Of a stretch of 45,768 nt of DNA, positions 1 to 45,768 are shown piece by piece. A program made the position numbers and the translations under genes. Position 1 is the first letter of the stretch. Every line of letters starts with the position of its first letter. Below the pieces are notes generated by a model. It was given only the letters and a program-made list of their open reading frames with translations, was not told the origin of the DNA and ran no database searches. Source of the DNA: a virus; IMG/VR virus record IMGVR_UViG_3300027816_000161, positions 1-45,768 of that record; one strand, given 5' to 3'.

Positions 1-127
1 CACATGGAGAGCGAGAAGAGCGAGTGGCACGACCTCTGCCCCGCCGGAGCCGGTCCCTATGGCCTGGACGCCTTCGAGGCCAGCCCGCTGGACAACGTGT
101 TCGTCCACAAGAAGGGCAACCGCAAGG
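1..127. repeat. Terminal direct repeat, left copy
   Basis: Bases 1-127 are identical to 45642-45768. The reading frame of the last gene runs straight into the first one through this repeat. The repeat therefore most likely marks a circular contig whose assembler overlap was not trimmed; 127 is a common k-mer length. It is probably not a biological terminal repeat, though reads would be needed to exclude a short real one. Confidence 0.95.
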
Positions 128-1410
128 CGGGGATGACAAACGCTGAGATTGTCGAGCGGCTGCTGGGCGGTGCCAAGCCCGCCTACGTCAACCCGAAGGA
201 CTTCGACGGCAGCGTCCCGGAAGATGCCGTGCCGGTGGTCGATTGCGACATGGTGCCGGTCGAGGACATTCGCCGCGCCCTTCTGGCACTTGAGGACAAG
301 CCATTGATTTTCATTGGCTTTTACTCGTCCGACGAGAACGGCAAGCACATCGACACCAGCCGCTTTGGCATCAATGCGGTGCGAACGGACACGATTGCCT
401 TCGAGTCCGTGGAGCGGGCGACGGATGGGCTTGGGTTCGTCCATGTTGCCGTGACCCGCGACTTCCCCGTGATCCCCGACGACCTCCCTGTCTTCCACCA
501 GCGGCAGATGTCGGCAATCAAGAAAGAAGAGATCAAGTCGATTACGAACAACGCCTACCAGACCAACATGGTGGTCCAGACGCAGAACTGCGTCCCCAAC
601 GAGACCATCCACGCCAACATCAAGGCCAATCTGGAACAGGTCCAGAACTGGGTGCGCTACACGAAGCACCACATGAGGCGGGCCATCATCGTTTCCGCTG
701 GCCCGTCGCTGGAGATGCCCGAGACCCTGGCCGAGATCCGCCGCGAGGTGGAGGAGGGTGCGGTCCTGTTCTGCGTGAAGCACAGCCACCAGAAGCTGAT
801 TGACGCCGGTCTGGTCCCGTGGGGATGCGTCCTCCTTGACCCCCGCCCGCACGATGGCATCAGCACCCACGGCAAGGCACGCGCCGATCTCCTCCCGGCA
901 GCCTATCCGGGTGTCCGGTACTTTTGCGCCTCGATGGTCGATCCCGGCGTCGTGAAGCGCCTGCTGGAGACGGGCGGCAAGGTCTATGGCTGGCATGCTG
1001 CGGTAGGTGCGGACGAGAAGTCCGTGCTGCCCCCGGAGCACCAGAAGTTCCTCATGGGGGGAGGATCTTCGTCGGCTGGCCGCGCTATGATCCTCGCGTG
1101 GCAGTTCCTCGGCTTCCAGTCGATTGGGCTGTACGGCTTTGACTCCTGTCATCTGGACGAGAGCAAGCTGGACAAGTCCGCGCGGCATCAGGATGGCACC
1201 CCGAAGTACGTCCTCATGGATGTGGCTGTCGGGGGCAGGAACCGGCAGTTCTGGACGGACAGGGACATCCTCTGTCAGGCGCAGGACTTCACCCGGTTCC
1301 TCCAGGAAAGCCCGTGGATTCAATGGGACGCCCACGGTCCCGGCATGGTTGCGTGGTTGTGGCAGAACACCCGTGGCATGATGCCGACGCTTGAGGAGAC
1401 CTACACATGA
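1..1410 (+). CDS. Glycosyltransferase-DUF115 (MAF-like) fusion, C-terminal part, continues from 45063
   Basis: This is the C-terminal part of one gene that begins at 45063 and crosses the contig junction; the ATG at 4 is an internal Met. The joined protein has about 662 residues. A segment starting near 690 reads SAGPSL, and a second reads MGGGSSSAGRAM near 1054-1090. Both are typical of the DUF115/MAF_flag10 family, which includes flagellin glycosylation factors and is common in phages. The N-terminal part looks like a glycosyltransferase with a DGD motif. By family knowledge the protein may transfer or handle a nonulosonic or other sugar on a virion or host target; that target is inference. 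The stop overlaps the portal start (ATGA at 1407-1410), so it is translationally coupled to the portal gene. Confidence 0.8.
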   Translation, partial: HMESEKSEWHDLCPAGAGPYGLDAFEASPLDNVFVHKKGNRKAGMTNAEIVERLLGGAKPAYVNPKDFDGSVPEDAVPVVDCDMVPVEDIRRALLALEDKPLIFIGFYSSDENGKHIDTSRFGINAVRTDTIAFESVERATDGLGFVHVAVTRDFPVIPDDLPVFHQRQMSAIKKEEIKSITNNAYQTNMVVQTQNCVPNETIHANIKANLEQVQNWVRYTKHHMRRAIIVSAGPSLEMPETLAEIRREVEEGAVLFCVKHSHQKLIDAGLVPWGCVLLDPRPHDGISTHGKARADLLPAAYPGVRYFCASMVDPGVVKRLLETGGKVYGWHAAVGADEKSVLPPEHQKFLMGGGSSSAGRAMILAWQFLGFQSIGLYGFDSCHLDESKLDKSARHQDGTPKYVLMDVAVGGRNRQFWTDRDILCQAQDFTRFLQESPWIQWDAHGPGMVAWLWQNTRGMMPTLEETYT

Positions 1411-3746
1411 GCGAAGACCGCAAGTGGCGAGGAGACAACGACAAGGTCAAGCGCAAGAAGCGCCAAGCCCTGAATGCCCTCCTCGTCAACATTGCGGATT
1501 CGCTGGAGGAGAAGGAGCGGGAGTCCATCGCGCAGGTGTGCCTTGAGGACTTCCGCGCCGACAAGGACAGTCGCTCCGAGTGGGATGCGATGCACGCCGA
1601 CTGGGTGGCCGTCTACAACCAGCAGGACGCCCCGATCAATCGCCCGTGGCCCGGCTCGTCCGACGAGTCCCTTGGCCTGCTGACGGAAGCCTGCAACTCC
1701 TTCCAGTCCCGTGCCTACAAGGCGTTCTTTGGCACCCGGATGCCCGTTGCGGCCATCTCGGTCAGCCCGTCCATTCCGGGGTCTGCCGAGCGCGCCAAGC
1801 GGGTCAGCCAGTTCCTCCAATGGTCCCTGTTCTTCAAGGACCAGACCTACAAGGAGGACAAGTCCGCGATGCTCCTGCGCGTGGCGGTCCACGGCAGCGA
1901 CTTCAGCAAGACCTACTTCGACCCCGTGATGAACCGGATCGTCACCCGCCCCGTGCGCGCGGAGGACCTGTTCGTCCCCTACCACATCGGCCCGATCAAC
2001 ATCGAGGATGTGCATCGGAAGACCGAACTGATCTACATCCAGTTGAACGAGGGCCGCATCCGGGCGTCTGAGGGATACTTCCTCTTCCCGCCAGAGCCGA
2101 TGATGATCGGCAACGTCACCTCGCTGATCCAGCAGCAGAACGACCGCGACAGCGGCATCCAGCCGTCCTCCATGGAAAGCGAGGACATGGCGCAAATCAT
2201 CGAGCAGCATCGCGACCTCGACCTCGACGGCGACGGCATTGCCGAGCCTTACAAGGTCTGGGTGGATGTGACCTCGGAGAAGCTGCTCCGCATCGAGGTC
2301 CGGTACGAGGTAGACGAGTTTGGCCGCCCCCTGAACGGTCGGATGCCCATCGAGGAGTACACCCATTATCGCTTCCTCGCGAACCCGGACGGCTTCTACG
2401 GCTACGGTCTAGGCTTCCTGCTGGGCAAGACCAACATTGCCATCAACAAGCTGCTGCGCCAGTTCATCGACGCCACGACCCTGTCGATCCACGGCAACAT
2501 GAGCGGGTTCATCTCGGAGGCCCTGAACATCAGCAAGGGGCCGGTCAAGATCGAACTCGGCAGCCTGAAGACCGTCTCCGCGAGTACGGACGACATCCAG
2601 AAGGGCATCAAGACGCTCTCCTTCCCCGCGCCGCCTCCGACGCTGATGCAGGCCATCGCGCAGTTGGAGACCCGCGCCCAGCGCATTGGCGCAACCACCG
2701 ACGCTGCCGCTGGCGACATCAACAAGGTGTTCCAGCCCACGACCATGCAGACGATGGTCGAGCAGTCGCTGGTGATGTTCACAAGCGTCCAGGAGTTCCT
2801 GCTGCACTCTTGGAGCAAGGAACTGAACAAGATCTATCGCCTGCACGGCATCTACTTCCGGGGCATCGAGGGCTTTATCTCGGTGACGCCGGAGGGGCCG
2901 GAGCAGATGATGGTCACGGAGGAGGACTTTGCGGACGACATGCTCATCATGCCGGTGGCCGATCCTCGCATGATGAACCAGCAGAGCCGCCTCCAGAAGG
3001 CCCAGTTCCTGTTCGACTTCGCTACCAAGAACCCCATCGTTGGCAACAACCCGGAAGTCCTCCTTGCGGTGTCGAGGAGGCTGCTTGAGGAGATGGAAAT
3101 TGACGGCATTGACAGCATTCTTCCGCGATCTGTGGACGAACTTCCGCCACCTGCGCCGGATCCGAAGGTCGTGGCCGAGCAGGCTAAGGTCGAGGTCGAG
3201 CAGCAGAAGCTCCAGCTAGAGGCCCAGAAGGCGCAGCAGGAGGTTCAGATTGAGGTGCAGAAGATGCAGGCCGACCAGCAGATGAAGCAGGCGTCTATGA
3301 TGGGCGACCAGCAGCTTCAGCAGATGCGGATCGACAACGAACGCGCCATGCAGGAACTCCGCATCCAGAACGAGGCCGAGATCGCCCGCATGAAGCAGGA
3401 GTTCGAGAACCTGCGGATGCAGCAGGAACTCGCTGCCAAGCAGCAGATGGAAGCGCAGAAGGCCAGGATCGAGGCTGACACCAAGGTCATGGTTGCGCGC
3501 ATTGGTGCTGCCGGCGCCGATGTCCCCGCCATCGAGTCCGTGACGCAGTCCACGCAGCAGTTGGCGACGAGCATGGGCGAGGATGTGCGTACCCTCATCA
3601 CGCAGATGGAGGCGGCCAATGCGGCTCGCGACCAGCGGATGATGAGCATGATCCAGATGATGATGCAGTCCATGACCTCGCCGCGCCGGATTGTTCGCGG
3701 ACCAGATGGTCGCGCAATGGGTGTGGAGATGGGGACGATGCAATGA
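1407..3746 (+). CDS. Portal protein
   Basis: The 779-aa product is the head-tail connector through which DNA is packaged and ejected. Residues 1-550 resemble podovirus/P22-like portals: an N-terminal WPGSSDES region near residue 85, followed by a long mixed alpha/beta body with DLDLDGDGIAEPYKVWVD. Residues about 586-700 form a long Gln/Glu/Lys-rich coiled coil, which in this type of portal could build an extended barrel inside the capsid. The start overlaps the upstream stop by ATGA and the stop overlaps the next start. Large size and position near the terminase (through the glycan cassette on the circle) fit a portal. No other gene in the window competes for this role. Confidence 0.85.
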   Translation: MSEDRKWRGDNDKVKRKKRQALNALLVNIADSLEEKERESIAQVCLEDFRADKDSRSEWDAMHADWVAVYNQQDAPINRPWPGSSDESLGLLTEACNSFQSRAYKAFFGTRMPVAAISVSPSIPGSAERAKRVSQFLQWSLFFKDQTYKEDKSAMLLRVAVHGSDFSKTYFDPVMNRIVTRPVRAEDLFVPYHIGPINIEDVHRKTELIYIQLNEGRIRASEGYFLFPPEPMMIGNVTSLIQQQNDRDSGIQPSSMESEDMAQIIEQHRDLDLDGDGIAEPYKVWVDVTSEKLLRIEVRYEVDEFGRPLNGRMPIEEYTHYRFLANPDGFYGYGLGFLLGKTNIAINKLLRQFIDATTLSIHGNMSGFISEALNISKGPVKIELGSLKTVSASTDDIQKGIKTLSFPAPPPTLMQAIAQLETRAQRIGATTDAAAGDINKVFQPTTMQTMVEQSLVMFTSVQEFLLHSWSKELNKIYRLHGIYFRGIEGFISVTPEGPEQMMVTEEDFADDMLIMPVADPRMMNQQSRLQKAQFLFDFATKNPIVGNNPEVLLAVSRRLLEEMEIDGIDSILPRSVDELPPPAPDPKVVAEQAKVEVEQQKLQLEAQKAQQEVQIEVQKMQADQQMKQASMMGDQQLQQMRIDNERAMQELRIQNEAEIARMKQEFENLRMQQELAAKQQMEAQKARIEADTKVMVARIGAAGADVPAIESVTQSTQQLATSMGEDVRTLITQMEAANAARDQRMMSMIQMMMQSMTSPRRIVRGPDGRAMGVEMGTMQ

Positions 3747-4045
3747 AGCAGCCCGTGATGGAGTGGCGCAGGGAGATGGACTGCTGGCTGCTGCGGGTCG
3801 AAAGCCCGCTTCCGGCACCACAGGTTCGCGCCTGCGTGGACTTCCTCAAGAAGGTGCAGGGTGGTCGCAGGCTTGGACTGATGCCCGGTGACCAGCGAGA
3901 CGACCTTGATGCTTCCGTTCGTGCTCTTGAAGAGGGTCGCGTCCAGCAATGGGCTGCCGGTCCCAACATGAACGGCAAGGGAGAGATCGCCGCGTTTCGT
4001 TCCGAGCGCGGCACCGGCAAAACCACTATTGATCTAGGAGCCTGA
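3743..4045 (+). CDS. Hypothetical protein, 100 aa, downstream of portal
   Basis: The start ATG overlaps the portal stop (ATGA at 3743-3746), so it is probably translated by coupling. The product is acidic to neutral with a WRREMDCWLLRVESPLPAP start and a central FLKKVQGG helix, and it has no TM segment. I do not recognise a family. Its place between portal and surface proteins suggests a small head or head-completion role, which is inference only. Confidence 0.7.
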   Translation: MKQPVMEWRREMDCWLLRVESPLPAPQVRACVDFLKKVQGGRRLGLMPGDQRDDLDASVRALEEGRVQQWAAGPNMNGKGEIAAFRSERGTGKTTIDLGA

Positions 4046-4046
4046 C

Positions 4047-4568
4047 ATGGCAGCGACCTTCCGATCCACGGCCACGGCCATTGCGTATGCGTCGGCCAAG
4101 GACATGCTGAACGTCTTCAACGCCACGGCTTCGGCGCGCATCATCCGCGTCTACCGGGCGTACTGGTTCAACAACGGCACGGCAGCGGTGACGGGCGTCA
4201 TCACGACCGCCCAGTGCCGCCGCATCACGGCAGCGTCCGCCGGAACCGCCGTGACGCCCGTGAAGCACGACACCAGTAGCAGCAACCTAGACGCTGCGAC
4301 CACCTCTGGCACTAACCAGACGGTGACCGGCAGCGACATCTTCCGCCGCTTCCTCTTCGTCAACGAGGAGCCTGTCGTTGCAGGCACCACGCAGGCCAAC
4401 TGGCTGACGCTGATCCCGTTCGCGGAGGTCTGGAACGCGGGCTATTCGGACACCAACGTCGAGCCGATTGTGTGCCGCGCCACGCAGGGTTTCGAGTTGT
4501 TCCACTCGGGTTCCTCGGCTGTCGGCACGGCTGACCTGGAGATCGAGTTTACCGACGCGGCGACGTGA
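4047..4568 (+). CDS. Putative virion decoration/surface protein
   Basis: The 173-aa product is rich in Ala, Thr, Ser and beta-prone, with no signal peptide. It starts 8 nt after an AGGAG site (4037-4041) and its stop is followed at once by the next gene. It shares a recognisable layout with both halves of the 411-aa product at 4743-5978: an RIYR/VYRAYWFNN-like first strand, then RITAASAGTAV, then a PVKHDTSS segment. Such one-domain proteins occur next to portal genes in many environmental podoviruses. A virion role is inferred from composition and position. Confidence 0.7.
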   Translation: MAATFRSTATAIAYASAKDMLNVFNATASARIIRVYRAYWFNNGTAAVTGVITTAQCRRITAASAGTAVTPVKHDTSSSNLDAATTSGTNQTVTGSDIFRRFLFVNEEPVVAGTTQANWLTLIPFAEVWNAGYSDTNVEPIVCRATQGFELFHSGSSAVGTADLEIEFTDAAT

Positions 4569-4570
4569 CG

Positions 4571-4750
4571 ATGACCACTCTTCGTCACAAGACATGCCTG
4601 CATGAGTGGACGGTTCCGCCGGAACTTGCCGCTCGCGTAGAGAACGATGTCAACGGCGGCGTGGCTCCGGTCTCGCCTCCAATCACTTGCCCCGGGTGCA
4701 AGGTTCCCTCGCGCTACAGCGAGTTCGAAATCGTGAGGACGGATGCCTGA
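4571..4750 (+). CDS. Small Cys-containing protein, possible zinc ribbon
   Basis: The product is about 59 aa with a His/Cys pair at the N-terminus (TCLHEW) and a C-terminal CPGC, so up to three Cys plus His could bind zinc. The ATG at 4571 is chosen; a GTG at 4565, inside the upstream stop, is the alternative and would add two residues. The 3' end overlaps the next gene by 8 nt. I do not recognise a function. Confidence 0.6.
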   Translation: MTTLRHKTCLHEWTVPPELAARVENDVNGGVAPVSPPITCPGCKVPSRYSEFEIVRTDA

Positions 4751-5978
4751 GACCTTCCTCGTCTACCAACGCGCGGTCGATGTGCGTCCGCTTGAGGATG
4801 GCCTGTTCGCCATCTTCAACGACGAGACGAGCGACCTGCGTAGGTATTTCGAGTTGGTCAATCTGCGCCTATCGCCGGTCGCGCCGCTGGCGAACAACAC
4901 CGCAGGCGTTGGCAGGGCAGGCGCGCTTGCGCTCTTCCGCACGACTGCCAGCAGCGGCGGCGATGCGGTCAGCCCGATCAAGAACGACACCGCCAGCGCA
5001 AGCCTGCCGTCGCAGGTCACATGCACGACGAACCCCGACAGCGTAACAACGACGGGCGTGGCCCTGAAGCGCATGGCGGATGCGCCGAATTATTTCCTCA
5101 GCTTGGCAAACAGCAGCATGTCGTCTCGCGCGTTCAGCGGCGGCCTTGTTTCGTGGAGGCACGACAGCTTTGCGACGCTTGGCGATTTCGGCGCAAGCGT
5201 AGACTGCGAACCAATCGTGCTGAGGGAAGGCGAGGGTGTAGCTGTTACGCAGACGGAGTATGGCGTCCCGCACGCCATGATCGTCGCGATGATCGTGACC
5301 AACACCGCAACCGGCGCGACCTACCTTTATCGAAGCGTTGACGTTTCCACGGACGCAATCATCGGCGGCGCGCTCGTCAGCCTGTTCAACGCATCCGGCA
5401 GCGGCGTCGTACTCGCGGTGCGCGTCGCTTGGGTTCCCCTTGATGGCGAGACGAACGCCAGCAATCTTGCGGCGATGCCAGCCATCAACCTGCGCCTCGC
5501 GCGCATCCAGGGCCTCGACACCGCCGCCGACGCAACGACGCCGATCAAGGCCGACACCTCGACTTCAATCCCCTCCGCGCTCCGCACCGTCGTCGGGCCA
5601 TTCCGCTCGCGTCTGGAGGGATCGTGGCAATGGGATTGGCCGTACACGCATGGCGCGACGATCAGCATCCTCCAGCAGCAGAACGCTGGCGTGTTCCGCC
5701 GCAATCCGGCGATGAAGGCTTTCGGTGCGGTCGGCTTCTCGCTCAACGGCATCCAACTCGACGGCCTCGGTGACATCGAAATTTTTCGAGCGGAGCCGGG
5801 CAGCGGCATAATCGTGCGCCCGGGCGAGGGCCTCGGGCTGCTCGCTGGCACCGCTGGCCTCCTGTCGAGCAGCACTTTCATCAACTACAACATCGAGGCG
5901 ACGATCCTCCACTACCCGCCTCCGTCCGCACCCGCTGGTGGAAACACCTACTCCCGCAGCCGAGTCGTGAACAGGTGA
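4743..5978 (+). CDS. Putative virion surface protein with duplicated domain
   Basis: The 411-aa product is beta-rich and low in charge. Residues about 1-180 and 185-400 look like two copies of the domain also seen in the 173-aa product at 4047-4568. Each contains a first strand with R-x-W/N, an AGALALFRTTASSGG- or LRLARIQGLDTAAD-like strand, and a PIKNDT or PIKADT segment. It overlaps the preceding small gene by 8 nt. The most likely role is a head decoration or fibre-like protein. The domain copies are read by eye and need profile alignment. Confidence 0.7.
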   Translation: MPETFLVYQRAVDVRPLEDGLFAIFNDETSDLRRYFELVNLRLSPVAPLANNTAGVGRAGALALFRTTASSGGDAVSPIKNDTASASLPSQVTCTTNPDSVTTTGVALKRMADAPNYFLSLANSSMSSRAFSGGLVSWRHDSFATLGDFGASVDCEPIVLREGEGVAVTQTEYGVPHAMIVAMIVTNTATGATYLYRSVDVSTDAIIGGALVSLFNASGSGVVLAVRVAWVPLDGETNASNLAAMPAINLRLARIQGLDTAADATTPIKADTSTSIPSALRTVVGPFRSRLEGSWQWDWPYTHGATISILQQQNAGVFRRNPAMKAFGAVGFSLNGIQLDGLGDIEIFRAEPGSGIIVRPGEGLGLLAGTAGLLSSSTFINYNIEATILHYPPPSAPAGGNTYSRSRVVNR

Positions 5979-5982
5979 TGCC

Positions 5983-6525
5983 ATGTTGAAGCAATCCACG
6001 GCTCGCAACCTCATGGTGCTGATGACCGACAGCGCCGACCACATCACGGGCAAGACCGGCCTGACTCTGACGATCTCGGCAAGCAAGAACGGGGCTGGTT
6101 TTGCCTCCATCACCCCGACCGTAACCGAGCGAGGCGACGGCTGGTATTCGCTGGCGCTGACCACGGCGCACACCGACACGCTGGGCGACCTTGTCCTCCA
6201 TGTGACGGCTTCCGGGGCTGATCCAACGGACGTGCGCGAGGAGGTCTTCGCGGCGCTCCCGGGCGACAGCGTGACCGTGTCCTCGCTTGGCAACGATGTC
6301 ATCACGGCTGCGTCCATCGCGACCGATGCGGTTGCGGACATACAGGCCGGGCTTGCGACCTCCAGCGAGGTTCAGGTCGTGGATGGCATAGTGACGGCCA
6401 TCAAGGCGAAGACCGACAGCCTGTCGTTCACGGTCGCCGGTCAGGTTGACGCAAACATCCAGTACGTCAACGACATCCAGGTCAAGGGTACGGGTACGAC
6501 CGCTGATCCCTGGAACCCCGTGTGA
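5983..6525 (+). CDS. Putative structural protein, Ig-like N-terminal domain
   Basis: In this 180-aa protein the first 90 residues form a beta-rich domain (VLMTDSADHITGKTGLTLTISASKNG) ending in a DVREEVFAALPGD linker. A short alternating Ala/Val helical part follows, then a C-terminal YVNDIQVKGTGTTADPWNPV-like tail. This architecture is common in phage tail or head-surface proteins. The stop TGA at 6523-6525 shares its last base with the next ATG. Function beyond a virion role is not known. Confidence 0.65.
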   Translation: MLKQSTARNLMVLMTDSADHITGKTGLTLTISASKNGAGFASITPTVTERGDGWYSLALTTAHTDTLGDLVLHVTASGADPTDVREEVFAALPGDSVTVSSLGNDVITAASIATDAVADIQAGLATSSEVQVVDGIVTAIKAKTDSLSFTVAGQVDANIQYVNDIQVKGTGTTADPWNPV

Positions 6526-6998
6526 TGTTCGTCTCATGGGGCGACTCATGGGGAACGTCATGGGGAGTGTCGTGGGGCAGCGGCGCTCCACCGATCCCGT
6601 CAGGTCCGTCTGCGCCCACCCGCCTCGCAAGGTACGCCTCGTATCGCCGCGACGGCAGCGCATTCATCCGCCAGATCGCCCCCGGCATCTACCTGCGGGC
6701 CGGGTCGGAGGAACTGCTCCCCAACGTCATCGTGGGCCAGCAGGAGGTTGGGTCTGCTGAACTCCTGTCGGCAAAGGGAAATCCCCTTGCCAAGCAGATC
6801 CTCGGGGATCGCGTCACAAGGAAGATCCGCCGGGAACTGCGCCGCATACGGGATACCGAGACCCGTCTTGCGGAGCAGGAGCGTCTTCTGCGACAGTCCA
6901 ATGCCGCCCTCCAGCAGATGGAAGCGAAGATCCGCGCCAAGCTGGAGTGGGAGGCGGCAGACGAAGAGGATGTCGAGTTCATCCTCCTAAACCTGTAA
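6525..6998 (+). CDS. Structural protein with Trp-Gly repeats and coiled coil
   Basis: The ATG at 6525 is used; it overlaps the previous stop by one base, and a GTG at 6522 is less likely. The N-terminus carries a tandem S-W-G repeat (SWGDSWGTSWGVSWG), then a Pro-rich linker. Residues about 95-150 form a charged coiled coil rich in Arg, Glu and Gln. Phage proteins with repeated aromatic-Gly starts often sit among structural genes. The exact role is unknown. Confidence 0.65.
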   Translation: MFVSWGDSWGTSWGVSWGSGAPPIPSGPSAPTRLARYASYRRDGSAFIRQIAPGIYLRAGSEELLPNVIVGQQEVGSAELLSAKGNPLAKQILGDRVTRKIRRELRRIRDTETRLAEQERLLRQSNAALQQMEAKIRAKLEWEAADEEDVEFILLNL

Positions 6999-7008
6999 GG
7001 AGGGGCAG

Positions 7009-7257
7009 ATGCCCAAGACGCCAGCGTGGCAGCGCAAGGAAGGCCAGAACCCGAAGGGCGGGCTGAACGCCAAGGGCCGGGCCAGCTACAAGGCTGCGAC
7101 CGGCGGCACCCTCAAGCCCCCGCAGCCGGAGGGTGGGGCAAGGAAGCGGTCATTCTGCGCCCGGATGAGCGGCATGAAGAAGAAGCTGACCTCGGCCAAG
7201 ACCGCCAACGACCCCAACTCCCGCATCAACAAGTCCCTCCGTGCATGGAAGTGCTGA
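7009..7257 (+). CDS. Basic DUF6321-like protein
   Basis: The 82-aa, strongly basic product has the order AWQRKEGQNPKGGLNAKGRAS, then SFCARMSGMKKKLTS, then a DPNSRINKSLRAWKC C-terminus. I recognise this pattern as the DUF6321 family of phage and bacterial small proteins of unknown function. An AGGAGG site lies just before the ATG. Its last seven codons and stop form the left copy of a 23-bp direct repeat that flanks the insert 7260-7619. A nucleic-acid-binding or internal head role is possible from charge but unproved. Confidence 0.8.
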   Translation: MPKTPAWQRKEGQNPKGGLNAKGRASYKAATGGTLKPPQPEGGARKRSFCARMSGMKKKLTSAKTANDPNSRINKSLRAWKC

Positions 7258-7259
7258 CA
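7237..7259. repeat. 23-bp direct repeat, left copy, flanking an AT-rich insert
   Basis: This segment is identical to 7597-7619. It covers the last codons and the stop of the DUF6321-like gene plus two to three bases. The distance between copies is exactly 360 bp. Flanking bases differ on both sides (C versus A before, C versus T after), so the repeat has clear limits. Confidence 0.9.
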
Positions 7260-7292
7260 CGCAATGGAACTTAGTTGCTTAAGGGCAGACAG

Positions 7293-7565
7293 ATGAAACA
7301 GCTAGATGTTCAGAACTTTGAGGCCAATATCAAGAAGTTCTACTTAGACCATGATGAATTGGAGATAACGCCTCTATTGGAGGGGTACTTGCAGTTACAG
7401 TACCCTTTGGGTCTGCGCCAGCCCATGGATCAGAAAACGTTCAATGACTATGCCGAACTGGTATTCAGTCACGTTGATCCGAAAGAAGTTCAGAGGTCTA
7501 TTTCGATAGCGTCGAATCTCTTAGTCAATACTGTCTTGCCTCATTGCAAGAATCTAGGAAAGTAG
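7293..7565 (+). CDS. Hypothetical protein in AT-rich insert, 90 aa
   Basis: The ATG at 7293 follows an AAGGG site at 7281-7285. The product is largely alpha-helical and acidic to neutral, beginning MKQLDVQNFEANIKKFYLDH and ending PHCKNLGK. It uses codons such as TTA, TTG, AGA and ATA that are rare in neighbouring genes. I do not recognise a family. As the only gene of a repeat-flanked insert, it may give the host or phage a selective benefit (for example superinfection exclusion or anti-defence). That is speculation from context. Confidence 0.7.
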   Translation: MKQLDVQNFEANIKKFYLDHDELEITPLLEGYLQLQYPLGLRQPMDQKTFNDYAELVFSHVDPKEVQRSISIASNLLVNTVLPHCKNLGK

Positions 7566-7596
7566 GATGCTTTCCCTCGTCACCCCTTTGCTCCCA

Positions 7597-7619
7597 CTCC
7601 GTGCATGGAAGTGCTGACA
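7597..7619. repeat. 23-bp direct repeat, right copy
   Basis: This is an exact copy of 7237-7259. In this copy the bases are non-coding and end on the first base of the ATG at 7619. It provides the same tga-c-atg junction that an uninterrupted genome would have. Confidence 0.9.
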
Positions 7620-7777
7620 TGAAGAAGCCCGTCTGGGACCGCAAGCGTCCCGCATCCCTCGGCAAGCCCAAGAAGTTGTCCCCCGCGCAGAAGGCATCTG
7701 CCAAGGCGGCGGCTGCAAAAGCGGGTCGGCCCTACCCGAATTGGGTTGATAACGCTCGCGCGGCGCGTCGCAAGTGA
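7619..7777 (+). CDS. Small Lys/Ala-rich protein
   Basis: The 52-aa basic product reads KPVWDRKRPASLGKPKKLS, then PAQKASAKAAAAKAGRPYPN and a VDNARAARRK end. This resembles the DUF5872-type small proteins often found beside DUF6321 and DUF6496 proteins in environmental phages; the family name is tentative. The start ATG sits directly at the end of the right 23-bp repeat. The stop overlaps the next GTG start (GTGA). Function is unknown. Confidence 0.7.
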   Translation: MKKPVWDRKRPASLGKPKKLSPAQKASAKAAAAKAGRPYPNWVDNARAARRK

Positions 7778-7980
7778 TCCACAACATCGACCCTGACGAG
7801 ATCGAGAACTGGCGGCGGCACCCGGTTACGCAGTTCCTCCTACAGGAGGTGCGGCGGCAGAACGTGAACCACCGCTATCGGGTTGCGACGGATCTCCTCA
7901 CGCTTGGCCGCGCCCAGGGCTTTGACGAGGCCCTTGCGCTGATGGGTAGGTTGCTCAATTCACCTGATGGGATAGGTTGA
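7774..7980 (+). CDS. Hypothetical protein, 68 aa
   Basis: The gene starts with GTG at 7774, overlapping the previous stop by GTGA. The product is helical and soluble, with an HNIDPDEIENWRRHPVTQFL start and a DEALALMGRLL helix near the end. It resembles short phage proteins of unknown role placed just before repeat-bearing virion proteins. No motif allows a function call. Confidence 0.65.
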   Translation: MIHNIDPDEIENWRRHPVTQFLLQEVRRQNVNHRYRVATDLLTLGRAQGFDEALALMGRLLNSPDGIG

Positions 7981-7998
7981 CCGGAAACGGAGAGCCGC

Positions 7999-9375
7999 AT
8001 GATCCGCCGAGCCAAGCGCATGAAGACCAGCCAGATCGACGCCGCGATGGAGATGCTTCGCAGCGCAGGCCGCAATGGCGACACCGAACTGGCCCATGTG
8101 AACCCGCGCGAGAAGGCCATCCTCAAGGCCCTCGGTGGTGCCGGGAGCCGGAACCCGCGCACGGGTCTGCGGGAGTATTTTGATGGCAGGGGTCCTGATG
8201 CGGCTCCTCCTGGCTACGATCCGCCCGGTTACTTGGACGATCCTGACTACATCACGCAGGAGGATCTCCGGCGGATTGATGAGGCAGAGGCCGGGTCCCT
8301 GAGGGCGATGGACGCAGAGTCTCTTGCGCGAGCGGCTGGCTCATCTCCAGAGGTTCTTCAGCGCCACAAGTCTGCATACGACGAGGCGTACCGCATCCTG
8401 CATGACCTCATTTCTGAGATCGCAAGCAAGGGCAGGTATGGCGACACCGAAGTCGTTCCGACAACCCCGCGCGACAGGGCGATCCTCAAGGGCCTTGGTG
8501 GTGCTGGAACGGTCAACCCGCGCACGGGCCTGCGGGAGTATTACGACGAGGGCGGCAGCATGTCGTCTGATGGCATGGGCGCTCCCGGTTCTGTCGGCAC
8601 GGGTGACGTTGGTCTCGGAGAAGGGACGAACGTCGGTGCGGAGGGTCTTGGGGCGGGTCCTTCATTTGGAAATGAAAGTGGTCAGGGAGGGGGCCAGATT
8701 GCTGACCTTCCCCAGCAGGATCAGGAGGCAATCGGGCGCGGCGGCTTGATTGCGGGGCAGAATGAGGTTGCCCTATCTGGTCTTGGTGCCGTGGGACGCA
8801 GCATGGGGCGCGCACTTGATAGTGGTGATTACGCTCCGGGGGCTGGATTGTTCTCCCTTGTCGGGGCTGGGATGGCCGAACTTGGAAGGCAGGCCCGATC
8901 TGCTTACGGCCCTGACTTTGTTGCTGATCCAACCTTTGAGGGAGGTCGCCAGCGGGAAGCGTTCATGGGTGGTCCGGACTTCCCCGGCAACCGTGCTGGA
9001 GGCGACGGACTTGCGATGGCCCTTGGTGCCGTCCCAGTTTCCGCCCCGACCCCCCGCTACCTTCGCGGTGGCGAGATGGCTGCCCCGCAGGAAATCTCCT
9101 CGTTCATTGGCCCCGGCATGACCGACCTCCAGCAGCGGGCGCTCATCTCCACCTACGGGACGCAGGGCGTGAACAGCGCCTTCCGCACGGACCCGGTGCG
9201 TCGGTACTACGCCAACCTCCTGTCGCGTGGCCTCATCTCCGACGCTGGCGCTCCCGTGCAGAATCCCTATGTTCTTCCCATCGAACAGCAGTATGCTTCT
9301 CAGGTTCTGGGCCGACCGATGACCAACCCCTCGGATGCAGCGGCGGCCTATGAGTCCATCCGGGGCCTCCTCTGA
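7999..9375 (+). CDS. Virion-associated protein with repeated GDTE...NPRTGLREY motif
   Basis: The 458-aa product carries two copies of a 35-40-residue motif near residues 30-60 and 145-180. Both have the pattern GDTE, then a P-R-[ED]-[KR]-AILK core, a LGGAG element and NPRTGLREY[FY]. This motif is widespread in phage internal or tail-associated proteins. A long Gly-rich, low-complexity middle (residues about 185-330) precedes a C-terminal region with SFIGPGMTDLQQRALISTYG. The gene follows a 17-nt gap. An ejection or head-internal role is inferred. Confidence 0.65.
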   Translation: MIRRAKRMKTSQIDAAMEMLRSAGRNGDTELAHVNPREKAILKALGGAGSRNPRTGLREYFDGRGPDAAPPGYDPPGYLDDPDYITQEDLRRIDEAEAGSLRAMDAESLARAAGSSPEVLQRHKSAYDEAYRILHDLISEIASKGRYGDTEVVPTTPRDRAILKGLGGAGTVNPRTGLREYYDEGGSMSSDGMGAPGSVGTGDVGLGEGTNVGAEGLGAGPSFGNESGQGGGQIADLPQQDQEAIGRGGLIAGQNEVALSGLGAVGRSMGRALDSGDYAPGAGLFSLVGAGMAELGRQARSAYGPDFVADPTFEGGRQREAFMGGPDFPGNRAGGDGLAMALGAVPVSAPTPRYLRGGEMAAPQEISSFIGPGMTDLQQRALISTYGTQGVNSAFRTDPVRRYYANLLSRGLISDAGAPVQNPYVLPIEQQYASQVLGRPMTNPSDAAAAYESIRGLL

Positions 9376-9385
9376 GGAGACGACC

Positions 9386-9427
9386 GTGAAGAAGAAGCCG
9401 ATGAAGAAGGGTGGGCGGGGCTGCTGA
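9386..9427 (+). CDS. Possible 13-aa basic peptide
   Basis: A GTG at 9386 follows a GAGGAGA site and opens a 13-codon frame reading MKKKPMKKGGRGC. It sits immediately after the 458-aa protein gene and before a stem-loop. Very short Lys-rich peptides ending in Cys occur in related phages, but at this length coding status cannot be judged from one sequence. Confidence 0.3.
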   Translation: MKKKPMKKGGRGC

Positions 9428-9452
9428 TCAGCCTGCCAGTCTAGCTCACCCA

Positions 9453-9492
9453 GGAAGGGGGGATACGGTCCCTCCCCGCGATCCCCCCTTCC
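9453..9492 (+). terminator. Perfect 12-bp stem-loop between structural blocks
   Basis: Bases 9453-9464 (GGAAGGGGGGAT) pair perfectly with 9481-9492, leaving a 16-base loop. It lies between the 458-aa protein gene and the co-chaperonin gene. There is no T-tract after the stem, so it may be a Rho-aided terminator, an attenuator or an mRNA-stabilising hairpin. Confidence 0.5.
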
Positions 9493-9547
9493 GCCTCCTC
9501 TTCCAGCCGTTAGTTTGGCTGCGGGCATCCCGCCCAAAGAGGAGAGT

Positions 9548-9865
9548 ATGAGCAAGACACTCAAGCCCTTGTTCGCAAGGGTTGTCGTCCGCGCTGAGAC
9601 GCTACAGGCGTCCATCGCAACCAAGTTCTCGGGCCTGTCCAAGATGGGTTTCGAGATCCCCAAGACCGTCGAAGAGAAGATGATCCCCGATGAGGGCGTC
9701 GTCATTTCCGTTGGTGAAGCCTGCGAGGTGATGAAGCCCGGTGACCGGGTTCTCTTCGGCAAGTGGGCCGCCAAGCCGATTGCCTTTGAACCCGGCCTGT
9801 ACGTCATGCAGGAAGAGGACATCATCGGAATCATCGAGGGCGATGAGAAGGCGGTGGCCGCATGA
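9548..9865 (+). CDS. GroES-like co-chaperonin
   Basis: The 105-aa product has the Cpn10 layout: an RVVVRAET beta strand, a mobile-loop-like segment near residues 17-38, GVVISVGEA, the KPGDRVLFGKWA core, and a C-terminal EEDIIGIIEG. It is probably the cap of a GroEL chamber and works with host GroEL in capsid-protein folding, as T4 gp31 does. The ATG at 9548 follows GAGGAG. It lies directly upstream of scaffold and capsid genes and overlaps the scaffold start by ATGA, so dosage is likely tied to head assembly. Confidence 0.85.
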   Translation: MSKTLKPLFARVVVRAETLQASIATKFSGLSKMGFEIPKTVEEKMIPDEGVVISVGEACEVMKPGDRVLFGKWAAKPIAFEPGLYVMQEEDIIGIIEGDEKAVAA

Positions 9866-10800
9866 GCGAGCGCATCGGAAACCGGGTCGAGGTGTCGGAT
9901 GACGAAGTCGCCACTCCTCAGAAGCCTGCTGCGCCTCAAGCAGCTTCTCCTGAACCCAAGCCAGCCCCCGCCCCCAAAGCCCAAGCGAAAGCGGAGGAGG
10001 GTGAAGAGAAAGGCACGGACTGGGTCGAGATCGAAGACCCAAAGCTGAAGGCCCGCTTCAACCGGCTCTATCGACACACCAAGGAAGCCAACGAGCGCGC
10101 GGAGAAGACCGAGCGCCAGATCGCCCTCCTTGCCGAGCAGAACAGCAAGCTCCAGAAGGCCCTTGAGAGCATCGCTGGCGGCCTGAAGGACAAGGAGACG
10201 CAGGCAGAACTTGCCGACCTCAAGCGGAGCGCGAAGGAAGCCCTAGCCACGGGCGACACGGAAGCGTTCATGGAGGTCAACGAGCGCCTGCTGGAGATCA
10301 AGCAGGAGACCAAGAAGCCTCCGGCCCCCGCTGCGGAAGCCGCGCCTCCGATCACCCAGACGGAGATGCAGGTCCTCCAGGGCTGGCAGACGGCGAAGGG
10401 CGAGGACGGGGAACCCCTTCGTCCTTGGGCCATGCCGAACCATCCCGAGTTCGCCGCGACGCAGGAGATGATCCAGAAGGTCGCGAATGAGCCGGGCATG
10501 GGAAATGCGTCGATCCGCGAACTCCTCAAGGAGGTGGACAAGCGCATGGCTCGCCTGATGGACGATGACGACGACGAGGGCGATGCGCCGAACCCGGTGC
10601 GCCGTGCCTTTGCGTCTCCTCGCGGGCGACCGGCACCGGCAGAGCGCCAGCAGACGAACCTGAGCAATCAGGAGCGCGTCATTGCGGAGGCGATGTTCAT
10701 GGGCGGGCGTGGTTCCCTTGCCAAGACGGCAAAGGAAGCGCACGAGCTTTATCTCAAGCAGAAGAAGGCCATTGGTAGGGCCGTTGCGGTGGAGGATTGA
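9862..10800 (+). CDS. Scaffold protein
   Basis: The 312-aa product is highly charged, with a Pro/Ala-rich disordered start and long coiled coils at residues about 70-150. A DDDDDEGD acidic cluster lies near residue 232, followed by a basic C-terminal part (residues about 240-312). This composition and the position two genes upstream of the major capsid protein are typical of a procapsid scaffold, whose basic end contacts the capsid shell. The start overlaps the co-chaperonin stop by ATGA. Confidence 0.8.
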   Translation: MSERIGNRVEVSDDEVATPQKPAAPQAASPEPKPAPAPKAQAKAEEGEEKGTDWVEIEDPKLKARFNRLYRHTKEANERAEKTERQIALLAEQNSKLQKALESIAGGLKDKETQAELADLKRSAKEALATGDTEAFMEVNERLLEIKQETKKPPAPAAEAAPPITQTEMQVLQGWQTAKGEDGEPLRPWAMPNHPEFAATQEMIQKVANEPGMGNASIRELLKEVDKRMARLMDDDDDEGDAPNPVRRAFASPRGRPAPAERQQTNLSNQERVIAEAMFMGGRGSLAKTAKEAHELYLKQKKAIGRAVAVED

Positions 10801-10802
10801 AG

Positions 10803-11255
10803 ATGGCAGACAATAACGAGATCGAGACCGGAGTCGGCGCGCTTGCGGACTCGATGAAGGGCCGTAAGAAGGTCGCGAAGAAGGGGAACCGTAGCTGGTC
10901 TCCCGCCGCGCCTCTCGGCATCAAGGCCAAGGACCCGTCCAACAGGCTTCGCTGGGTCCACGCCGAACCCGCCAACATGCTCAAGAAGCGAGCGGAAGGC
11001 TGGGAGCAGGCGGATGTTGGGGATGCTGTCCACGACCGCCCGAACGGGGTCGAGTCTGGCAGCGGGACGCCAGCCGGTGTGCTGGAGTATCGGGACATGG
11101 TCCTGATGAAGATGCCCGAAGAGATGGCTCGCGAGCGCGAAGCGTACTACCGCAACGCATCTCAGGAGCAGGTCTCGGGCCTCAAGACTCGGGCCAAAAG
11201 GGATATTCGCGCCAAGACGGGTGTCACCGTCGAAGGCGACATCACCATCGATTAA
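10803..11255 (+). CDS. Small head-region protein
   Basis: The ATG at 10803 is preceded by GGAGG inside the scaffold end. The 150-aa product is charged and helical, with KKVAKKGNRSWSPAAPLGIK near residue 25 and an RLRWVHAE segment near residue 48, then helical EEMAREREAYYRN. Proteins with this R-W-V-x-A-E pattern sit between scaffold and capsid genes in many podoviruses. Its role, perhaps a minor head protein, is inferred. Confidence 0.65.
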   Translation: MADNNEIETGVGALADSMKGRKKVAKKGNRSWSPAAPLGIKAKDPSNRLRWVHAEPANMLKKRAEGWEQADVGDAVHDRPNGVESGSGTPAGVLEYRDMVLMKMPEEMAREREAYYRNASQEQVSGLKTRAKRDIRAKTGVTVEGDITID

Positions 11256-11277
11256 CCCCTCCATAAGGAGATAACCA

Positions 11278-11871
11278 ATGACCGACGCTCCCTATGGCCT
11301 TCAGGCCATTCGGAACAAGGCCGCTGGGACCACCCTCCGCACGAAGCTCTACCGAGTGACGGCGACGGGCAACACCCAGGGCATCTTCATCAACGATCCC
11401 GTCCGCTTCAACTCGGCGGGTCTTGGCGTTATCCGCCTCTCGTCCAACGCGGCGGCGAATACCCGCTGCCTCGGCGTGGTCTCGGAACTGTTCGATGAGA
11501 ACGGTCGTCCGCTGACCTTCAGCCAGCCGGGTCGTGGCCCCTTCCTCCCCGCTTCGACGGCGGGCTGGGCGGCGGTCTACGACAGCCAGCAGGTCACGTT
11601 CATGTGTCAGGCCGATGCCTCCGCTGCGGAGACGCTGGTCGGGCAGTACGTTTCGCTGACGGCTGCGACGAACGGCAACACGGCTGCTGGCACCTCGGTG
11701 ATGCAGATCCGTGCGGCTTCCGGCGACACCTCGGTCAAGACCTTCCAGGTCATTGGCCTTGCGCCGACTGAGGCTCGCGGCCTCGGCACGGTGGCGAACA
11801 ATGCGGCTTGGGGCAATGCCTACATTGACCTTGAGGTCCGCATCGCCCTCCACTCCTACACCTCTACCTGA
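11278..11871 (+). CDS. Putative capsid decoration/cement protein
   Basis: The 197-aa beta-rich product has few charged residues. It starts MTDAPYGLQAIRNKAAGT and contains YRVTATGNTQGIFINDPV and CLGVVSELFDENGRPLTFS. A small beta-rich protein directly upstream of the capsid gene is usually a head decoration or cement protein. A perfect AAGGAG site precedes the ATG, which suggests high expression. Confidence 0.7.
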   Translation: MTDAPYGLQAIRNKAAGTTLRTKLYRVTATGNTQGIFINDPVRFNSAGLGVIRLSSNAAANTRCLGVVSELFDENGRPLTFSQPGRGPFLPASTAGWAAVYDSQQVTFMCQADASAAETLVGQYVSLTAATNGNTAAGTSVMQIRAASGDTSVKTFQVIGLAPTEARGLGTVANNAAWGNAYIDLEVRIALHSYTST

Positions 11872-11886
11872 TAGGGAGGCGCGAAC

Positions 11887-12777
11887 ATGACGACCGGAAC
11901 TGGCAATCTTCCCGAACTCCTGTGGCCCGGCATCAGCACGATCTGGGCCGACACCTACCGGCGATATCCGCCGCTCTGGAACCGCTTCATGATCCTGCGT
12001 CGCTCGAACAAGGCGTTCGAGAAGGAGCAGGGCGTGACGGGTTTCGGCCTTGTCGGGCAGAAGGACGATGGGGATTCCGTCCCCTACGTCGATATGCTCC
12101 AGGGCTATCAGCGCGAGTACGTCAACCTGACCTACGGGCTGGGTACGACGATCACCCGCGAACTGATGGAGGACGAGCAGTACAACGTCATCAACAACGT
12201 GCCGAAGATGCTGGCTGAGTCGATGCGCCAGACCGAAGAGACGGTCGCCGCGTCGGTCTTCAACCTCGGCTTCAGCACGATGCTTGGTGCCGATGGCGTC
12301 TCGTTCTTCAACGCCTCGCACCAGAACGTCCGTGGTGGTACGCAGCGCAACATCCCCGCTGTCGCCTCGGACCTCACGCAGGCGTCGCTGGAGCAGGCGT
12401 ACATCGACATCCACGACTGGCGTGACGATTCGGACCTGAAGATCAACCTCATGCCCGAGAAGCTGCTGGTGGCCCCCACCAACCGCTTCGTGGCTGAGAA
12501 GATCCTCGGGACGAAGTTCGCGGTGGGTTCGGCTGACAACGACATCAATCCGATGGCGGGCCAGCTTGACCTGATCGTGAACCCGTTCCTCACGGACCCG
12601 GATGCGTGGTTCATCATCACGAACGCCAAGGCGGGCGCGACGTTCTACCGTCGTCGCAACGCCGAGATCACCCGTGACAACGAGTTTGACACGGAGATCC
12701 TCAAGACGAAGACGACGGCGCGCTTCTCGGTGGGTGCCACCGACTGGCGTTATGCGTATGCGTCGGCAGGTAGTTAA
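11887..12777 (+). CDS. Major capsid protein (HK97-fold, gpT-like)
   Basis: The 296-aa product resembles the Mu gpT/related major head protein group. It has an N-terminal IWADTYRRYPPLWNRF segment, a central LTYGLGTTITRELMEDEQYN, an FFNASHQNVRGG loop, and a C-terminal P-domain-like run with LLVAPTNRFVAEKIL and FSVGATDWRYAYAS. It is not accompanied by a protease gene; the scaffold is separate. A terminator with a UUCG loop follows closely, as expected for a highly expressed gene. Confidence 0.9.
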   Translation: MTTGTGNLPELLWPGISTIWADTYRRYPPLWNRFMILRRSNKAFEKEQGVTGFGLVGQKDDGDSVPYVDMLQGYQREYVNLTYGLGTTITRELMEDEQYNVINNVPKMLAESMRQTEETVAASVFNLGFSTMLGADGVSFFNASHQNVRGGTQRNIPAVASDLTQASLEQAYIDIHDWRDDSDLKINLMPEKLLVAPTNRFVAEKILGTKFAVGSADNDINPMAGQLDLIVNPFLTDPDAWFIITNAKAGATFYRRRNAEITRDNEFDTEILKTKTTARFSVGATDWRYAYASAGS

Positions 12778-12802
12778 GACCGGAGACAATCCGGCTGGGA
12801 CA

Positions 12803-12823
12803 GGGGGGCTTCGGCCCCCCTTT
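12803..12823 (+). terminator. Rho-independent terminator after capsid gene
   Basis: A GGGGGGC stem (12803-12809), a TTCG loop (12810-12813) and GCCCCCC (12814-12820) are followed by TTTCT. This is a canonical intrinsic terminator with a stable UUCG loop, 25 bases past the major capsid stop. Confidence 0.85.
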
Positions 12824-12835
12824 CTCATAGGGGAC

Positions 12836-12863
12836 TTGGTGCTTGAGATCCCCTCGTTAGACT
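12836..12863 (+). promoter_or_regulatory. Possible promoter upstream of the surface-protein/tail block
   Basis: A TTGGTG hexamer (12836-12841) and TAGACT (12858-12863) are separated by 16 bases, between the capsid terminator and the ATG at 12891. Placement right after a terminator supports a new transcript here. The hexamers are only moderately close to consensus. Confidence 0.35.
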
Positions 12864-12890
12864 CCGGGCGGATCAACAGAGGATCTCCCC

Positions 12891-14321
12891 ATGACAGGCA
12901 AGACCCAGTTCCTCGGCCCCGTCGCTTCTGGCGTGGACAACGGCGCTCCCGCGCTCACGACCAAGGCTTATGGCCGATTCACCGTCTGGACGCCCCTGAC
13001 GACGGTCCCGGTGACTTCGCTGCCGGTGGCGGTCCTGCCGTTTGACTCGATCCTCCGTGAGATCAACATCTGGAAGATCGGCGCGTTCACGGGCGAGGCG
13101 GCCATCCGCTTCGGCACGGTCGCTGGCGGCTCCGACAACCTCGGCAGCGTCTCTGTCTCCGGCAACACGATCTACCGTGTGAATGCCGCGACGGCACAGA
13201 CGACCCTCCCCTTCAACCACGCGGGCGTCTCGGCTGCCGGGACTCCGATCTACCTCTCCACGGGAGCGATCTCCGGCACGGCCACGGCCCTGTCCTCGGC
13301 GGCCTTCGTGGAGGTGGTCTACACCCGCGTCAGCCTGACCGAGCGTCCCGACCTCGTCGCGGCGCACAAGGGCAACGACACGGGGTTCCAGGGTCCCGTG
13401 CGTTCCGGCGCGCAGGATGTCGGCATCCCGGCCCGGTCGGCGGTTGGCACCCTCAAGACCTCGCAGCAGGCCACGGCGGCCTCGTCCCCCGTCTCCGGTC
13501 AGGTCATCGGGGTGATCCCGTATGGCGGTTACCTGAGCGAGATCAACTTCTACTGCCGCACGGCCCCGGCTGGCGAGGCGACGGTTCGCTTTGCCATCAA
13601 CGGCGAGGGCGACAACCTTGGCAGCGTCTCCGTCTCGGCGGCGGGGGTCTACTCGGTCGCCCTGACGACGGCGGTTCGTGCCACCCTCGCGCGCGGGATC
13701 AACGCCGGATCGGCCCAGCCGGTGCGGATGTCGGTCCTCGCGGCCTCGGGCAGCATCGCGGCCCTTCAGGGTGTTGGTGAGATCGTCTTCTCTCGCCTCG
13801 GCCAGAGCGACGGCTACCCGGGTGTCGGCCAGAAGGAGACGACCTTCCAGGGTCCGATTGCCACGGGCCAGTACCTCGGGACTTGGGGCGACAACAAGCC
13901 GGAGGTTGGCTGGGGCCGGTTCTCCAAGCTGACGACGAACATCGCCTCCACCAACGGGGTGGTCTCGGGCCAGCTTGTCGGCTACCTCCCCATCGGCGCG
14001 ACTCTGGTCGGCATCAACTACATCGCCGGGACGGCTGCCGGTGGCGAGGCGATTGTCCGGGCTGGCGTGTCCCCCACGGTCTTCACTTCCGACACCCTCG
14101 GCAGCGCGTCCGTCTCGGCGGCTGGCATCTACTCGGTGATCCAGTCCACGGCTGTCGGCGCGTTCGACAACTCGGGCGTCAACCGGGCCAAGTCCGGTGC
14201 CACCGCCCAAGCCATCTACATCAACGTGGCTGCGACTTCCGGCAGCATCGCGGCGCTCTCGGCCAATGCGGCAATCGAGATCGTCTACACCCGCCTCGAC
14301 CCCTCGATCTACGGAGTCTGA
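12891..14321 (+). CDS. Triplicated-domain virion surface protein
   Basis: The 476-aa product is made of three tandem copies of about 150-160 residues. Each copy has F-x-GP-[VI]-x-[ST]-G near its start, GEA-x-[VI]-R in the middle, LGS-[VA]-SVS-x-x-[GT]-[IY], and an E-[VI]-V-[YF]-[TS]-R end. The whole protein is beta-rich and nearly uncharged. It is probably a head fibre or decoration protein expressed at high level just after the capsid gene. No lysine-rich or enzymatic motif is visible. Confidence 0.75.
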   Translation: MTGKTQFLGPVASGVDNGAPALTTKAYGRFTVWTPLTTVPVTSLPVAVLPFDSILREINIWKIGAFTGEAAIRFGTVAGGSDNLGSVSVSGNTIYRVNAATAQTTLPFNHAGVSAAGTPIYLSTGAISGTATALSSAAFVEVVYTRVSLTERPDLVAAHKGNDTGFQGPVRSGAQDVGIPARSAVGTLKTSQQATAASSPVSGQVIGVIPYGGYLSEINFYCRTAPAGEATVRFAINGEGDNLGSVSVSAAGVYSVALTTAVRATLARGINAGSAQPVRMSVLAASGSIAALQGVGEIVFSRLGQSDGYPGVGQKETTFQGPIATGQYLGTWGDNKPEVGWGRFSKLTTNIASTNGVVSGQLVGYLPIGATLVGINYIAGTAAGGEAIVRAGVSPTVFTSDTLGSASVSAAGIYSVIQSTAVGAFDNSGVNRAKSGATAQAIYINVAATSGSIAALSANAAIEIVYTRLDPSIYGV

Positions 14322-14324
14322 CCT

Positions 14325-14669
14325 ATGGCTCGCCCCAAGAACTGGTCGTTCACCCTCGCCAATGCGGAGGCGACGACCATCTACTGGCCCACGGACACTT
14401 GGGTGTCCACGCAGGAGTATGCGTTCAACTTCCGCGTCATCTCCGGGGCCGGTTCGTTTCTCGCTGGCTGTTCGGCCTCGTCTACCATCGACCGGGTTCT
14501 CCAGACCGGCGTCGTCTCCGCGCATTGGACGGAGCGAGCGGCCTTCTCGACCGGGACTGCCGCGACGTTCACGGGTCCCGTGTCGTGCTGGCGGCTGACC
14601 GTGCGATCCAGCGGCGCGGCGACGTTTGACCTGATGGCCCTTCAGGCTGGTCCTGAGCGGGTGGCCTGA
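14325..14669 (+). CDS. Small structural protein, 114 aa
   Basis: The product is beta-rich with several aromatic residues (NWSFTLANAEATTIYWPTDTW). It carries no TM segment or enzyme motif. The start lies three bases after the triplicated-domain gene and the stop TGA shares its final A with the next ATG, so the group is one transcript. It is probably a minor virion protein. Confidence 0.65.
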   Translation: MARPKNWSFTLANAEATTIYWPTDTWVSTQEYAFNFRVISGAGSFLAGCSASSTIDRVLQTGVVSAHWTERAAFSTGTAATFTGPVSCWRLTVRSSGAATFDLMALQAGPERVA

Positions 14670-15043
14670 TGGGTCGTTGGACGGAGCGCAATCGTTGGCG
14701 TCGTGGACGGTGGCTTGTCCAGGACGACGAGAGCGGCTTCGTCCACTACTCGGATCAGGTTGTCCGTCGCTGGGATGGACTGTACGTCCGCAAGGATCAG
14801 GACGAGCCTATCGACCCGCAATGGTTCATCACTTCCGAGAACGACCCGGCACCGCTTCCGTTCGTTCGCCCGGAGGCTGCCGCTGGCCCGGCCTGCAAGA
14901 CCGGCCCCGCCTACGACGCCAACAACAAGCCGATCAAGAGTTTCCCCGGATACAACCTCTTCATTGGCAGCAGCATCGGGAGCATGGAGATCGAATGCTC
15001 CTTCATCGTGTTCCCTGACGCAGGCCCCTATCCCCCTCGGTGA
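14669..15043 (+). CDS. Conserved phage structural-region protein, 124 aa
   Basis: The N-terminus is Arg/Trp-rich (GRWTERNRWRRGRWLVQDDESG), followed by GFVHYSDQVVRRWDGLYVRK and a PLPFVRPEAA segment. The pattern D-[DE]-E-[ST]-G-F-x-H-Y-S with W-D-G-L-Y-V is familiar from phage proteins placed between head-surface and tail genes. No enzymatic function is known to me. It overlaps the previous stop by one base. Confidence 0.65.
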   Translation: MGRWTERNRWRRGRWLVQDDESGFVHYSDQVVRRWDGLYVRKDQDEPIDPQWFITSENDPAPLPFVRPEAAAGPACKTGPAYDANNKPIKSFPGYNLFIGSSIGSMEIECSFIVFPDAGPYPPR

Positions 15044-15046
15044 CGC

Positions 15047-15736
15047 ATGGCACAGCAGGACAAGGCAACGCTGAAGCAGGCTTTCGAGACGGGTGATGCG
15101 CCCACGGGTTCCGATTTCGAGAACCTGATCGACAGCCAGTTGAACCTCGCGGAGACGACGGCGCAGACCATCAATGGTCCCGTCAACTTCGCGGGTGGCG
15201 TCTCGTTCGCCACGATCTCGGCGGCGGTTGTCGGCGGCAACGTCGGAACCTTCGGAACCATCACGGCTTCGGCTGGGACGTTTACGCAGGTGTCCGCCAA
15301 TGGCATCTTCGGCCTGGCGAAGGCCGAGTGCTGGGCAACAAGCAATGGCGTCATCTCGGCCACGGCCATCAACTCCTACGTCGTGACCAACGTCGGAACG
15401 AGCGCGGAGACGGTCAACCAGTTCCAGCACAACGGCTCTGGCCGCCTTACCTACACGGGGACGCAGCCGAAGTCCTTCATGTTCGACGTTGACTTCACGG
15501 TCAGCGGAGTGACGGCTACGCAGAACGTCGGTGTTCGCTTGGGCAAGGACGGAGTCTCGCTTGCCAAGACTACGATGGAACTGCGGTTGGCAGCCTCCTC
15601 CGCCCCCTATGTCGGCCATGTCGGCTGCATCGTGACGCTGACGGCCAACTCGTATGTCGAGGTCTTCGCGACGCCTACGCTGAACGTCAGCAACATCGTC
15701 TTCGAGAAACTGAACCTTCGCGCCCGCGAGGTCTGA
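15047..15736 (+). CDS. Putative fibre-like structural protein
   Basis: The 229-aa product starts with a helical module (KATLKQAFETGDAPTGSDFENLIDS) that also opens the 234-aa product at 24558. An Ala/Ser/Thr-rich beta region follows, and the C-terminal third contains LGKDGVSLAKTTMELRLA. Such an N-terminal module likely anchors a fibre or decoration to the virion. The anchoring role is inference from its presence on two otherwise different proteins. Confidence 0.65.
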   Translation: MAQQDKATLKQAFETGDAPTGSDFENLIDSQLNLAETTAQTINGPVNFAGGVSFATISAAVVGGNVGTFGTITASAGTFTQVSANGIFGLAKAECWATSNGVISATAINSYVVTNVGTSAETVNQFQHNGSGRLTYTGTQPKSFMFDVDFTVSGVTATQNVGVRLGKDGVSLAKTTMELRLAASSAPYVGHVGCIVTLTANSYVEVFATPTLNVSNIVFEKLNLRAREV

Positions 15737-15737
15737 G

Positions 15738-16451
15738 ATGGCATCCCCCTACCTGACGGTTCTGGAGATCGTCAACGAGGTCTGCGACCGGATGAACATC
15801 CGCCGCGTGACCACGACGACGCAGAACATGTTCACCAAGAACAGCATCAATCTCCTCAACGACATCATGGAGGAGCTTGCTGACATGGGAACGTGGAACG
15901 AACTGCAAGCTTCGGCTGCGGTGACGATGGTGTGCGGGCAGTCGCTCTACAGCATCGACACGACATCCCTTGTGACGGCCAAGCAGTTCATCCACTCGAT
16001 CCAGGAGGTGTCGGTCTCCGGTCGCGTCCCGCCGCTGGAGCCGATCTCGGACAAGAACGAGTTTCGGATGCTGAACCGTGTCAACAGCATCGGCCAGCCG
16101 TCGCGCTACATCATCGAGGGCGTGGACACGGTGGGCAACCCGCGCATCGGCGTGTTCCCTCGCCCCGGTGCTTCGTATGCTGGCAACTCGGCATTCGTGA
16201 AGTTCCAAGTCCTGCCGCCGAAGTACGTTGCTGGCACGGATGACAGCGTGGTCGTCCCGTTCCCAGGTCGCGTGGTGGTCCTCGGTCTTGTCGCGGCGTC
16301 GCTGCTTGACGAGAGCGGTGGTGCCGAGACCCGCCAGTATCAGGCCGCGCAGATGAAGTATCTCGCTTCGCGCAACTCGTCGCTTGGCAGGCAGACGGCC
16401 AAGACCGGCGAGTATGTGAGGGTGCAACCCGGCATTACGTCGAGGTCCTGA
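15738..16451 (+). CDS. Head-tail adaptor (tail tubular protein A-like)
   Basis: The 237-aa product has a helical start (LTVLEIVNEVCDRMNIRRV) and a four-helix region with LLNDIMEELADMGTWNELQA. A beta insertion follows, then a C-terminal helix (RQYQAAQMKYLASRN). This layout matches the ring-forming adaptor placed directly before the nozzle gene in podoviruses (T7 gp11/P22 gp4 type). It overlaps the nozzle start by one base. Confidence 0.75.
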   Translation: MASPYLTVLEIVNEVCDRMNIRRVTTTTQNMFTKNSINLLNDIMEELADMGTWNELQASAAVTMVCGQSLYSIDTTSLVTAKQFIHSIQEVSVSGRVPPLEPISDKNEFRMLNRVNSIGQPSRYIIEGVDTVGNPRIGVFPRPGASYAGNSAFVKFQVLPPKYVAGTDDSVVVPFPGRVVVLGLVAASLLDESGGAETRQYQAAQMKYLASRNSSLGRQTAKTGEYVRVQPGITSRS

Positions 16452-18526
16452 TGCCCGAGCGGTATTACCAGATCGCGCGAAGGGGTCTGGCGACCAACTT
16501 CACCGAGACCGAGATCCCGCTGGACTACGCCCAGAGGTTCCGCAACCGCTTCATCAATGCGGCTGGTGGTGCCGAGAAGCGTCCGGGCTACGTCGCGCTC
16601 TCGGGTGCGCTGCCGACCAAGGGCATCGTCACGGGCCTGCATGAGTATGTGGACAAGGACGGCACGGCCACGCTGTTCGCATCCTCCGAAGGCATCGTGT
16701 TCCGCTACAACGGCTCCTCGGCATGGACTCAGGTCTGGCAGGCGACGACGGCATCGCGCATCCGCTCCGTGCAGTTTGACGACAAGCTGGTGTTCTGGAA
16801 CGGGGTGGATCGTCAGGTCTACATCGACAGCCCGACCGCCAACTTCGAGCGTCTCCAGCCCCTCATGGAACAGGGGACCTGCGGGGCGTCCACCTCGGCT
16901 GCGGCGCTGACGGATGCGGCGGTTACGGACTGGACCGCGCAGACCTTCGTTGGCCCTGGCGACATCGTCTTCAACGCCAAGCGTGGGGCGTATGGCCTTG
17001 TGACTGCCGTGACCTCGTCGCGTGTCAGCCACACCCCGATCAGCGCAGCGGCGCGCGGCTTCGGCAACACTTTCACGCCGATCAGCGGCACTCCCGTTGG
17101 TGGTGAGCCTACGCCCGGAGACGGCTACAAGATTTACGACAGCATCGAGTTGAACGTGGTCTCCAATGACGGGATCATGGACAACGTCGCGACCATCGTC
17201 TCGACCAGCACCAGCCCGACGCAGACCTACATCGCGGTGTCGGCTGACCGTGTGGCGAATTGGACCACGACGGCGATGCGTACCGGCGACATCGTCCACA
17301 ACACGACCAAGAACGCGGCGTCGTTCGTGTCGGAGATCCTCTCCTCCGGGTTCTACGTCTCGCCCTCGATTGCCACGACCTCGGCGGGCGACTCCATCGT
17401 CCTGTACCAGTCGGCCATGCCGGTCGCGTCGTGGATTCATGTCCACTACGGGCGCGCATGGATGATCGACTCCCGCGACCCGCGCAACGTCGTGGCCTCG
17501 GGTGCGAATGACATCCAGGACTTTACGGTGGATAGCCAAAGCCTTGAGACGCGCACGGTTGCCATCGGCGCGCAGCAGCCGGGTGCAGATCCAGCGGTCA
17601 GCATTGCATCGTTCCAGACGTATCTGGTGATCGGCACGGAGCGCGCGGTCTACGCCTTCCGTGGCACGGCCCCCGCCGATCTGGAACCCGCTGGCCTGTT
17701 CCCGCAGGGCATCATTGCGCCCGACAGCTTCGTGAACACCGGCAACGACCTCTCGTTCATCGGGTATGACGGACTGCTGAGCATCAGCCTGCTCATCAAC
17801 ACGAACAACCTCCAGCGGTCGAACATCTCGGAGCCGATCAAGAACACGCTCCGCGCAATCATCCGCGAGGTCATCGAGAGCCGGAACCCGTCCGTCCAGA
17901 TCGTCAACTACCAGCGGCGAAGCTGGATCGTGATGAAGATCGCGAGCAAGCTGTACGTCTACAACTACGCCAACTTCGTGATGGACGACGGCAAGATCGT
18001 GGCCGGTGCAAGTTGGTCCGACTTTGACGGGCAGATCGGCTTGCAGAGCGTCCTTTACGTCCGTGCCAACTCCGACCTCCTCCTTGGCGGCGCTGACGGC
18101 AAGGTCTACCAGTTCGACCAAGGCACCTTCACGGATGACGGGGCGCTGTACCCGACCGAATACATGCCGGGCTGGCTGAACCTTGAGGAGCCGCGCCAGT
18201 CGATGCGGATCAAGACGGGTTCGTATGTCGTCCCCAACTTCCAGGTCGGCGGCAGGGTGGTCTACACCATCGAGGCGACCGGGGACTTCAACCTCCAGTC
18301 CTACGACCAGATCGTGGTGACGGCGCAGGAGGAGTTCGGTGGCCGACCCATTGGCACCTTCACCATCGGCAGCGACTTTGTCGGCATGGCCCGCACGGTG
18401 GAGGGCAAGAACCCCCTGCGCTGGAGGGGCGCTCATTTCCGCCTCTCCTTCCGCACCTTTGACCCATACGGTCCTGACGTACTAGCCGGTTTCTCGGTAT
18501 ACGGGGACATCCACGGGAGACGCTAA
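16451..18526 (+). CDS. Tail nozzle protein (gp12/P22 gp10-like)
   Basis: The 691-aa product begins with a segment common to podoviral nozzles (NFTETEIPLDYAQRFRNRFI, then EKRPGY). Repeated beta-blade-like units follow, such as TLFASSEGIVFRYNG and DKLVFWNGVDRQVYID, which fits a beta-propeller tail tube. The C-terminal part has DILLGGADGK-like blades. It follows the adaptor gene, so together they form the short tail through which DNA leaves the head. Confidence 0.8.
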   Translation: MPERYYQIARRGLATNFTETEIPLDYAQRFRNRFINAAGGAEKRPGYVALSGALPTKGIVTGLHEYVDKDGTATLFASSEGIVFRYNGSSAWTQVWQATTASRIRSVQFDDKLVFWNGVDRQVYIDSPTANFERLQPLMEQGTCGASTSAAALTDAAVTDWTAQTFVGPGDIVFNAKRGAYGLVTAVTSSRVSHTPISAAARGFGNTFTPISGTPVGGEPTPGDGYKIYDSIELNVVSNDGIMDNVATIVSTSTSPTQTYIAVSADRVANWTTTAMRTGDIVHNTTKNAASFVSEILSSGFYVSPSIATTSAGDSIVLYQSAMPVASWIHVHYGRAWMIDSRDPRNVVASGANDIQDFTVDSQSLETRTVAIGAQQPGADPAVSIASFQTYLVIGTERAVYAFRGTAPADLEPAGLFPQGIIAPDSFVNTGNDLSFIGYDGLLSISLLINTNNLQRSNISEPIKNTLRAIIREVIESRNPSVQIVNYQRRSWIVMKIASKLYVYNYANFVMDDGKIVAGASWSDFDGQIGLQSVLYVRANSDLLLGGADGKVYQFDQGTFTDDGALYPTEYMPGWLNLEEPRQSMRIKTGSYVVPNFQVGGRVVYTIEATGDFNLQSYDQIVVTAQEEFGGRPIGTFTIGSDFVGMARTVEGKNPLRWRGAHFRLSFRTFDPYGPDVLAGFSVYGDIHGRR

Positions 18527-19200
18527 TGGCAGACTTTCTTGGCTTCCTCGGACCTGTTCGGGACGTTCTTGGCACGGCTGGCGGGGTTGCCTCGGTTGCC
18601 GCTGCATTCGGGGCTGGTCGCGACCGCCGCACGGAGAAGGCGCTCAGGGCGCAGGCAGAGCGGGCTACGCAGCTTTCCGAAGCCCTGACCAACCCCAACA
18701 GCCCCCTGTTCCAGAGCATGGCGTCTGATGCGCTCCAGCAGCAGCGCACGGCCCGGCTTCAGGGCATCTCGGACTTCGTTCGGGAGCAGGAGCGCCAGGC
18801 CCGTCGGTTCCCGTCATCCTCTGGCAACGCTGGCTTCTACGCCCGCAATCCGCGTCGCGATGAGGCGATTGCCCGCGCCATGATGCTTGCCGGGCAGAAC
18901 GAGCAGGCGCAGGCCAACCAGCAGGCTCGTCAGACGCTGTCCGCTGGTCTTGGCGCGCTTGGATCTTCCATGAATGCGCTTGGCACGGCTGGAAGGGTCC
19001 AGTCTGAGGGCCAGACCGCTCGCGCCATTGGCCTCCCGAGTGCGCTGTTTGGTGCCGAGAGGATGCTTGGGCGCGTCCAGAGCCGCTTTGGTGAGAAGCC
19101 GAAGGAAGAGACACAGACCTTGCGAACCTCCATGAACCCATTCCTAGATGTTTACGGGAATAATCCGATGTACGAAGGTCGGATGGGGAGAGGCGTCTAA
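18526..19200 (+). CDS. Putative internal virion (ejection) protein, small
   Basis: The 224-aa product has a Gly/Ala-rich N-terminus (LGTAGGVASVAAAFGAG) and then long Gln/Arg/Ala-rich helices, typical of podovirus internal proteins that leave the virion with DNA. It lies between the nozzle and two larger ejection-protein candidates, with one-base overlaps on both sides. No catalytic motif is seen. Confidence 0.65.
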   Translation: MADFLGFLGPVRDVLGTAGGVASVAAAFGAGRDRRTEKALRAQAERATQLSEALTNPNSPLFQSMASDALQQQRTARLQGISDFVREQERQARRFPSSSGNAGFYARNPRRDEAIARAMMLAGQNEQAQANQQARQTLSAGLGALGSSMNALGTAGRVQSEGQTARAIGLPSALFGAERMLGRVQSRFGEKPKEETQTLRTSMNPFLDVYGNNPMYEGRMGRGV

Positions 19201-21179
19201 TGGCCTCCCTTGAGGAAGTTCTCGCAATCCTTCGTAGCGGTCAGGCGATTCGGCAGAGGACCGGAAGGGACTATCAGGGCATCGGGAACCGAGCGATTGG
19301 CGGAATTGAGGTGGTCCCGGCGACCCCCTATGCTCCTCCAGAGGAAACCCCATCTGACCTCACGGCAGACGAGATCGCGGCTGCCTCTCGGGTTCCAATT
19401 GTGTATCCGCGTGGCCCATCCTTCCCTGACGTAGATGTTGGTCCGCAGGGTTTTGCTTTCCCTGCCGTGTCCATCGAGGACTTCCTGCCGTCTCGCCAAG
19501 TGGAAACTGACTATCTTGCGGGCGCTGGAGGTCCAGCCCGTGGAGAGGCAATTGACTCCGATTACGGTGCTGGCGCTTTAGCCCGTCAGATAGTTCAGGC
19601 CCGTCAGGTTCGTGCCGGTGGTGGTGCTGCCGTCCCGCCGCCGCCCCCCGCGCCACCCGCTCCCGCCGCTGCGCCCGGTGACACGGCCCGCGCTCGCGTG
19701 GACATGGAGACCGGCTCGCAGGGTCGCACGACGCCTTCCAATGCCGCAGACGCCGCCAGCGTTGGCACCCGCATTTCTAAGTATCTTGAGCAGGCTGTTG
19801 GCCGCCTTGCCGGTGAGCAACAGGGCTTTGGCGACATCGCGAATGCCCTCATGCAGGTTCGTGCGACCGGCGGCAAGGTCAACTTCGAGCAGGCAATGCG
19901 GGACATCGAGGCGAAGGACTTCAACCGCGCCACGAACCTTGCCAATGCCTATGCTGCCCTCAAGCGCGCTGATGGCTCCGGGCAGTTGAGCCTCAAGGAC
20001 CAGGCGCTCATCGAGCAGCGGAAACTTGATCGCGCGGCCCGTGAAGGCAATCAGGCGGCGGTGCAGCTAAACAACGCCATCAACTCTGCGGTGAAGGACT
20101 ACTCGCGGGCTGACCAGCCAAGGATTCGCGAGGAGATCATGACGACCATCGCTGCGTGGCGGTTGTCGAACGAGGGGCGTGATGCTGCGCCCGCTCAAGT
20201 CCCCGAGATCATGCGCGATGTCCTGAACCATGTGAACAGGCTTGGCTTTCGCAGGGTCGGCGGTGGTGGTGGCGGTGAGGGCGCTGCTCGCCCGTCTGGT
20301 GGAGGCATCTACATGGACGGCGAGGTGGAGAGGTTCCTCCCGTTCGTCCCGCAGGGTCGTGGTGGTCTTTCCCAGCAGCAGCAGGCAGCCAATCGCGCCT
20401 TTGATCGTGGAGACGAGCAGAAGGCGTTGTCAATTGCCCGAAACATCGAGGACAGGGCTGCTGGTCGCGGTCGCGGTGGCGGTGGCGGTGGTGGCGGGCA
20501 GTTGAGTGCCGCAGACGAGAGCAAGGTCGTAGCCAGACTTGGCTCTGCCAACAGCACCCTGATGATGATTGACCGCGCGAAGTCGCTTATTGCAGGCGGC
20601 GCGCCTGTTGGCTTGGCTGAGAAACTCAGCACTATTGCCGAAGGCGTAAGGGCGCAGGCCAAGATTATTCTTGGTTCTGATGACAACAGGCTGAACGCTG
20701 CGCTGCGTTCTGCACAGAACGGCTTGGATTTTGTTATTGCGGCTGACAGGACCGGGGAAACTGGTCGTGCATTCTCTTGGCTTACAAGCAATAGTTCCGC
20801 TGATGCCCAGAGGCTGAAATCTGTCCTGACAATGATTGCCTACTCTCTGGCTAAGACGATGGACTCTGGTGGACAACTTTCCAACGGCGATGTCCAGAAC
20901 GCCATGCGTACCATTGGTCAGTCTGGAAGCGGGATATTGACAAGCCCAAACAACCTTATTGCGGCCTTGGAAGAGGTTGCCAACCTGACGCGGGCTAACG
21001 CATACAGCCAGGGCATGTCTGCAAACATTCCAGAAGAGCGCATCATGAGCATTCTGGACCGTCGTCCGCCCCCTGCCGCAGCCGCTGGTGGTGGCGCGGC
21101 TGCTGGCGGTGGCGGCGCAGCACCCGCACAGCCCGGTCGCGTATATCGGTGGAATCCGCAGACTGGGGATGTTGAGTGA
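19200..21179 (+). CDS. Putative internal virion/ejection protein, 659 aa
   Basis: This long protein has disordered Pro/Gly-rich stretches (residues about 135-165, 350-420 and 620-650) and helical domains in between. A 190-residue helical block follows ADESKVVARLGSANSTLMMI near residue 440. Composition and location in front of another large helical protein match the middle internal-core protein of podoviruses. The stop overlaps the next gene start by one base. Confidence 0.65.
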   Translation: MASLEEVLAILRSGQAIRQRTGRDYQGIGNRAIGGIEVVPATPYAPPEETPSDLTADEIAAASRVPIVYPRGPSFPDVDVGPQGFAFPAVSIEDFLPSRQVETDYLAGAGGPARGEAIDSDYGAGALARQIVQARQVRAGGGAAVPPPPPAPPAPAAAPGDTARARVDMETGSQGRTTPSNAADAASVGTRISKYLEQAVGRLAGEQQGFGDIANALMQVRATGGKVNFEQAMRDIEAKDFNRATNLANAYAALKRADGSGQLSLKDQALIEQRKLDRAAREGNQAAVQLNNAINSAVKDYSRADQPRIREEIMTTIAAWRLSNEGRDAAPAQVPEIMRDVLNHVNRLGFRRVGGGGGGEGAARPSGGGIYMDGEVERFLPFVPQGRGGLSQQQQAANRAFDRGDEQKALSIARNIEDRAAGRGRGGGGGGGGQLSAADESKVVARLGSANSTLMMIDRAKSLIAGGAPVGLAEKLSTIAEGVRAQAKIILGSDDNRLNAALRSAQNGLDFVIAADRTGETGRAFSWLTSNSSADAQRLKSVLTMIAYSLAKTMDSGGQLSNGDVQNAMRTIGQSGSGILTSPNNLIAALEEVANLTRANAYSQGMSANIPEERIMSILDRRPPPAAAAGGGAAAGGGGAAPAQPGRVYRWNPQTGDVE

Positions 21180-23854
21180 TGGACATCAGGGTCGAAGGTC
21201 CTGATGGGGCGGTAATCGAGTTTCCCGCTGGCACTCCTCGGGAGACAATTCAGTCTGTCATGGCGAGGAGGTACCCTCGTCAAGAAGGTTCCTCCCCTCC
21301 TCCAGTTGTCGAGCGTGAGGTCAGCATCCCGCAGACCCCGGAGATGGGTGCCGCTCCGTCCCTGACAGACGTTCCCGTCATGGAACTTGGCCCCGGCGAG
21401 CCAAGAATGGTCATTGACGAGTTCAAGACCCAGCTTCTGCGCGAGAAGGTTGCGGAGGGTGGTGCGCCCTCTAGCGTTCGCGCCCTTCGTGGATTTGGCG
21501 ATGAGGATGACCTTGAGGCCGCCAAGAAGGCATTTGATGTAGCAGGATACAAGAACGTCAAGGTCAGGCGCATCGAGTCTGAGGGACCGGCGCGCGGCCA
21601 GATAGTTTATGCGCTTCCGGGCCAACCCGAGACGCTCTTCCTCGGCCCTGACAAGTTGACGCTTGGCGGTGCTGCCGGTGCGGTCGGCCCCTCCTTCCCT
21701 GCTGTTGGGGGCGCGACTGGGGGATTGATAGGTGCTGGGGCTGGCCCCGTGATGTCTATCTTCGGTGCTGGCGTTGGTGGAGCGACTGCGGAAAGCGCCA
21801 GAAGGGGAATTGGAACCGTCCTCGGGATGCAAAGTCCGACCCCATCTGAAGTTGCACTTGGCGCTACCAAGGCCGGTCTTTGGGAGGCCGCGACCCAAAG
21901 TATGTTGACGGTGCCTGGCCGCATTGCCAAGATGATTTCTGGCGGCGCATTGCCGTCTACCCGCATGGCGGAACCGGAAATCAGGTCTGCCGTTGCGGAG
22001 GCTGATAGGCGGATTCGGGATCTCCAGGCCGCTGCTGGCACCCAAGAGACGTTGAAGCCTACCTTTGGTGGCGCTCTTGCGTCTCAGCCCAGGGGGATGC
22101 CCGTCACGGCTGGCGAGCAGCAGCTTGCCACTCTTGAAGGGGCTGGTGATGTCCTCCGCACCCAGAGGGTCGAGGGCGAGCGCGCACTTGAGCGCATTGC
22201 CGGATCTGAGCGGATGCTGCCCGGTGCGTCGGTGGCTCGCGAGGGCGAGCCGGGATACGTCGCCCCGTCTGCCCTTGGCGCGAAGGTCGAAAGCACGGCT
22301 CCGACGCAACAGGTGTTCAACCAGGCGCTCGATCTCCTTGGCGGCCCCGGTGCTGCGGTCAGGCGCATCGACCCGAAGGACCCGAATGCCGGTGGATCTC
22401 TTCGCACCGCAATCCAGACTGCGGAAGAGACGATCTCCAATGCGACGCGAGCGGGAAGGGCGCAAGTCGCTGCGGATGCGGCAAGCGCCACTCCTGTAAT
22501 TCCCAGAGCCACAAACGCGGCAATGAAGAACGAGCAAGACAGGATGAAGCAGGTGCTTCTCCCGAAGCTCATTGACGATGGAGACAGGGCAACCATCAAC
22601 CAATGGTTCAAGCGCGATGCCTTGCAGCCCGTGTCTTACGAGCAGCTTGACCTGACCTTGCAGGCTGTTCGCGCGGAGAAGCGTCGCGCAAGAGAGGCAG
22701 CATTCGGTCAATCCAACGTATCCACGACCATGCTTGAGAACATCGAGCGTGGCCTGGTTGCGGATCGTGACCGGATGATTCTTTCTATGCCAAATGGTCA
22801 ACAGGTACTTACAAATCTCAAGAACGTCGAGCAGCAGTTCGCCCAGATGAAGGACGACTTCTGGCGCTCCGGCGTCAGGCAGTTGATCGGCAGCAGCAAG
22901 GCCGCTGCAACCCCAGTTGGCGATCTCACGATTGGCGAGAAGATCCTCGACAACCCCGAGACGCTTCGTGTCGTGACGAACATCCTGAACACGACGCCGG
23001 GACTTTCCAACGACAAAGAAATCTTGAAGTCGATGGTCCGCTGGTCGATTGCCAAGAAGGCGACGCCAGAGGGTGCCGCTGGTGTTGATGCGGAGGCGCT
23101 TAAGTCGTTCCTCGAAAAGAACCGATCTTCCCTCTTGATGCTGTTCAACCAGCAAGAACTAAGAAACCTTGGAAATGTTGGCTCCCAGATCCAACGGGTC
23201 CGTCGCGTTCTCGGCGTTGATGGCATGGAGAACGTGGGCAAGTGGTTTGACGGGTTCTACTCCGCAGGAGACGCCAAGCAGGCTGCATCTGTTTTCAATG
23301 CAGCCCGCAATCACGACAGGGCGACCGGCGACACGCTTGAGAAGACCATTCGCGGATATGCGGCCAACAAGTTCCTGAACGAGTTCATGGTCGAGCCGAC
23401 TGCTCCCGGCCTGCCAAGGACAATCGACTCCGATGCCCTTGCCCGTGCGATCTCCGATCCCGTTAGGGTTGAGTGGTTGAGCAATGTCTTCGGCCAGGAC
23501 TTCCGCACCCGCATGAAGCTGCTTGCCGATGCGGCTCAGATCATCAGCCCCGCATCGACGGGTGCTGTTGCTGGTGCTGTTGCCAAGGGCGGCGAGGGAG
23601 AGCTTCGGACGGCTAGGAACGTCGTCGCGGGGCAGTTGAGCCGAGAGGCATCCCTGATAACGCGAATGATTAACAACGTCGTCCCGGCCCTTCAAGAGCG
23701 CGCCGCCAACATACTCGTTGACCCGCAGGCCGCTTTCGAGGCGATCCAGCGTGGCCGGGCGATCTCCAAGGGCATGGACCGTGCTGGTGCGCTTGCCATC
23801 GGCATCAGGCAGCTTGGAGAGACGGCACTTCCCAAGGAACAGGAGAACCAATGA
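21179..23854 (+). CDS. Large internal virion protein with N-terminal FPAGTP module
   Basis: The 891-aa product starts with IRVEGPDGAVIEFPAGTPRE followed by TIQSVMARRY. This short module opens many phage internal and lysozyme-bearing proteins. A Gly-rich hydrophobic stretch near residues 160-205 (AAGAVGPSFPAVGGATGGLI) might insert into membrane during ejection. The rest is helical and rich in Ala, Arg and Glu. No lysozyme active-site motif was found. I chose the ATG at 21179; a GTG at 21176 overlaps the previous stop. Confidence 0.65.
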   Translation: MDIRVEGPDGAVIEFPAGTPRETIQSVMARRYPRQEGSSPPPVVEREVSIPQTPEMGAAPSLTDVPVMELGPGEPRMVIDEFKTQLLREKVAEGGAPSSVRALRGFGDEDDLEAAKKAFDVAGYKNVKVRRIESEGPARGQIVYALPGQPETLFLGPDKLTLGGAAGAVGPSFPAVGGATGGLIGAGAGPVMSIFGAGVGGATAESARRGIGTVLGMQSPTPSEVALGATKAGLWEAATQSMLTVPGRIAKMISGGALPSTRMAEPEIRSAVAEADRRIRDLQAAAGTQETLKPTFGGALASQPRGMPVTAGEQQLATLEGAGDVLRTQRVEGERALERIAGSERMLPGASVAREGEPGYVAPSALGAKVESTAPTQQVFNQALDLLGGPGAAVRRIDPKDPNAGGSLRTAIQTAEETISNATRAGRAQVAADAASATPVIPRATNAAMKNEQDRMKQVLLPKLIDDGDRATINQWFKRDALQPVSYEQLDLTLQAVRAEKRRAREAAFGQSNVSTTMLENIERGLVADRDRMILSMPNGQQVLTNLKNVEQQFAQMKDDFWRSGVRQLIGSSKAAATPVGDLTIGEKILDNPETLRVVTNILNTTPGLSNDKEILKSMVRWSIAKKATPEGAAGVDAEALKSFLEKNRSSLLMLFNQQELRNLGNVGSQIQRVRRVLGVDGMENVGKWFDGFYSAGDAKQAASVFNAARNHDRATGDTLEKTIRGYAANKFLNEFMVEPTAPGLPRTIDSDALARAISDPVRVEWLSNVFGQDFRTRMKLLADAAQIISPASTGAVAGAVAKGGEGELRTARNVVAGQLSREASLITRMINNVVPALQERAANILVDPQAAFEAIQRGRAISKGMDRAGALAIGIRQLGETALPKEQENQ

Positions 23855-24015
23855 TGAAGATGTCGCGCGGCCAGAAAAAGGTCGAGAAGGTCATGGGTGA
23901 ATACAAGCGAGGCAGCCTGCATTCCGGCAAGGGCGGCCCCGTGGTCAGGAAGCGGGGGCAGGCCATCGCCATTGCCCTCTCGGAAGCCGGTATGTCCAAG
24001 AAGCGGAGGAAGTGA
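23851..24015 (+). CDS. DUF6496-like basic protein, 54 aa
   Basis: The product reads KKVEKVMGEYKRGSLHSGKG, then PVVRKRGQAIAIALSEAGMS and a KKRRK end. This is the DUF6496 pattern, a small basic family of unknown function found in phages and bacteria. Its ATG overlaps the preceding stop by ATGA (an ATG at 23854 is the alternative). The stop overlaps the next start by one base. Confidence 0.75.
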   Translation: MMKMSRGQKKVEKVMGEYKRGSLHSGKGGPVVRKRGQAIAIALSEAGMSKKRRK

Positions 24016-24233
24016 TGAAGGGCGAGCCGGGCGAAGGCCCCATGCACGAGAAGCGCGAGTCCCGTTCCTACGAGAAGCGGGAGTCCATGCGCGAGTACGG
24101 CAGCAAGAAGGACATGAACATGTCCGGTGGCTGCAAGGTCAATTGCCAGTACCCGACTGGCACCATCCCCTCGGCCAAGGTAAGCATGGGGGCGCAGAAG
24201 ACGAACCCGGCGCGCCGCAACCGCAGCTACTGA
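24015..24233 (+). CDS. Small charged protein, 72 aa
   Basis: The product has an Arg/Glu repeat at the start (HEKRESRSYEKRESMREYGS), a short Cys pair (GGCKVNC) and a basic end (NPARRNRSY). It is predicted to be mostly disordered. It belongs to the same set of tiny basic genes as its upstream neighbour. I do not recognise a family. Confidence 0.6.
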   Translation: MKGEPGEGPMHEKRESRSYEKRESMREYGSKKDMNMSGGCKVNCQYPTGTIPSAKVSMGAQKTNPARRNRSY

Positions 24234-24243
24234 GGGTAAAAAG

Positions 24244-24558
24244 ATGCCGATGCCTCGCCTTCCAAGGTATCCAGTTACATACCCCGGCATGGAGCGCAAA
24301 GACGAGGCTCTAGAGATGCCGGGGTCTGGCCTTCCGTATGGACAGGATGTGAGGTTTCGGATCCCGCAGGTCGAACAATTCTCCCCTCCCTATCGCGGGA
24401 TGACAGGGCCAATATCTCCATTTGAAATCAACCCAATCAGGCCGGGATCTCCTCTCTATTCATTGATCGAGATGGAGCCAATGATGGGAGGCGGGTATAC
24501 GCCGGAGGACAGGGTTAACGCGATCAACTACATCCTCAGAATGTATGGAGGTCGTTGA
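24244..24558 (+). CDS. Hypothetical Pro/Met-rich protein, 104 aa
   Basis: The product is rich in Pro, Met, Gly and Tyr (MPRLPRYPVTYPGMERKDE), with a C-terminal helix (EDRVNAINYILRMYGGR). Codon use is somewhat more AT-rich than neighbours. The stop overlaps the next ATG by one base. The role is unknown; it may be a virion or host-take-over protein. Confidence 0.55.
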   Translation: MPMPRLPRYPVTYPGMERKDEALEMPGSGLPYGQDVRFRIPQVEQFSPPYRGMTGPISPFEINPIRPGSPLYSLIEMEPMMGGGYTPEDRVNAINYILRMYGGR

Positions 24559-25262
24559 TGACGGCCCTGTCGAAGACCGCCCTGAAGGCCCTCTGGAAGG
24601 CTTACTTCCAGCCCACCAGCGCAGACTTCAGCAACCTCATCGACTCCTGGACGGACTACTCCGCCCCGCTGGCGATGGCGCTTGCCGATGTCTCTGCCGG
24701 TGCCACGGGCATTGCGGTCTTCGACAGTTCCACCTCGGGGAGGATGGTGCCTGTGGGGGCTACGGGGGTGGCCCTTCTTTCTGCTGCCACGACCACCATT
24801 GCCCAGACCACCCTCGGCGGCGGTACGGTGGGTCGGGCGGTCTTCGCCTCGGCTACGACGGCGGCGGCGGTCGGGAACCTCGGGGCCGGGACGATTGGCG
24901 GCAACGTCTTCCAGTCCTCGCAGGCCAACTCGGCAGCAGCCCTGTTCGGGGCCATCAACAACATGGGGACGACGGCTGGGACGATCAGCCTCAACCTGAA
25001 CACGGCTCTCAACCACCGCATGGTCATCTCGGGTGCCGTGACGTTCAATGCCGTGGCCGGGGCGATTCCGGGTGCGACGGGTGTGATCGAGGTCATCCAG
25101 AACGCCTCGGGCGGCCAAGCGGCGACGTTCACCAACTCGTGGATCTGGGAGGGAGGCTCCTTCCCCGGCCTGTCCACGACTGCCTCGGCAAGGGACATGG
25201 TCGCGTACTTCGTCGCTGAGACGAGCGTGATCTACGCCCGCATCAGCAACGGGTTTGCCTGA
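24558..25262 (+). CDS. Putative tail fibre/spike anchor protein
   Basis: The product has 234 residues; the ATG at 24558 is used because it overlaps the previous stop by one base. The N-terminus (KTALKALWKAYFQPTSADFS, then NLIDSW) copies the helical module of the 15047 gene. The rest is Ala/Gly/Thr-rich and beta-like with QNASGGQAATFTNSWIWEGG near the end. It likely forms a fibre or spike component next to the LamG/SPRY protein. Confidence 0.65.
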   Translation: MTALSKTALKALWKAYFQPTSADFSNLIDSWTDYSAPLAMALADVSAGATGIAVFDSSTSGRMVPVGATGVALLSAATTTIAQTTLGGGTVGRAVFASATTAAAVGNLGAGTIGGNVFQSSQANSAAALFGAINNMGTTAGTISLNLNTALNHRMVISGAVTFNAVAGAIPGATGVIEVIQNASGGQAATFTNSWIWEGGSFPGLSTTASARDMVAYFVAETSVIYARISNGFA

Positions 25263-26851
25263 TGTTCGGCGCGCACCCGATGTTCCGCATTGGCGGGGCT
25301 GCGGGCTACCAGATCCCCTACTCGCTGCGCTTTCGCCGGTCCAACAACGCTGCCATGACGCGGACAGCGGGTACGCCGACGAACGCAAAGATCGCGACAT
25401 GGTCTTTCTGGCACAAGCGTGGCGCTCTCGGGCCTGAGTGGGTGTGGGGGGAGAGTACGGGTGGGGCATCGACGTTTTTCTCGTTCGACAACGGCGCCCC
25501 CGACACGATTCGCATATTGGTTCGCGGCGCGAGCCTGACATCGACGCCGGTATTTCGTGACCCGTCTGCTTGGCATCACTTCGTCGTTGCCGTGGACACG
25601 ACGCAGGCAACGGCAGCGGACCGCATCAAGGTCTACGCCAACAACCAAGCCGTGACCATGTCCGGCACGATCACCTTGAATGCCGACATCACGTTCAACG
25701 AATCCGGCAAGTCGATTAAGATCAGCAACGGTGCTGGCTGGTTTGCGACGAGCGCAGACTACATCGACGGCTATCTGGCTGAGTTCAACTTCATCGACGG
25801 CCAAGCCCTGACGCCCAGCAGCTTTGGTTACACGGCTGGCTCGGTGTGGGTGCCGAAACAGTACGCTGGCACCTACGGCAACAACGGCTTCTATCTGAAG
25901 TTCAACGACGCCACGACGACCACGACCATCGGCTACGACAGCAGCGGCAACGCCAACAACTGGACGACCAGCGGCATCTCGGTGACGAGCGGCGTGACGT
26001 TCGACCAGATGCTGGACACGCCGACGACAAACTTCTCGACCATGAACCCGATTGCATCCCACACCTCTGTTGGGACATTTGCGGCGGCAAACATGCAATG
26101 GTCGTATGGGGCTGGAGCGTACTACCCAATCATTGTTGGGAGCGCAGCCATCAACTCCAAGTCATACTGGGAGGTCACGGTAACTTCCGTTGGCGGTGCC
26201 GCGTATATCGGGATCATACTTGCTTCTCAGCAAGTTAAGGGTACTGAAGGAACCAACAACACTCTTTCTAGCGCGGGGTGCTGGAGCTACGATAACCTTG
26301 GCAAGAAGAACAACAACAACGCTCCAGGTTCAGGCACGGCTTACGGATCAACGTACACGACAGGTGACGTTATAGGCGTGACATACGATCCGTCCACCAC
26401 GACCCTGACGTTCTACAAAAACAACGTCTCCCAGGGGTCTGCATATACAAATGTCACATCTGGTGATGTGTACGCATTTGTCAGCGGCATCTCTGGTGCA
26501 GACTTTGCCGTGAACTTCGGTCAGCGCCCTTTCTCATACACCCCGCCCACCGGCTTCAAGGCGCTCTCGACTGCCAACATCACCAGCACCGCAGTCTCCA
26601 CCAGCGGAACCTTCACCGGCAACGCAGCGGCAGATGGGCCTTTCGTGTGGACGAACGGCAACCCCGCGACGCTGACGATCAACGGCAATGGGGTGACCTT
26701 CGGAACCGATGCCGACAAGACTGCCGGTGGGTTCAAGCTGCGGACATCCTCGGCCAGCTACAACGCGAGCGGCTCCAACACCTGGACGGCGACTGCTGGC
26801 AAGCGGCTCGTACAGTCTCGGAAGCCCAACAACGCGCAGGCCAACCCGTGA
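25262..26851 (+). CDS. Tail adhesin with LamG-like and SPRY-like domains
   Basis: The 529-aa protein starts by overlapping the previous stop by one base. Residues about 20-190 look like a concanavalin/LamG fold (FSFDNGAPDTIRILVRGAS, WHHFVVAVDTTQATAADRIK). Residues about 275-425 look like a SPRY domain (SYWEVTVTS, GVTYDPSTTTLTFYKNNV, AFVSG, FAVNFGQRPF). The C-terminus is Thr/Ser/Asn-rich beta. Both folds bind glycans or proteins, so a receptor-binding role is likely. GC content drops across the SPRY region. Confidence 0.75.
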   Translation: MFGAHPMFRIGGAAGYQIPYSLRFRRSNNAAMTRTAGTPTNAKIATWSFWHKRGALGPEWVWGESTGGASTFFSFDNGAPDTIRILVRGASLTSTPVFRDPSAWHHFVVAVDTTQATAADRIKVYANNQAVTMSGTITLNADITFNESGKSIKISNGAGWFATSADYIDGYLAEFNFIDGQALTPSSFGYTAGSVWVPKQYAGTYGNNGFYLKFNDATTTTTIGYDSSGNANNWTTSGISVTSGVTFDQMLDTPTTNFSTMNPIASHTSVGTFAAANMQWSYGAGAYYPIIVGSAAINSKSYWEVTVTSVGGAAYIGIILASQQVKGTEGTNNTLSSAGCWSYDNLGKKNNNNAPGSGTAYGSTYTTGDVIGVTYDPSTTTLTFYKNNVSQGSAYTNVTSGDVYAFVSGISGADFAVNFGQRPFSYTPPTGFKALSTANITSTAVSTSGTFTGNAAADGPFVWTNGNPATLTINGNGVTFGTDADKTAGGFKLRTSSASYNASGSNTWTATAGKRLVQSRKPNNAQANP

Positions 26852-26938
26852 CCAATGGATCTGGAGGACGAGAAGTGGACAATCGGATCTCCAAGATGGA
26901 GCGACGCCAAGCCCCTCGTTCGTGGATGGAGGTCGAAG

Positions 26939-27154
26939 GTGTCCGAGATTGACCCCCGTGAGTTCGGTCGCTTGGAGGCCGAAGTAAAGGCCCTGACCAA
27001 GTGCGTCGAGGAGATGTCCGCTGACCTCAAGGCAGTCAGGAGCGCGCTTGACGCTGCCGGTGGAGGGTGGAGAGTATTGGTCGCCGTTGGCGGGTTGAGC
27101 GGGGCTGTCACGGCTGTTGTGGTAAAGTGGATGCCATTCTTCCCGCTTCGTTAG
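26939..27154 (+). CDS. Small membrane-anchored coiled-coil protein
   Basis: I chose the GTG at 26939, which gives MSEIDPREFGRLEAEVKALT followed by a coiled coil and a C-terminal TM helix (VLVAVGGLSGAVTAVVVKWM). This layout matches many small phage proteins placed near lysis genes. An upstream in-frame ATG at 26855 would add 28 residues that look unrelated. Role: possible holin partner or membrane protein; not proven. Confidence 0.65.
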   Translation: MSEIDPREFGRLEAEVKALTKCVEEMSADLKAVRSALDAAGGGWRVLVAVGGLSGAVTAVVVKWMPFFPLR

Positions 27155-27162
27155 GAGGGACT

Positions 27163-27411
27163 ATGGAGGGTCTTCTTTTCCTTGTGCAGCAGGACGACAA
27201 GCCGTTGTGCCTGCCGCTGGACAAGATCGAAACGGTCCTCAAGGACTACCATGAGAGCGCCTTCGTTGCTGGGCGCATGGCAAATGGCAACGTGCTGGTG
27301 ATCTACACCTCCCGCAGCGGCTCCTGGACGCTGGTCATCGTCGCCCCCAGCGGCATTGCCTGCGTTGGCCCGATGGGGCGGGACATGAAGCTCGTCGGCA
27401 AGGGTGCCTGA
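27163..27411 (+). CDS. Hypothetical protein, 82 aa
   Basis: A perfect GGAGGG site lies at 27154-27159. The product is a compact alpha/beta protein (PLCLPLDKIETVLKDYHESA, then WTLVIVAPSGIACVGPMGRD). It has no TM segment or known motif. The stop is immediately followed by the phosphoesterase ATG. Confidence 0.65.
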   Translation: MEGLLFLVQQDDKPLCLPLDKIETVLKDYHESAFVAGRMANGNVLVIYTSRSGSWTLVIVAPSGIACVGPMGRDMKLVGKGA

Positions 27412-28566
27412 ATGCCAAATCCGGGTTTGAGCCGCGAGGAAGCCTTGCGGCGCGTGGAGACCGTGGAGCAATGCCTCCGCGAGGGCCATGTCCCCACCGG
27501 CATGACGCCGCAGACCGGAATGCGCGGGGCCTGGGCAGAAGCCATGTTCCGCCTCGGCAAGCGCATCAACGGCAAGACCAGCACCGTCAAGCAGCTTGAG
27601 GAGAGCGCCGGTCGGGAGATCGACTGGTCCCAGTACGTCGCCAAGGGCCGCAGGGAGGCTCTGGAGCAGCGATACACCCCTCCCCCTATCCCAGACCCCG
27701 ACATCCCCGTAGAGGCGCTCATAGACCGTCTGGCGGAAGGCTATACCCGCCGCTCGGAGCATAGGGCAGCCAAGAAGTGGATGCGGTTCAGCCTGAAGGA
27801 GGATGGTCCCTACGTCATCGCGGTAGTGGGCGACCCACATCTGGACGACCCCGGCTGCAACTGGCCCCTCCTCAAGCGCGATGTGGAGTTGATGCGGACG
27901 CCTAACGTCCATGCGGTCTGCTTAGGAGATGTGACGAACAACTGGACGGGGAAGCTGGTTCGCCTCTACGCGGAGCAGGAGACGACCCGGACGCAGGCTT
28001 GGAAGCTGGCCGAGTGGTTCTTCGGGGCGGTGCCGTGGATAGTCCTGATTGCCGGGAACCATGACATGTGGTCGGGGGCGGGTGATCCGTTGGACTGGAT
28101 GGCTAGGGGCCATGCGGTCAAGCAGGACTGGGCGGCGCAGTTCGAGGTCGCCACGCCAACGGGCCATGTCACCAAGATCGACGCCCGCCACGACTTCAAG
28201 GGCAGCAGCATCTACAACCCCCTGCACGGGTTGATGCGGGCGCGGCAGTTCTCGGACGGGGTTGCCGACATCCTCGCTGCCGGTCACCAGCACCATGCCG
28301 AAATCTACCAAGGGCAGGATGCGTCCAAAGGGAGCAAATCGTTCTGGCTGGTGCGCGCGCGGGGATACAAGCACATTGACAGCTATGCCGACCAGCACCA
28401 GTACGAGGCGCAGGAGTCGCGGCACGGCTCTACGGTGGGGATCGTCGTGGACCCGGACGGCGGCATCCAGGCGTACACGGATCTCGCGGAGGCCATCGAC
28501 ATCATGCGCTACAAGCGCGGGAAGTGGGAGGCTCGTCATGCCAAGGCGTCGCGGCGAGTACGATGA
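27412..28566 (+). CDS. Calcineurin-type metallophosphoesterase
   Basis: The 384-aa product carries the full metallophosphatase motif set: GDPHLDD (residues 140-146), GDVTNNW (about 171), GNHD (about 215) and AGHQHH (about 289), which hold two metal ions. An N-terminal 110-residue helical region (LSREEALRRVETVEQCLREG) resembles a small DNA-binding or helical domain seen in related phage proteins. The substrate is unknown; phosphodiester or nucleic acid hydrolysis is possible. It sits between tail adhesin and lysis genes. Confidence 0.8.
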   Translation: MPNPGLSREEALRRVETVEQCLREGHVPTGMTPQTGMRGAWAEAMFRLGKRINGKTSTVKQLEESAGREIDWSQYVAKGRREALEQRYTPPPIPDPDIPVEALIDRLAEGYTRRSEHRAAKKWMRFSLKEDGPYVIAVVGDPHLDDPGCNWPLLKRDVELMRTPNVHAVCLGDVTNNWTGKLVRLYAEQETTRTQAWKLAEWFFGAVPWIVLIAGNHDMWSGAGDPLDWMARGHAVKQDWAAQFEVATPTGHVTKIDARHDFKGSSIYNPLHGLMRARQFSDGVADILAAGHQHHAEIYQGQDASKGSKSFWLVRARGYKHIDSYADQHQYEAQESRHGSTVGIVVDPDGGIQAYTDLAEAIDIMRYKRGKWEARHAKASRRVR

Positions 28567-28747
28567 CCCGGACTGGAAGGAGGTCGGGAGCCACCTCGGG
28601 GAGGCGTTCTCCGGCAGCATCCATGAACTCCGCTCCAACGACCCGCCGGGCAAGCCTTTTGAGCCGGTCAGGGGACCAATGGGCTTCTGCATCGACCCAT
28701 CTGCCTATCGGCGGAAGCGTCGTCGTAAGGTGGATCCCGCGAAATGA
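28538..28747 (+). CDS. Hypothetical basic protein, 69 aa
   Basis: The ATG at 28538 has GGAG 8 bases upstream and overlaps the phosphoesterase 3' end by 29 nt. The product has an acidic middle (DDPDWKEVGSHLGEAFS) and a very basic end (YRRKRRRKVDP). It is a soluble small protein of unknown role. Its stop overlaps the next ATG (ATGA). Confidence 0.6.
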   Translation: MPRRRGEYDDPDWKEVGSHLGEAFSGSIHELRSNDPPGKPFEPVRGPMGFCIDPSAYRRKRRRKVDPAK

Positions 28748-28992
28748 CCCAGCCCCTGACGGATGGCACGATCTCGGCCCCGCACCTCGACATCATGGAA
28801 AGTGGTCCCGACTCGTACAGAGGGCCGACGCTGGCGATGATCTACCCCTCCCACAACCGGGAGACGCCGATAGCCGTGGCCGTGCAGAAGGACGGGGTGC
28901 TGACCATCGCGCAGATCACGCTCCAACACGCCGCCGGTCTCGCCGCAACCCTGACGAATCTGGTCGCAACTGAGATCGAGAGGAGACGCTGA
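28744..28992 (+). CDS. Hypothetical protein, 82 aa
   Basis: The start overlaps the previous stop by ATGA, and the stop overlaps the holin start by one base. The product reads PIAVAVQKDGVLTIAQITLQ in the middle and ends in an amphipathic helix with ERRR. No TM or family motif is visible. Its place suggests a lysis-associated or accessory role. Confidence 0.6.
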   Translation: MTQPLTDGTISAPHLDIMESGPDSYRGPTLAMIYPSHNRETPIAVAVQKDGVLTIAQITLQHAAGLAATLTNLVATEIERRR

Positions 28993-29384
28993 TGGCATTC
29001 GGAATCGGAGATGCGGTCGCCGCTGGCATCAAGGTGCTGGACAAGTTCATTCCCGACCCTGCCGCCAGGGCCAAGGCAGAGGCGGAACTGCGCGATGCCC
29101 TGCTGGCCCATGACCGGGCGCAGATCGAGGTAAACAAGGCAGAGGCCGAGACCGGGTCCCTGTTCATCGGCGGCTGGCGACCGGGCATCGGCTGGGTCTG
29201 TGCGGCTGCCGTGGCATACACCTACCTCTTTGTTCCTCTCGCCGTGTGGATCGGGTTCCTCATTGGCAAGCCCATCCCCAAGCCTCCCGTGCTGGATGCG
29301 AACCTCTGGGAACTGATGTTCGCGATGCTGGGCCTCGGAGGTCTCAGGACCATCGAGAAGCTGAAGGGAGTGGCCTCCAAGTGA
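28992..29384 (+). CDS. GTA-type three-TM holin
   Basis: The 130-aa product resembles the three-TM holin family first described for gene transfer agent release. It has an amphipathic helical start with Ala-rich repeats (PAARAKAEAELRDALLAHDR), a hydrophobic block at residues about 66-91 (GWVCAAAVAYTYLFVPLAV), and a third segment near residues 107-120. It precedes the lysozyme gene and overlaps its GTG start by GTGA, so holin and lysozyme form a lysis module. Confidence 0.8.
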   Translation: MAFGIGDAVAAGIKVLDKFIPDPAARAKAEAELRDALLAHDRAQIEVNKAEAETGSLFIGGWRPGIGWVCAAAVAYTYLFVPLAVWIGFLIGKPIPKPPVLDANLWELMFAMLGLGGLRTIEKLKGVASK

Positions 29385-29908
29385 TCGGCAATTTCCTTGA
29401 GTGCCTGAAGGAGGTGCTGCGGCACGAAGGCGGGTACGTCAACCACCCCGCAGATCCGGGCGGGATGACCAACCTCGGCGTCACCAAGCGAACCTGGGAG
29501 GCATTCAAGGGCCGCGAGGTGGACGAATCCACCATGCGCTCCCTGACGGTGGACGATGTCACTCCCCTCTACCGTGACCGCTACTGGGCTGCGGTCAAGG
29601 CAGACAGCCTGCCCCCCGGCGTTGACCTTGCCGTGTTCGACATCGCCGTGAACTCAGGGCAGAAGCGCGCGGGCATGATCTTGCAGCAGGCGCTCGGGGT
29701 GAGTCAGGACGGAGTGATCGGCCCCCGAACGATACAGGCCGCCAGCATTGTCCACGCCAGCGGCCTGATAAACGACATCTGTGACGCCAGACTGGCCTAC
29801 CTCAAGTCGCTCCACCATTGGCCTACATTCGGAAAGGGATGGGGCCGCAGGGTGGAGGCGGTCAGGAAGAAGGCAGTCGAGATGTCTACTCGACCCGCCA
29901 CACCCTGA
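29381..29908 (+). CDS. GH108 peptidoglycan lysozyme
   Basis: The 175-aa product has the GH108 N-terminal motif HEGGYVNHPADPGG, with the likely catalytic Glu17, and MTNLGVTKRTWEAFKGREV. A C-terminal peptidoglycan-binding-like part contains LGVSQDGVIGPRTIQA. It starts with GTG at 29381, overlapping the holin stop by GTGA. Its 3' end overlaps the end of the convergent leftward gene by 23 nt. It probably degrades the cell wall at lysis. Confidence 0.85.
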   Translation: MIGNFLECLKEVLRHEGGYVNHPADPGGMTNLGVTKRTWEAFKGREVDESTMRSLTVDDVTPLYRDRYWAAVKADSLPPGVDLAVFDIAVNSGQKRAGMILQQALGVSQDGVIGPRTIQAASIVHASGLINDICDARLAYLKSLHHWPTFGKGWGRRVEAVRKKAVEMSTRPATP

Positions 29909-30110
29909 CGCCGGTCCCCCGCACCATCCTCGTCGCGAACTTCCACCCGTGCCGCTTGCCGTAGTTGACGGCTGCGTTGCGAACATTGACGCAGGCTCGC
30001 CGGTCGCCGGGCGCGAGGAAGCTGTCCCCCGGCTTCATCTTGCTGAACGGGTACTTAGGACTGCCGACCTGATTGCGGGGGATGGGTACGGACTCTTCGA
30101 TCTCGATCAC
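29886..30110 (-). CDS. Small DNA-region protein, 74 aa
   Basis: I chose the GTG at 30110, which overlaps the upstream stop by GTGA; an ATG at 30149 would overlap the upstream gene by 43 nt. The product contains KYPFSKMKPGDSFLAPGDRR and a basic end (YGKRHGWKFATRMVRGTGVR). This pattern is common in short phage early proteins of unknown function. It is the last gene of the long leftward unit, converging with the lysozyme gene. Confidence 0.65.
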   Translation of the reverse strand: MIEIEESVPIPRNQVGSPKYPFSKMKPGDSFLAPGDRRACVNVRNAAVNYGKRHGWKFATRMVRGTGVRVWRVE

Positions 30111-30430
30111 AGGATTCTCCCTCGCGCATTGGCGCTCATGGTCTGCCAAGCGTCGATCACTCGCTCTCGCCAGGCCCGCTCATGGCGCAGCTTCTCGGCA
30201 ACCACGAAGGCATTCCGGCGGTCCTCCAGAGCCTTGCGGTACGCCTCGGATGCGAGTGCCTCTGCCTCCTTGTCGGCGGCGCGGGGCAACTCGCTCTTGA
30301 GGTACTCGGCAGCGTAGACCGTGCGGAGCATGTCGGACGCGAACTCGTAGTCAGCCCTCGCCTCGGCAGCCCGGTCACCGATCCTCTGGAGTGCGTTCAG
30401 ATGCCCCTCGATGTAATCCGAAGAGAGCAT
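30107..30430 (-). CDS. Hypothetical helical protein, 107 aa
   Basis: The product is almost entirely alpha-helical and rich in Ala, Arg and Glu (EARADYEFASDMLRTVYAAE, then SEAYRKALEDRRNAFVVAEK). The ATG overlaps the upstream stop by one base, and the stop overlaps the next GTG. It belongs to the recombination and replication unit but has no recognised motif. Confidence 0.65.
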   Translation of the reverse strand: MLSSDYIEGHLNALQRIGDRAAEARADYEFASDMLRTVYAAEYLKSELPRAADKEAEALASEAYRKALEDRRNAFVVAEKLRHERAWRERVIDAWQTMSANARGRIL

Positions 30431-30699
30431 CAGAACGGCACCTCGTCATCCATGTCCCGCTGGCGCGACTGCTGCTGGCCGATGGCCCGCTGACCCTGGC
30501 CCCTCGGGGCGTCCGTGCGCTCCTTGGGCTGGGCGAGGACGATCACGGTCTTGCCGTCATCGCTGCGCCCCGTGGGGACGTAGTCGAGGTACAGGGTGTA
30601 GCCCCCCGTTTTGTTGGGAAACGCAGAGCCTACCTTCGTCCAGTAGGTCTTCTGCCCATCCTTGCTCTTCGTGCCGCAGATTGCGTCAAGCCGTTCCAT
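30430..30699 (-). CDS. Mini-protein with SSB-like acidic C-terminal tip
   Basis: The 89-aa product has a short beta-rich part (KTYWTKVGSAFPNKTGGYTL, YLDYVPTGR), a Gln/Arg-rich linker, and a DMDDEVPF C-terminus. The last residues resemble the acidic tip of bacterial SSB, which recruits repair and replication partners. Whether the small N-terminal part binds ssDNA as a reduced OB fold is uncertain. It is co-transcribed with Erf and exonuclease genes. Confidence 0.65.
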   Translation of the reverse strand: MERLDAICGTKSKDGQKTYWTKVGSAFPNKTGGYTLYLDYVPTGRSDDGKTVIVLAQPKERTDAPRGQGQRAIGQQQSRQRDMDDEVPF

Positions 30700-31042
30700 T
30701 GCGCTTCTCCTTCATGTCGTTGATGATTTCGGATGCCTTGTCGCTAGTGATGATGTCGAGAACGTCGTTCTCCCAGTCGAACAGGGCGACGGCGATCTCC
30801 TCCTGCTCGATGTCGCCGCCGCAATGCTCGTTGATCGCTTGTGCCGTCATCTCTGTGATGTCGTGCTGGATGACATCCCGCCGCTTCTTGAACACGGTGA
30901 TCCAGGTGTCGATCTCCATCAGGGCAGAGTGACACGCGCGCAGGACCAGCTTCTCTGCCTGCGGGATTGGCTCCATGTCGAAGCGGGTGCCGTCCTTGAT
31001 GGCATTCATCCGCACGACATCGTTGGCGTACTCGTCGCTCAT
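30686..31042 (-). CDS. Hypothetical acidic helical protein, 118 aa
   Basis: The product is acidic and helical (ALMEIDTWITVFKKRRDVIQ, QAINEHCGGDIEQEEIAVAL). It overlaps the Erf gene stop by ATGA upstream, and its 3' end overlaps the SSB-like gene by 14 nt. I recognise no family. The context suggests a helper of DNA recombination or replication. Confidence 0.65.
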   Translation of the reverse strand: MSDEYANDVVRMNAIKDGTRFDMEPIPQAEKLVLRACHSALMEIDTWITVFKKRRDVIQHDITEMTAQAINEHCGGDIEQEEIAVALFDWENDVLDIITSDKASEIINDMKEKRNGTA

Positions 31043-31686
31043 GCCTCGCCCTCCCCGCTGTAACCGGCAACCAGCTTGTCCTTGAGAGCCATCAGGGCGG
31101 CATAGCCCTGCTCGCTGGCGTTCTTCACCAGCATGATGGCTTCCTTGTTCGCCAGCATGATCTCGGCCAGAGCCGTCGCATCCTGGGCCGACGACATGGC
31201 GTCGTGGATGCGCTTGTATTCGGCGCGCGGGTCGGGCTTGGACGCCCGAGTGGTCATGTTCTGGACCTGATTGCCGTCTGCCGAGTTCGCGTCGTCATCC
31301 TCCTCGGCGGCGAGGCCAAAGAAGCTGGCGATCTGATAGCGCCGGGCGAAAGTCATCAGGCTGCCCATCTCCTGCATTTTGACGATGCGGGCGCTGTCGA
31401 GCGGCATACAGGTGGACACCAGACCTCCGCCGCTGTGGAAGAGTCGCAGGCACATGACCATGCCGTCCTCGCGCCTCTCCAGCGTCTGAGTGAAGGCCAG
31501 CCCGTTGCTTGCGAGCGGGCCACGGATGCCGTCGAGGATTGCATCCAAGGTCGCGTAGGCGAACTTGTACGCCCCGCGATCCGACTTCACGCTGACCTCC
31601 CGGTTCTTCACGGGGTTGCTCATCTTGCCCTGAGCCGCCGCCAAAGCAGCGTAGAGCAGGGCCTGCTTGTCCAGGTTCTCGTCCAT
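31039..31686 (-). CDS. Erf-family single-strand annealing protein
   Basis: The ATG at 31686 follows a perfect AAGGAGGG site. The 215-aa product has the Erf core: KFAYATLDAILDGIRGPLAS near residue 43 and GSLMTFARRYQIASFFGLAA followed by EEDDDAN near residues 109-136. It anneals complementary single strands during phage recombination. The exonuclease gene lies directly upstream, separated by one base, forming a two-component recombination system. The C-terminal 75 residues are helical and variable. Confidence 0.85.
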   Translation of the reverse strand: MDENLDKQALLYAALAAAQGKMSNPVKNREVSVKSDRGAYKFAYATLDAILDGIRGPLASNGLAFTQTLERREDGMVMCLRLFHSGGGLVSTCMPLDSARIVKMQEMGSLMTFARRYQIASFFGLAAEEDDDANSADGNQVQNMTTRASKPDPRAEYKRIHDAMSSAQDATALAEIMLANKEAIMLVKNASEQGYAALMALKDKLVAGYSGEGEA

Positions 31687-31687
31687 G

Positions 31688-32464
31688 TCATCCCTCCTTG
31701 ATGCGGAGCGCACGACGCTTGTCGCGCGTCACCGTGATGCCGTGACCAGCAGCGGATCGAACATCCGCAGCCACCAGCTTCTTGATCGTATCAGCGGCCT
31801 TGTCGAACTGAGATGCGTAGTTCTTGCACATCAGCCATTCGTGTGCAGCAGATGACCACTCGTTGTTGCCCGTCATGTCAACGGTTCGTGTTGCCTCGGG
31901 TGGGTCGATCTTGACAGCCACGTTGCTCGGCGGGAGACGGAGCGTGACGCACTCCCAGAACTCCTTCTCGCGCTCGACCAGTTGCAGCGCGTACTCCTCG
32001 TTGTATTCGACCTCGATGTAGTCCCACTCGTTTCCGAGAATCACCGAGAGGTAGGCCCGCGTCTTCCCGGCGCACATCATGTTGTGGTGCAACTGAGGTT
32101 GGTAGCGCGCGAGAACTTCCTGCATGCTGGTGCGAGCGTGGGTGTGCTTGGCCTCCACGATGTGCGTTTCGCACAGCCCATCAAGCGTTGCGCGCAGGAA
32201 GCCGCTGCTCTCCACCGATACATCCCGCATGAGCGAGATGCCGGTCACCTTCTCAAACCAACTGAGGTTGAAAGCCTCCGTGGCAGATCCAAGCATGACC
32301 TGGAACTTGTCACTCAGGTCTTCCGGTTCCTTCTGGCCCGTCTTAACCAGCCAGAGGTCGTGGATGCGCTCGGCATCCCCAGACATGATGACGTTGGCAT
32401 CGGAGCCGCCGATACCCGACCTCCGGGCGTCGTGCCACGACTTGGTCTTAGCGATTGGCAACAT
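31688..32464 (-). CDS. YqaJ/lambda-exonuclease-like recombination nuclease
   Basis: The 258-aa product carries the PD-(D/E)XK set of YqaJ nucleases: GIGGSD at residues 17-22, Glu63 in GSATEAF, Asp95 in ATLDG, and Glu104-x-Lys106 in VEAKH. Gln122/Gln124 lie near HHNM. It resects dsDNA to give 3' single strands for Erf. An AAGGAGGG site precedes the ATG. Erf follows one base after its stop. Confidence 0.85.
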   Translation of the reverse strand: MLPIAKTKSWHDARRSGIGGSDANVIMSGDAERIHDLWLVKTGQKEPEDLSDKFQVMLGSATEAFNLSWFEKVTGISLMRDVSVESSGFLRATLDGLCETHIVEAKHTHARTSMQEVLARYQPQLHHNMMCAGKTRAYLSVILGNEWDYIEVEYNEEYALQLVEREKEFWECVTLRLPPSNVAVKIDPPEATRTVDMTGNNEWSSAAHEWLMCKNYASQFDKAADTIKKLVAADVRSAAGHGITVTRDKRRALRIKEG

Positions 32465-32504
32465 GGTCCCTCCTTTGTTGCGCGATGTTTATGGATCGTA
32501 TGTC

Positions 32505-33110
32505 TCAGCCTGTCAATGCCTGTTTGGCGGAGATGCACCGGATTCGTGTCTCCAGCCGGTCTCGACCACTCAGCCAATGCTCCTTGGTGATCGAGATGGC
32601 ATCCGGCAGCGGCGCGCCCTGGAAGACATGGGCCACGGCAGCGAACCACGCCTTTCGCTCAAAGCCATCGCCTCCTGGCGTCATGCAATCCCACAGTTCC
32701 GGTTCGGTACTCTTCAGCCTGCGAGCCGCCTCATGCAGTTGCTCCGAGTGGATCTCGCGGGTGCGCTGAAGAAGCTCCTTCTTGCAGCGGTGTGCGAGGT
32801 CGTTCTGGTTGAGTGCCTCTACGGCTGCGGTGTCCTGACGGTACTGCGGCTCGTCGGAGGCAACGGCAGTCGAATGCTCGTCCAGCCACCGCTGCTGGTT
32901 CAGCCAGGTGCTGGCATGGGCGACGTACTGGATGTCCTTGCCCCGCATGGCAGCAGCGTAGGCGTGGCAGCCCTTGAGGATGTCGGATGGGGCGATCTTC
33001 AACGCCTTGGTCATCTTGTCCCACGACTTGACCGCAGCCCCCCGCCCGACGCGGCGCGGATACGACCGCCAGAAGTCCTCGAATGAGGGCTCCCCAAGCA
33101 TATCGCTCAT
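32505..33110 (-). CDS. Replication-protein-like (O/DnaT-type C-terminal domain)
   Basis: The 201-aa product opens with FEDFWRSYPRRVGRGAAVKS, then WDKMTKALK, and HASTWLNQQRWLDEH. This module normally forms the C-terminal part of phage replication proteins that load or recruit host helicase. The usual N-terminal HTH is missing, so it is either a short form or needs the DnaA-like protein at 35521 for origin recognition. The start overlaps a 22-aa membrane ORF by ATGA. Confidence 0.65.
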   Translation of the reverse strand: MSDMLGEPSFEDFWRSYPRRVGRGAAVKSWDKMTKALKIAPSDILKGCHAYAAAMRGKDIQYVAHASTWLNQQRWLDEHSTAVASDEPQYRQDTAAVEALNQNDLAHRCKKELLQRTREIHSEQLHEAARRLKSTEPELWDCMTPGGDGFERKAWFAAVAHVFQGAPLPDAISITKEHWLSGRDRLETRIRCISAKQALTG

Positions 33111-33175
33111 GTCAGCACCCCTAGTCCTATGAGAATTGCAGCCAGGAACAGCATGAGTAGCAGCGTCTGTTTCAT
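33107..33175 (-). CDS. Putative 22-aa membrane peptide
   Basis: A GAGGAGGAAGAA site lies just upstream of the ATG at 33175. The peptide is one hydrophobic helix (TLLLMLFLAAILIGLGVL). Its stop overlaps the ATG of the replication-protein gene (ATGA), typical of real coupled genes here. The function is unknown. Confidence 0.55.
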   Translation of the reverse strand: MKQTLLLMLFLAAILIGLGVLT

Positions 33176-33185
33176 TTCTTCCTCC

Positions 33186-33467
33186 TCATCGGTATGGGTT
33201 GCTGGGTTTACGGGCAATGCCCTCGATCATCTGACGGTGAGCCTCGTATCCATCGTCCCAGGCATCAGCCTTCGCGCTCTGCATCTCCTCGCGCTCGCGG
33301 CGGATGTGGGCATCCTGCGCCGCAGCACCATCGCAGCATCCCTGCTGGATGGCGAGATCGGCGCGCAGCCGCTCGACCTTTGCGCGCAGCCGCTCGACCT
33401 CCGCTGGCAGATAGGACTGCATCAGATTGGTGAACTGCTCCTCGGTGAGTTCATTCCTTATTGCCAT
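33186..33467 (-). CDS. Coiled-coil protein, 93 aa
   Basis: The ATG at 33467 shares a base with the upstream stop and follows GGAGGG. Residues 20-60 are a coiled coil with tandem AEVERLRAKVERLRADL. A Cys pair and DAWDDGYEAHRQMIEGIARK lead to an NPYR end, a common tail among phage early proteins. A related coiled coil is encoded at 35231. No specific function is known. Confidence 0.65.
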   Translation of the reverse strand: MAIRNELTEEQFTNLMQSYLPAEVERLRAKVERLRADLAIQQGCCDGAAAQDAHIRREREEMQSAKADAWDDGYEAHRQMIEGIARKPSNPYR

Positions 33468-33643
33468 CACACACCCTCCCTCTCCATGACCTGTCTCTCC
33501 AAATCTGCAATCGTGCGGTTCAGGTGCCACCAGATCCAGCTATCTGCTTGCGCTGTCCTAAGCGCATCCTGGCGGCAAGCAATGCGAGCGCGCAGCGTGC
33601 CTGCGGTCTCGATGATGTGGTCTCTGTAGCCTGTCTTCTTCAT
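33467..33643 (-). CDS. Small Trp-rich helical protein, 58 aa
   Basis: This frame starts at the ATG 33643 behind GGAGGGAGC. It reads MKKTGYRDHIIETAGTLRAR and includes DSWIWWHLNRTIADLERQ. It is soluble and helical, with three Trp residues in a row region. The stop overlaps the next gene by one base. Its role is unknown. Confidence 0.6.
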   Translation of the reverse strand: MKKTGYRDHIIETAGTLRARIACRQDALRTAQADSWIWWHLNRTIADLERQVMEREGV

Positions 33644-33662
33644 CGGCTCCCTCCTTGGTTGG

Positions 33663-34586
33663 TCAGTCTAGGTACGCTCTCAGGATTTCGGCCGCGACCT
33701 GCGGGACAATCGCGTTACCGTAGGCGCGCAGGCGTCCCACTCGGTTGGATACCCCATGAGCCAGCGGCTGAATGCCGGGTTCAACGCGCCGCGATTTTCC
33801 GTCTCTGCACGGGACAGGCTGACCTGACGACCAAGCAGTCCGTTGATCGGCACCCCGGCTTTGTCCAGATCCGTTGACCCGTCCTTGTGGTCGCGCGTCG
33901 TTGGAGTCGCCCAGCCCGAGAGCAATGCCGCCCCCGGCAGCCCCGCTGCATCCTCGTTGGCCGATGGAGTCAGACAACCCGAGAGCAATGCCGCCCCCGC
34001 CAAATGCGCTTCGTCCCGCAGCTTGTACCGCGCGTGAGTCAACGGTCGGATCTGCATCACGCCACCCTCTGCGTCGCTCGCTGACGGACTGCGCCACCCA
34101 CCATAGCCGCTGCCGTATGTGCGGTGCGCCGACGCTCGCAGCGCAGAAATCCGCCGACCAGACGGTGTAGTTCGCAGCTTCCAGGTCAGCGCATACTCCA
34201 TCGAGCCAGCGCAACCCATCCTTGCTCGCAACCTGTTCTCCAGCCACGACAGGGGGCCTCCGCTCGCGGACGAGGGCGGCAAGGACGGGCCATAGGTGTC
34301 GCTCATCTGCTTCCCCCTTGCGCTGTCCTGCCGACGAGAAGGGCTGGCAGGGGCAGGAGCCTGTCCAAAGAGGTCGGTCGTCGGGCCATCCTGCGAGGCG
34401 CGCGGCGAGGCTCCAGCCTCCGATGCCGGCGAAGAAGTGGCATTGTGTGTATCCGATGAGGTCGTCCGGCTTGACATCCACGATGCTCCTTTCGTCAACG
34501 TCGCCTGGAGCTATGTGTCCAGCAGCGATCAGGTTCCGCAGCCATTGTGCTGCATAGGGATCAATCTCGTTGTAGTAGGCTGGCAT
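33663..34586 (-). CDS. DNA cytosine-C5 methyltransferase
   Basis: The start ATG 34586 follows GGAGGAGG. The 307-aa product carries C5-MTase motifs: [12 protein letters not shown] (motif I, residues 50-61), GSCPCQPFS with catalytic Cys80 (motif IV), GEQV at 116-119 (motif VI, with Gln where ENV is usual), RQRLWWVA (motif VIII, 158-165) and YGNAIVPQ (motif X, about 289-296). It methylates cytosine in dsDNA, likely to avoid host restriction. The gene contains a second, 265-codon frame nested inside it. Confidence 0.85.
33680..34477 (-). CDS. Nested overlapping protein inside the cytosine methyltransferase gene
   Basis: A second leftward frame of 265 codons lies wholly inside the methyltransferase gene, offset by one base. 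Its ATG at 34477 has an AAAGGAG site (34492-34486) 8 bases upstream. It contains segments I know from separately annotated phage proteins: [20 protein letters not shown] with [10 protein letters not shown] (residues about 75-110), [12 protein letters not shown], and [20 protein letters not shown] near the C-terminus. The conserved-looking C-terminal segment is coded by the same bases as the MTase region before motif X. No enzymatic motif is visible, and the function is unknown. Dual coding is likely but unproved. Confidence 0.55.
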
Positions 34587-35069
34587 CTCCTCCTCCTGTC
34601 TGCTTCTGGGGTGGTGTGCGGGCAGACTCCGACCATCCGAGGAAAGTCGGAGTTCCTGCTTCTGGGTCCCATCTGGAGCCACGGAGCAGATTGCATCAGT
34701 CACCTTTGAGCCTGTGCTAGGCAATGGGCGGGGCGGCGATCCGATGTGATGGCAACTACCCCACCACACCCCCTTACGACTGTCTCCATATCGCGGTGGC
34801 AGAACCTGGCGATGCAACTCGCTCGGCCTGCGCGCCTCTGTTTCAAGGCATCATTCTGGCTTCGCTTGAACGCCTGTCCTGCTGTCTTCCCGGAATGGGG
34901 CAGAGGCGTAGCTGACTGACAGCCATCGGCCTTGCACGGTTGGGGAACAAGTGCCATGAATTGGCACATGACCCGCCCGTACTTGGCTGGGTCCGCGACG
35001 GAGGGGTTTGCGAGACCCGCTGCGTCAGGGAGCCGGGGAGGAGCAAACCTCCTCGGCCCCCAATTCAGA
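34587..35069 (-). other. Gene-poor gap between methyltransferase and zinc-knuckle gene
   Basis: This 483-base stretch has no convincing gene. Leftward frames exist (for example 34700-35182) but show no ribosome site, odd amino acid content and overlap with real neighbours. The gap holds a perfect GTGCCA-5-TGGCAC dyad at 34951-34967 and a hairpin at 35032-35057. A leftward promoter for the methyltransferase is probably here, but I cannot define it. Confidence 0.5.
35032..35057 (-). terminator. GC-rich stem-loop downstream of zinc-knuckle gene
   Basis: Bases 35032-35041 pair with 35048-35057 (ten pairs with one G-T) around a six-base loop. It begins 12 bases after the leftward stop at 35070. 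There is no U-tract, so termination strength is uncertain. Confidence 0.45.
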
Positions 35070-35234
35070 TCACTCCTCCTCGTCATTGTCAAGAGGCTCG
35101 CAGCCCGATCCTTCGCAGGCCTCGCATTCCTCGACATGCTCGGACCAATGCTCGCCCAGGCCGGAGATCGAGGGGGACGCAACCATCGTGCGGATCTCGC
35201 CCATTCCGTCGCAGGCTTTGCATCGCGGGGTCAT
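35070..35234 (-). CDS. Zinc-knuckle (DnaJ-type CxxCxG) mini-protein
   Basis: This 54-aa frame starts at the ATG 35234, which overlaps the upstream stop by ATGA. It has CKACDGMGE at residues 5-13 and CEACEGSGC at 37-45, the paired CxxCxG of DnaJ-type zinc domains. A DNDEEE tail follows. It may bind zinc and another protein. Upstream comes a coiled-coil gene and downstream a hairpin. Confidence 0.7.
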   Translation of the reverse strand: MTPRCKACDGMGEIRTMVASPSISGLGEHWSEHVEECEACEGSGCEPLDNDEEE

Positions 35235-35524
35235 GGCTTGTCTCCCATTGCTCGATAGGCGATCTCAAAGCCGGACTTCATCAGGGCTAGCTCTGAGCGC
35301 AGACGTTCTACCTCGACCCACGCCTTGTCACGCTGGCGGGTCAGCCGCTCGTTGTCCGGGCGCAGCCGCTCAACCTCGGCGCGCAAATCATCAATTGCGG
35401 TGCTGTGAGCCGCGAAACGGGCTGCTGCTTCAACCATAGTGTCAGAAGCGGCGCTTTCGAGTTGACCTTTGCCCTCCAACTTGAAGGCAAAATACGTCAA
35501 CCTCTTCAAAAGATCGTCGCTCAT
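35231..35524 (-). CDS. Coiled-coil protein, 97 aa
   Basis: The ATG at 35524 overlaps the DnaA-like gene stop by ATGA. Residues about 35-85 form a coiled coil with AEVERLRPDNERLTRQRDKA and VEVERLRSELAL. This resembles the coiled coil in the 93-aa protein at 33186. Function is unknown; it may scaffold early proteins. Confidence 0.65.
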   Translation of the reverse strand: MSDDLLKRLTYFAFKLEGKGQLESAASDTMVEAAARFAAHSTAIDDLRAEVERLRPDNERLTRQRDKAWVEVERLRSELALMKSGFEIAYRAMGDKP

Positions 35525-35826
35525 CGCGGCAGTCCTTTCCCCACCAGCACATCGACCAGGTGCGCGTGGACCTCCTTCTGGCGTTCGTCTGCAAGCACCT
35601 TGTTCTTGGCGTACAGGGTGATGCAATGCCCGCTCTTGCGGTTGTGCCGACGACCGATCTCGATGGTGGTCCATTCCGGCACCATCGCATAGCAGAGCGC
35701 CATGCTCATGTGGCGCGCCCGGCTGATGGCCTGCGAGGTGCGGGGACCCATGAGGACATTGCGCGGGACGTTGTAATGGCGGCACACCGTGTCCACGATG
35801 GCCGCGAACTTCTCCTCCGGGCTCAT
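35521..35826 (-). CDS. Stand-alone DnaA domain IV-like protein
   Basis: The 101-aa product matches the DNA-binding domain IV of DnaA: HYNVPRNVLMGPRTSQAISR, then ARHMSMALCYAMVPE, and EIGRRHNRKSGHCITLYAKN. In DnaA this domain binds DnaA boxes. There is no ATPase part. It may direct replication start at a phage origin or act on host DnaA boxes; both are inference. It overlaps the upstream and downstream genes by ATGA. Confidence 0.75.
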   Translation of the reverse strand: MSPEEKFAAIVDTVCRHYNVPRNVLMGPRTSQAISRARHMSMALCYAMVPEWTTIEIGRRHNRKSGHCITLYAKNKVLADERQKEVHAHLVDVLVGKGLPR

Positions 35827-36008
35827 CGCTGGCCCTCCGGGATGGAGAGCAGGGCCCCTGTGAGGGCATCGCGCAGAGCGGCGGCCTCGGAGTGGTTCAT
35901 GGTCATGGTGACCCCATGCCCCTGGTCCAGCTTTACGAGGATGTGGCGACCAGACGGAGCGATCTCCGCGTGGACGGCAAACTTATGGACGTATGACGAG
36001 ATGAGCAT
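35823..36008 (-). CDS. Hypothetical protein, 61 aa
   Basis: The ATG at 36008 follows AAGGAGGGACC. The product is a compact alpha/beta protein (YVHKFAVHAEIAPSGRHILV, then HSEAAALRDALTGALLS). The stop overlaps the DnaA-like gene by ATGA. The pattern resembles small phage early proteins but I cannot name a family. Confidence 0.65.
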   Translation of the reverse strand: MLISSYVHKFAVHAEIAPSGRHILVKLDQGHGVTMTMNHSEAAALRDALTGALLSIPEGQR

Positions 36009-36018
36009 TGGTCCCTCC

Positions 36019-36543
36019 TTACGAGATGTTGAGATGCCGCTTTGCGGCGTTGATGATGTCTCGGCGGATTGCAGCATCGCTTCGTGCGGTCTTGATCTTG
36101 AAGTCGTGCCATCCGACCCGAGTGATGGGATCGACATCGCTTACCTTCTTGACGCCGATCACATTCCTGCGATTGGGATGAAGGCACAGGTAATCGACAG
36201 CCTCTTCTGGAAGGGCATCGCGCATCACCTGCCTGCCGTTGCGACGGAACTCGCAAGCCACAACCCCGACAATGCTATTCGACAGGCGCACCCGCCACTT
36301 GCTTTCAACGGTGCGAGCCACAAGGAACTCTCGCAGGGGGTCTTCTCCGTTATTCTTGAGAACCCACCAGGAGTATTCCTTCCACGCCTCGCAGACCGCT
36401 TTCGGGCTGGGGATGTCGGACTCCTCGCAGTCATCATGGTTGCCGTCCACGTCGCAGACGCTGTACCCGTCTTCGTATGCCCAGTAGTGCTGAACCGACC
36501 AATTCCCATCGAAGACCGGAATTGTGCAGATGATGTCGTCCAT
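36019..36543 (-). CDS. Hypothetical protein, 174 aa, first gene of a leftward unit
   Basis: The ATG at 36543 has GGAGGG 5 bases upstream; a further Met four codons earlier lacks good spacing. The product has an acidic, Cys- and aromatic-rich first part (DGYSVCDVDGNHDDCEESDI) and a basic helical C-terminus (ARSDAAIRRDIINAAKRHLN). It leads the leftward unit behind the operator-like site at 36621-36665. Function is unknown; early host take-over is possible. Confidence 0.6.
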   Translation of the reverse strand: MDDIICTIPVFDGNWSVQHYWAYEDGYSVCDVDGNHDDCEESDIPSPKAVCEAWKEYSWWVLKNNGEDPLREFLVARTVESKWRVRLSNSIVGVVACEFRRNGRQVMRDALPEEAVDYLCLHPNRRNVIGVKKVSDVDPITRVGWHDFKIKTARSDAAIRRDIINAAKRHLNIS

Positions 36544-36620
36544 CTTTCCCTCCAAAGCCCCGGTTGCGGCAGTCCTTCACACGGTGGGGCGTGTTCGCGT
36601 GAGCGCGTAAGATATCGTTG

Positions 36621-36665
36621 ATTGCGTGTACCAGCTACGCAGAGTTTGCATGGCTGTGCTGCAAA
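36621..36665 (-). promoter_or_regulatory. Double-dyad operator-like site, copy B
   Basis: ATTGCGT at 36621-36627 and ACGCA at 36637-36641 form one dyad. TTTGCA at 36645-36650 and TGCAAA at 36660-36665 form a second with a 9-base spacer. The site lies 78 bases upstream of the leftward start at 36543. It matches 33 of 45 positions of the site at 37927-37971, with the same spacing. Confidence 0.6.
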
Positions 36666-36814
36666 AGAAGCATCCCCTCACGGCAGTCCTTCATGTGTCC
36701 CCATATGCCCGCGTGGCGCGCGATATTGCCCGCACGGCCATGGTATAGGCTGGCGAGCGCATGTGGCGGCACGGGGGCCATGTGATAGGCTTGCGGGAGC
36801 ATGGGCGCGGGAAG

Positions 36815-36840
36815 AGGGGCCTAGCTTTCGCCAGGCCCCT
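36815..36840 (-). terminator. Stem-loop ending the 37877-36846 leftward unit
   Basis: An AGGGGCCT stem at 36815-36822 pairs exactly with 36833-36840 around a 10-base loop. It follows the leftward stop at 36846 by 5 bases and is followed by CTTCCC rather than a long U-tract. It is probably a moderate terminator. Confidence 0.55.
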
Positions 36841-36845
36841 GCTTG

Positions 36846-37010
36846 TCAGTTAGCCGGTGCTATCAATGCCGCTTTTGACCATGCGTCAATCTTCTTCATT
36901 TCGGCGTCGTATTGCGCTTGATCCAGCTTGTCGGCCATAAAGCGTCTATCCAGCGCATCAACCATGCGCTCGACGCGCCGCTCGATTTCATCTTCCGACA
37001 TTCGTCGCAT
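36846..37010 (-). CDS. Small helical protein (SHOCT-like end), 54 aa
   Basis: The ATG at 37010 follows GGAGGGGA. The product reads MRRMSEDEIERRVERMVDAL, then RRFMADKLDQAQYDAEMKKI and DAWSK. The last part resembles the short oligomerisation motif (SHOCT) seen in many small proteins, which has the pattern L-x-x-Y-x-x-E-x-x-K-I. It is the last gene of the unit before the stem-loop. Confidence 0.65.
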   Translation of the reverse strand: MRRMSEDEIERRVERMVDALDRRFMADKLDQAQYDAEMKKIDAWSKAALIAPAN

Positions 37011-37021
37011 CTTCCCCTCCG

Positions 37022-37093
37022 TTAGCGATAAAGCCCGGCGACAAACAGCGCCAGTAGCAGTAGATAGCCGATGAAACGCGCGATCGCGATCAT
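37022..37093 (-). CDS. Putative 23-aa membrane peptide
   Basis: The ATG at 37093 overlaps the upstream stop by ATGA. The peptide is a hydrophobic helix (RFIGYLLLLALFVAGLYR). It may be a small membrane effector or a spacer ORF. The coupled overlap argues for translation. Confidence 0.5.
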   Translation of the reverse strand: MIAIARFIGYLLLLALFVAGLYR

Positions 37094-37170
37094 GCGAACA
37101 CCTGCACGAAGACGTAGCCGGATTTCGTCCCGCCGCCGTGCCAAACCAGGTCAGGCCTACGCCACTGCAT
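37090..37170 (-). CDS. Possible 26-aa aromatic peptide
   Basis: The frame starts at the ATG 37170 and reads MQWRRPDLVWHGGGTKSGYV, ending at a TGA that overlaps the next ATG. It overlaps the 88-aa gene 3' end by 14 nt. I see no clear ribosome site. Support is only the chained ATGA junction. Confidence 0.4.
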   Translation of the reverse strand: MQWRRPDLVWHGGGTKSGYVFVQVFA

Positions 37171-37423
37171 CGATAACGATTGCGGAGATTTCTGCATCAA
37201 GGGCGAGGGCGTATTCCAAGCCCGGATTGATACAAGCGCCATCGGCTTGCGCCTTACGAAGGCGCCGGATTGCCCGTTCGGTTGCATTGAAGCGACCGCA
37301 AACAGGGTAGAGGTGGCTTTCGTCCTGTTCGCGGAAGAGGGCGTTGATGCGGCGGATGTTCGCCAAGCCATCAAGGTCTTCCGCCATTGCGGCAATCTGA
37401 TATGGGGTAAGGTTCGTGGCCAT
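37157..37423 (-). CDS. Hypothetical helical protein, 88 aa
   Basis: The ATG at 37423 follows GGGGGGAGTGAACC. The product is helical (MATNLTPYQIAAMAEDLDGL, then RFNATERAIRRLRKAQADGA). It contains one Cys pair. It follows the 149-aa gene by four bases in the same unit. No family was recognised. Confidence 0.65.
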   Translation of the reverse strand: MATNLTPYQIAAMAEDLDGLANIRRINALFREQDESHLYPVCGRFNATERAIRRLRKAQADGACINPGLEYALALDAEISAIVIDAVA

Positions 37424-37427
37424 TGGT

Positions 37428-37877
37428 TCACTCCCCCCTGGCCTTGGCGATAGCCGCCCGCGCGGCTTCATAAGCCGATGGCGCGATAGCTTGCGTCGAG
37501 TATCCGTCCCCGATAATATCCTCCAAGGCCGACAGCAAGTCTGGCGCGGCTTCGCGGATAGCGGCGGCTATCTGTCCGGGCGTCCGGGTTTCGTCGCCAA
37601 CGCGCACAAGGTTAGGCGCGATTGCTTCGAAGAGTGGGCGGAGGCTACCGCGCGGATAGTAGGGGACGCATGACCAATCGTTCCCGGCGTCCGCAGAAAT
37701 GATGGAAGCGCCGATAGGCTGGCCCTCTTCGTTTAACAAAGCCTCTACTACAAACCCCGTCCCCGCAGAGATGATAGGCGCGGCGCGCCAGTCGTTCTTC
37801 TTCCGCCTATCGGCGCAAGGGTTCTTTATGTCAATCGCCAGCCTGTACGTTCCAGGCCGCAAGCTATCCAATACCAT
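37428..37877 (-). CDS. Hypothetical protein, 149 aa, first gene of leftward unit
   Basis: The ATG at 37877 has GGAGGG upstream. The product has a beta-rich first half (RLAIDIKNPCADRRKKNDWR, then GTGFVVEALLNEEGQPIGAS) and a helical C-terminus (SAYEAARAAIAKARGE). It is the first gene behind the operator-like site at 37927-37971. It may be an early regulator or host-take-over protein; no motif confirms this. Confidence 0.6.
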   Translation of the reverse strand: MVLDSLRPGTYRLAIDIKNPCADRRKKNDWRAAPIISAGTGFVVEALLNEEGQPIGASIISADAGNDWSCVPYYPRGSLRPLFEAIAPNLVRVGDETRTPGQIAAAIREAAPDLLSALEDIIGDGYSTQAIAPSAYEAARAAIAKARGE

Positions 37878-37926
37878 TGCTACCCTCCAGGCCGCACCAT
37901 GCGGCACGGGGCATAGAATAACGTGA

Positions 37927-37971
37927 ATTGCGTTTGCCAGTTACGCAATGTTTGCATATGTGCTATGCAAT
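37927..37971 (-). promoter_or_regulatory. Double-dyad operator-like site, copy A
   Basis: ATTGCGT at 37927-37933 and ACGCAAT at 37943-37949 form a perfect dyad with a 9-base spacer. TTGCATA at 37952-37958 and TATGCAA at 37964-37970 form a second perfect dyad. The site starts 50 bases upstream of the leftward ATG at 37877. The arrangement equals that at 36621-36665. A dimeric DNA-binding regulator is suggested. Confidence 0.65.
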
Positions 37972-38263
37972 AAATGCGTTTGTGCTTGTGTGTGTCATGG
38001 TGTAGGCGAGCGGAAGGGCCGGAGCGGCGATATGGTAGCCTGATACCGTGCCGCTTGCGGGGTCTAGGGCGTGTAAGGGCGTGGCGGGATGCGCTGCGAA
38101 AGAAGAGGCCCCCGAAAGCGGCTCTATCATCCTCTAAGGGGGGAGATAGCACGGGGGGAGACAAGGCGGATCAGGTTCCTCTCGGCCAGGTTCTAGCCTG
38201 CAAGCCATGCGGCAATCGAATAGGGGGATGCAGGAAAAGCATGTCAGGCATCGCCATTTCCCA

Positions 38264-38292
38264 TTGCCATACCCAACCACACCCTATATACA
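38264..38292 (+). promoter_or_regulatory. Sigma-70-like promoter for small rightward genes
   Basis: TTGCCA at 38264-38269 and TATACA at 38287-38292 have a 17-base spacer. The start codon with GGAGGG follows at 38321. This is the best-matching promoter found in the window. Confidence 0.6.
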
Positions 38293-38320
38293 CGCACATA
38301 CAACTAACTGGAGGGACACA

Positions 38321-38440
38321 ATGAACAAGCTCGATGACATCTTCTTCTACGGCATCATGGCGACGTTGTTCGCCGCGACGCTGGCCGTCGGCATCATGGC
38401 GGCGCTGAGCGAGGCGGCGCTTCGAGCGGGGGGGGTGTGA
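38321..38440 (+). CDS. Small membrane protein, 39 aa
   Basis: The ATG is preceded by GGAGGGACACA. The product has one TM helix (FYGIMATLFAATLAVGIMAA) between short polar ends. The stop shares its last base with the next ATG. It is expressed directly from the promoter at 38264 and may act early on the host membrane. Confidence 0.65.
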   Translation: MNKLDDIFFYGIMATLFAATLAVGIMAALSEAALRAGGV

Positions 38441-38526
38441 TGACCCGCCGCATCCTAGACGCCCTCACGGCGACCATCGGCTTCATCGGCATGGCGGCGC
38501 TGGCTGTGCTGGCGATGTACATTTAA
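38440..38526 (+). CDS. Small membrane peptide, 28 aa
   Basis: This frame starts inside the TGA of the previous gene and reads MTRRILDALTATIGFIGMAA, then LAVLAMYI. It is one hydrophobic helix with a basic N-terminus. A strong AAGGAGG site for the next gene follows its stop. It is likely translated by coupling. Confidence 0.55.
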   Translation: MTRRILDALTATIGFIGMAALAVLAMYI

Positions 38527-38536
38527 GGAGGTTCAA

Positions 38537-38758
38537 GTGTACGCTGATTTCTGCAAAGACTGGCCCGGCCACTTGGCCCTGGCCTTCACTAGGGCTGCTC
38601 AACGCCGCTACGCCGCCCGGCCTACGGGGCCGCATCCTGACCCCGTGGCATACGCCGCTGCCGACGCCGATATGAGGCGCATCAGCGCAAAGCGCCCCAT
38701 GACATGGGAGCGGCTCATGGCTAGCATTGGCGCTCGGCGCTCTCCTTACCCGTACTAA
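38537..38758 (+). CDS. Hypothetical protein, 73 aa
   Basis: The GTG at 38537 lies behind AAGGAGGTTCAA. The product is soluble, with HLALAFTRAAQRRYAARPTG and a basic C-terminus (GARRSPYPY). It is the last gene of the small rightward group before a hairpin. No family was recognised. Confidence 0.6.
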   Translation: MYADFCKDWPGHLALAFTRAAQRRYAARPTGPHPDPVAYAAADADMRRISAKRPMTWERLMASIGARRSPYPY

Positions 38759-39006
38759 GCAGGGCGGGGGCCGGGGGGAGCTCCGGCCCTTCCGCTCGCG
38801 GCCCTACCAGTGCCAGCGTCCGGGCCAGCGCCAGGCCATTCTGCGGCGAGGCTAGGCCCCCGGCCCCCATCGATTGTGCGGCGCGGCAAAACCGGCCCCC
38901 CGGCTTGGGCTTTTCGCGATCTCGCAGGCGGGCGCGAAGGCCATGTCCCCACGCTTGCCACTACACAGACCCTTGCCCCCAACCAGAAAAAAACCTACCG
39001 TTGGGT
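38759..39006. other. Non-coding gap upstream of terminase
   Basis: This 248-base gap is GC-rich and contains the stem-loop at 38768-38789 but no credible gene. A packaging site (pac or cos) often lies near the small terminase gene. I see no clear sequence signature of one here. Confidence 0.4.
38768..38789 (+). terminator. GC-rich stem-loop after small rightward genes
   Basis: GGGCCGG at 38768-38774 pairs with CCGGCCC at 38783-38789 around an 8-base loop. It begins 10 bases after the stop at 38758. A true U-tract is absent. Confidence 0.4.
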
Positions 39007-39753
39007 ATGGCCTATGAGGTTGAGAGCGACCATGAGCTGTCCCAGGACGGCTTTGTGGACTGGGCGGATATCCGTATTCTTTGGGAGGCCGGGGCTTCCC
39101 TTGGGTACATCACCAAGCGCCATCCGGTGCATGAGCGCAACGTGGCGAAGCGCGCCCTTGAGTGGGACCGTGCTGCGCGGGACTCTGCGCTTGCCTTGCG
39201 GGGGCATAACAAGAGCCTACCCGTGGCTAACGAGGATGCTCCTCCCGTAGGACAGGGAGGGAGACCTAGTTCTGTGCCAGGGTGGTTGGATATGCTTGCG
39301 AGGGTTAGTAAGCCTAGGTGGGATGAGGCTACTTTTCCTATGGTGGAAGTGGCGCAGGCTTTGCACAATGTTGCGAGTGGTATGCCGGTTGTCTTGGCAG
39401 CGGAGGCGGCTGGGATCACGGAGCGGGTGTGCCAGAAGTACCGGAACTCGGAGCCGCGTCTCGACACGATGTTCCGGCAGGCTCGCGCCATGTCGGCGGC
39501 ACCTCTGGTCAAGAAGATCATGGAGGATCGCGACTGGCGGGCTGCGGCTTGGCTGCTGGAGCGCGGGATCGCGAAGGCCGAGTTCAAGCAGGAGGCGGTC
39601 GGCAAGGACGACAAGCTGACCATCGAGATCATGGTGAGCCGCGAGGACAAGGCGGCATTGGCGAACGTCATCGACGTTACGGAGAGCGCGAATGCCCCAA
39701 TGGTCGCTGGGATACCAGCCTTCGGAGAAGCAGAGGATCTTCCACGCAGTTAA
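39007..39753 (+). CDS. Putative terminase small subunit
   Basis: The 248-aa product has an N-terminal helix-turn-helix-like part (DWADIRILWEAGASLGYITK), a second helical region (AAEAAGITERVCQKYRNSEP) and an acidic C-terminus. It lies directly upstream of the large terminase, where the DNA-recognition subunit is expected. The ATG at 39007 has a weak ribosome site. The 3' end overlaps the large subunit start by 62 nt. Identity rests mainly on position. Confidence 0.65.
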   Translation: MAYEVESDHELSQDGFVDWADIRILWEAGASLGYITKRHPVHERNVAKRALEWDRAARDSALALRGHNKSLPVANEDAPPVGQGGRPSSVPGWLDMLARVSKPRWDEATFPMVEVAQALHNVASGMPVVLAAEAAGITERVCQKYRNSEPRLDTMFRQARAMSAAPLVKKIMEDRDWRAAAWLLERGIAKAEFKQEAVGKDDKLTIEIMVSREDKAALANVIDVTESANAPMVAGIPAFGEAEDLPRS

Positions 39754-41188
39754 GGCGCGGCAGGTTCTCTACGGTGGTGCTGCGGGCGGGGGCAAGAGTC
39801 ATGCCATCAGGATGGATGGCATCATTTCGTGCCTCCAGAACGCTGGCTTGCAGGCGTATCTCTTTCGGCGGACCTACCCGGAACTGAAGGACAACCACCT
39901 GATCCCCATCCAGCAGATGGCGATCCCCCCTGAGGTGGCGGTTTGGAAGGAAACGGATCGGAAGCTGACGTTCTACAACGGGGCGTTCCTCCAGTTCTGC
40001 TTCGCGGAGGATTTGGCGGACATCTACAAGTACCAGGGCGCGGAGATGCATTGGCTGGGGCTGGACGAAGCGGCGCTCCTGCTGCCTGACCAGATCAAGT
40101 TCCTCCGTACCCGAGTGCGTCTGGGTCGCTACAAGGCCCAGCAGGAGGATGTGTTCCCGAGGATTGTCATCGGCAGCAATCCCGGCGGCCCCGCGCACAA
40201 CCTCTTGCGGGACATCTTCATCGAGCAAGCCCCGCCGATGCACTTCTTCCACGACAAGACGACCAAGACCAAGAACTCGCCGGGGTGGAAGAGCATCTAC
40301 ATCCCCGCAAAGATGGACGACAACCCGCATCTGGATGTTGACAGCTATGAAGGATCCTTCACCGCTTTGTCCCCCGAGCGGGCCAAGGCACTACGGGACG
40401 GCGACTGGGATGTGGTTTCGGGAGCAGCCCTATCCATGCTCGACCGGGGCAAGCATCTCATTCGCGGCTTCAAGCCCCCACGACATTGGACCCATTTCAT
40501 GGCTATGGACTGGGGCACAGCCAAGCCCTTCTCCATCGGATGGTACTGCATATCGGAGGGAGCAACTCTGAAGGCCAAGGACGGATTCCCCGAGGTCTAC
40601 CTCCCGCCCGGCGCGAAGATCCGCTTTGCCGAGTGGTACGGGTGGAACGGGGAAGCGGACATGGGCGCGCGCATGTCGGCAGCCGAGGTGGCCCGCGAGG
40701 TCATCCGGCTTGAAGGCGAGATGCAGTTGCCGCCGATGGACTTCCGGGTCGCTGACCCGCAGATGTGGGCCAGCCAGGACGGTCCCTCCCCTCAGGACAA
40801 CATGAGGACCGCCACTTCCGGTCGATTCATCCTCCGGCAGGGCCGCAGGGATCGGAAGGCCAACTACACGACGATGGTCCAGCACCTCATTGGCGAGCAG
40901 CAATCGGATGGCACTTGGTCGCCGCTGCTGTTCGTGACCGACAACTGCCGCCACTTCTGGCGCACCTGCCCCGGCCTGACGCTTGACGAGCTTGAGCCTG
41001 ACAAGGGGCCAGCCACCAGACGGCAGGAGGACCATGTCTATGATGAGGTGTCCTTCGCAATCTCGATGCACAGCAAGGTCACGACGGAAAAAGACAGGTA
41101 CAACGAGGAAATGCTTGACCTCGCACGGGAGTTGAGTGGAGGATCGGTTTCGAGGGACCCATACGCAGTACGCACACGGAGGGTGTGA
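39692..41188 (+). CDS. Terminase large subunit
   Basis: The 498-aa product is the packaging motor. Walker A GGAAGGGKS lies at residues 28-36. Walker B-like HWLGLDEA lies near residue 121, and the IGSNPGG coupling motif near residue 161. The nuclease part has MAMDWGTAKPFSIGW near residue 270, VADPQMW near 346 and a DHVYDE segment near 447. All expected acidic residues appear present. It starts inside the small subunit gene, and its stop overlaps the next ATG. Confidence 0.9.
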   Translation: MPQWSLGYQPSEKQRIFHAVKARQVLYGGAAGGGKSHAIRMDGIISCLQNAGLQAYLFRRTYPELKDNHLIPIQQMAIPPEVAVWKETDRKLTFYNGAFLQFCFAEDLADIYKYQGAEMHWLGLDEAALLLPDQIKFLRTRVRLGRYKAQQEDVFPRIVIGSNPGGPAHNLLRDIFIEQAPPMHFFHDKTTKTKNSPGWKSIYIPAKMDDNPHLDVDSYEGSFTALSPERAKALRDGDWDVVSGAALSMLDRGKHLIRGFKPPRHWTHFMAMDWGTAKPFSIGWYCISEGATLKAKDGFPEVYLPPGAKIRFAEWYGWNGEADMGARMSAAEVAREVIRLEGEMQLPPMDFRVADPQMWASQDGPSPQDNMRTATSGRFILRQGRRDRKANYTTMVQHLIGEQQSDGTWSPLLFVTDNCRHFWRTCPGLTLDELEPDKGPATRRQEDHVYDEVSFAISMHSKVTTEKDRYNEEMLDLARELSGGSVSRDPYAVRTRRV

Positions 41189-41523
41189 TGGTACGCGGCA
41201 CGATAGCTTCAGAGATCCGCGATGTGATCGCTCGCCAGGAAGGCGAATGGGCGGTTGCGGAGATCCGCGACATGGTCAGCGGCGCGACGGCATCCAAGGT
41301 GCTGGTCGTCGTCATGCGGCTTGTGGAGCAGGGTCTTGTGCAACGCATCGGCTATTCTCGGGGGCCAAACAGCAAGGTGCGCCCGACCTACATGACGATG
41401 GGCGATATTCCCTCGCTTGGCGACCTTCCCGCCACGGACCCAGAGGAGATCCTTGCTGGCCTGATGGCCGGTAGGCGCTACGAGGATGTGAAACTCAAGG
41501 TCACGGGGCGACTTGCACGATGA
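41188..41523 (+). CDS. Winged-helix-like protein, 111 aa
   Basis: The ATG at 41188 shares one base with the terminase stop. The product opens with a winged-helix-like block (ASEIRDVIARQEGEWAVAEI, then ATASKVLVVVMRLVEQGLVQ) and ends in an acidic helix. It may regulate transcription of the glycan cassette or late genes. It is not assigned to a named family. Confidence 0.6.
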   Translation: MVRGTIASEIRDVIARQEGEWAVAEIRDMVSGATASKVLVVVMRLVEQGLVQRIGYSRGPNSKVRPTYMTMGDIPSLGDLPATDPEEILAGLMAGRRYEDVKLKVTGRLAR

Positions 41524-42305
41524 CGATCAAGTTCTTTGCGCCCAGCGGCGCTCCGCACCAGCTTGGCGAGAACCTTGCCCGCAACTGGATGCACGGTGAG
41601 CATTACGCGCGCCACGGCGAGCCGCTCGCGGAGATCAATCTCCACTACGGCATCCTCTACGGCGGCGCGGAGATGTACCGCAAGACCCAGGAGGAATGGA
41701 AATCCTACGTCCATGTGGACCACGCCTTCTTTGGGCGCACGGAGGACCTGAACAGCAGGGGCGGGTACTTCCGTTTCTCGCTTAACAACCAGTCAAACGA
41801 GCGGAAGCTGACCGTCGAGTACGATTCGCGCCGCTTGGAAACCCTCCAGAAGAAGGGATTGCTCAAGCTGGAGCCAAAGAGGGCCATCAAGAAGAGCCGA
41901 CTGGTCATCTACCAGCCGCCGAGTGCATACATGGTGCAGCACTACGGTCTCTCCCCCGACTTTGACGGCAAGTGGAGGGCCACCTTGAGGCGTCTCTACC
42001 CCGGCATGATGGTCGTGACGACCCAGAAAAGCCCAAAAACCGACGATTTCTGGGAGAACGTGGCCGTCGTGGCGTCGTTCAACTCCGGTTTGGGCTATGA
42101 GGCGCTCCGCAAGGGCTGCGAGGTCGTGATGACCGCACCGAGGACGCTCTGGCCGTGGAAAACCGGAGACCTGACCGACGGAAAGTGGGGCGAACGGCGC
42201 TATGAGACGTTCTGCCTGATTGCCGGTCGCATGTGGAACTTCAAGGAGATGGCGAACGGCGAGGCTTTGGAGCATATGAAGGGCAATGGGGAGATTCCGC
42301 TGTGA
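41520..42305 (+). CDS. Capsule-synthesis/glycosyltransferase-like protein, 261 aa
   Basis: The product resembles capsular polysaccharide synthesis (PF05159-like) proteins. The strand-helix segment VAVVASFNSGLGYEALRKGC corresponds to the nucleotide-sugar binding NS-x-x-G-x-E-A-L motif, and WRATLRRLYPGMMVVTTQKS is a preceding helix-strand. The N-terminus contains SYVHVDHAFFGR. It could act on sugars or lipid A-like glycans. It begins a run of glycan and methyltransferase genes. Confidence 0.6.
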   Translation: MTIKFFAPSGAPHQLGENLARNWMHGEHYARHGEPLAEINLHYGILYGGAEMYRKTQEEWKSYVHVDHAFFGRTEDLNSRGGYFRFSLNNQSNERKLTVEYDSRRLETLQKKGLLKLEPKRAIKKSRLVIYQPPSAYMVQHYGLSPDFDGKWRATLRRLYPGMMVVTTQKSPKTDDFWENVAVVASFNSGLGYEALRKGCEVVMTAPRTLWPWKTGDLTDGKWGERRYETFCLIAGRMWNFKEMANGEALEHMKGNGEIPL

Positions 42306-42631
42306 TAAAAGCCAAGTCCGCGAAGGCAAAGGGCCGTCGCCTTGAGCAATGGATCGTCAAGCAGCTTGAAAGCCTTGGCTTGGCTGCTCATCGGCAACCT
42401 GGCTCTGGCGCTTTCGATGCGTTTCCTCACGATGTATCTGCTCGACTGAAGGACGGGACACAGATCCTTGTCGAAGCAAAGCAGCGCAAGAAGGACGCAT
42501 GGGCCACGGGCGAGCGATGGCTTGGCCGCGCTGATGTCCTTGTCGTGCGGATCGACCCGGAGCCGTTCCAGCCCGAGAACGAGCCGCGCGTCTACATGAA
42601 GTGGTCCACGTTCCAGAGGCTTGTCGGCTGA
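42302..42631 (+). CDS. PD-(D/E)XK Holliday-junction resolvase-like nuclease
   Basis: The 109-aa product starts with GTG (GTGA overlap with the previous stop). It has GRRLEQWIVKQLESLG with Glu15, then HRQPGSGAF, HDV with Asp44 and LVEAKQRK with Glu58-x-Lys60. These are the residues of Hjc-like junction resolvases and small PD-(D/E)XK nucleases. It likely resolves branched DNA before packaging; the position right behind terminase fits. Confidence 0.75.
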   Translation: MIKAKSAKAKGRRLEQWIVKQLESLGLAAHRQPGSGAFDAFPHDVSARLKDGTQILVEAKQRKKDAWATGERWLGRADVLVVRIDPEPFQPENEPRVYMKWSTFQRLVG

Positions 42632-42933
42632 TGCCGCAGGAAATGACCCCGGCCCGCATCATGGGCTACCGCAAGATGGCCGACAATCGTCGTGGTCGTC
42701 GCTGCATCAAGCTGGCGACCACCGGCAACATGCACCCGCTGGTCCGTGAGTTCTACGAACTGGTCAACGAGGACCCGTTCCTCACGTTCAAGGTGCTGTC
42801 CGAGCGGTCTGGCGTACAGATCGACACGATGAGCCAATGGCGCTACCAGCACTCGCCAGCGCTCGTTACCTTCGAGGCCGCGCTCAACGCCGCTGGCTAT
42901 GAACTCTGCATCAGGAAGAGGAGGGACGCATGA
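42631..42933 (+). CDS. HTH regulator-like protein, 100 aa
   Basis: The C-terminal half contains an XRE/Cro-type helix-turn-helix: FKVLSERSGVQIDTMSQWRY followed by FEAALNAAGYEL. The N-terminus is basic (RIMGYRKMADNRRGRRCIKL). It overlaps the resolvase stop by one base. It may regulate phage promoters such as those with the double dyads, which is inference. Confidence 0.7.
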   Translation: MPQEMTPARIMGYRKMADNRRGRRCIKLATTGNMHPLVREFYELVNEDPFLTFKVLSERSGVQIDTMSQWRYQHSPALVTFEAALNAAGYELCIRKRRDA

Positions 42934-43226
42934 CTAGGCAGGAACTCATTGAGAAAGTGGCTCGCGATCTTGGCGGGGAGTCTCACGATCCAAAGGACCT
43001 TGAGTGCTTGGCGGAAGCAATCATAGATATTGTGGTGCAATCAGAAGTCGATCTGCTCAAGGCGGTATCAGCGGAAATATGCAAATACAACAAACTGGAC
43101 CCTGATGGCGTGATGGTGCATGAGCGCAGGCCCGTTGGATGGAATCCTCAGTCGATTTTGTTTGGTTTTGCTGACGCAGCAAATGACGCAATCGATTCAA
43201 TTCGTTCACTTGGTAAAAGCCAATGA
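42930..43226 (+). CDS. Hypothetical protein with AT-leaning codon use, 98 aa
   Basis: The product is acidic and helical (EKVARDLGGESHDPKDLECL, then EAIIDIVVQSEVDLLKAVSA). GC content is lower than in neighbours, suggesting a separate origin. It overlaps both neighbours by four bases. No family is recognised. Confidence 0.65.
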   Translation: MTRQELIEKVARDLGGESHDPKDLECLAEAIIDIVVQSEVDLLKAVSAEICKYNKLDPDGVMVHERRPVGWNPQSILFGFADAANDAIDSIRSLGKSQ

Positions 43227-43741
43227 GTACGCTTGCGCTCTACAAGCAGATGCACTCCGAGGGCAAGTTCCCCGGCCACAGCACCGAGAAGTGGTCTGAC
43301 ATCGTTGCCAAGGCCATCAAGGACTATGGAGCCAAGTCCATCCTCGACTTTGGCAGCGGCAAGGGGATGCAGTACGACTCCCTGAAGCTGCATGAGAAGT
43401 GGGGCGTCGAGAAGCCGACGCTCTACGATCCCGCTGTCCCCGGCATCGACAAGCTGCCGAACCCGATGCTGCCATTCGATGGCGTCATCTGCCTTGATGT
43501 GTTGGAGCATCTTGAGGACGAGGAACTCAGGCGCGCGGTGTTCGACGCGACGATCCGCGCCAAGAAGTTCGTGGTCTTCGGCATCGCGACGTTCCCGGCA
43601 AAGAAGACTCTGCCGGATGGCCGCAACGCACACCTGACGCTCTGGAGCCAGGATGTGTGGACGAACTACATCCACACCCATCGGTTCCAGAGCGATGCGT
43701 TCGTGATGATCCATTTCGATGGAGGCCATGATGGCCGATGA
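43223..43741 (+). CDS. SAM-dependent methyltransferase-like protein, 172 aa
   Basis: The product has a Rossmann motif DFGSGKG at residues 42-48 and a CLDVLEHLEDEE motif near residue 92, both typical of small SAM methyltransferases. The C-terminus (DVWTNYIHTHRFQSDAF) has no clear substrate hint. It belongs to the glycan cassette and may methylate a sugar or surface molecule. The start overlaps the previous stop by ATGA. Confidence 0.75.
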   Translation: MSTLALYKQMHSEGKFPGHSTEKWSDIVAKAIKDYGAKSILDFGSGKGMQYDSLKLHEKWGVEKPTLYDPAVPGIDKLPNPMLPFDGVICLDVLEHLEDEELRRAVFDATIRAKKFVVFGIATFPAKKTLPDGRNAHLTLWSQDVWTNYIHTHRFQSDAFVMIHFDGGHDGR

Positions 43742-44474
43742 CCCGTTGCCATACTGGATAGGCTTCGACGCGCGGGAGATCGACGCCTACGATGTCTGCA
43801 TGTTCTCCTGCCAGCGCAAGAGCAGCATCCCGCTGCATGTGCGCGCGCTACGCCACAAGGACCTTCGCGGCAAGGGCATCTTCGACCGCGAGTGGGGCGT
43901 GGACCCGAAGACCGGGCAGATGTTTGATGTCCGCGACGGGCTTCCGTTCAGCACGGAGTTCGCCTTCACGCGCTTCCTCGTCCCGCACTTGCAGGACTAC
44001 AAGGGCTGGGCGCTGTTCACCGACTGCGACATGCTGTGGTTGGATGATGTTGGCGAGCTTCTCAAGGAGGCCGACGACAAGTATGCGGTGATGGTGGTCA
44101 AGCAGATCCACTTGCCGCAGAACCAGATCAAGATGGACGGCCAGATCCAGAAGCCGTACCCGAGGAAGAACTGGTCCTCCGTGATCCTGTTCAACTGCGG
44201 GCATCCGTCAAACCGTGTCCTGACGCCAGACTTCGTCAACCATGCAACGGGTCGCGAGTTGCACACGTTTACATGGCTGAAGGACAGCGAGATCGGTGAC
44301 CTGTCGCCTGGGTGGAACTTCCTCGTCGGCCACACGAAACACAACATCAAGCCGCGCCTCATGCACTTCACCGATGGCGGGCCTTGGTTCGACCACATGC
44401 GAGACATCCCGTTCGCGGGCTGGTGGACCAACGAGTACGACTACATGATGAAGACGCGGGGGAGGTTCGAATGA
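43731..44474 (+). CDS. Glycosyltransferase-like protein with DxD motif, 247 aa
   Basis: I chose the ATG at 43731 with GGAGG at 43721-43725; ATGs at 43719 and 43728 are alternatives. The product has GFDAREIDAYDVCMFSCQRK at the N-terminus and DCDMLW (Asp98, Asp100) as the metal-binding DxD motif. This resembles GT8-like or other phage glycosyltransferases with GYDPRE-type starts. It likely adds a sugar to a phage or host molecule. Confidence 0.75.
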   Translation: MADDPLPYWIGFDAREIDAYDVCMFSCQRKSSIPLHVRALRHKDLRGKGIFDREWGVDPKTGQMFDVRDGLPFSTEFAFTRFLVPHLQDYKGWALFTDCDMLWLDDVGELLKEADDKYAVMVVKQIHLPQNQIKMDGQIQKPYPRKNWSSVILFNCGHPSNRVLTPDFVNHATGRELHTFTWLKDSEIGDLSPGWNFLVGHTKHNIKPRLMHFTDGGPWFDHMRDIPFAGWWTNEYDYMMKTRGRFE

Positions 44475-45061
44475 AGAAGGTGGGAGACTGGTGGCTGCCG
44501 AGCGCAGACCAGCATTTCGTTGGCGACATCTCGTCGTATCAGATGGCCTCGTATGCAAAGGCGTCAGCACACATCAAGGCATCTGGCACGGCCATCGACG
44601 TTGGCGCGCATATCGGGATCTTCTCGCGGCGCATGTCAAAGGACTTTTCGCTCGTCCACGCTTTTGAGCCTGACGCGCATAACTACGCCTGCCTTGTCCG
44701 CAACGTGCAGTCATGGGCCGTGCGGGCGACGTATGGAGCCGCTGGCGCGCAGAGGGGCATGGGCAACGTGCGAGTCGATGCGGTTGCCAACACCGGGGCG
44801 CGCGGGTTTGAGGCGGCGGCGACGGGCGCTGTGCCAATGTTTGCCATCGATGAGTTCAAATACGACGAACTCGGGCTGGTCAAGATCGACACCGAGGGAT
44901 ACGAGCATCGTGTCCTCGTCGGGGCATTGGAGACGCTCAAGCGCCACAAGCCCGTCCTCATCATCGAGCGGCCAAAGGAGGACTCTCTGAACGTCCTTCG
45001 CCTTCTTGGCTACCGTCTTGCCGAAGTTGTCGGCAAGGACAGCATCTTCGTGGAGAAGTGA
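44471..45061 (+). CDS. FkbM-family methyltransferase
   Basis: The 196-aa product has DVGAHIG at residues 43-49, HAFEPD at about 63-68 and VKIDTEGYEHRVLVGALETL near residue 137, the pattern of FkbM methyltransferases. They often methylate sugars or other small groups. It lies between the DxD glycosyltransferase and the DUF115 fusion, supporting a combined glycan-modification pathway. The start overlaps the previous stop by ATGA. Confidence 0.85.
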   Translation: MKKVGDWWLPSADQHFVGDISSYQMASYAKASAHIKASGTAIDVGAHIGIFSRRMSKDFSLVHAFEPDAHNYACLVRNVQSWAVRATYGAAGAQRGMGNVRVDAVANTGARGFEAAATGAVPMFAIDEFKYDELGLVKIDTEGYEHRVLVGALETLKRHKPVLIIERPKEDSLNVLRLLGYRLAEVVGKDSIFVEK

Positions 45062-45062
45062 C

Positions 45063-45768
45063 ATGAAAGTGATGATCTGCTCGTCCTGGTCGGAGGCGGG
45101 CTTTGAACTCTACGGGCGTCGCTGGCTTGAGACCGCTAGCAAGTATTGGGATCCTAGTATCGAAATTAATGTCATCAGCGACAAGCATCTCGAAATGGAT
45201 CCTGATTTTCGGAACTTCATGGCTCGTCATGCGGTTCAAAAGTTGGATCCTAAGCAGCCGGGATACGACTACCGGCAGGATCTTCTGCGATTCGCCCACA
45301 AGGTCTTCGCTCTGAAGGAGGCTCTTGAGGATGCTAGCTATGGCGGAGAAGATGGGCTGGACGACGGATGCGACTGGCTTGTCTGGCTAGACGGCGATGT
45401 CGAGACCCGCGCCCCGCTCACGATGGACTTCCTCAAGCACATCCTGCCCGAGGACAAGGACGGGGTGCTGCTCTCGCGCGCGCAGACAGCCACGCATCCC
45501 GAGTGCGGGTTCATGGCCTTCAACCTTCGCCGCAAGGGGGCTGACTTCCTCCGCAAGTTCATCGGCATGTACGAGAAGGACGATGTGCTGAAGCTGTCGG
45601 AACTGCATGACAGCTACGTCTTCATGGTCTGCGTCATCGCACACATGGAGAGCGAGAAGAGCGAGTGGCACGACCTCTGCCCCGCCGGAGCCGGTCCCTA
45701 TGGCCTGGACGCCTTCGAGGCCAGCCCGCTGGACAACGTGTTCGTCCACAAGAAGGGCAACCGCAAGG
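45063..45768 (+). CDS. Glycosyltransferase-DUF115 fusion, N-terminal part, continues at 1
   Basis: The gene starts one base after the FkbM gene stop. The first 194 codons read KVMICSSWSEAGFELYGRRW, then RQDLLRFAHKVFALKEAL and WLDGDVET (DGD at residues 110-112), a glycosyltransferase-like module. No stop occurs before the repeat, and the frame continues into 1-1410 to give DUF115/MAF-like motifs. A single 662-aa enzyme is inferred. It is the last gene of the cassette and overlaps the portal start. Confidence 0.75.
   Translation, partial: MKVMICSSWSEAGFELYGRRWLETASKYWDPSIEINVISDKHLEMDPDFRNFMARHAVQKLDPKQPGYDYRQDLLRFAHKVFALKEALEDASYGGEDGLDDGCDWLVWLDGDVETRAPLTMDFLKHILPEDKDGVLLSRAQTATHPECGFMAFNLRRKGADFLRKFIGMYEKDDVLKLSELHDSYVFMVCVIAHMESEKSEWHDLCPAGAGPYGLDAFEASPLDNVFVHKKGNRK
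45642..45768. repeat. Terminal direct repeat, right copy
   Basis: This is the second copy of the 127-base repeat at 1-127. It lies inside a coding region on both ends, and the frame is the same in both places. Trimming one copy gives a circular genome of 45641 bp. Confidence 0.95.

Follow-up and report, generated by a model that had tools for sequence, protein, structure and literature searches.

A single-gene AT-rich insert framed by a 23-bp direct repeat at an insertion-prone gene boundary of a phage genome: a probable recent gain by recombination between phages

In the window, by which we mean the whole stretch of 45,768 nucleotides that was analysed, a DUF6321 gene and the MKKP gene (MKKPVWDR...) are separated by an AT-rich insert of 337 bp with one gene of 90 aa, and the insert is framed by an exact 23-bp direct repeat, CTCCGTGCATGGAAGTGCTGACA (Table 1). 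Direct comparison of the sequences bore out the initial annotation in that the two copies of the repeat are identical with a start-to-start distance of 360 bp, that the left copy is the end of a DUF6321-like gene, and that the DNA between the copies is richer in AT (G+C 45.1% vs 62.0% for the window, essentially the window minimum for 337-bp stretches). The shuffled window held no match to the 23-bp repeat, even with up to 3 mismatches allowed, and no longer exact direct repeat occurs in the 45.8-kb window apart from the 127-bp contig-terminal repeat. The latter is an exact direct repeat of the contig ends (1-127 = 45642-45768), and because of it the window probably represents a whole genome, assembled as a circle of about 45,641 bp. 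Two other repeats were observed: a 105-bp direct repeat of 79% identity (8075-8179 vs 8438-8542) in a 458-aa gene, which has the motif GDTELAHVNPREKAILKALGGAG and represents an internal protein duplication, and a 22-bp exact repeat (33915-33936 = 33978-33999, with a spacing of 63 bp) in the minus-strand gene for the C5 cytosine methylase, in which the peptide GGGIALGL is repeated.

The 90-aa ORF is the sole ORF of note within the insert and, as had been annotated, has a ribosome site of its own, AAGGG, 7 nt upstream of its ATG. No relative of the insert leader was found outside the window's own species, and no relative of the insert tail was found. An ATG at 7567 opens a 16-aa ORF, MLSLVTPLLPLRAWKC (7567-7617), which is an in-frame fusion of the tail with the right repeat and resembles the truncated start of a donor gene. 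The insert has two inverted pairs, both weak and internal, and neither is located at the insert ends. One refinement concerns the right border, where the final A of the right repeat doubles as the A of the MKKP ATG, so that MKKP starts at 7619. Elsewhere in the window, an AT-rich single ORF of 98 aa (42930-43226, about 50% G+C) lies tight between two genes and could be a second recent gain.

Table 1. Features of the DUF6321/MKKP boundary and the recombination genes of the window.
Feature	Position	Strand	Remarks
DUF6321 gene, left neighbour	7009..7257	+	82 aa, ends SLRAWKC and stop; PF19846 E 6.9e-22
Left repeat copy	7237..7259	+	DUF6321 last codons and stop, then CA
Insert leader	7260..7292	+	Shine-Dalgarno-like AAGGG at 7281-7285
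90-aa ORF	7293..7565	+	ATG 7293, stop 7563-7565, G+C 43%
Insert tail, 31 bp	7566..7596	+	from sequence
Right repeat copy	7597..7619	+	GGAAG ribosome-site-like motif and A of next gene's ATG; conserved at relatives' junctions
MKKP gene, right neighbour	7619..7777	+	52 aa; phrog_34011 E 2e-15
68-aa gene	7774..7980	+	beyond MKKP; identity to L100/L099 high again
YqaJ-type exonuclease	31688..32464	-	PF09588 E 6.3e-15
ERF-family single-strand annealing protein	31039..31713	-	PF04404 E 3.5e-17

IMG/VR was scanned for the right-hand joint, TGGAARTGCTGACATGAARAARCC, which was present in 42 stretches. Three of them belong to the window's species (L091, L111 and L121, which are contigs of L001, L002 and L003) and have the insert or the right joint, and the other 39 have an insert-free tight junction, ...WKC-TGA-C-ATG, with a single repeat copy. 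The gene downstream of these empty junctions is MKKP[IV]W... in 25 stretches and a second gene type in the rest. Removal of the insert plus one repeat from the window gives TGACATG, which is the junction of the 39 other stretches, as the initial annotation had anticipated when it proposed to look for insert-free phages with the gene pair joined at one repeat copy. Among the empty relatives, L099 (flank identity 97.6% on the left and 92.5% on the right) and L100 (93.6% and 94.5%) are the nearest. The window's species is represented by four records (99.6-100% identical), each with the insert and both exact repeat copies, and no empty or deletion variant was present among them. Because the close relatives are empty and all records of the window's species are filled, the insert is a recent difference, and the 90-aa gene is recently gained. 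A recent moron-type acquisition, as first proposed, is supported by the very close relatives joined at exactly one repeat copy, and further by the retained AT-rich composition, which is that of the T4-like relative described below.

Three kinds of bearers of the 90-aa family were found in IMG/VR: the window's species, L004 and L176. L004 is a T4-like contig of 55.7 kb, the gp43-type DNA polymerase of which is about 50% identical to the enzymes of T4-like marine viruses and cyanophages, and its ORF has 71-73% amino acid and 75% DNA identity to the window's. The values of dN (0.21) and dS (1.29) between these two genes fit a real protein under purifying selection. The GC3 of the 90-aa gene is 0.56 vs 0.85-0.89 for the genome, and this composition, together with the 75% DNA identity, points to an AT-rich T4-like phage as the source. 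The relative in L004 lies near the gp43 polymerase gene, and the product most probably belongs to the early accessory proteins of T4-like phages. The search did not yield the donor molecule itself: L004 is without DUF6321, its gene is at 75% DNA identity, and the leader and tail match nothing. ACG-2014f, a T4-like cyanophage with DUF6321, was tried as a bridge to the donor and rejected, since its next gene is a 1.2-kb ORF and not the 90-aa gene. A literature search on DUF6321 yielded no paper.

The 90-aa protein had no match in Pfam, PHROGs, NCBIfam or PADLOC, and scans for the family in named phages, plasmids and bacterial genomes yielded nothing usable. A structure-database search had been recommended, and the PDB profile search gave weak chance matches only, and structure prediction returned a weak all-helical model (pLDDT 55 with two sequences and 60 with three) that was too poor for use. 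The anti-defence or exclusion role that had been suggested for this protein is thus unsupported; an anti-defence role is possible, and nothing indicates it.

The third bearer, L176, has its ORF at the same junction, with about 38-39% amino acid identity to the 90-aa protein (E 1e-22). This homologue ends in ...ARKC and a stop, and over its terminal 21 nt it agrees with the DUF6321 end at 17 positions, which was equalled by one in 3000 codon shuffles. L176 could be another and older instance of this anatomy, or the trace of a cassette that carries the gene end along. Copies of the DUF6321 gene end after inserts are not a general pattern, since among 107 junctions they were present in the window's species and L176 only. 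The homologue in L176 with its imperfect repeat copy would also suit a loss, in which an ancestor had the 90-aa gene at the junction and most relatives lost it cleanly between the repeats. We consider this unlikely, since the window gene is nearer to that of T4-like L004 (73%) than to that of L176 (39%), its GC3 is atypical of the genome, empty junctions are widespread and include L099 at 97.6%, and the window's species has no deletion variant.

The DNA on the two sides of the insert differs in its closest relatives. The window DUF6321 gene is 99% identical to that of L099 at the DNA level, and the 68-aa gene is 99% identical to that of L100 and 95% to that of L099. The window MKKP gene, however, is 99% identical to that of L123 but 88-90% to those of L099, L100 and L115, and the latter three show 93-94% identity to one another. 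By these identities, the window MKKP appears as a foreign allele relative to the close relatives L099, L100 and L115. Because MKKP is L123-like while its flanks are 95-99% identical to L099/L100, the joint is also a mosaic breakpoint, and because the 68-aa gene is again L099/L100-like, the insert came with, or adjoins, a short imported patch ending near 7770. As L123 is a contig of 4.3 kb, the assignment of the right arm is based on 141 bp. Among 35 distinct full-motif sequences, an MKKP ending in NWVDNAR (window 7740-7765) was present only in the window's species, L123 and L005 (5451-5612). Two of these three bearers of NWVDNAR have an insert immediately upstream; the other MKKP endings differ and are mostly NLVDNMR. 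An origin of the right repeat from an L099-like allele, for which two further matching bases (CA) had been taken as a sign, was dropped, since the MKKP just downstream is not L099-like.

Such joints could in principle be produced by the ERF protein of the window, with the YqaJ exonuclease as its likely partner (Table 1). Recombinases of the Erf type are better than RecA at joining short or diverged homology, and in phage lambda an Erf/exonuclease pair is far better than RecA at joining diverged DNA (PMC3945230). A possible Holliday-junction resolvase or PDDEXK nuclease was also observed at 42233-42631 (PF01870 E 0.0015, below the cut-off).

We scanned for the MKKP gene and its start and measured the gap to DUF6321, which in most close relatives amounts to 1 nt; in L005/L175 it reaches 626 nt and in L176/L177 458 nt. 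The insert of L005 holds a 209-aa ORF, and the first ORF in the gap of L176/L177 is the homologue of the 90-aa protein. More distant relatives of the window have at the same junction an Endonuclease VII gene (L185, PF02945 2e-17), an Endonuclease VII-type gene recognised by its likeness to that of L185 (L236), a NUMOD4-HNH gene (L164, PF07463 and PF13392), and a 208-aa gene with no assigned function (L232). This junction is not alone in being insertion-prone: the g158/DUF6321 boundary is filled in L099 and L100, and the boundary between MKKP and the 68-aa gene is filled in 6 of 20 cases, so that the block as a whole admits insertions. The gene at the 5' end of DUF6321 in L100 (L159 2170-2800) is of the Endonuclease VII type (phrog_1035 E 5e-29). 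There the DUF6321 start is present twice (27 of 33 nt alike, 6 mismatches), as a 14-codon remnant, MPKTPAWQRKEGQN and a stop, and as the full gene behind, and because of this the DUF6321 gene of L100 is complete again. A gene family recognised by eye in L099 and L086, NWF...YDYRGAW...HPT.WKEFF, with no assigned function, is located at two different boundaries of the same block (L152 2156-2740, and the gap between MKKP and the 68-aa gene of L086 and L114).

By their family matches, predicted homing-type endonucleases are among the settlers of the DUF6321/MKKP block, as they are at other phage gene boundaries (PMC10448857, PMC2988022), and their action on the block is a plausible driver. In that case a free-standing homing endonuclease, from a partner phage or in trans, would have cut the conserved DUF6321/MKKP boundary, and the break would have been repaired with foreign DNA and the flank co-converted, with the 90-aa gene as a passenger or as the successor of an endonuclease formerly located there. 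The genes of L185, L236 and L164 at the same boundary and that of L100, one of the two nearest relatives, at the DUF6321 5' end are in keeping with such a capture, and the foreign MKKP allele beside the insert resembles a co-conversion tract as in T4 homing (PMC2988022). However, a pattern search of the window's frames gave no homing-endonuclease motif, and the 90-aa protein has no nuclease motif and no match to HNH, GIY-YIG or Endonuclease VII families (Pfam, PHROG, NCBIfam). The endonuclease bearers at this exact junction are distant (DUF6321 58-61% identical in amino acids), and the neighbouring boundaries have non-nuclease inserts as well. We therefore regard a capture driven by homing as possible but doubtful.

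In the empty phages the 23 bp of the repeat contain the final codons of DUF6321 with its stop as well as GGAAG and the first base of the MKKP ATG, and they thus have a double role. Any insertion between the DUF6321 stop and the MKKP ATG leaves MKKP without a ribosome site, unless the overlap is doubled or a new site is supplied, and the duplicated 23 bp of the window leave DUF6321 and MKKP both intact. L005 illustrates the alternative, in which the 209-aa ORF begins at the original ATG and a new GGGGAGAG is present ahead of MKKP. The inserts of L005 and L176 lie at this junction too, with no exact duplicate, which makes duplication one possible solution rather than a requirement; we infer that there was selection for keeping the overlap twice.

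The 23-bp repeat is best read as the overlap of two joined arms around a foreign gene rather than a mobility signal. The movement by recombination at the repeat that the initial annotation had considered was not borne out: there was no site-specific recombinase, no terminal inverted repeat and no empty conspecific, and a gene overlap kept twice explains the repeat better. A minimal mobile cassette that integrates by site-specific recombination at a 23-bp attachment site in the DUF6321 3' end, like the integrative elements at tRNA 3' ends, would explain why the gene-end target is regenerated on both sides and why the same gene family, with a repeat-like end, occurs at the same site in two lineages. 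Such an integration is nevertheless quite unlikely, as the 337 bp contain no integrase or recombinase (an enzyme in trans is conceivable), the window and L176 inserts have no common ends, and L005, L185, L164 and L232 have unrelated genes at the junction without a repeat. As the family is at the junction in two lineages, and in both of them a copy of the DUF6321 end comes after it (an exact one in the window, 17/21 in L176), one could also picture the 90-aa family as a minimal mobile cassette that lands at DUF6321 ends and regenerates the gene end on the far side, driven by the 90-aa protein itself or by a homing endonuclease in trans; we hold this to be very unlikely. A single small ORF between exact direct repeats would moreover be expected from a transposition like that of insertion sequences or MPMEs with a 23-bp target-site duplication. 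This is highly improbable, since terminal inverted repeats and any transposase-like family match are absent, the leader, tail and gene were found at one site of one species with no second copy or insertion site, and 23 bp is long for a target-site duplication.

We propose that the insert is a recent moron-type gain through inter-phage recombination at an insertion-prone boundary, selected to keep both neighbours functional, and we assign this reading a probability of roughly 0.62. Given the empty sites, the differing inserts, the foreign allele, the double position of the 23 bp and the ERF/YqaJ genes, the events may have taken the following order. An accessory gene of another phage would have been captured at the gene boundary by recombination between phage genomes, possibly with the use of ERF and YqaJ. 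The left arm would be L099-like phage DNA ending just after the DUF6321 stop, the middle piece would be the AT-rich 90-aa gene together with short remnants of the donor, and the right arm would begin 23 bp further upstream and bear the L123-like MKKP allele, so that the overlap of the two arms would be the 23 bp of the direct repeat. The overlap would have been retained because both neighbours depend on these 23 bp at once, DUF6321 for its end and stop and MKKP for its ribosome site and start; a joint without the duplicate would have damaged one neighbour or would have had to bring its own ribosome site along. The same picture would result if the 23-bp target had simply been duplicated within one genome and the MKKP allele had then been exchanged in an independent event.

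The locus exemplifies gene gain in wild phages with unusual completeness, as it shows filled and empty states, a near-unchanged relative, a likely source group, the joint and a foreign allele. It points to a simple rule, by which an insertion at an overlapping gene pair would survive if the overlap is duplicated or a new ribosome site is brought. The block of about 7.0-8.0 kb is a place of exchange of small genes and homing-type endonucleases among freshwater phages.

Morons, novel genes at the gene boundaries of mosaic phage genomes, are a known kind of acquisition. The insert is like them in being a single gene of foreign composition with its own ribosome site, exactly between two conserved genes and absent from relatives, but at its joint the neighbours' overlap is duplicated exactly over 23 bp, and morons are not defined by such a feature. 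Predicted endonucleases like the free-standing (intronless) homing endonucleases of T4 and related phages (PMC2988022; PMC10448857) occupy the same boundary in the window's relatives, and the foreign flank allele beside the window insert is like a co-conversion tract, but the insert itself has no recognisable nuclease. The MPMEs of mycobacteriophages (PMC3029335) are similar in size (about 0.3-0.4 kb), in having one small ORF and in their presence or absence between near-identical phages; they carry inverted repeats, are of constant sequence (439 bp), insert at several sites and make a 6-bp addition (PMC3029335), whereas the window insert has no inverted repeats, a single site and a 23-bp target duplicate. 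With the mosaic joints of Rad52-like recombinases (PMC3945230) the window phage shares the encoded ERF and YqaJ and a joint in a short sequence conserved between lineages, although a role of the recombinase in this phage is inferred. The kind of event is thus already known, and this case of it is unusually clear.
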